From: an uncultured Clavibacter sp. | GTDB taxonomy: Bacteria > Actinomycetota > Actinomycetes > Nanopelagicales > Nanopelagicaceae | Direction: 5' to 3' | Assembly: GCA_937883945.1 (NCBI GenBank) | Contig: CAKZXY010000080.1 | Span: 1 to 37,510, forward strand | DNA length: 37,510 nucleotides | Shown: piece by piece, positions 1 to 37,510 of the stretch | How positions within the stretch are numbered: position 1 is the first letter of the stretch | How the letters are laid out: every line of letters starts with the position of its first letter | Position numbers and translations under genes: made by a program | Notes under the pieces: model-generated | What the model saw: the letters and a program-made list of their open reading frames with translations, nothing else | What the model was told of the DNA's origin: nothing | Database searches by the model: none

Positions 1-644
1 TCTATCTGCTTCAAAGCTTGGCGAGCGTTAACAAGACTCGATTCACTACTTGCCGCTATTAACACCTTTGAAATTACCTCAGCTCTTTTAAGACCTTGAT
101 TACTTAATCTCACATTTCTCGATGAGAGAGCAAGGCCGCTGCTATCTCGAATAGTTGGGGCGGCAATTATTTGAATCTCAGGATGAAGCCTTGCTGCCAT
201 ATCTTTAATGAGAAAGAGTTGCTGGAAATCCTTCTCACCAAAAATTGCATACTTTGGCCTACTCAATTCAAAGAGGCGATGAACTACCGTTAATACTCCG
301 TCAAAGTGACCAGGGCGATGAACTCCTTCAAAGCTCTTTCCAATCTCACCTGATGAGAGCTTCTTTAATTCACCTGGGTAAATACTTTGATAACTTGGTC
401 GCCAGAGAATTGTTGCTCCTGCCTCTTTGGCTAATTCACCATCATGTTTAGGAGTAGTTGGATATTTTGCTAGATCGTCTTTATTTTCAAACTGGAGAGG
501 ATTAACAAATACCGAAACAACTACCTCATCCGTTAACTCGCGGGCGCGCTTGATTAATGATTGATGGCCAGCGTGAAGTGCTCCCATGGTGGGGACAAAT
601 GCACATGGGCTATTAAGGTCAGTAAGGAGGTCTACTTCTTTCAC
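1..644 (-). CDS. panC: pantothenate synthetase (pantoate--beta-alanine ligase), 3' part truncated by window edge
   Basis: Minus-strand translation reads VKEVDLLTDLNSPCAFVPTMGALHAGHQSLIKRAREL...VSVFVNPLQF..., with the PanC HxGH-type motif and later ...FGEKDFQQL...SSRN. Likely GTG start at 644. It is absent from the ORF track because it is open at the edge. Confidence 0.93.
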   Translation of the reverse strand, partial: MKEVDLLTDLNSPCAFVPTMGALHAGHQSLIKRARELTDEVVVSVFVNPLQFENKDDLAKYPTTPKHDGELAKEAGATILWRPSYQSIYPGELKKLSSGEIGKSFEGVHRPGHFDGVLTVVHRLFELSRPKYAIFGEKDFQQLFLIKDMAARLHPEIQIIAAPTIRDSSGLALSSRNVRLSNQGLKRAEVISKVLIAASSESSLVNARQALKQI

Positions 645-698
645 CGTATTTACAGCTCCAGTCCGTTAGTGGTACCAGGCAATGGCAAGTCTACCCCG

Positions 699-1148
699 CT
701 AAATCAGGGCTGCCAAAAGCTCTTTAACCGCTCCAAAACCAGTTAATTGCGCCTCTGGATCTATCTCTAACCAAGGCTGCAAAACAAACTCCCGCTCATA
801 AGCCCTTGGATGAGGAAGAGTTAAATTCTGGCTATTAATAACCATTCCTTGAAAATCAATAATATCTAGATCTATTGAGCGAGCAGCGTTAACAGTGCTT
901 CGCTTTCTTCCAAGGCGCTCCTCAATATCTAGTAGCTCCTTCATTAATTGCTCTGCTTCTAACTTAGTTTCGCCAATTAATACTGCATTTATATAGTTAG
1001 GTTGGTCTTCGCTAACTTTAAAAGGCTTGGTTTCATAGAAGGAAGATATCACTTCAATAACTATTACTTCTCTAAGCTTCTCTATCGCTTCTTCTAATTG
1101 CGCTCGAGGATTTCCAAGATTTGCACCGAGTGCAATAACTACTCTCAT
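699..1148 (-). CDS. folK: 2-amino-4-hydroxy-6-hydroxymethyldihydropteridine pyrophosphokinase
   Basis: MRVVIALGANLGNP..., ...RSIDLDIIDFQG..., LPHPRAYEREFVLQPWLEIDP: classic HPPK motifs. Confidence 0.95.
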   Translation of the reverse strand: MRVVIALGANLGNPRAQLEEAIEKLREVIVIEVISSFYETKPFKVSEDQPNYINAVLIGETKLEAEQLMKELLDIEERLGRKRSTVNAARSIDLDIIDFQGMVINSQNLTLPHPRAYEREFVLQPWLEIDPEAQLTGFGAVKELLAALI

Positions 1149-1507
1149 CGCTTTACTTTTATGCTCACCGAGACATCTGTAAAGCTAACTTCTATCGGGG
1201 CTTTAGGTTTATGAACCGTCACTTTTATCTCATCTATCTCCTTGAATGAATCCAAGGCCTTAATACCAATTCGGTGAGCGAGGCTTTCAATGAGATTAAC
1301 AGCAGGACCAGTGATTTCGTTATGAATCAAAATAGCTAGGGCGTTGTAGTCAACGCTCTTTTTTATATCATCGCTCTTTCCTGCCTTAGATAAATCCAGC
1401 TCTACCTCTACATCAACAATAAAGAGTTGTCCGTTTTTCCTCTCATCTTCCAAAAGGCCGTGATAGCCATGAGCTTGTATGCCTTTAATTGATATCTTGT
1501 CGCTCAT
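1145..1507 (-). CDS. folB: dihydroneopterin aldolase
   Basis: IKGIQAHGYHGLLEDERKNGQLFIVDVEVELDL...; position in the fol operon. Confidence 0.93.
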   Translation of the reverse strand: MSDKISIKGIQAHGYHGLLEDERKNGQLFIVDVEVELDLSKAGKSDDIKKSVDYNALAILIHNEITGPAVNLIESLAHRIGIKALDSFKEIDEIKVTVHKPKAPIEVSFTDVSVSIKVKR

Positions 1508-2313
1508 GTTGAAACTCTACCTTTAGTAAATGAGTTAACAGTTGCAATGGCATCTTTATGAGGCTTAACCGAATGGGTGCGAACAGCCCAAATGTTCTGC
1601 TTTGCCACCATTGCAGTTATCGCAATTGAAGCTGCTTCTCGATCTTCAGTATTACTTGAGCCAGTTAGTTCTCCTAAGAAACGCTTTCTTGAGGCTCCAA
1701 TTAGTATCGGATAGCCCAGAAGTGCAAGTCGATCAAGGTTTCTCAATAACTCCCAATTGTGCTCAGCTAACTTTGAAAAGCCGATACCTGGATCAATTAT
1801 TAATTGATCAGGATTAACTCCTGCTGCAATCGCTGATTCCACTCTATTTTCTAGCTCTTCTCTTACTTCCTTAACTACATCAGCGTATTTGGCATGCTCT
1901 TGCATATTCTTTGAGTGAGCTCTCCAGTGCATTGCTATATATTGGACTTTAGGATTTTCAGCAATTACTTTATACATCTTCTCATCAGCAAGGCCGCCAC
2001 TAACATCATTAACATATTCCACGCCTAATTTGATTGCCTCTTTAGCAATACTTGATCGAGTGGTATCAATTGAGAGAGCGACCTCTTTTTTTACTAACTC
2101 AATTATTACTGGAATAACTCGACTTCTCTCTTCATCTTCACTAATTCTCTCTGCTCCAGGTTTTGTTGATTCCCCGCCAATATCAATTATGTCTACTCCT
2201 TCAGCAATCATTTCATCTGCTCGCCTTAGAGCATCTTCAATTCTGAAATGCTTGCCACCGTCAGCAAAGGAATCAGGAGTTGTATTTAAGATTCCCATTA
2301 CTAAAGTGCTCAT
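1504..2313 (-). CDS. folP: dihydropteroate synthase
   Basis: MGILNTTPDSFADGG, DIGGESTKPGA, DPGIGFSK, GASRKRFLGEL. Confidence 0.97.
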   Translation of the reverse strand: MSTLVMGILNTTPDSFADGGKHFRIEDALRRADEMIAEGVDIIDIGGESTKPGAERISEDEERSRVIPVIIELVKKEVALSIDTTRSSIAKEAIKLGVEYVNDVSGGLADEKMYKVIAENPKVQYIAMHWRAHSKNMQEHAKYADVVKEVREELENRVESAIAAGVNPDQLIIDPGIGFSKLAEHNWELLRNLDRLALLGYPILIGASRKRFLGELTGSSNTEDREAASIAITAMVAKQNIWAVRTHSVKPHKDAIATVNSFTKGRVST

Positions 2314-2315
2314 TA

Positions 2316-2888
2316 TTATTTACCAGTAATTAAACTCATTGCCTCAGCTCTAGTTGCTGGATCTCTTAACATCCCGCGAACAGCGCTAGTAACAGTTCTT
2401 GCTTGCGACTTTCTAACTCCGCGCATTGACATACAGAGATGCTCACAATCAATAATTACAATCACCCCACCTGGTTGAAGAATTTCAACCATAGAATCTG
2501 CAATTTGAGTTGTTAGCCTCTCTTGGACCTGAGGACGTCTGGCATAGAGATCTACAAGTCTGGCTAGCTTGGATAGCCCGGTTACTTTTCCTGATTCTCC
2601 TGGGATATAACCAATATGGGCGACACCAAAGAAAGGCGTTAGATGATGCTCGCAATGTGAGTAAACCTCAATATCTTTAACGATTATCAGCTCTTCATGG
2701 CCTAAATCAAAGGTGGTAGTTAAAACATCTTTTGGATCTTGATAGAGGCCTTGGAAGTTTTCTTTTAGTGCTCTTGCTACTCGTTTTGGAGTATCACGTA
2801 GCCCCTCGCGTTCAAGGTCCTCGCCAAGTGCTGCAAGTAGCTCGCTTATCGCTCGCTCAGCTCTATCCTGATCAAAGGATTTACTCAT
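2316..2888 (-). CDS. folE: GTP cyclohydrolase I
   Basis: [24 protein letters not shown]...[23 protein letters not shown]...[12 protein letters not shown]. Confidence 0.97.
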
Positions 2889-2892
2889 CTAA

Positions 2893-4920
2893 CTAAGCTT
2901 CTTTCGAAGGTGGCTTTTTCTTTCGCTTAACGCCTTCTTCGCTCTTGCTACTTACTCTTGCTTTAATTGCAACTGGCGGAATGCGAGAGGGAATACGAGA
3001 GGCAGATCCAGTCCATGCTGGACGCTTAGGTCTTGATGCCACATGTTTAAAGATTGCGGCAATCTCTTCCTTCTGCAGTGTTTCTTTCTCCAATAGCTCT
3101 TCAACTAAGGCATCAAGGATTGAGCGATTTTCAATTAATATTTCATAAGCCTCTTCATGAGCTTGGCCTATTAGGGCTTTAATCTCTTGATCAATAGTTG
3201 CTGCTAAATCCTCTGAATAATCTCTTTGATGTCCGTAATCTCTTCCCATAAATGGAGCAGCATCACTACTTCCTAACTTAATTGCACCTAGCTTCTCAGT
3301 CATGCCATATTGAGTAACCATTGCGCGAGCAAGAGCAGTTGCTTTCTCAATATCGTTAGATGCTCCTGTTGTTGGATCATGGAAAACTAATTCCTCTGCA
3401 GCTCTTCCACCCATTGTGTATGCAAGTTGATCAAGCATCTGATTTCTTGTGGTGGAGTATTTATCTTCATCAGGTAAGACCATGGTGTATCCAAGTGCTC
3501 GCCCTCTTGGCAAAATTGTTATCTTGTGAACTGGATCGGTGTGAGGAAGTGCGTGAGCAACTAGCGCATGGCCACCTTCATGATAGGCAGTGACTCTGCG
3601 CTCCTCCTCGCTCATAAGCCTTGATTTACGCTGCGGTCCAGCCATCACACGATCAATGGCTTCATCGACATCAGTTGATGTAATTACCTTGCGGTTTTCT
3701 CTAGCAGTTAAAAGAGCTGCTTCATTTAAAACATTTGCTAGATCTGCTCCAGTAAATCCTGGAGTCCTTCGAGCTATCGCCAAAAGATCAAGGCTCTTTT
3801 CTAGAGGCTTATTCTTAGAGTGAACTTTAATTATTGCCTCGCGCCCTTTTACATCTGGGCGGTCCACACCAATTTGGCGATCAAATCTTCCGGGGCGAAG
3901 TAGCGCTGGATCTAAAATATCTGGACGATTTGTTGCTGCAATCAGGATTACCTGTTCATGTGCTTCAAAGCCATCCATCTCAACTAGCAATTGATTTAAA
4001 GTCTGTTCGCGTTCATCATGGCCGCCGCCCATTCCTGCGCCGCGATGACGACCAACTGCATCAATCTCATCAACAAAGATAATTGCAGGAGCATTTGCCT
4101 TTGCTTGAGTAAATAGATCTCTCACGCGAGCAGCTCCCACGCCAACAAACATTTCAACGAAGTCAGAACCTGAGATGGAATAGAAAGGAACTTTTGCCTC
4201 TCCTGCCACTGCTCTTGCAAGAAGAGTCTTTCCAGTTCCTGGAGGGCCAAAAAGGAGAATGCCTTTAGGAATTTTTGCTCCAATTTCTAGATACTTCTTT
4301 GGCTCTGCTAGAAAATCTTTAATCTCCCGAAACTCCTCAATTGCCTCATCAGCTCCTGCAACATCAGCAAAGGTAGTTTGTGGGACTTCGTTGTCATGAA
4401 GCTTTGCCTTGGAGCGACCAAAGGAAAATACTTTTGATCCTCCTTGTGATCGGCTCAAGAAGAAGAGGAGTAAAAACGCTAGAAGAAGTATTGGGCCTAA
4501 GGTAAAGAGGATCGAGACAAGAATGTTGACCTTGGGAACAGTTACATCCCACTCTTTTGCAGGCTGATTTGCAGTTAAAAGACTAACAATTATTGGCTCT
4601 TGCCCTGTGACATAAGAAGCCTCGACCTTGGTAGCTCCATTTATTGCCACTCCAGGTTTAAGAACTAATTGAATCTTTTGATCTCGGTCAACGATATTGG
4701 CAGATTCCACATCGCCTCTTGTAATTGCTGCCATAGCCTTTGAGGTATCAATCTTTGTAAATTGATTACTGCCAGATGAAATCTGACCAAAGATTGTTAC
4801 GCCAACAATTGCAATTAAAATCCAAAATAAGGGGCGCTTGAGTATTTTCTGAGGCGCTGGCTTCTTGCCAGATTTCGCAGGAAGCTTAGGAGGTTTTACT
4901 TTTACTTTCTTATCGGCCAT
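2893..4920 (-). CDS. ftsH: ATP-dependent zinc metalloprotease FtsH
   Basis: Walker [15 protein letters not shown] region, HEGGH zinc motif, N-terminal TM segments. Confidence 0.97.
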
Positions 4921-4922
4921 GT

Positions 4923-5474
4923 TTACTCATACATATGCTTAGCAAGCACGGCAATAAAGGGAAGGTTTCTATACTTCTCATTGAAATCTAGTCCATAGCC
5001 AATGACAAAATCCTTTGGAATATCAAAGCCAACATACTTCACTGCAACTTCAACTTGAGCAGATTCTGGTTTTCTAAGAACAGTCATTATCTCAACGCTC
5101 TTTGCCCCGCGAGATTTAAGGTTTGCACTTAACCAATCAAGTGTTAGGCCAGTGTCAACAATATCTTCAACGATTAAAACATTTCTTCCCGTAATATCTT
5201 TATCCAAATCTTTCATAATTCTTACAACACCTGATGATTTTGTTCCAGAGCCATAGGATGAAACAGCCATCCAATCCATATCTAGGTGTCGATTGATATA
5301 TCGTGATAGGTCAGCCATAACCATCACTGCGCCTTTTAGTACGCCGATAAGTAATAGATCTTGATTTTTATAATCCGCTTCAATCTGGGCAGCTATCTCT
5401 TTTAAGCGAGCTTGTAATTGTTCATCAGTTACAACTACGCGTTCAATCTCGCCCTTGACTGATTCCAGATCCAC
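4923..5474 (-). CDS. hpt: hypoxanthine phosphoribosyltransferase
   Basis: LLIGVLKGAVMVMADLSR..., VLIVEDIVDTGLTLDWL (PRPP motif), VGFDIPKDFVIGYGLDFNEKYRNLPFI. Confidence 0.96.
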   Translation of the reverse strand: MDLESVKGEIERVVVTDEQLQARLKEIAAQIEADYKNQDLLLIGVLKGAVMVMADLSRYINRHLDMDWMAVSSYGSGTKSSGVVRIMKDLDKDITGRNVLIVEDIVDTGLTLDWLSANLKSRGAKSVEIMTVLRKPESAQVEVAVKYVGFDIPKDFVIGYGLDFNEKYRNLPFIAVLAKHMYE

Positions 5475-5499
5475 TCTTCGCCCTCTCGCCTCGTTTTAA

Positions 5500-6477
5500 C
5501 TATTCCTGCCCACTGCTTTTAGAGAGCGAAAGTCTGCCCGAAATTCGAGCCACGGTCACACCACCAGGAAGTGAGATAGCCCCTTGCCCCTTCCAGGCTG
5601 TGATGAGGGACTCAACAGGCTCAATATGCTCTGCTGAAAGTGAGCCCTGCGGGGCTCCAGCTAGATAGATAGCTCTTCTTAAGATTCTAGTTCTAATGGC
5701 CCGGGGCTGTGATTCAAGCTTTGAGATATCTAGCGATGCTGGATCTAACTTAGAAAAAATCTCATCACTTAATGAATCAAGCGCGTCGGCATCATCTCGG
5801 AGCAACTTGGCAGATCTTGCAAGGGCATCACTAATACCGGGGCCAATCTCCTTCTCCATTGTTGGCAGAACTACTTCGCGAACTCTCACTCTTGTAAATT
5901 CCATTGATTGATTATGAGGATCTTGCCAGAACTTAATTCCAGCTTCTGCACATGCTGCCTCTGTCTGCGCTCTAGTAATTGCAAGAAGCGGTCTGCGATA
6001 GCGATCAGCTCGTGCTGCCATTCCAGATAGTGAGCGAGATCCAGATCCTCGCGCAAGACCAAGCAGTACTGTCTCTGCCTGATCATCTCTGGTATGTCCT
6101 AGAAAAATAGCAACTGCATTATGAGAGTTAGCCACATCGCTTAAAGCTTGATAGCGAGCTCTTCTTGCTGATGCCTCTAGGCCATCAGTGATTTCAACAG
6201 TAACTCGTCTGATCTCAATATTTTCATAACCGATTTTTGTAAGCGTTCGCTTTGTTTCATGGGTGACATCTGCTGAATTTTTCTGTAAGCCATGATCGAT
6301 AATTAGAGCAATTACTTTAATTGATTTTGCTTTGCACTCTAATAACAGAGCTACGGCAAGAGCTGAAGAATCTGCTCCGCCAGAGGCAGCAACTAGGACG
6401 CTATCGCCTGCAGCAATGTCTTCTAATTCAGATCTAACAGCAAGGCGGATCTGATAGAGCGGGGTGGTTTCGGCCAT
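5500..6477 (-). CDS. tilS: tRNA(Ile)-lysidine synthase
   Basis: SGGADSSALAVAL PP-loop; GHTRDDQAETVLLGLARGSG. The ORF extends to 6513 but MAETTPLYQIRLAVR (start 6477) is the more likely N-terminus. Conserved position next to hpt-ftsH. Confidence 0.93.
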   Translation of the reverse strand: MAETTPLYQIRLAVRSELEDIAAGDSVLVAASGGADSSALAVALLLECKAKSIKVIALIIDHGLQKNSADVTHETKRTLTKIGYENIEIRRVTVEITDGLEASARRARYQALSDVANSHNAVAIFLGHTRDDQAETVLLGLARGSGSRSLSGMAARADRYRRPLLAITRAQTEAACAEAGIKFWQDPHNQSMEFTRVRVREVVLPTMEKEIGPGISDALARSAKLLRDDADALDSLSDEIFSKLDPASLDISKLESQPRAIRTRILRRAIYLAGAPQGSLSAEHIEPVESLITAWKGQGAISLPGGVTVARISGRLSLSKSSGQE

Positions 6478-6496
6478 GAGGCTAAGGGTAATCGCC

Positions 6497-7705
6497 CTAG
6501 ACCCGGCCTCCATATGGCATTAATCCCTTAACGCTATAAATATTGGAGAAAAGCAGGCCTGTCTTTGTGGAATTTGCCTCCCACATCATTCCGTTTCCAG
6601 CATAAATACTGATGTGATGAATGGTGTTTACCGTTCCTTTATAGGAGTAGAAAAGTAGGTCACCCGGTTCTAACTGACTTAATGGAACATGTTTGGTGTA
6701 ACTGAAATAAAGAGATGAATTGAGACGATCCCAATTTGGCCAGCCAAGTCCTGCTGCGCGATAAGCGGCATAAACTAAACCAGAGCAATCAAAAGTATTT
6801 GGACCTTCATCGCCCCATACATATGGTTTTCTGGCTAGCACTTGCTTCTTGGCAAAAGCCACAGCAACTTCTCGCATCTCTGGAGTGGAGCGAGATGTGC
6901 TCCGTCCTTTAAATCCTGCATCAGGCCAGACTTTGGTATAGACATTTGTAGTAGTTGCAATATTTGCATTTGCTTCTTCTAATAAAGCAAGTTGTCTCTG
7001 TTGTTCAAGAGTTACGCGTGTCTTTCTTGCTGCATTGAGCTCTTTTAATACCTGATCTTGAATCTTTTGAAGTTTATCCACTTCTTTTTGCTGAGCATTT
7101 CTAGCCGCATCTGCCTCAATTTTGGTCTCTTCCACTTTTTTAGTTGCTACCTCTTGCGCTGCTTTGGCGTAATCAGCTGCTTTCTTTGCTTTTGCAGCTG
7201 CTTCCTCTGCTGCCTTAAATCTAAATAGAGCTTGGGTGTTTTGATTTCCTAAGGTGTCAAGAGTTGAAAGGCGATCCATTAAATCTTGTGGTCCATCAGA
7301 GTGAAGTACTGCGTTTAAATCAGTAAATCCACCCCCCATGATGTAGGCATTGGTGGCAAGACGTCCAATGGAATCATGCGCAGCTTTAACTTCACTCACC
7401 GCAACGCTATAAGCGGCTGCAGCAGATTGAGCTTCTTTAGTTGCAATTGCTAGCTCTCTCTTTGCTGCTTCATATTTAGCTCTGGCTGCATTGGCAACTG
7501 CTGTTAATTGTTTTAAAGTTAAATTTGCTTTACTTAATTTGGCAGCAGCAGCATCTGCAATCTTCTTTTTCTCTGCTTCAGCTTTCTTTGCAGCTTCGAT
7601 CTGAGCAATAGTTGGCTTGGGAGTTTTGCCATAGGCAGGGCTATGGGCAATCAGAAGTAAAAAGGAGGTGGAGAGCGCTATTAAGCGGGCGCGTTTAGAT
7701 TTCAA
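6497..7705 (-). CDS. secreted NlpC/P60 peptidoglycan endopeptidase with N-terminal coiled coil (RipC-like)
   Basis: Signal peptide; Ala/Lys-rich coiled coil; C-terminal NTFDCSGLVYAAYRAAG...DLLFYSYKGTVNTIHHISIYAG. TTG start with AGGGAG Shine-Dalgarno-like sequence upstream. Confidence 0.9.
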   Translation of the reverse strand: MKSKRARLIALSTSFLLLIAHSPAYGKTPKPTIAQIEAAKKAEAEKKKIADAAAAKLSKANLTLKQLTAVANAARAKYEAAKRELAIATKEAQSAAAAYSVAVSEVKAAHDSIGRLATNAYIMGGGFTDLNAVLHSDGPQDLMDRLSTLDTLGNQNTQALFRFKAAEEAAAKAKKAADYAKAAQEVATKKVEETKIEADAARNAQQKEVDKLQKIQDQVLKELNAARKTRVTLEQQRQLALLEEANANIATTTNVYTKVWPDAGFKGRSTSRSTPEMREVAVAFAKKQVLARKPYVWGDEGPNTFDCSGLVYAAYRAAGLGWPNWDRLNSSLYFSYTKHVPLSQLEPGDLLFYSYKGTVNTIHHISIYAGNGMMWEANSTKTGLLFSNIYSVKGLMPYGGRV

Positions 7706-7796
7706 TTCGTGGCTCCCTGGGGATTGGGGGTCAGTTGCTTGAGTGAAAGGATAAAGGCCAAGGCTGAGAAATGCAGGTGGAAAGTAGGTGTGTCAG

Positions 7797-8654
7797 TTAA
7801 AAAGTGATGAATATTGCAGCAACTAGAAGGATGGAATAAAGGCTTAAGTAGGTAATTGAGCCATGAAATATCTTTGCTGCAGACTTTTCGATCTGCGAGC
7901 TCTTAAGGCTAAACATCTGTATTGCAAAGAAAGTAGTAAGGGCGGTATTTGCAATATAACTCCAGGCTGGCAAGGCTGCTGAATAAAGCGTTAGGTATGA
8001 AGTGGCAAACATTGCAATGGTATGAAACCACATCTGCTGTTCAACTTTGGCAATTGGGGCAACTACTGGAAGCATCGGAATTCCTGCTGCTTCGTAATCA
8101 TCTTTATATTTAATAGCTAAGGCCCAGAAGTGGGGCGGAGTCCAAAAGAAGATAACCATAAAGAATAGAAAAGCGGTGCTATTAAGAGAATTGGCAACTG
8201 CTGCCCACCCGATTAAAACTGGCATACAGCCTGCAATCCCACCCCAGACAATATTCTGGGAAGTGCGCCGCTTAAGACCTACGGTATAGCCAAATACATA
8301 AAAGGTGATTGCGCCAATGGTTAGCGCTGTTGCTAAAGGATTGGTAAAGATCCAAAAGATAGAGAGAGATAGGACAGTTAGGGCGGTTGCAAAGGCAAAG
8401 GCTTGATTCTCGCTAACCTCTTTATTCACAATCGGACGTTTAGATGTTCTATCCATTAATTGATCAATATCAGATTCAATTATCATATTAAAGGCATTAG
8501 CAGCGCCGGCTGCCAAAGTTCCACCAAGTAGTGTTGCAAGAGAAATTCCAAGTGGCGGAACACCATCTGCTGCTAGAAAGAGCGCAGGTAGGGTAGTTAC
8601 TAGCAACAATTCCACTACGCGCAATTTCATTAACGCGATATATGGTGAAATCAT
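7797..8654 (-). CDS. ctaB: protoheme IX farnesyltransferase (heme O synthase)
   Basis: UbiA family: NMIIESDIDQLMDRTSKRPIV and TPPHFWALAIKYKDDYEAAGIPMLPVV. Confidence 0.95.
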   Translation of the reverse strand: MISPYIALMKLRVVELLLVTTLPALFLAADGVPPLGISLATLLGGTLAAGAANAFNMIIESDIDQLMDRTSKRPIVNKEVSENQAFAFATALTVLSLSIFWIFTNPLATALTIGAITFYVFGYTVGLKRRTSQNIVWGGIAGCMPVLIGWAAVANSLNSTAFLFFMVIFFWTPPHFWALAIKYKDDYEAAGIPMLPVVAPIAKVEQQMWFHTIAMFATSYLTLYSAALPAWSYIANTALTTFFAIQMFSLKSSQIEKSAAKIFHGSITYLSLYSILLVAAIFITF

Positions 8655-8683
8655 GTCTTGAGATTACCCTGTAGATTGCACTG
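8655..8683. promoter_or_regulatory. 29-bp divergent intergenic region with two putative leaderless promoters
   Basis: Plus strand: TAGATT(8672-8677)-gcactg-GTG(8684). Minus strand: TAATCT(8666-8661)-caagac-ATG(8654). Confidence 0.6.
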
Positions 8684-9772
8684 GTGCGTATCTACTTGGC
8701 GTGGGCTATATCTCTAAACCTTATATTTACCAGCGCAATTTCAGCTTCTGCAGAACCGCTATCTGAAAGCTTTAAGTTAAAACTGGAAGCCACTATTACT
8801 GGTGATATCTCCCCTAAATCGGTGCGCTCCTCCAATACTGGCTTTGTCTCTGCCCATAACATGATGTATCGCCATAGCGTGACAATTTATGATGCTCGAA
8901 GTCTTGAATTGGTGAAATCCATATCAGATCAGGTCAACCTTAAAGATCTTGGCATCAAAGGCTATTCTGGCCTTCATCGCGGTTCCCCAGTTGAAGGGGC
9001 ATTTTCACCAGATGGTAAATATTTATATGTAACAAATTATGCGATGTATGGCAAAGGCTTTAATAAAGAAGGCACTGATAACTGTAATCCGAGTGATAAC
9101 TATGACCGTTCATTTCTCTATCGCATCGATACTCAGTCATGGTCTATTGATGCCGCTTATAAGGTAGGGGTAGTTCCTAAAGTTGTTGAGGTTAGCCCAG
9201 ATAATAAATATGTCTTGGTGAGTAACTGGTGCTCCTACGATCTCTCCATAGTTTCGACAGAGCTAGGCAAAGTTGTGAAAACGATAAAAATCGGGGCATA
9301 CCCAAGAGGAATTACTATCTCTAATGACTCGCAATTTGCTTTTGTTGCCCAGATGGGAGGCTCAGTAGTTCATAAGATAAATCTTGTAAGTTTTGAAAAA
9401 GAGCTACTTAACGTGGGCTCAAATCCAAGGGCCTTAGTTCTCTCTCCTGACAATGCTTATCTATATGCCACCCTTAACTCTGCAGGACGCGTAATTGCCT
9501 TTGACTTATCTACTAATAAAGTTGTGGAATCAGTTAAGACGGGTTCTGCAGCGCGCAGCCTTGATATCTCAGCTGATGGCAGCGCACTATATGTAGTTAA
9601 TTACACCAGCAATACTTTGGCTAAGGTAAGAGTTAGTGATTTTAAGGTCTTGCAGAAAATTAAAGTCTGTAATAGACCAATCGGTGTAACTTATGAAGAA
9701 TTGCAAAAGAGGGTTTGGGTTGCTTGTTATGGTGGCTCAATTAAAGTCTTTAGTGATTCCCCATCACAATAG
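8684..9772 (+). CDS. secreted YVTN/NHL-type beta-propeller repeat protein
   Basis: Signal peptide, then repeated blades such as FSPDGKYLYVTNY, VSPDNKYVLVSNW, LSPDNAYLYATLNSAGRV, SADGSALYVVNYTSNTL. Confidence 0.85.
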   Translation: MRIYLAWAISLNLIFTSAISASAEPLSESFKLKLEATITGDISPKSVRSSNTGFVSAHNMMYRHSVTIYDARSLELVKSISDQVNLKDLGIKGYSGLHRGSPVEGAFSPDGKYLYVTNYAMYGKGFNKEGTDNCNPSDNYDRSFLYRIDTQSWSIDAAYKVGVVPKVVEVSPDNKYVLVSNWCSYDLSIVSTELGKVVKTIKIGAYPRGITISNDSQFAFVAQMGGSVVHKINLVSFEKELLNVGSNPRALVLSPDNAYLYATLNSAGRVIAFDLSTNKVVESVKTGSAARSLDISADGSALYVVNYTSNTLAKVRVSDFKVLQKIKVCNRPIGVTYEELQKRVWVACYGGSIKVFSDSPSQ

Positions 9773-10850
9773 CTTCAATTAATCGATCCATTGCAGCTCT
9801 AGCTTTATTTCTTCCACTTAGCGTTGGTGTTATCCCATCAGCCATAATTGCGAAGACATATTCCTTATCTGCTGACTTGGCATAGCCTGCAAGAGTCACT
9901 GTATTTCTAAGCCAGCCAGTCTTAGCTTTCACTTTGCCTATTGCTTCAGGGCCATCTTTAATAAATCTCTTCTTTAGCGTCCCGCTTTTTCCAGACACTG
10001 GAAGTCCTTCATAAATAGCTTGATATTTTGGGTTCTCTCTTATTTTCACTAAGAGCTCAACAACGGTTTGTGTTGAGAGGCGATTACCTTTATCTAGACC
10101 GCTACCATCTTTTGCTTTTAGGCCTTGACTATTAACCCCAATTTCTTCTAACGCTAATTTAAAAGTTTGAGTAAGGCCCTTACTTGTTCTTTCAAATCCA
10201 ATCTCGCGCACTGCTGCCATTGCTAAGCGATTAGCCAGAGTGTTATCACTATAGAGGTTTACAAACTTGACCATCTCAGAAAGAGGCAGAGAGGTTAGTG
10301 AGGCTATCTCCTCTTTCGCTATTTGATTCGCTTTAGCTGAATCAACTTTCTTAAATGTGGCCTTAATACCTTTTCTTTTTAGATTAAGACTTAGGTCATA
10401 CCGATCTTTTTCAAAGAGACTTGTGTAATAAAGCGTTATCTTCTTTCTCTTTTCTGGATTTGCTTTAGTAATAAGTGAGGGAAGATATTTCTGTCCATTC
10501 TTCTTTGCTAAGGTTAGATTGCTGCTCATCCAAGGATCTAGTGAGCCCTTAATTAGATAGGTATTTTCACTCTCTGTTGTAAAAATACTTGTTACATACC
10601 TTCTCTCCCCGCCCACAAAGTGAAGAGCAGCGGTTGAAGAAACAAGTTTTAGAACTGATGCTGGTACGCGTAGCGAATCTGGAGAATTCTGTGCAACAAC
10701 TTGACCATCTAATGGATTAAGGATTAGTAGGCCAGGGGTAGCAAGGTGCTTACTATTTACATATTTATCAAGAGAGTGAAGCGCCGATGCCTCTAATGGG
10801 TTAATGGCAAGCAGTAGCGCTAGAAGAAGAGCCACTCTTGATTTAGCCAT
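9750..10850 (-). CDS. D-alanyl-D-alanine carboxypeptidase, PBP4/DacB family
   Basis: SxxK in PASVLKLVSS, SxN in LYSDNTLAN, KSG in VSGKSGTLKKRF; signal peptide MAKSRVALLLALLLAINPLEASA. The ORF extends to 10871; the start at 10850 is preferred because of the signal peptide and TACTCT-7nt-ATG. Confidence 0.85.
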   Translation of the reverse strand: MAKSRVALLLALLLAINPLEASALHSLDKYVNSKHLATPGLLILNPLDGQVVAQNSPDSLRVPASVLKLVSSTAALHFVGGERRYVTSIFTTESENTYLIKGSLDPWMSSNLTLAKKNGQKYLPSLITKANPEKRKKITLYYTSLFEKDRYDLSLNLKRKGIKATFKKVDSAKANQIAKEEIASLTSLPLSEMVKFVNLYSDNTLANRLAMAAVREIGFERTSKGLTQTFKLALEEIGVNSQGLKAKDGSGLDKGNRLSTQTVVELLVKIRENPKYQAIYEGLPVSGKSGTLKKRFIKDGPEAIGKVKAKTGWLRNTVTLAGYAKSADKEYVFAIMADGITPTLSGRNKARAAMDRLIEAIVMGNH

Positions 10851-10900
10851 AGATGAAAGAGTAATAGTCATTTATCCAACTTGGCTTTAGGCTTGAGCCT

Positions 10901-11995
10901 ATGCGTACTGGTTATCTTTATCACGAAATATTTGGATGGCATGACACAGGCACATTTGTCGGAGATATGCCCTCTGATCCTGAAGCGGGCCTGCAGCCAT
11001 ATATGAATTATGAAAATCCTGAGACAAAGAAGAGAATCCATGAATTAGTTGTGGTTTCAGGGTTGATTGAACACTTAATTCGAATTCCAGTACGAGCTGC
11101 CAGTGAGACAGAATTAGCAACTGTTCATACCAAGGAACATATAGCGCGAATTAAGAAGGAATCTGCTTCAAGACTTGGTGGTGATGGCGGTGATTTAACA
11201 ACGCCATTTGCTAAAGGTGGATATGAAATTGCTGCTATGGCAGCAGGCGGGGCAATTGAATTATTTGAAGCTGTCCTAAACGGTGATGTTGATAATGGAT
11301 ATGCCCTTATTAGACCGCCAGGTCATCATGCAGTCTCTGAAACTGGGATGGGTTATTGCATCTTTTCAAACCTTGCTGTTGCTATTGCAGTAGCAAAGAA
11401 GACTCATAATAAGGATCTTCGTGTGGCTGTAGTTGACTGGGATGTTCATCATGGAAATGGCACTGAATCTATATTTTTAAATGATCCAAATGTATTAACT
11501 ATCTCGCTTCATCAAGATCAGTTATATCCCCATGACACAGGAAGTGTCGATGTTGTTGGGGTTGGAACTAATATCAATATTCCACTTCCACCAGGAACAG
11601 GTCATGGCGGGTATTACTACGCATTTGATGAAGTTGTAATTCCTGCAATAAAGCAATTTAAGCCAGATATCATCGCTGTTGCTTCAGGTTTTGATTCATC
11701 AGTTTATGACCCGCTAGGAAGAATGTTGGTTACTGCTGAAGGCTATCGAGTTATGACTAGAAAGCTTATGGGTGTGGCTAGCCAAGTTTGTTCTGGAAAA
11801 TTAATGATGACTCATGAAGGCGGTTATAGCGCCTCATACGCCCCATTTTGTGGACTCTTTGTTTTAGAGGAGCTATCTGGAGTTAAGAAATTAGCTGATC
11901 CATTTGCTCATGGAAATAATTATCCAGGTCATGAACTCAAAGAGCATGAGAAAAGAATTATTGATCAAGCAAAGAAGTTGGTAGGCAATCTATGA
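10901..11995 (+). CDS. class II histone deacetylase / acetylpolyamine amidohydrolase family protein
   Basis: RPPGHHAVSETGMGYCIFSNLAVA, VVDWDVHHGNGTESIF, ISLHQDQLYP, ASGFDSSVYDPLGRM. Confidence 0.9.
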   Translation: MRTGYLYHEIFGWHDTGTFVGDMPSDPEAGLQPYMNYENPETKKRIHELVVVSGLIEHLIRIPVRAASETELATVHTKEHIARIKKESASRLGGDGGDLTTPFAKGGYEIAAMAAGGAIELFEAVLNGDVDNGYALIRPPGHHAVSETGMGYCIFSNLAVAIAVAKKTHNKDLRVAVVDWDVHHGNGTESIFLNDPNVLTISLHQDQLYPHDTGSVDVVGVGTNINIPLPPGTGHGGYYYAFDEVVIPAIKQFKPDIIAVASGFDSSVYDPLGRMLVTAEGYRVMTRKLMGVASQVCSGKLMMTHEGGYSASYAPFCGLFVLEELSGVKKLADPFAHGNNYPGHELKEHEKRIIDQAKKLVGNL

Positions 11996-12633
11996 GTTTG
12001 CCACCAGGTGAGATTGGGCCCGGTGAGTTTTATCCCGTAGTCGGCGTAGGACCTCATCCAAAGCCATGGCCAAGTGATGAACACTTTGATCCTGAATTAC
12101 TTGAAAATGGCGATCGCCGTAATGTGCTTGATAAATATCGCTATTGGAAAGTTGAAGCGATTGTAAGTGAGCTTGATACCAAGCGACATGCCTTACGGAT
12201 AGCAATTGAGAATTGGCAACATGATCTAAACATTGGCTCAGTTGTAAGAACTGCTAATGCCTTTAATGTCTCTAGCGTTCATATCGTGGGAAAACGTGAC
12301 TGGAATCGACGTGGAGCAATGGTCACCGATAAGTATTTAACAGTAATTCATCATGCCACTATCGCTGAATTCAAAAGCTGGGCTGATGAGAATAAAGTGG
12401 AAATCATTGGGATTGATAACTTGGAAATCTCAAAGCCCATAGAGAGCGCTAAATTACCTAAAGAATGCGTGCTCTTTCTCGGTCAAGAGGGAGCTGGTAT
12501 GTCAGATGAAGCAGTTGCAGTCTGTAGCCAAGTTTTATCAATCAAGCAATATGGCTCTACTAGATCTATGAATGCCTCAGCTGCTGGAGCAATTGCTATG
12601 TATGCCTGGGCGATGCAGCACTTAAATAAGTAA
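11992..12633 (+). CDS. TrmH/SpoU-family RNA methyltransferase
   Basis: NIGSVVRTANAFNVSSVHIVGKRDWNRRGA, LFLGQEGAGMSDEAV, SMNASAAGAIAMYAWA. Confidence 0.9.
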   Translation: MSLPPGEIGPGEFYPVVGVGPHPKPWPSDEHFDPELLENGDRRNVLDKYRYWKVEAIVSELDTKRHALRIAIENWQHDLNIGSVVRTANAFNVSSVHIVGKRDWNRRGAMVTDKYLTVIHHATIAEFKSWADENKVEIIGIDNLEISKPIESAKLPKECVLFLGQEGAGMSDEAVAVCSQVLSIKQYGSTRSMNASAAGAIAMYAWAMQHLNK

Positions 12634-13125
12634 TTGCTCTATAAGCCCATCTGTTGCTTTCTCTACCATTTCTAAAACGCTTTCAAATGCTGAATCTGGC
12701 AGCGAGTATGGATCTGGAACTTCTAATGAATCAGGGCCACTTGGATCAAATTGTCTTAAGTAATAGATCTTGCGTTCTTCTTCTTCACTTGTGACATATC
12801 TACTTACCTCTAAGTGGTTATCTTTATCCATCACTAAAACTAGATCAGCTGCTACAAGACGTGAGTAATTAAATTGCGATGCAATATGGTCAAAGGAATA
12901 TCCAGCCTTCTCCCAAGTTCTCTTCGATGGAGGATTTGGTCCTTGACCAACATGCCAATTTGAAGTCCCAGCAGAATCAACAAATACTTTTGGACTCTCT
13001 AGCTTTGAAACTTTATTGGCAAGAACTGCTGCTGCCATTGGAGAGCGACAGATATTGCCGTAGCAGACCATGGTGATAATTAAATTATCGCGACCTTTAA
13101 GATGAGAGAGGTTTACTGCGCTCAC
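12622..13125 (-). CDS. low-molecular-weight protein-tyrosine phosphatase
   Basis: P-loop VCYGNICRSPMA (CX5R) near the N-terminus and VPDPYSLPDSAFESVLEMVE. Confidence 0.93.
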   Translation of the reverse strand: MSAVNLSHLKGRDNLIITMVCYGNICRSPMAAAVLANKVSKLESPKVFVDSAGTSNWHVGQGPNPPSKRTWEKAGYSFDHIASQFNYSRLVAADLVLVMDKDNHLEVSRYVTSEEEERKIYYLRQFDPSGPDSLEVPDPYSLPDSAFESVLEMVEKATDGLIEQLLI

Positions 13126-14063
13126 TAATCTTCAACAATTTCTGAGACCGATTTAATTCTCCGTTCAATTTCAATCGCCTCATCAGATCTGCCAAGGGTG
13201 TGAAGAATCGCTGCAATTCGCCGCTCAATAGAGATGATAAATTCGAAGTCTTTGAGATCAGCCTCGGCTGCGGTATCAAGTACCCGCTCCAGAGTGCCTA
13301 ATCCTTCATAAACCTCACCAGATAGGACCTGGGCTTTACCCAGTTCAAATGAGGCATAAGTCAGGCGACGTTGATCATGAGCCGTTGTAAAAACATCGAC
13401 AGCCTTTTGGGCTGCAGTTAACGCAGAATCGGCATCGCTAAGTTCGGTATAGCAATGAGCGATTTTTTGATCGCATCTTGCAACATGAATCACTTCTTTT
13501 GCCTCTTTAAAATATTTTCTTGCCTCAAAGAATGCTTCAAGTGCTTTCTCATAAATCTTCAACTCTCGATAGGCGCAGCCAATTAAATGGAAATCAGTTG
13601 CTGCTCCTAACTCATTTCCATCAATTAAGTGTTCGCGAGCACACTCCTGCATGCAATCAATCGTGTTTTGATATTCCTTGGAACTAAACCACCACTCACC
13701 AAGGGTGCAGGCTAATTCAAGTGCCATTGGTGATTTATTCTCTCGAAGCAATTCCACAGCTTTACTCATGGCAGTTGCTGCCTCATTCATTCGCTTTAAT
13801 TGATTTAAGTTATAACCAATTGCTGAATAGGCCTGAGCTAGCCCCTCACTTGGGGCTGCGCTTCCAAGCTCTGAGTAAATATCGCGAGCTGTTTCGGCAA
13901 GAGCTAGAGCTTCATCGTATTGGCCACGAGCATAAATTCGAGCGCTTAATTCGTAATAAGTACTGGCACGATCTATACCTTGAGTTTCAGGTATTCGTTC
14001 CCACAACATTTCTTCAGTAATGATTTCATCATTAACATCATCATCGTTGTGTTCGTCGGCCAA
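13125..14063 (-). CDS. TPR-repeat protein
   Basis: Successive TPR-like helices (YYELSARIYARGQYDEALALAETARDIY..., AYSAIGYNLNQLKRMNEAATAMSKAVELL...). TTG start with GGAG upstream. Confidence 0.8.
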   Translation of the reverse strand: MADEHNDDDVNDEIITEEMLWERIPETQGIDRASTYYELSARIYARGQYDEALALAETARDIYSELGSAAPSEGLAQAYSAIGYNLNQLKRMNEAATAMSKAVELLRENKSPMALELACTLGEWWFSSKEYQNTIDCMQECAREHLIDGNELGAATDFHLIGCAYRELKIYEKALEAFFEARKYFKEAKEVIHVARCDQKIAHCYTELSDADSALTAAQKAVDVFTTAHDQRRLTYASFELGKAQVLSGEVYEGLGTLERVLDTAAEADLKDFEFIISIERRIAAILHTLGRSDEAIEIERRIKSVSEIVED

Positions 14064-14146
14064 TGCACTTCTCCATTCACTAGTAGCGCTGCGAGTAAGC
14101 CTTAACTTATCAGGTGTTAATTAAGCTGACCCTCTAGAACTAACAA

Positions 14147-15256
14147 TTACTGTGAGTCGGCCCTACCAAGCACCACTGAGAAGGTCTTTGATCCTCCGCC
14201 AGGCATATCTACTGTGACTTTAATGCTCTCTCCTGGGGCAAAGGAGCGGACTCTGACAATGGCAGTTATTAGATCGTTGATCTTCTTTCCTTCAATCTCT
14301 CTAATAACAGCACCTGCTGGAATTCCAGCTTTCTCAGCAGCCTCGCCAGCAACTAGACGCAAAACCTTTGCGCCAAGCCCGGTATAGCTAGTATCAAAAT
14401 TAACACCTAGAAACGGTCTAGATGATTTACCGGTGGCAATAATTTCATCAACTACTCGCTTTGCTTGATTGATAGGAATTGAGAAACCAAGTCCAATAGA
14501 TCCAGATGTTCCAGAACTTAGCGTTGCAATAGCAGAGTTAATTCCAACGAGTGCGCCAGTTCCATCAACTAATGGACCTCCTGAGTTTCCAGGGTTAATA
14601 GCTGCATCGGTTTGAATTGCATCAATAAATGATTCAGCGCCAAAGCTTCCCGCAGTAACAGGTCTATTTAAGGCTGAAACAATTCCACTAGTTACAGTGC
14701 CTGATAACCCAAGTGGGGAACCAAATGCCACAACCGGCTCTCCGATAGCTAATCTGTTTGAGTCGCCGACGGTAATTGCTTTTAGATTTCCGCGCTCAAT
14801 TCTTAGCACTGCAATGTCATAGGTGCTATCTCTTCCCACAATAGTGGCCTTTTCATAATCACCATTATTTAACTCAACTCTTACGCTGCCAGCTGTTGCT
14901 GCTGATTCAATAACATGATTATTAGTAATAATAAAAGATGAAGAAGCGCTAGTGCGATAGATAACTCCAGATCCACTGCCGCTTCCAGTAGCTGCGCTAA
15001 CTGCGATAGAAACCACTGAGGGCGAGACTGCAGCAGCAATGCTCTCTACATTAACTCCAGAGCCTGCAACCTCCATCAGAGTGCGGGTCTTGGTGCAAGA
15101 TCCATTAGTTGCTGAATAAAGCGCTTTGGTTCGATTATCTACACATACCTTGGTTGGGGGCAAATCTGGAGTGACAGCCACAGCCACACTGCCAGCGACA
15201 AATGCACCTGCGATAAAGCCGACCATTACCTTGCTAAATGTTGATAAATTTTTCAT
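14147..15256 (-). CDS. membrane-anchored HtrA/DegP-type serine protease with PDZ domain
   Basis: N-terminal TM; IITNNHVIESA (His), STYDIAVLRIE (Asp), AAINPGNSGGPLVDGTGALVGINSAI (Ser); PDZ AGIPAGAVIREIEGKKI. Confidence 0.93.
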   Translation of the reverse strand: MKNLSTFSKVMVGFIAGAFVAGSVAVAVTPDLPPTKVCVDNRTKALYSATNGSCTKTRTLMEVAGSGVNVESIAAAVSPSVVSIAVSAATGSGSGSGVIYRTSASSSFIITNNHVIESAATAGSVRVELNNGDYEKATIVGRDSTYDIAVLRIERGNLKAITVGDSNRLAIGEPVVAFGSPLGLSGTVTSGIVSALNRPVTAGSFGAESFIDAIQTDAAINPGNSGGPLVDGTGALVGINSAIATLSSGTSGSIGLGFSIPINQAKRVVDEIIATGKSSRPFLGVNFDTSYTGLGAKVLRLVAGEAAEKAGIPAGAVIREIEGKKINDLITAIVRVRSFAPGESIKVTVDMPGGGSKTFSVVLGRADSQ

Positions 15257-15331
15257 ACGCGAACCTAACCACTCTTTGCTGAATGCAGCCTGAAAGGTAA
15301 GTTAACCTTGGCTGAGTAGACTTCGCAACTT

Positions 15332-17934
<2,603 letters not shown>

Positions 17935-17968
17935 CTATAGACCTACTAGAGCGCGATAGGATAAATCA

Positions 17969-18895
17969 ATGTCTGAACCCCTTATCTCTGCCCGTGGCTT
18001 AACCAAGCGCTATGGGGATTTCACAGCTGTAGATGCCATCGACTTTGATGTAGCTAAAGGTGAGTCATTTGGCCTACTTGGTCCAAATGGAGCTGGTAAG
18101 TCAACAACTATGAGAATTATCGCTGCCACCTCGCAGCGCACCTCAGGAACAATCACAATTTTAGGAAGAGATCCTGAAGAGCATGGTCCACAAATCAGAG
18201 CTCACCTAGGCGTTGTTCCTCAACAAGATAATTTAGATACCGAACTTACCGTTACTGAAAATCTTTTTATTTATGGTCGTTATTTTGGGCTAAGTAAGAA
18301 GTTTATCCGCACCAAGATAGAAGAGCTTTTGGAATTTGCGCAGTTGGAAGAAAAGCGTGATGTGAAAGTTGATGCGCTAAGCGGTGGAATGAAGCGTCGA
18401 TTAACAATTGCTAGGGCTCTAGTTAGTGAGCCAGATATCTTGATGCTTGATGAACCAACTACTGGACTTGATCCCCAAGCTCGCCACATTCTCTGGGATA
18501 GGTTGTTTCGCCTTAAAGAACTAGGCGTGACTTTAGTTATTACCACTCACTTTATGGATGAGGCCGAACAACTCTGTGATCGCTTAGTTGTGATGGATAA
18601 AGGCAAGATCATGGCTGAAGGATCTCCCTTGGAGTTAATAAAGGCCTACTCAACAAAGGAAGTTCTGGAAGTTCGCTTTGGTTCTGATAGGAATAAAGAG
18701 ATTGCTCCAACTCTTAGAGCTATGTGCTCTCGGATTGAGGAGTTGCCAGATCGAATCTTGATGTATGTCGAGGATGGAGAGGCTCTTCTCGAAGAGATCT
18801 TAAATAAAAAGCTCCACCCCACCACCTCGCTTGTCCGACGTAGCTCACTAGAAGATGTATTTCTTCGCCTAACCGGAAGAACCCTGATCGAATGA
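17969..18895 (+). CDS. ABC transporter ATP-binding protein (DrrA/CcmA type)
   Basis: GPNGAGKSTTMRII (Walker A), LSGGMKRRLTIARAL (signature), ILMLDEPTTGLDP (Walker B). Confidence 0.95.
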   Translation: MSEPLISARGLTKRYGDFTAVDAIDFDVAKGESFGLLGPNGAGKSTTMRIIAATSQRTSGTITILGRDPEEHGPQIRAHLGVVPQQDNLDTELTVTENLFIYGRYFGLSKKFIRTKIEELLEFAQLEEKRDVKVDALSGGMKRRLTIARALVSEPDILMLDEPTTGLDPQARHILWDRLFRLKELGVTLVITTHFMDEAEQLCDRLVVMDKGKIMAEGSPLELIKAYSTKEVLEVRFGSDRNKEIAPTLRAMCSRIEELPDRILMYVEDGEALLEEILNKKLHPTTSLVRRSSLEDVFLRLTGRTLIE

Positions 18896-19704
18896 ATTCA
18901 GGGATCAGCGTTGCCAAGATTCGAAGCTTTGGCGCTATTTATGTTGCTGAGGCTCGCATGTCTGCAATGCTTAAGTGGAAGGGCATTATTGCCATTGTTG
19001 CCATTGGTAATCCGCTTTTCTATTTAATAGCAATCGGTATTGGGGTTGGAGTTTTAGTAAATGAGAATTCAGGAACTTCTGGAACTGGTGGGGTTGAATA
19101 TATAACCTTTATCGCACCAGCCCTTCTTGCAAGCGCTGCTATTACTGCAGCCTTAGATGAAGCTATGTTTCCAGTGATGGAAGGCTTTAAGTGGAGAAAA
19201 CTCTTTTATGCAATGAACTCAACTCCAATTACTGGACCACAGATTGCACTTGGTGTTTTTATCGCTGCTCTAGCTCGAGTTGCATTCACTGTGATCTGTT
19301 ATTGGGCAGTACTTATTGCATTTGGAGTAATGACTATTAAACAATCCTGGGATGTAATTCCTGTAACAATATTTGCAGCAGGTGCATTTGCTTCAATCAT
19401 CATAGGAATTACTGCCAAGGTAAAAAATGATGATTACTTTATGACAGTTCTGGGTCGCCTAATAATTATGCCGATGTTTCTCTTTTCAGGCACATTCTTC
19501 CCGCTTAATACTATGCCAATTTATCTCCAGCCAATTGGTTGGATTTCACCACTCTGGCATTCCACTGAACTTGGTCGATATTTCTCTTATGGATATCCGT
19601 TAAGCGCAACGATGTTAATTGTTCACTTTGCTTTTCTTCTTGCGCTACTAATTGGTGGTTTAGCACTTGCCAATAAAACTTTCACTATTAGGTTGACTAA
19701 ATGA
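18892..19704 (+). CDS. ABC-2 type transporter permease
   Basis: Six hydrophobic segments, DrrB-like (YITFIAPALLASAAITAALDEAMFPVMEGFKWRKLFYAMNSTPI); overlaps the ATPase gene. Confidence 0.9.
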   Translation: MNSGISVAKIRSFGAIYVAEARMSAMLKWKGIIAIVAIGNPLFYLIAIGIGVGVLVNENSGTSGTGGVEYITFIAPALLASAAITAALDEAMFPVMEGFKWRKLFYAMNSTPITGPQIALGVFIAALARVAFTVICYWAVLIAFGVMTIKQSWDVIPVTIFAAGAFASIIIGITAKVKNDDYFMTVLGRLIIMPMFLFSGTFFPLNTMPIYLQPIGWISPLWHSTELGRYFSYGYPLSATMLIVHFAFLLALLIGGLALANKTFTIRLTK

Positions 19705-20522
19705 GTAACGCTGTAGCAATTGCAGATGCCAGAGCTAATCGCACCGGCCATCAAATCTATGCTGGGCGCTCAAGAGCAATTATTGAAAGATCTCTTATTG
19801 CTCTGCGCTCCTCAACTTGGGTTCCAATTGCTACTGGCTTTGTTGAGCCAGTGCTCTATTTGCTTGCTTTTGGCTATGGAATGGGCGAGCTCATTGGCAA
19901 TGTCACTTTGGGAGATAAAACTATTGATTACACCGTTTTTATCGCCCCAGGATTGCTGGCAACTAGCGCCATGAATGGAGCTATATATGACTCAACATGG
20001 AATGTTTTCTTTAAATTAAACGAGAGCAAGCTCTACCAAGGAATGCTGGCAACCCCACTTGGTCCACTAGATGTTGCACTTGGCGAGATAACTTGGGCTC
20101 TACTTCGTGGTTTGAGTTATGCCATTGCCTTCCTTGCTATTACCGCCCCTCTTGGTTTAGTTCCTGGCGTATCTGCTCTTCTAGCAATACCTGCAGCTGT
20201 GTTTATTGCTTTCGGTTTTGCCTCCTTTGGTATGGCTATTACCTCTTACTTTAAAACCTACCAACAGATGGGCATGATAAATATTGTTGTTTTACCTCTA
20301 TTTCTATTCTCTGGTTCTCTCTATCCAATCTCGGTTTATCCTGATTGGTTAGAGTTTTTAATTCAGTTAATGCCTTCCTGGCATGGTATTGAATTGGTAC
20401 GTAATGTTTGGTTTGGTGATTTAGATTCAGGAACTTTGCTTCACATTTCTTATTTTGTAGTAATGATTATCTGTGGACTTTATTTCACAACACGAAGACT
20501 TCGTGATTTATTCATGCGATAA
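19701..20522 (+). CDS. ABC-2 type transporter permease
   Basis: Paralogue of the preceding permease (DYTVFIAPGLLATSAMNGAIYDSTWNVFFKLNESKLYQGMLATPLGPLDVALGEITWALLRG). Confidence 0.9.
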   Translation: MSNAVAIADARANRTGHQIYAGRSRAIIERSLIALRSSTWVPIATGFVEPVLYLLAFGYGMGELIGNVTLGDKTIDYTVFIAPGLLATSAMNGAIYDSTWNVFFKLNESKLYQGMLATPLGPLDVALGEITWALLRGLSYAIAFLAITAPLGLVPGVSALLAIPAAVFIAFGFASFGMAITSYFKTYQQMGMINIVVLPLFLFSGSLYPISVYPDWLEFLIQLMPSWHGIELVRNVWFGDLDSGTLLHISYFVVMIICGLYFTTRRLRDLFMR

Positions 20523-20545
20523 ACACGCATGAAATACCTATCTGT

Positions 20546-20574
20546 TGACGCAAACTTGAGGGCAGGGTAGAGTT
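20546..20574 (+). promoter_or_regulatory. sigma70-like promoter TTGACG-N17-TAGAGT
   Basis: TTGACG 20546-20551, 17-nt spacer, TAGAGT 20569-20574; predicted TSS ~20581, giving a ~45-nt 5'UTR for the aminotransferase gene. Confidence 0.65.
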
Positions 20575-20625
20575 CGGGAAAGTTTGATTAACGAATAGGG
20601 GCGTGGTACCAACAAATCGGATCTA

Positions 20626-22053
20626 ATGATCCGTATTTGGGAAGTCCAAACCAATCCCATGTTCAATAAAACTCATCACCCAGAAACATTTAGATCTACT
20701 CCTCATACATTTAAACCAGTCTCTCCTAAACGCATCAGTGAGCTATTGGAGATAGAGAAAGATAAGTTTTCAAAACTTGCTCCGGAATCTGGCGTTGAAA
20801 ATAGGCGTGCCTCTCAAGTCACTCCAAAGGGTGTAGCTTCAAGTTTCCAACACTGGGATCCCTACCCAATTTCAATTGTTGCCGCCAAAGGGGCATGGCT
20901 AACCGATGTCGATGGTCGCCAGATGCTCGATCTCTCAATGGGCTTTGGAGCTCTTCTAGTCGGCCACTTAAATGAAGAGGTAGTTAAAGAGGCCCATGCC
21001 ACTTTAGATGTTGGAACTCTATTTGCCACTCCATCGCCTATCACTAGAACTGGGGCTGAAATTATCTGCCGCAGATTTGGCCTAGATATGGTCCGCTTTG
21101 CAAACTCGGGTACCGAGGCAACTATGTATGCCTTAAGAACGGCAAGGGCGGCTACTGGAAAACTTGGCGTTATAAAAATTGAGGGTGGATATCACGGTTC
21201 ATATGACTCTCTAATGGTTTCGGTAAAACCAGATATCTCACTTGCAGGCGATGCCAACTCACCAAAGGCAGTTCCACTTGAAGCCGTTGTGCCAGGTGAT
21301 GTCTGGGTGGTTCCATATAACGATGCTGAGGCAATTGAGCGAGTATTGAAAAAGGATGCAGATAAAATTGCCTGTGTATTTATGGAGCCAGTTCTAGAAA
21401 ATATTGGAATTGTTCTTCCAGATCTTGGTTATTTGGAGAGAGTGCGCGAGCTCTGTGATCAATATGGAGTATTACTAGTATTTGATGAAGTTAAAACTGG
21501 ACTGACTGCAGGTCCGCAAGGCGCTGCGCAACGCCTTGGAGTTAAGCCTGATCTAATCGCTATCGCTAAATCAATTGGTGGCGGTATTCCAGTTGCAGCC
21601 TTTGGCGGTAAAAGGGAATATATGGAAGTTGTCGTCAATGGAAAACATAACCATCTTGGAACATTTAACGGCCATTACTTAGCTATGGCGGGAATTAGAG
21701 CAACAGATCGCATCTGCACCCCTGAGGCGCTTAAGAAATCTGAAGATTTAAATAGGGATGCGTTAGGCAAAATTGCTGAGATTATCAATGAGTATGAAAT
21801 TCCAGCCCATACCGTTGGTTTTGGAGTTAAGGGCTGTATTACTTGGTCTGCAAGCCCAGTTCGAAACTATCGTGATTACAAAGCCACAGACTTTGATATT
21901 GCAGAACTATCCTTCTTCTGGTCGTTAAATAGAAATGTAATGACCCCACCAGGACTTGATGAGCAATGGTTGATCTCTCTAGCCCATGGCCAGCGTGAGA
22001 TAGATATTATCGTTGGAGATTTCTTAGAGTTTGCTAAAGCACTTCGCGCTTAA
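20626..22053 (+). CDS. class-III PLP aminotransferase / glutamate-1-semialdehyde aminomutase-like
   Basis: RFANSGTEATMYALRTARAATGKLGVIKIEGGYHGSYDSLM, LLVFDEVKTGLTAGPQGAAQRLGVKPDLIAIAKSIGGGIPVAAFGGKREYME. Start codon uncertain. Confidence 0.88.
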   Translation: MIRIWEVQTNPMFNKTHHPETFRSTPHTFKPVSPKRISELLEIEKDKFSKLAPESGVENRRASQVTPKGVASSFQHWDPYPISIVAAKGAWLTDVDGRQMLDLSMGFGALLVGHLNEEVVKEAHATLDVGTLFATPSPITRTGAEIICRRFGLDMVRFANSGTEATMYALRTARAATGKLGVIKIEGGYHGSYDSLMVSVKPDISLAGDANSPKAVPLEAVVPGDVWVVPYNDAEAIERVLKKDADKIACVFMEPVLENIGIVLPDLGYLERVRELCDQYGVLLVFDEVKTGLTAGPQGAAQRLGVKPDLIAIAKSIGGGIPVAAFGGKREYMEVVVNGKHNHLGTFNGHYLAMAGIRATDRICTPEALKKSEDLNRDALGKIAEIINEYEIPAHTVGFGVKGCITWSASPVRNYRDYKATDFDIAELSFFWSLNRNVMTPPGLDEQWLISLAHGQREIDIIVGDFLEFAKALRA

Positions 22054-22817
22054 ACTCGATAGTAATGCTCTAAGTTCCAAGCCCTAACTCCACCTGCAAC
22101 GCCTGCGGTATTTGGCACTATAACTACATCATCACCCATGCGTTCTAAATCTATAGGGCGAATTAGTCTTGCATTTCCACCACCAATATATAGCCGATCC
22201 CATTTGAAAACTGGGCGAAGCTCTTCTACTAAAACTTTAATTCTTCGTGACCAAAATATTGTTCCAAGCCTCTTGCGCTCTTGTTCGCCAATCCAAGTGT
22301 CATAAGTTGTTGCCCTGCGCACTGTGGCATGGGAGAGCTCAAAGTGTGGCGTTAGCTTTCCGCCGTAAAAAATAGCAAAGCCAAGACCAGTTCCTAAAGT
22401 AATAACCACTTCATACCCGGAGCCAGTTATGATTCCTGCGCCATGAACTTCAGCATCATTTAAAACTAAAGTTGGAACATTTAGTTTTGTTGAGATTGCT
22501 TCTCGGGCATCAAAGCCAGACCAGAGTTCTGCACTCTCTAAATCGATTTTTGTGCGCGGACCACTCTTTGTTATGTAATGCGGGGTTGAGATAACAACAC
22601 CATTTCGAATCATTCCTGGCATTCCGATTGTGGCGCGATAAGCCTTTGGAAGTCCGGATGCAATTTCGGCGATGGTTTCGACAAAAGTTGCTGGAGGAAG
22701 CGGATAGGGCGTTGGGATTCTATTTGGCTTGGAGTGCATGGTTCCTGAACTATCAAGAACACAGCTTTTTAGATAGAGGCCCCCGCAATCAATCGAGAGC
22801 GTAAGGTTCTCATCCAT
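22050..22817 (-). CDS. polyphosphate glucokinase-like ROK family kinase
   Basis: LSIDCGGLYLKSCVLD, ATIGMPGMIRNGVV, LVLNDAEVHGAGII, VVITLGTGLGFAIFYGGKL, LYIGGGNARLI. The ORF extends to 22835; M at 22817 is preferred. Confidence 0.8.
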   Translation of the reverse strand: MDENLTLSIDCGGLYLKSCVLDSSGTMHSKPNRIPTPYPLPPATFVETIAEIASGLPKAYRATIGMPGMIRNGVVISTPHYITKSGPRTKIDLESAELWSGFDAREAISTKLNVPTLVLNDAEVHGAGIITGSGYEVVITLGTGLGFAIFYGGKLTPHFELSHATVRRATTYDTWIGEQERKRLGTIFWSRRIKVLVEELRPVFKWDRLYIGGGNARLIRPIDLERMGDDVVIVPNTAGVAGGVRAWNLEHYYRV

Positions 22818-22904
22818 CCCGCTATCTTCCCCCACTTAGAAATCTTTGCCAAATATTTATCAAAACCCCCTTACAAAAGCAGCGCCACTAGATAGAGTCT
22901 TTCT

Positions 22905-23927
22905 GTGGCTTTAATTGAGATTCGTAATCTGACGAAATCTTTTGGCAACCTCAAGGCCGTTGATGACATCTCTCTAGATATTCAATCAGGTGAATTCATC
23001 ACCTTGCTTGGACCATCTGGATCTGGCAAGACCACAGTACTTCGAATGATTGCGGGATTTGAAGATCCTGATGCTGGCTTAATTAAGTTAAATGGTGAAG
23101 ATATAACTCACCTTCCTCCTTTTGATCGTGATGTTAATACTGTGTTTCAAGATTATGCTCTTTTCCCTCATATGAGCGTGCAAGAAAATGTTGAATATGG
23201 GTTAAGAACGAGAAAGGTTCCTAAAGCTGAAAGAGCTAAGCAAGCCATAGCAGCTATTGCTTCGGTAAAGCTTGAAGAAACTGTCAATCGTTTACCACAT
23301 CAACTCTCTGGTGGTCAGAGACAGAGAATTGCTCTGGCTCGAGCTTTAGTTTTAAGGCCGCGAGTACTACTACTAGATGAACCACTTGGCGCACTTGATA
23401 GACAACTTAGGGAAGAAATGCAGGTTGAATTAAAAAAGATTCAACGTGATGCTGGAATAACATTTGTTTTTGTCACTCATGATCAGGAAGAGGCGATGAG
23501 AATGAGTGATCGTATTGTTGTGTTTAACTCTGGGCGCATAGAACAAGTTGGAACTCCGGAGCAGGTTTATGAAGAACCACGAACTAACTTTGTAGCTGGT
23601 TTTCTAGGAACAGCAAACATTTTTACAGTTGATATGGCTAACAAGTTATTAGGGGCTTCAAGCACAGTAAGTATTAGGCCAGAGCGAATCAGATTAGAGG
23701 CTCTTGGGACAAAGATTGATAAGGGTGAGACTTCGATAGTTGGAAGGATTCATGAGGCTGCATTTGTTGGTGCGAATACTATTTATATTATCGAAACAGA
23801 ATTTGGGATGAAGTTAACAGTTAGGAAAACAAATACAGAATTGCTGGGACAGGACAATAGTTTTGTCGCTGGCGATCAGGTAATGGCCGTTTGGCGAAAT
23901 AGCCATGTGGCTCAGATACCTGTTTAG
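22905..23927 (+). CDS. potA: spermidine/putrescine ABC transporter ATP-binding protein
   Basis: LGPSGSGKTTVLRMIAGFE, LSGGQRQRIALARAL, LLLDEPLGALD; C-terminal TOBE-like region. GTG start with TAGAGT 6 nt upstream. Confidence 0.88.
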   Translation: MALIEIRNLTKSFGNLKAVDDISLDIQSGEFITLLGPSGSGKTTVLRMIAGFEDPDAGLIKLNGEDITHLPPFDRDVNTVFQDYALFPHMSVQENVEYGLRTRKVPKAERAKQAIAAIASVKLEETVNRLPHQLSGGQRQRIALARALVLRPRVLLLDEPLGALDRQLREEMQVELKKIQRDAGITFVFVTHDQEEAMRMSDRIVVFNSGRIEQVGTPEQVYEEPRTNFVAGFLGTANIFTVDMANKLLGASSTVSIRPERIRLEALGTKIDKGETSIVGRIHEAAFVGANTIYIIETEFGMKLTVRKTNTELLGQDNSFVAGDQVMAVWRNSHVAQIPV

Positions 23928-23957
23928 TGCTGACTCGAGTCACACGAAAGGAAGAAA

Positions 23958-25130
23958 ATGAAGGGGAAGAAACTAGCAATACTTAGCGCTCTATCCGCCT
24001 CTGTCTTGATCATCAGTGGATGTTCATCAGGAAGCGATGAGAGCTCTGGGGTTGAAATTGAAGTGCCCGATGTCCCAATGCATGAAGCAATGGGAGAGTT
24101 TGAGGGCGAATTAAATATCGTTAACTGGTCAGGCTTTGTTGAACCAGCCTGGACAGATAAATTCACAGCTGATACTGGATGCAAAGTTAATCCTCGCGTT
24201 GCAGGTACCAGCGATGAAATGGTTACCTTGATGCGAACTGGTCAATATGACATCGTTTCTGCATCAGGTGATGCCGCTCTAAGGCTTATCGTCGGTGGCG
24301 ATGTACAGCCATTAAATCTTGACTTAATTCCTAACTTCAGCGATGACATTGCCGCTGGTATGAAGGGAAATATTTACGACACAGTAAATGGAAAGCCTTA
24401 CGGTGTTCCAATTGGTCGTGGAGCTAACCTGCTTCAATACAACGAAGATGTAACCGGTGGAGCGCCAGAGAGTTGGGATGTTGTCTGGGAGCTAGATACT
24501 CCTTATAAGGGCAAGATCACTGCTTACGACGCACCTATCTATATTGCTGATGCAGCTGTCTATTTGATGTATCACAAGCCAGAGCTAGGAATAAAGAATC
24601 CTTATGCTCTAGATAAAACACAGTTAGCTGCTGCTATCGATCTATTGAAGCAACAGAATAAGGTTATTGGTGAGTACTGGTCAGATCCAGTAGCCCAGAT
24701 AACTTCTTATGTTGGTGGCAATACTGTGGTTGGTACTTCATGGGAAGTTCTTCGTAAGTTTGCAGCTCAAGACAACCTAAAGACAACGCTTCCAGTTGAA
24801 GGTTCAACTGGTTGGTTTGACTCATGGTTGGTTAGCTCAACTACTAAGAACATCAACTGTGCCTATGCTTGGATGGATTACACCAGCAAGCCAGATGTAA
24901 ATGGCGCTATCGCTGTTAACTTCGGTATGGCACCAGCAAACGTCGCATTCTGCGCTTCCAGCCCTGAGGCTCAAGCTCACTGCGACACCTTCTTTGCAGA
25001 AGATGAAGAGTTTTTCAAGAGAATTTGGCCTTGGACAACTCCGATTGAAACCTGCGTTGATGGTCGAAAAGACGTTAAGTGCACTAGCTTCCAAGAGTGG
25101 ACTAACGCCTGGGCAACCGTTAAAGGTTGA
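23958..25130 (+). CDS. potD: polyamine ABC transporter substrate-binding lipoprotein
   Basis: Lipobox IISGCSSGSDE; LNIVNWSGFVEPAWTDKFTADTGCKVN...; located in pot operon order. Confidence 0.88.
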   Translation: MKGKKLAILSALSASVLIISGCSSGSDESSGVEIEVPDVPMHEAMGEFEGELNIVNWSGFVEPAWTDKFTADTGCKVNPRVAGTSDEMVTLMRTGQYDIVSASGDAALRLIVGGDVQPLNLDLIPNFSDDIAAGMKGNIYDTVNGKPYGVPIGRGANLLQYNEDVTGGAPESWDVVWELDTPYKGKITAYDAPIYIADAAVYLMYHKPELGIKNPYALDKTQLAAAIDLLKQQNKVIGEYWSDPVAQITSYVGGNTVVGTSWEVLRKFAAQDNLKTTLPVEGSTGWFDSWLVSSTTKNINCAYAWMDYTSKPDVNGAIAVNFGMAPANVAFCASSPEAQAHCDTFFAEDEEFFKRIWPWTTPIETCVDGRKDVKCTSFQEWTNAWATVKG

Positions 25131-25136
25131 TAAATG

Positions 25137-25170
25137 TTGTGTGGGGGCCGAGAGATCGGCTCCCACACAA
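25137..25170 (+). other. strong intercistronic hairpin between potD and potB
   Basis: TTGTGTGGGGGCCGA-GAGA-TCGGCTCCCACACAA: 15-bp stem with one G:U and a GNRA-type GAGA tetraloop; no downstream T-tract. Confidence 0.85.
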
Positions 25171-25186
25171 ACTAATCAAAATAAAT

Positions 25187-26068
25187 ATGTCAACGAAATC
25201 AATCTATAAGGGCAGCCGACCAATCTCTTCCTTTTTGCTAAGAAAGCCAAAGGTTAGATTGATTTCTCTCTTGTCTCTTCCTATGACATGGATTGTTGGC
25301 GTTTACATAGTCTCACTTTTTCTCTTACTGATAACAGCTTTTTGGAATGTAGACCCATTTACTTCAAGAGTTAGACCTGGTTTCACTTTAGAGAACTTCA
25401 TAATGATCTTCACAGTACCTGCTTATATTGCTACCTCAATTCGTACTCTTTTTATTGCTCTATCAGTAACTGCTATCTGTGTTCTTCTCGCTGTTCCACT
25501 TGGGATTTATATGGCGAAGATTGCCAACCCGCGGCTACGTAATTTTCTTGCTGTTGCAATAACACTGCCCCTCTGGGCAGGATATTTAGTAAAAATAATT
25601 GCTATGCGACTGGTCTTTACTGAAGAGGGTTTCTTTAATTGGTTTATGGCTCCCTTTGGTATTCGCGGACCTGGATTCTCAATTCCAATCGTGATTTTAA
25701 CTCTTACTTATCTCTGGTTTCCTTATATGGCTCTTCCGGTATATACAGCTATTCGCCAGATCCCGCCAAATCTCTTCGATGCTTCAAGTGATATGGGGGC
25801 TAAGGGATTTACTACTGTTTACCGTGTTGTGATTCCACTTATTGTTCCAGCCATCATTGCAGGATCTGTCTTTACATTTTCATTGAGTTTAGGTGATTAT
25901 CTAGCCGCTCGCTTTACAGGCGGATCAACTCAGATGATTGGAAGCATTATTGCTGCAAATATCAACCTAAATCCTCCCGTTGCTGCTGCATATTCCATGA
26001 TTCCAATTGCTTTTGTAGTGATTTATCTTATGGTGGCAAGGCGCACTGGATCTTTGGAGCGAATGTAG
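25187..26068 (+). CDS. potB: polyamine ABC transporter permease
   Basis: Multiple TMs, EAA-like DASSDMGAKGFTTVYRVVIPLIVPAIIAG. The ORF-track start at 25127 would translate the hairpin; ATG 25187 is in frame and preferred. Confidence 0.9.
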   Translation: MSTKSIYKGSRPISSFLLRKPKVRLISLLSLPMTWIVGVYIVSLFLLLITAFWNVDPFTSRVRPGFTLENFIMIFTVPAYIATSIRTLFIALSVTAICVLLAVPLGIYMAKIANPRLRNFLAVAITLPLWAGYLVKIIAMRLVFTEEGFFNWFMAPFGIRGPGFSIPIVILTLTYLWFPYMALPVYTAIRQIPPNLFDASSDMGAKGFTTVYRVVIPLIVPAIIAGSVFTFSLSLGDYLAARFTGGSTQMIGSIIAANINLNPPVAAAYSMIPIAFVVIYLMVARRTGSLERM

Positions 26069-26878
26069 ATGTTAAGGCTGTCAAGGTTGGCTCAAGTTGC
26101 ACTTGGGGCCGTAGTGCTCTCTATTTTATTCTTTATGTATACCCCGTTAATGGTTCTGATTCTAAATTCATTCAATGAGTCACAGATTTCAGGATGGCCA
26201 ATAGATAATTTCTCAACTAAGTGGTGGGAGTTTGCTCGAAGTTATCAACCAATTAGGGATGCGCTACTCAATTCAGCTCTTGTAGCAACGGGGGCCATGG
26301 TTATTGCTTCCGTGCTTGGAACGTTAGTTGCCTTTGCTATGAAGGGCTTCTCCTTCTTTGGTAGAGGCACTGTTAATATTTTGGTCGTTCTGCCTATTGC
26401 TCTTCCTGGAGTTGTAACAGGTGTTGCCTTTAGTAATACATATTCTAATTTCCTTACTCCAATGGGATTTAATATTGGTTACTTTGGAATGATTGTCGCT
26501 CACTCAACATTTTGCATAGTAATGGTTTTCAATAATGTCTTTGCACGCCTGCGCCGGATGAACCCGAACCTTCAAGAAGCTTCTGCTGATTTAGGAGCTG
26601 GCCTATGGCAGACCTTTAGGCTTGTTACATTTCCTCAATTTAGAACTTCTTTTGCTGCAGGAGCGTTATTAGCCTTTGCGCTAAGTTTTGATGAAGTTGT
26701 TGTAACTATTTTTACAGCTCCCCCTGGGGTAGATACCTTGCCGCTCTGGATATTGAAGGAAGTTGGCAGACCAAATCAAGCCAGCGTTGTAAATGTTGTT
26801 GCTACCGTTGTTATCTTGCTCTCCCTGATTCCGGTTTATATCTCCCAGCGACTTGCTAGAGCTCAAGAAAATGAGTGA
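26069..26878 (+). CDS. potC: polyamine ABC transporter permease
   Basis: EAA motif EASADLGAGLWQTFRLVTFPQFRTSFAAGALLAFALSFDEVVVTIFTAPP. Confidence 0.9.
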   Translation: MLRLSRLAQVALGAVVLSILFFMYTPLMVLILNSFNESQISGWPIDNFSTKWWEFARSYQPIRDALLNSALVATGAMVIASVLGTLVAFAMKGFSFFGRGTVNILVVLPIALPGVVTGVAFSNTYSNFLTPMGFNIGYFGMIVAHSTFCIVMVFNNVFARLRRMNPNLQEASADLGAGLWQTFRLVTFPQFRTSFAAGALLAFALSFDEVVVTIFTAPPGVDTLPLWILKEVGRPNQASVVNVVATVVILLSLIPVYISQRLARAQENE

Positions 26879-26886
26879 TAGATAAG

Positions 26887-27564
26887 TTATTTTTTTAGAA
26901 TTCGACTCGCACGCTTTGGACGATCAGTAATTACTCCATATATTTCTCTATTCTTTAACCACCTTAAGTCCTCTTTAGAGTTAACAGTCCATACATAAAT
27001 GCGATCAGCTTTGATGACTTTGATTAAAAATGGATAGCGCTTAAGTGTTGTTATGTTTAAAGCGATAAATCTAGATCTAGAAATTATGGCCCCTAAGCCA
27101 TACCTAATGACCTTTGCTGCAGTGATACCACTACGCCTCACTCGGCGAACTGCCAGGTAAGAAAAAGAGATAATAACAACCTCTATCCCAGCTCTCTCTA
27201 TCTCATCTTTATGTTGATTAATTAAATCTATAGTTTTCTTCTCAATAGCTCCACTGCTTAATACTGGATGCTTGGTTTCAATTAGAAGGTCTTTCTTAGA
27301 ATCAATTGCCATCACTAACAACTCTTTTAGAGTTAATGCATCTGCATCATTGATTAATTCTTGCGCAGTTAAACGTGAAACTAATTTGTAATTACCTGTA
27401 ATTCTCTTTGTATTTGCATCATGGAAGCAAATTACTTTCTTATCCTTTGTAAGCCTTACATCACATTCAAATCCATCAGCACCGGCTTCAATTGCTGCCT
27501 GATAGGCAACGCGAGTCATCTCGGGATACTTATGGCTATAACCCCTGTGGGCAAAGATTTTCAT
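26887..27564 (-). CDS. glycerophosphodiester phosphodiesterase family protein
   Basis: FAHRGYSHKYPEMTRVAYQAAIEAGADGFECDVRLTKDKKVICFHDANTKRIT; YVWTVNSKEDLRWLKNREIYGVITDRPK. Confidence 0.93.
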   Translation of the reverse strand: MKIFAHRGYSHKYPEMTRVAYQAAIEAGADGFECDVRLTKDKKVICFHDANTKRITGNYKLVSRLTAQELINDADALTLKELLVMAIDSKKDLLIETKHPVLSSGAIEKKTIDLINQHKDEIERAGIEVVIISFSYLAVRRVRRSGITAAKVIRYGLGAIISRSRFIALNITTLKRYPFLIKVIKADRIYVWTVNSKEDLRWLKNREIYGVITDRPKRASRILKK

Positions 27565-28340
27565 CGCCCGATTATGAACCGGAGAGAGTTAATGATTCCG
27601 ACTCTACCCTTTCGAAATTTGAAGAGCTGTGACTTAATAAGAAAGAGAGCTCTAAAGATTGGAGCTAGCGGGCCAAAGACTCGAGTGAAAACCGCAGAGC
27701 GCGCCTTCAGATCTTTATCTGTTCCCCAACGACTTCCAGAACTATCAGAGGGGTGTATTGCTACTTTTATTGGCAGATAGACCCCTCTTAACCCCTTATT
27801 TAGGGCATCTGCGATGAAGATATATTCATCACCCAAGTAATTCTCAACTCCTGCTCCAAAATTCTCATCGAATTCAATACCTGCGCTACGAATCGACTCA
27901 ATTCTGATCATCATCTCATAGGTCGCAGCCTTTGCGGAGTTGTACTTACTAAGCTTATGAATTCTGCTTGGATAAACCTTTCGAAGTTTGCCAGATTCAT
28001 CAGAAGTTTGCGCAAGAATGATTGAACAGTCTGGGTGAGACTCAAAGTAGGAGATTAGCTCTGCTATGCCCTCTTCAATAAAGGTTATGTCATCATCTCC
28101 GAAGATAAGATATTTACCAGATGCATATTTGATCGCTGCATTTCGACTCTTGGCTACCCCTCGGCTCTTCAACTCAACAAGCTTTCCTTGGAGCTTTTCA
28201 GTGCTATAGCTAACCTCTTCGGGGTTCTGAACTAAGACAATTACTTCATGCTCCTTATTGCCTTTTGGATAATCAATATTGCGTATTCGGTCACTTAAGG
28301 TTGAGTAAGCAATCGTTAGAGCTACCTCATTCAATGTCAT
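27561..28340 (-). CDS. family-2-like glycosyltransferase
   Basis: VKSRGVAKSRNAAIKYASGKYLIFGDDDITFIEEG (DDD), later ENYLGDEYIFIADALNKGLRG. Likely start M at 28340 (ORF to 28373). Confidence 0.8.
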   Translation of the reverse strand: MTLNEVALTIAYSTLSDRIRNIDYPKGNKEHEVIVLVQNPEEVSYSTEKLQGKLVELKSRGVAKSRNAAIKYASGKYLIFGDDDITFIEEGIAELISYFESHPDCSIILAQTSDESGKLRKVYPSRIHKLSKYNSAKAATYEMMIRIESIRSAGIEFDENFGAGVENYLGDEYIFIADALNKGLRGVYLPIKVAIHPSDSSGSRWGTDKDLKARSAVFTRVFGPLAPIFRALFLIKSQLFKFRKGRVGIINSLRFIIGR

Positions 28341-29112
28341 TGTCTGAATCAATCCGAGAACTGGAATTGGCATACCTCATTAGAGAACGTGAAGTGTTGG
28401 AAATCACCGCATTCTGCAGGCGCGCTCCAAGAAAAATAACAAGAGCATTTGCTGGGGATATCTGCCCACCAACGCTCAAATAAAGTAGCAACCCAAGTAA
28501 AATTAGCGTCCCCCCGCTTGCCATCAAAGCTCCAGATTCCCCTGCTTTAACTCTTATGCTGTAGCGCTTCTCTGGCTTTACTCGTTTCTTGCGGTTTATT
28601 AAAGCTAGCTCTTTCTGCATCAACATCTGTTTTTTAAATACCCGGCTTAAAAACTGTAAGACAGTAATTAAAATAATTAGGTTTACTAAGGCAAGTAGTG
28701 GGCTTAGGAAGAAAAAGAAGGCGATTATGGCTAATAATTGAGTTGCAAAGCTCATCACTTTACTAAGCTCAAAGGCCATAGCCCATTCCTTATTCTCCTC
28801 TTTTGCCGTTTGATTCTTCTTAGCTGCCCTAAAGGATCTAGCAAAGGCTTTAATGAGATAGCTCTTTTGAAAATATTGGCTTACGCGTGTGAGAACAAAG
28901 AATAAAAGGAAGCCAGCAATAGCCCATCCTAGAAACTCTCTAGAGAACTCATCTTCATTTAAAACTAAGGTGGCAAAGAACTTCATAACCAATAACTCTG
29001 AGACAGAAATTGTTGCAGCGATTGCCGCTAAGGCAATTAATACGATACGGAATTTTCCTTTGGGAAATAGATAATGAAAGCCATTAAACATTTCTTTAAT
29101 AATAAAGATCAT
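28327..29112 (-). CDS. ABC-exporter-like transmembrane domain protein lacking an ATPase domain
   Basis: Several TM helices plus an exporter-TMD-like tail (GGTLILLGLLLYLSVGGQISPANALVIFLGARLQNAVISNTSRSLMRYA); stops where an NBD would normally follow. Confidence 0.55.
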   Translation of the reverse strand: MIFIIKEMFNGFHYLFPKGKFRIVLIALAAIAATISVSELLVMKFFATLVLNEDEFSREFLGWAIAGFLLFFVLTRVSQYFQKSYLIKAFARSFRAAKKNQTAKEENKEWAMAFELSKVMSFATQLLAIIAFFFFLSPLLALVNLIILITVLQFLSRVFKKQMLMQKELALINRKKRVKPEKRYSIRVKAGESGALMASGGTLILLGLLLYLSVGGQISPANALVIFLGARLQNAVISNTSRSLMRYANSSSRIDSDNDIE

Positions 29113-29894
29113 TTTGTAGCTCTATTTCCATCGAGCTTACGAGAGCCCAATATTGAAAGTAGGTGCCCTACTGTGACAAAGAGTGCAACATAAATGCCAA
29201 TCTCAATAAGTGCTTGGTTATCTCCAAAGATTGTGATGATTATTGACATCTCAACAGAGTGAAAGAGTCTTTGTACTGCAATCACCTTAAATGGCGCTTT
29301 CAGGACTCGTAGCCAACTCTTTACAGGAGCACCGACTTCTTTACTATCACTTAACTTTCCAACTCCAGAAAGGGCCCGAGATACGTGAACTGCGTCGTTA
29401 AAACCTTTATTTAATAAGATTGCAATAGAGATTAGCGCTGCAAGGAAAGGTAGTTTCCAGTCAGAAATTTCATTCTCAGGCCAACCTGCAAGACGAAGTG
29501 CAAAGGCTATGGGAATCAAGCTCTCTGTTAAATAGTGGGCGACTCTATCTAGGAAAATACCTTTTGGAGATTGAGTACTCCTCCATCTAGCAATTTCGCC
29601 ATCACAACAATCCCAGAGCATCTGTAATTGCGAGAGAAATAGAGCTAGAAGAATCCCTTTATATCCCGGCAGCAGCAGAGCGGCGCTGATTGAAAGGCCA
29701 GTTGCAATCATCAAATACGTCACTCCATTAGCTGTTATTGGAGTTTTCAATAGTAATCGCGTTAGGTATGGCGATATTTTTCTTAGATAAAGATCAGCAA
29801 CCCAGTGCTCAGCATTTGATCGGCCAGTGACAGAGGGTGGTTGCGAAATCTCGCGTATCTGCAAGATCGTTGGATTTACTGGTCTATCACTCAT
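29109..29894 (-). CDS. CDP-alcohol phosphatidyltransferase family protein (variant motif)
   Basis: DCCDGEIARWRSTQSPKGIFLDRVAHYLTE: DGx2ARx8Gx3Dx3H, the CDP-OH_P motif with the last Asp replaced by His. Confidence 0.88.
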   Translation of the reverse strand: MSDRPVNPTILQIREISQPPSVTGRSNAEHWVADLYLRKISPYLTRLLLKTPITANGVTYLMIATGLSISAALLLPGYKGILLALFLSQLQMLWDCCDGEIARWRSTQSPKGIFLDRVAHYLTESLIPIAFALRLAGWPENEISDWKLPFLAALISIAILLNKGFNDAVHVSRALSGVGKLSDSKEVGAPVKSWLRVLKAPFKVIAVQRLFHSVEMSIIITIFGDNQALIEIGIYVALFVTVGHLLSILGSRKLDGNRATK

Positions 29895-31531
29895 TATCTA
29901 ACCTTATTGGCTCTATGACTTAAAACCCATTGTAATGATGAAGTTAGAAGAAATAGTAGAGAAAAATACCAGGCGATATAACTCAAATTCCACTCTCCGA
30001 ATGCAGCTATGCCCAAGAGTAATAATCGTCCTTCTATAAAGAGTCCGAGACGGGAGAGCCAGACCGGTTTCTTCTCGTTTTGAAGGGAACGATAGAGATT
30101 GTCGTAGTGATGAAAGACAATAGTAAAGATAACTATGAAATTCACTGTGTTTATCTGTTCATTTATTATGAATATCCATAACAATAGAAGAGTCTCTACG
30201 GCCCTAAGCAATGATGGCTCCAGCCAATCAAAGCGTTTAATGAACTTTAGTTTAAGAATTAGCGAGTCCTGCTGCGCACTTATCAAAATTCCCCTGCTTG
30301 GTTCTTTCTCCATTTTAAGGGTGCGAATTATGCGACCTCTATAAACAACTAAGGCTGAGATAGCAGCTAATATCGGCATTACTGTAAATGTGAAACTAGC
30401 CCCACCAATAACTGCGCTGGTGCTGATTACCAACCAGCGCTCCCCAATAGGAAATTGAATGATTTTGCCGAGCCAGTAACGAAGTCGGCCCTTAGGTTCA
30501 CGTTCAGTTGGCACTATTCCGTCAAAATCTGCTGCGTAATCTACTGGTGTAAGGAATTGAGATTCAGCTCGTAATTTAACCGTGCGAGCAAAGTTGTAAT
30601 CCGAAAGGTGTCTAAAGGTCTGTATTAACATCATAGCTAGCGCGGGAACCCACAAATCTTCGCCTGACTTCTCTGCACCTATAGCTAGCCCAAGAAAAAC
30701 CATGTACTCCTTAACGCGATCTGTCACTGCATCGAGCCAAGCGCCTAGTTTAGAAAACTTTCTTGTGTAACGCGCTAATTCACCATCAACGCAATCAACA
30801 ATGATGCTTATCTGTAGTAACACAGCCCCTAGTAAAGTTTGCGAAAAACTTCCCTTCGTAAAGCAAAAAGCAGAGTAAAGTCCGATTGCAAAGGAAATTA
30901 AAGTAACTTGATTTGGCGTTGCCTTTACTCTTACCGCAAGCCAAGTTAATAATTTAGAGAACTTGCGTAGGAAAAATACTGAATAAAAACCATCATTTGC
31001 TCTATTAGCCATCTTTAATCTCAACTGACCCAAATTAAGATTATTTAGTTCACTTTTCACTGACTCTCTAACTGAGTTATCAGCACTTCGAGCATATGGC
31101 GCTGCCCATAAATCAGCTGCATCGACCTGCACTCTGGCTCTTGTTAATGCCACTAAAGATAGGTCGATAGCGTTACCTGGCAATCTCGAATCAATAGCAC
31201 CTTCGAGGGCGCTAATAACATGTTCTCTCTGGTTTTGTGAAATTCGAAGAGCACCTGCAAAATTCCTATTTCCTAGCGTCACTATATGCGACTGCGACGA
31301 AGCACTTGCTATTCTATTTTGGCGAACAAAAGTATCGCCATTTTTTTGAGTTGCTACCAGGGCAACTGAAGCGCTTCTTGGATAATCGGTCAATAACTCT
31401 AGATGTGGTTGAGCAATCACTGAGTTTTGATCTAGTAGAAGTAAGTCATCTGATGTGGCTTTAAAGCAATCAAGAACTTCTCTAACTGTCGTTGAAGATG
31501 TGACCAAGACAGTTGTAAGGGATTTATCCAT
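29894..31531 (-). CDS. CDP-alcohol phosphatidyltransferase with N-terminal degenerate nucleotidyltransferase-like/DUF5941-like domain
   Basis: DCVDGELARYTRKFSKLGAWLDAVTDRVKEY: canonical DGx2ARx8Gx3Dx3D. About 200-residue N-terminal domain. The ORF extends to 31561; M at 31531 with TATACT-7nt-ATG is preferred. Confidence 0.82.
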   Translation of the reverse strand: MDKSLTTVLVTSSTTVREVLDCFKATSDDLLLLDQNSVIAQPHLELLTDYPRSASVALVATQKNGDTFVRQNRIASASSQSHIVTLGNRNFAGALRISQNQREHVISALEGAIDSRLPGNAIDLSLVALTRARVQVDAADLWAAPYARSADNSVRESVKSELNNLNLGQLRLKMANRANDGFYSVFFLRKFSKLLTWLAVRVKATPNQVTLISFAIGLYSAFCFTKGSFSQTLLGAVLLQISIIVDCVDGELARYTRKFSKLGAWLDAVTDRVKEYMVFLGLAIGAEKSGEDLWVPALAMMLIQTFRHLSDYNFARTVKLRAESQFLTPVDYAADFDGIVPTEREPKGRLRYWLGKIIQFPIGERWLVISTSAVIGGASFTFTVMPILAAISALVVYRGRIIRTLKMEKEPSRGILISAQQDSLILKLKFIKRFDWLEPSLLRAVETLLLLWIFIINEQINTVNFIVIFTIVFHHYDNLYRSLQNEKKPVWLSRLGLFIEGRLLLLGIAAFGEWNLSYIAWYFSLLFLLTSSLQWVLSHRANKVR

Positions 31532-31549
31532 TTCCTGTAGTATAAATCT
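31532..31549. promoter_or_regulatory. 18-bp divergent intergenic region: overlapping bidirectional -10 elements for two leaderless genes
   Basis: ttcctgtagtataaatct: plus TAGTAT(31538-31543)-aaatct-ATG(31550); minus TATACT(31544-31539)-acaggaa-ATG(31531). Confidence 0.6.
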
Positions 31550-32245
31550 ATGACCCTCCAAGTTGTGATACTTGCAGCTGGAATGGGCACCCGTCTTGGA
31601 AAACCATGGCCTAAACCACTTACTCCCCTTGCAGATGGTCGCTCAATAATGGCTCAACAATTAGAGAATGTTGAGAAGGTCTTTGGGCAAGAAGCTCGGG
31701 TTGCTATCGTGGTTGGATTCAAGATGGAAATGATTATGGAAGCTCATCCCGATGTCAGCTTTATCTATAACGAAGTTTATGATCAGACAAATACCTCTAA
31801 AAGTCTTCTCAAAGCCCTTCGCGTATCACAAGAAAGTGGAGTTCTTTGGCTAAATGGAGATGTTGTCTTTGACGCAGAGGTATTAGTGAGAATTAGAGAG
31901 AGAATGCTAAACGAAAAATCTTTTGTCTGTGTAAATACCTCAGCTACAGCAGAAGAGGAAGTTAAGTACACCGTAGATAAAAAGGGCTATATCAAAGCAC
32001 TCTCCAAACAGGTACAAGGTGCGCTAGGTGAAGCTGTAGGAATCAACTTTATATCCAAGCACGATAAGCCAGCTGTCATTACTTACCTAGATCAATGCTC
32101 TGATAATGACTATTTTGAAAGAGGATTAGAATTAGCTATTGAAAAAACAGGAATTGAAATTGAACCAGTTGATATATCAGATCTCTTTGCTGTTGAAGTT
32201 GACTTTCAAGCCGATCTTGATCGAGCAAACCAGAGTTTTAACTAA
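31550..32245 (+). CDS. sugar-phosphate/choline-phosphate-type nucleotidyltransferase
   Basis: VVILAAGMGTRLGKPWPKPLTPLADG N-terminal NTP_transferase signature; VLWLNGDVVFD. Confidence 0.9.
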   Translation: MTLQVVILAAGMGTRLGKPWPKPLTPLADGRSIMAQQLENVEKVFGQEARVAIVVGFKMEMIMEAHPDVSFIYNEVYDQTNTSKSLLKALRVSQESGVLWLNGDVVFDAEVLVRIRERMLNEKSFVCVNTSATAEEEVKYTVDKKGYIKALSKQVQGALGEAVGINFISKHDKPAVITYLDQCSDNDYFERGLELAIEKTGIEIEPVDISDLFAVEVDFQADLDRANQSFN

Positions 32246-33366
32246 AGCTTCTTTCTTCTAAGCGAAATCTCTCTAGTTAACTTGTTTTTGTATCTATTAA
32301 TTAAATCACCCTGTACCCACTTTATTGGGAATCGTCTGATACTGGACTTATCAAAACTTAACATAGCTTGAGAGATTACTTCTATGGAGATGTTTTTTGG
32401 ATAAATAGCATCTCCCTCAGGAACTTGTGCACTATCAAGGCTTTCTATATTCCCAATAATTTTTGCGCCTATAGCAATTAGCTCTCTTTTAATCTCTGCG
32501 CCTATCTCATTACCTTTTTTTATAGCCCAGCTAGGAGTTAAGAGCCTCTCGGAATTTGGAGATGGCGCTACAGTATCGGTGAGTGTTTGAATGTAGCCTC
32601 TTCGGATAAATACTTCATACTCACTCCAGTTTCGCTCCTTTGGGAAGCGGCGATTAATCTCCAGTAAAAGGGCAATTTCTTCCATCGTAAGAGATCGATT
32701 GCCACCTATCTCTACTGGTTTTAGAAAGTTATTAGGCAGTCCCAGATGTGAATTAATTGAGTCGAATAAAAACTGAGGCTTAGTTTCATCAACAATAATG
32801 ACGCTGACACTATCTGGGCCAAGAATTTTAGCCCAGCGTTCTACAACTTGGCCATGAAAGTGACGCTGCCAGAAGGTGGGATTGATTTTAGATTCACCGG
32901 GTTTATCTAAGACTGAGTGAAGCCACTCTTCATAATCAGCTGTGATTCCATATTTTAAATATTGTTGGTAAGAAGATCCAAGTAGTTTTACTAGAGGCCT
33001 TACCGTAAACAGCGCCTCAACTCTTCTGCCTTTTATCTTACTGAATATTTTGCTTATTGCTTGACTATCAAGTTCTGAGAAGAATTCACTACTTAGAAGA
33101 ATGGTCTCTGCATTACTTGAGTTAATTGAATTGGCTAAAGAATCCCAATGTCTGATGGATGTTTTTCTCCCTCCGCGATTTCCCCATCCCCAAGCTTTTC
33201 CAGATAAGGCCCAAGCAATACGGTGGTGGGCTTTTCTTCCAATCTCTGGATAGATAATCCCGGCTTCTCTCAACTCTTGGCTCTGGGCATTTAAAGCCTC
33301 TTGGATAGCAGTGGTTCCCGACTTATGGAAACCCGCATGAATTACCAATCGGCGTTGCGACATCAC
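32242..33366 (-). CDS. sulfotransferase-like protein
   Basis: RLVIHAGFHKSGTTAIQEALNAQ resembles the 5'-PAPS-binding loop; LLSSEFFSEL; ALFTVRPLVKLLGSSYQQYLKYG. Confidence 0.7.
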   Translation of the reverse strand: MMSQRRLVIHAGFHKSGTTAIQEALNAQSQELREAGIIYPEIGRKAHHRIAWALSGKAWGWGNRGGRKTSIRHWDSLANSINSSNAETILLSSEFFSELDSQAISKIFSKIKGRRVEALFTVRPLVKLLGSSYQQYLKYGITADYEEWLHSVLDKPGESKINPTFWQRHFHGQVVERWAKILGPDSVSVIIVDETKPQFLFDSINSHLGLPNNFLKPVEIGGNRSLTMEEIALLLEINRRFPKERNWSEYEVFIRRGYIQTLTDTVAPSPNSERLLTPSWAIKKGNEIGAEIKRELIAIGAKIIGNIESLDSAQVPEGDAIYPKNISIEVISQAMLSFDKSSIRRFPIKWVQGDLINRYKNKLTREISLRRKKL

Positions 33367-33419
33367 CAAATTATCCTAACAACTAGTGCTTGATTCACCT
33401 TATTTATCTACCGACACCA

Positions 33420-34028
33420 TTAGAGAATACTGAGAATCGCAGCCTTGGCCCCACGAATAATCAAATTTATTTCCATCGTGGGCGCTCCTGGAAACTCTGC
33501 GCTCTGCTCTGGTACTAGTGGGATATGAATAAACCCAGATTTAATCGGGGAATTACTCAACTCTTTTTGTAGCTCGTAGAAGATATGGTTACAAACAAAC
33601 GTTCCTGCAGAGAGCGATAATTCGGATTCAACTCCAACGCTCTTTATCGCCTCGACAATCTGATTGACTGGAAGCGTCGAAAAGTATCCATCGTTGCCTA
33701 GCTCATCTATAACGCTATCTTGTCTTTGATCTCCGGAATTATCTGCAATACGAGCATGGTCTAAATTGATAGCAATCTTCTCTGGTGTTATCGCACTCCG
33801 CCCCTCAGCTTGGCCAAACGAGATAACAAAATCTGGCGAAATTTGCGCTATCTTCGTTAGTAATATCTCCGAAGCTCTATCAAATTCAACTGGTAAGACT
33901 AGGGCGGAAAGTTCTACTCCAGGCAAATCTTCACTAGTTAAAGCCTCCACTAACAATTGTGAGGGGTTTAACTTAGATTGGCCAAAAGGTTCAAAGCCTG
34001 TTACTAGGACGCGCTTTTCCCCACTCAT
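33420..34028 (-). CDS. pcp: pyroglutamyl-peptidase I (pyrrolidone-carboxylate peptidase)
   Basis: VLVTGFEPFGQSKLNPSQL; Cys in SAGTFVCNHIFYELQ; His in SGFIHIPLVPEQ. Confidence 0.93.
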   Translation of the reverse strand: MSGEKRVLVTGFEPFGQSKLNPSQLLVEALTSEDLPGVELSALVLPVEFDRASEILLTKIAQISPDFVISFGQAEGRSAITPEKIAINLDHARIADNSGDQRQDSVIDELGNDGYFSTLPVNQIVEAIKSVGVESELSLSAGTFVCNHIFYELQKELSNSPIKSGFIHIPLVPEQSAEFPGAPTMEINLIIRGAKAAILSIL

Positions 34029-34042
34029 TTAGAGATGAACTT

Positions 34043-34612
34043 CTAAACCCCAAGAAATGCTGCGCCTACTAAGAGCAGAGCCCAAAGCGCATGGAATGGC
34101 AGCATCCACTTTCTTATAACTTCCACTGCCTCTTTTGCTCGTTCATCAGTAGCAGACTCTCGCTTGATGCTTAATAATTCACGTAGTGAGACAGAAAGAA
34201 CTAGAAGTGTGGCAACCCAAGCAACCATGCAGTAAGGACATAGCGCCCCTATTTCAAAAATTGTTTGGAATGCTAACCAATGGCAGAAAACTACAGCTAA
34301 AAGAGTCCCAGTAAGCAGTAGTTGCCAGAAGAGTTTAGGAAATCTAATACCCATAAATAACGCAACTGAAACCAATACCATCATGGCGAATGTGGCAATT
34401 CCAATAAGAGAGTTCGGAAATCCAAATACTTCAGCTTGGTCTGAGAGCATCACGCTCTTGCAGTTAATACTGGCATTGATGTTACAAGATGGTGTAAAAC
34501 CAGCATCTTTTAAGACCTTGAATTTATCTATCGTTAAGATAAATGACGCAATAAATCCAGATACCCCGGCGGCAAGCATCACCCAGGCAGATGTTCGACT
34601 TCTTAACCCCAT
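34043..34612 (-). CDS. vitamin K epoxide reductase (VKOR) family protein
   Basis: CNINASINCKSVMLSDQAEVFGFPNSLIGI and redox CPYC in IGALCPYCMVAWVA; 4-5 TM helices. Confidence 0.92.
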   Translation of the reverse strand: MGLRSRTSAWVMLAAGVSGFIASFILTIDKFKVLKDAGFTPSCNINASINCKSVMLSDQAEVFGFPNSLIGIATFAMMVLVSVALFMGIRFPKLFWQLLLTGTLLAVVFCHWLAFQTIFEIGALCPYCMVAWVATLLVLSVSLRELLSIKRESATDERAKEAVEVIRKWMLPFHALWALLLVGAAFLGV

Positions 34613-34634
34613 GGCTGAAGTATAAAGTTATCTT
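34613..34634. promoter_or_regulatory. 22-bp divergent intergenic region with overlapping -10-like elements for two leaderless genes
   Basis: Minus TATACT(34624-34619)-tcagcc-ATG(34612); plus TAAAGT(34623-34628)-tatctt-GTG(34635). Confidence 0.6.
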
Positions 34635-35750
34635 GTGATTAAAGCACTTCCATCCAAGCTTCTGGCTCCTCTGTTGCTCATTTCACAGTTAATATTTGCT
34701 CCACTAGCAAGTAGCAATGAAATTGAATTAATAGTTCAAAGCCAGGACATTAGCCAGAGCTTGGTGGAATCATCTCGCGGAGCGGCCTTAGCTGTTCTTA
34801 GAGATGGAAATCTGCTCTTAGGTGGTGGAACTACAGGAAATCTTCTCTATCACTATAGAAACTCTGAACTAGTTTTGATTGGCGAACTCTCAACGCAAGC
34901 AGAAAGAATTAGAGATCCTCGATTTGGTCCAACAGATATTGGAATATTAAGAGAAAGTAAGAAAAGTGTAGATATTTTGGTCTCTTACCCCCAGCTAAAT
35001 AAAAGTAAGAACTGCGTAAGACTTTTAGTCTTTCGATATCGAATTAATCTAGAGGCTAATTCACTATCTAAAGAAGAGAGATGGTTCCAAGGAAAGCCAT
35101 GTGTGCCACTTGGATCTGTTCAACATGCAGCTGGAAGAATTGAGATTATTGATTCAAAGAGCGCCTATTTAACTATGGGTGATCTAGGTTTTCGCCAGAT
35201 AGGCAATGTCTCTGCCCGTGGCTGGCTAGGTGGTGTCTTTAAAATAACAAGTAAGAAAATCACGCAAATCTCGCAAGGACACAGGAATCCTCAAGGCATT
35301 CTTACTATTGGTAAAGACTTATATATCTCAGAACATGGCCCGCGGGGCGGTGATGAGTTGAATCTAATTGAAAAGTCTAAAGATTACGGGTGGCCCTTTG
35401 TTACCTATGGTCAGCCATATAGTTCAGGAGATTATGTGATTCCAGACAAAAGTAAGACTCATATTGGTTATCAAGAACCAATTTACTACTGGGTACCCTC
35501 AGTTGCTCCCACTGAATTGATCTATCTACCTAAGAATAAATTCTGGGCAGATTTGGGAGGCCAGATTGTTATGGGGACATTGGCAGGGCAATCTCTGATA
35601 TTTATTGAACTACTCTCACCGCAAAGTGTTGGTCAAGTGAAAAGCTATCCTGTGGGAGAGAGGATTAGAGATCTTGATCTCTTGCCTTCTGGGCAGATAG
35701 TGGCCACAACTGATGGTGGAAAGCTTCTATTTATCTCCCCTACTGGTTAG
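34635..35750 (+). CDS. secreted glucose/sorbosone dehydrogenase-like (PQQ-type beta-propeller) protein
   Basis: Signal peptide; SQGHRNPQGI, LYISEHGPRGGDELNLIEKSKDYGWPFVTYG. Confidence 0.9.
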   Translation: MIKALPSKLLAPLLLISQLIFAPLASSNEIELIVQSQDISQSLVESSRGAALAVLRDGNLLLGGGTTGNLLYHYRNSELVLIGELSTQAERIRDPRFGPTDIGILRESKKSVDILVSYPQLNKSKNCVRLLVFRYRINLEANSLSKEERWFQGKPCVPLGSVQHAAGRIEIIDSKSAYLTMGDLGFRQIGNVSARGWLGGVFKITSKKITQISQGHRNPQGILTIGKDLYISEHGPRGGDELNLIEKSKDYGWPFVTYGQPYSSGDYVIPDKSKTHIGYQEPIYYWVPSVAPTELIYLPKNKFWADLGGQIVMGTLAGQSLIFIELLSPQSVGQVKSYPVGERIRDLDLLPSGQIVATTDGGKLLFISPTG

Positions 35751-35780
35751 TAAGCCCCTAGCTCTTGTACTCTCTTAGCT

Positions 35781-35927
35781 ATGTATAACGATGAAGATTG
35801 GAAAGATGACCTTCGAGAGAAGAAGCGTCTTAGTGATGAAGAAATTCATAAGAATAAAAGGTCTTGGAAGAAACTTTCTTTTGTTGCGCTATTAGTAATT
35901 GCAGTTATCGGAGTCTTTAAAGGCTAA
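35781..35927 (+). CDS. 48-aa small single-TM protein
   Basis: MYNDEDWKDDLREKKRLSDEEIHKNKRSWKKLSFVALLVIAVIGVFKG*; TACTCT-7nt-ATG upstream. Not in the ORF track. Confidence 0.65.
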   Translation: MYNDEDWKDDLREKKRLSDEEIHKNKRSWKKLSFVALLVIAVIGVFKG

Positions 35928-36100
35928 TTATCTGGCCAATTAGAAGTTAAGTCATAGAGAAGTAGAAGGGCTGCCGAGAGTATCCCTCCGACCCAAATTC
36001 CCACTCCGACGCCCCATTGCAGCTCAATGGAAGTCCAAACAGTTGCGATGAAGATAGTAACCATCGCAAGATCAAAGATGATTCTCTCCTTTGAATTCAT
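35924..36100 (-). CDS. 58-aa small membrane protein (two hydrophobic segments)
   Basis: MNSKERIIFDLAMVTIFIATVWTSIELQWGVGVGIWVGGILSAALLLLYDLTSNWPDN*; TATGCT-6nt-ATG upstream. Not in the ORF track. Confidence 0.65.
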   Translation of the reverse strand: MNSKERIIFDLAMVTIFIATVWTSIELQWGVGVGIWVGGILSAALLLLYDLTSNWPDN

Positions 36101-36203
36101 GGCTCAAGCATAGGACAGAGTGATTTAAATACGAAGTAGGCCAAGAACTTGCTATAGATTGAGCATCTTAAGAAGTGTTTTTCTGAAAGGTTGCTTAAAA
36201 ATA

Positions 36204-36533
36204 ATGCGTTTTCTTATTAATGTAATTGAAAGCATAGAAAGACCAGCGCATTCAAGGCAGGAAATTGATGCAATTGATGCCTTTAATAACGAGATGGTCG
36301 CAGCAGGAGAGCGGGTATTAGCTGTTGGAATTGCTTCTCCAGAAAATTCAATTCAGATTGACAATAGAGATGGTCAAGCTAAGTACATCAAGGAGAGCCT
36401 TACTGACTCCAGTGAATATGTAAGTGGTTTTTGGATTATTGATGTGCCCAATCAAGAGATTGCTTTAGAACTAGCAGCTCGGGGGTCCAAGGCCTGTAAT
36501 CGTAGAGTAGAGCTAAGACCATTATTAGGTTAG
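36204..36533 (+). CDS. YCII-related domain protein
   Basis: MRFLINVIESIERPAHSRQEIDAIDAFNNEMVAAGERVLAVGIASPE...VSGFWIIDVPNQEIALELAARGSKACNRRVELRPLL. The ORF-track start at 36159 (TTG) is less likely. Confidence 0.85.
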   Translation: MRFLINVIESIERPAHSRQEIDAIDAFNNEMVAAGERVLAVGIASPENSIQIDNRDGQAKYIKESLTDSSEYVSGFWIIDVPNQEIALELAARGSKACNRRVELRPLLG

Positions 36534-36553
36534 TCGATTCACTCCGAAAGCTT

Positions 36554-36967
36554 TTGCAAATTATTCTTGGAATGACCCTGATCTACGCCGGGACGCTACA
36601 TCTCACCTCTCAAAGATTAGAGTTCCAAGCTCAAGTTCCCCCTTGGTTAGGTCTTGACCCAGACTTTGTAGTTCTTGCCTCTGGTTATGTTGAGATAGCA
36701 CTGGGCATTGCGCTAATTACTCTTTGGAAATTTCGCAAAGAAGTTGGGTTAGCCACAGCCCTCTTCTTTATTCTTATTTTCCCTGGAAATATCCGTCAGT
36801 ATGTTGATGGAATTGACGCTTTTGGTCTAGACACTGATAGAAAAAGAGCGATAAGGTTATTATTGCAACCGCTCTTAGTTTTCTGGGCGCTCTGGTCAAC
36901 TCATGCTTTTAAGAAACATATCTTGCGCGCCCGTAGGGATTCGAGCTCCAAACCTTCTAATCCGTAG
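36554..36967 (+). CDS. DoxX-like small membrane protein
   Basis: YAGTLHLTSQRLEFQAQVPPWLG...ASGYVEIALGIALI...FPGNIRQYVDG. Start codon uncertain (TTG 36554 or ATG 36571). Confidence 0.8.
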   Translation: MQIILGMTLIYAGTLHLTSQRLEFQAQVPPWLGLDPDFVVLASGYVEIALGIALITLWKFRKEVGLATALFFILIFPGNIRQYVDGIDAFGLDTDRKRAIRLLLQPLLVFWALWSTHAFKKHILRARRDSSSKPSNP

Positions 36968-36969
36968 TC
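36924..36969 (-). pseudogene. tRNA-Arg(ACG)-like 3' half (possible att-site remnant)
   Basis: Minus strand gaCTACGGAttagaaggtttggagctcgaatccctacgggcgcgca: anticodon loop CTACGGA, T-loop CTCGAAT, acceptor CGGGCGC. A 73-nt 7-2-4-9-4-1-5-7-5-5-17-7 layout can be drawn (36999-36927), but the anticodon stem does not pair, T54 is C and the D-loop lacks GG. Confidence 0.6.
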
Positions 36970-36984
36970 TTCTACGCCTTTATT

Positions 36985-37001
36985 TTGCGCATTAGGCGCA
37001 A
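36985..37001. terminator. bidirectional terminator-like hairpin downstream of the DoxX-like gene
   Basis: TTGCGC-ATTAG-GCGCAA followed by TTTCTAATTACTTTT. Confidence 0.5.
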
Positions 37002-37199
37002 TTTCTAATTACTTTTAAGCACTCATACAGTCAACTATGCCCAATAGTTTCATTTGACCCGTAATGGTTGATAAGGGTTGCTTGCGTCAGGGCATTTATG
37101 AAGCGTGACGCTATGGCTAAACTCCTAAAATGTGTGTAATTATTGAATAGTTTCGTCTTTATCCTTTCTAAAATCTTAAATAGTTGATAGTTTTGCTGA

Positions 37200-37510
37200 A
37201 TGCGGCAACGAACACTCGCGATATTGAGCCTGATTCTTCTGCAATTCACACTCTCTCCATTACAAGTGGCAAGCTCTGCAAATATTGCTGGGAAAAGTTG
37301 TAGCAAAGCCGGAATTACAAAAATAAATGGTGGCCTTAAACACACCTGCATCAAAAAAGGGAAGAAACTAATTTGGAATAAGGGGGTAGCCACCCAGCCC
37401 TTGGCTGAAGCACAACCACAACCACAGCCACAACCACAGCCACAACCACAGCCACAACCACAACCACAACCACAACCACAACCACAACCACAACCACAAC
37501 CACAACCACA
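37200..37510 (+). CDS. secreted protein with Cys-pair module and Pro-Gln repeat, truncated by window edge
   Basis: MRQRTLAILSLILLQFTLSPLQVASSANIAGKSCSKAGITKINGGLKHTCIKKGKKLIWNKGVATQPLAEA(QP)n, open to the window end. TAGTTT-6nt-ATG upstream. Not in the ORF track because there is no stop. Confidence 0.75.
   Translation, partial: MRQRTLAILSLILLQFTLSPLQVASSANIAGKSCSKAGITKINGGLKHTCIKKGKKLIWNKGVATQPLAEAQPQPQPQPQPQPQPQPQPQPQPQPQPQPQPQP
37413..37510 (+). repeat. hexanucleotide tandem repeat (CAACCA/CAGCCA)n coding for (Gln-Pro)n
   Basis: CAACCA CAACCA CAGCCA CAACCA CAGCCA CAACCA CAGCCA CAACCA ..., about 16 units, still running at the last base. Confidence 0.97.

Follow-up and report, generated by a model that had tools for sequence, protein, structure and literature searches.

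A displaced tRNA-Arg(ACG) 3′ half under the end of a DoxX-like gene as the probable scar of a small cassette insertion in Nanopelagicaceae

In the window, which is the whole 37,510-nucleotide stretch of DNA analyzed here, the last codons of a DoxX-like membrane protein gene lie antisense to a 3′ half of tRNA-Arg(ACG) that has been cut off from its 5′ half (Table 1). It is very likely that a small cassette integrated at the anticodon loop of this tRNA gene, rebuilt the tRNA, and displaced the old 3′ half to the DoxX side. The scar, empty and occupied versions of the site in relatives, a chimeric tRNA, and a cargo gene are all directly visible in the records. Events of this kind, in which a tRNA-half scar remains after the insertion of a mobile cassette, are already well known. 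The mild twist is that the protein gene overlapped the intact tRNA before the insertion, and the locus thus neatly exemplifies a protein gene that takes its last codons from a tRNA. It also illustrates how free-living bacteria with very small genomes exchange surface-protein genes at one fixed position and leave an essential tRNA unharmed.

Table 1. Features at the island end of the window (strand given as a point where none applies)
Feature	Position	Strand	Remarks
DoxX-like membrane protein gene, convergent with the old tRNA gene	36554..36967	+	Open reading frame; weak DoxX/MauE Pfam matches
DoxX-like C-terminal tail RARRDSSSKPSNP and stop	36923..36967	+	Antisense to the tRNA 3′ half
Displaced tRNA-Arg(ACG) 3′ half, attachment-site scar	36921..36969	-	Anticodon loop to acceptor stem, then conserved CAAGA
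Island boundary	36969..36970	.	tRNA-Arg similarity ends just 5′ of the anticodon loop
Possible terminator hairpin TTGCGC-ATTAG-GCGCAA, within the island end	36985..37001	.	Folding z = -1.26
Cargo: 5′ end of a secreted Pro-Gln-repeat and NHL-repeat protein gene	37200..37510	+	Cut by the contig end; 3′ end at G000:C90:2-550

The similarity to a tRNA-Arg(ACG) 3′ half that a sequence-only reading had pointed out is real. The minus strand of 36924-36969, GACTACGGATTAGAAGGTTTGGAGCTCGAATCCCTACGGGCGCGCA, agrees with the genus consensus at 43 of 46 bases (three substitutions), and the runner-up in an ungapped comparison over the entire window and both strands reaches 24/46. About 10 congeners have GACTACGGATCAGAAGGTTTGGGGTTCGAATCCCTACGGGCGCGC in common, whole or truncated where a contig ends, either in tRNA-Arg(ACG) or in a half copy. 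The scar segment corresponds to the 3′ half of the intact tRNA in three relatives (G005, G021, and G011). Its match to the intact tRNA-Arg(ACG) of its own genome is lower (36/43, score 58; no other place in the window scores above 33). As had been proposed, the break is located at the anticodon loop.

The DoxX-like gene was likewise read correctly as ending, stop codon included, inside the tRNA half; its TAG stop (36965-36967) is the complement of CTA at tRNA positions 32-34. Because the Pfam DoxX score (18.0 bits) lies below the gathering cut-off of 23.6 bits, the product is called DoxX-like only. The protein has matches in 38 of 100 related genomes. In an orthologue comparison, the tRNA-type tail is restricted to DoxX genes that abut tRNA-Arg(ACG) or its half. 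Outside the subclade (G015, G016, G019, G002, G006, and others), no tRNA similarity was found at the 3′ ends of DoxX genes and the tails are unrelated, so a tail conserved among orthologues apart from any tRNA, which would have spoken against a scar, is not what the family exhibits.

Three relatives, G021, G011, and G005, carry the empty site: their tRNA-Arg(ACG) gene is complete, faces the DoxX-like gene tail-to-tail, and extends into the 3′ end of that gene. The copy in G005 (locus L084, contig C4, 5255-5328) has a one-base deletion, and the FNR gene of the same record (5392-6704) is frameshifted as well, so that both are probably sequencing errors. The DoxX tails of G021 and G011 are ILRARRDSNPKPSDP or VLRARRDSNPKPSDP, and their stop is again the complement of tRNA positions 32-34. 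Between these two genomes, both with an intact tRNA, 0 of 45 bases changed in the tail segment versus 55 of 369 in the gene body. The window scar, when compared with G021, diverges at approximately the gene-body rate (3/45 versus 21/369).

These empty sites bear on the further suggestion that the integration itself supplied the DoxX-like protein with a new C-terminus. The tail is indeed both lineage-specific and derived from a tRNA. However, G021 and G011 have the same tail over a complete tRNA-Arg(ACG) with no island, and the tail therefore predates this island. An earlier island might have created the junction and then been lost by clean excision, but the proposal is largely refuted and we consider it unlikely. 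The tail is thus a tRNA-derived, lineage-specific feature for which no island is needed. As judged from a small set of genomes, the overlap between DoxX and tRNA would have come first.

Occupied sites were found in four records, namely the window, G001, G018, and L108. In each, the 3′ half of the tRNA still forms the end of DoxX, and the sequence diverges no more than a few bases from the anticodon loop, differently in each of the four, at the boundary where the empty sites run on into the tRNA 5′ half. The idea that the half is the attachment scar of an island is thus borne out by a displaced half at an island boundary and by empty and occupied sites in relatives. A single contig of G018 presents, in order, DoxX, the half copy, a gene for an MscS-type channel, a decayed third half copy, the complete tRNA-Arg(ACG), FNR, and tRNA-Ser(GCT). 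In L108 (RFXN01000046.1), two exact repeats enclose a 7.3-kb stretch of genes for sugar uptake and kinases. This record is filed as a Fonsibacter lacus metagenome-assembled genome (MAG); its DoxX and tRNA-Arg sequences are actinobacterial (Nanopelagicaceae), and it is probably misbinned, to go by these sequences. In G001, the scar alone is seen at DoxX. Beyond it (L089, contig C8, ~5117-5309) are an inverted repeat, a stray piece from the 5′ half of the tRNA, and several CGGGCA direct repeats, and the contig ends there. The CGGGCA repeats could be integrase arm-binding sites.

The window is the entire contig C80 of G000, a Nanopelagicaceae MAG of 1.18 Mb in 125 contigs. An intact tRNA-Arg(ACG), whose existence elsewhere in the genome had been anticipated, is present on contig C90 (658-731). 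It is the sole tRNA-Arg(ACG) found in G000 and is followed by FNR and tRNA-Ser(GCT), an order common to G005 and G018. We infer that C80 adjoins C90 in the real genome because the synteny of DoxX, tRNA-Arg, FNR, and tRNA-Ser(GCT) in G005 and G018 predicts it. No identical second copy of the 46-bp segment exists in G000, and the expectation of a repeat held only to the extent that the C90 tRNA is a diverged partner. The 5′ half of this tRNA is identical to that of congeners and its 3′ half differs at five positions, although G018, G005, and G021 all have the common 3′ half. An FNR tree places G000 next to G018 (support 85/78), and the enclosing group with G005 and G021 has support of 99/99. Given that the G000 tRNA joins the 5′ half of its clade to an odd 3′ half, and that its neighbor G018 is of the common type, the simplest reading of the sequences is that an incoming element supplied a new 3′ half and the old half stayed with DoxX.

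The course of events was then very probably as follows. A tRNA-Arg(ACG) gene tail-to-tail with, and overlapping, the DoxX-like gene would have been entered at its anticodon loop by a small integrative cassette through site-specific recombination. The 3′ half borne by the cassette would have rebuilt a working tRNA, now the one on C90. The original 3′ half, pushed to the other side, would still provide the last codons of the DoxX-like gene while slowly decaying. The cassette itself would contain one secreted NHL-repeat protein gene.

A tandem duplication of tRNA-Arg followed by loss of a 5′ half, with no attachment scar involved, would also leave a decayed copy, and the scar does differ at three positions and is no longer recognized as a tRNA. 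We regard this as very improbable given that four separate records all break off at the anticodon loop and continue into dissimilar sequence, that L108 is bounded by exact repeats, and that the DoxX-linked copy is the original and the odd 3′ half sits in the working one.

The antisense position of the half might instead suggest a functional tRNA, or a tRNA-derived antisense RNA that regulates DoxX, but this seems less probable still. Neither ARAGORN nor Infernal with Rfam reports a tRNA at 36924-37001, where the covariance-model threshold for a full cloverleaf is not reached; the 5′ half is missing and T-arm bases are mutated. A functional overlapping tRNA is hence ruled out, and with it the high covariance score that would have argued against a scar. 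Folding is not unusual either. The terminator-like hairpin noted earlier does exist, but its folding is not significant, and we do not treat it as a meaningful part of the locus. Finally, chance similarity retained because the protein tail matters can practically be dismissed: several congeners do share an identical tail peptide, but 43/46 is far beyond chance, the three tail changes in the window all alter the protein (none is silent), tail identity elsewhere is explained by an intact tRNA or a recent insertion, and in relatives this position is occupied by the intact tRNA.

The secreted repeat gene next to the scar was suspected to be variable, and homologues in G012 and G047 identify it as the island cargo. 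The gene runs off the contig inside a CCACAA (Pro-Gln) repeat. Because a single 841-amino-acid frame in G012 matches both the signal-peptide end on C80 and the open frame at C90:2-550, the cargo gene is taken to bridge the two contigs. G047 belongs to another genus and has a contig that opens within the same Pro-Gln repeat, where the protein that follows is 90% identical to the C90 part; a cargo homologue has an NHL Pfam match. The DoxX-like protein matches G047 at 58% over residues 2-78, and the contrast with 90% for the cargo is a sign of transfer. In both genera, the assembly of this gene is interrupted at CCACAA repeats (37403-37510 of the window; L257, G047:C8, 1-75). No contig of the G000 MAG contains the whole island, and ~1.4 kb of its middle is absent from the assembly. 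The insert would thus measure about 2.6 kb and carry a single gene, for the secreted NHL-repeat protein. No integrase is present in the sequenced ends, and the missing ~1.4 kb would be filled by the cargo gene.

A dedicated integrase was not found in G000 (87.6% complete), where the two PF00589 matches are both of XerC/XerD size, and genomes of the genus mostly have just two Xer-sized recombinases. Across Nanopelagicaceae, two copies of the tRNA-Arg(ACG) half are often found a few kilobases apart, and we looked at eight such places. A tyrosine integrase adjoins tRNA-Arg(ACG) in G159 and G123. The insert is one secreted-type protein gene in G024 and G162, two or three genes in G134 and G034, and a 13-kb stretch with sugar-metabolism genes in G038. 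Cargo at this tRNA differs among G000, G018, L108, G006, G024, G134, G034, and G162. Viral contigs L197, L214, and L217 carry the same tRNA half with an integrase within ~150 bp. These actinobacterial prophages and elements, including that of G159, share the core and the anticodon-loop break point with the window insert, but differ from it in having a tyrosine integrase next to the core. Thus, tRNA-Arg(ACG) is an insertion hot spot across the family, where some inserts have a tyrosine integrase and most of those seen lack one. The joining was most likely carried out by a tyrosine integrase at the anticodon loop, which would since have been lost from the cassette or would have acted in trans. 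Perhaps, as a tentative thought that we consider more doubtful than not, this tRNA in Nanopelagicaceae serves as a loading dock for integrase-less cassettes, often with one secreted-protein gene, and phages or other elements sharing the core provide the integrases that carry these cassettes, somewhat like those of integrons, from species to species in trans.

Similar arrangements are known from other systems. In the Islander signature, a regenerated tRNA and its displaced fragment mark the two ends of an island; fragments that overlap coding genes are counted too, and only islands with an integrase are listed (PMC4383910). The G000 locus has ends of this type, with the scar on C80 and the tRNA on C90 in fitting orientations and linked through synteny and the split cargo gene. 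G018 has the complete tRNA and the displaced fragment on one contig, and G005, G021, and G011 provide the empty site. The likeness extends to the same orientation of the displaced 3′ fragment and to the anticodon-loop crossover class, whereas the short insert and the lack of a detected integrase are unlike Islander tRNA islands. Tycheposons, described as 4-200 kb and encoding a tyrosine recombinase (PMC10872708), are also tRNA-bounded cargo elements of aquatic bacteria; the window insert is smaller and has no recombinase in its sequenced parts.

Small tRNA-repeat cassettes are also described from streamlined aquatic bacteria (PMC7771536, PMC10872708). They include additive flexible genomic islands flanked by direct repeats of tRNA fragments, in ‘Ca. 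Actinomarinales’ (PMC7771536) and, with tRNA-Lys repeats, in ‘Ca. Methylopumilus’ (PMC10872708). The present locus likewise has a variable cassette beside a tRNA, a part of which recurs at the far end of the cassette, and G018 has stacked copies as in such islands. It differs in its host, a freshwater member of Nanopelagicaceae, in its use of tRNA-Arg(ACG), and in having the outer repeat within a protein gene. It is therefore a further instance of additive tRNA-fragment-repeat islands, in freshwater Nanopelagicaceae at tRNA-Arg(ACG).

A separate rearrangement at this tRNA was seen in G013 (L093, contig C75, 2193-2323), where tRNA-Arg(ACG) is directly followed by a tRNA-Arg(TCG) fragment that starts where the D arm ends and runs to the 3′ end. 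In G016 (L092, contig C49, 5024-5840), both tRNAs are complete and lie ~670 bp apart, and the G013 arrangement looks like a deletion between the two.
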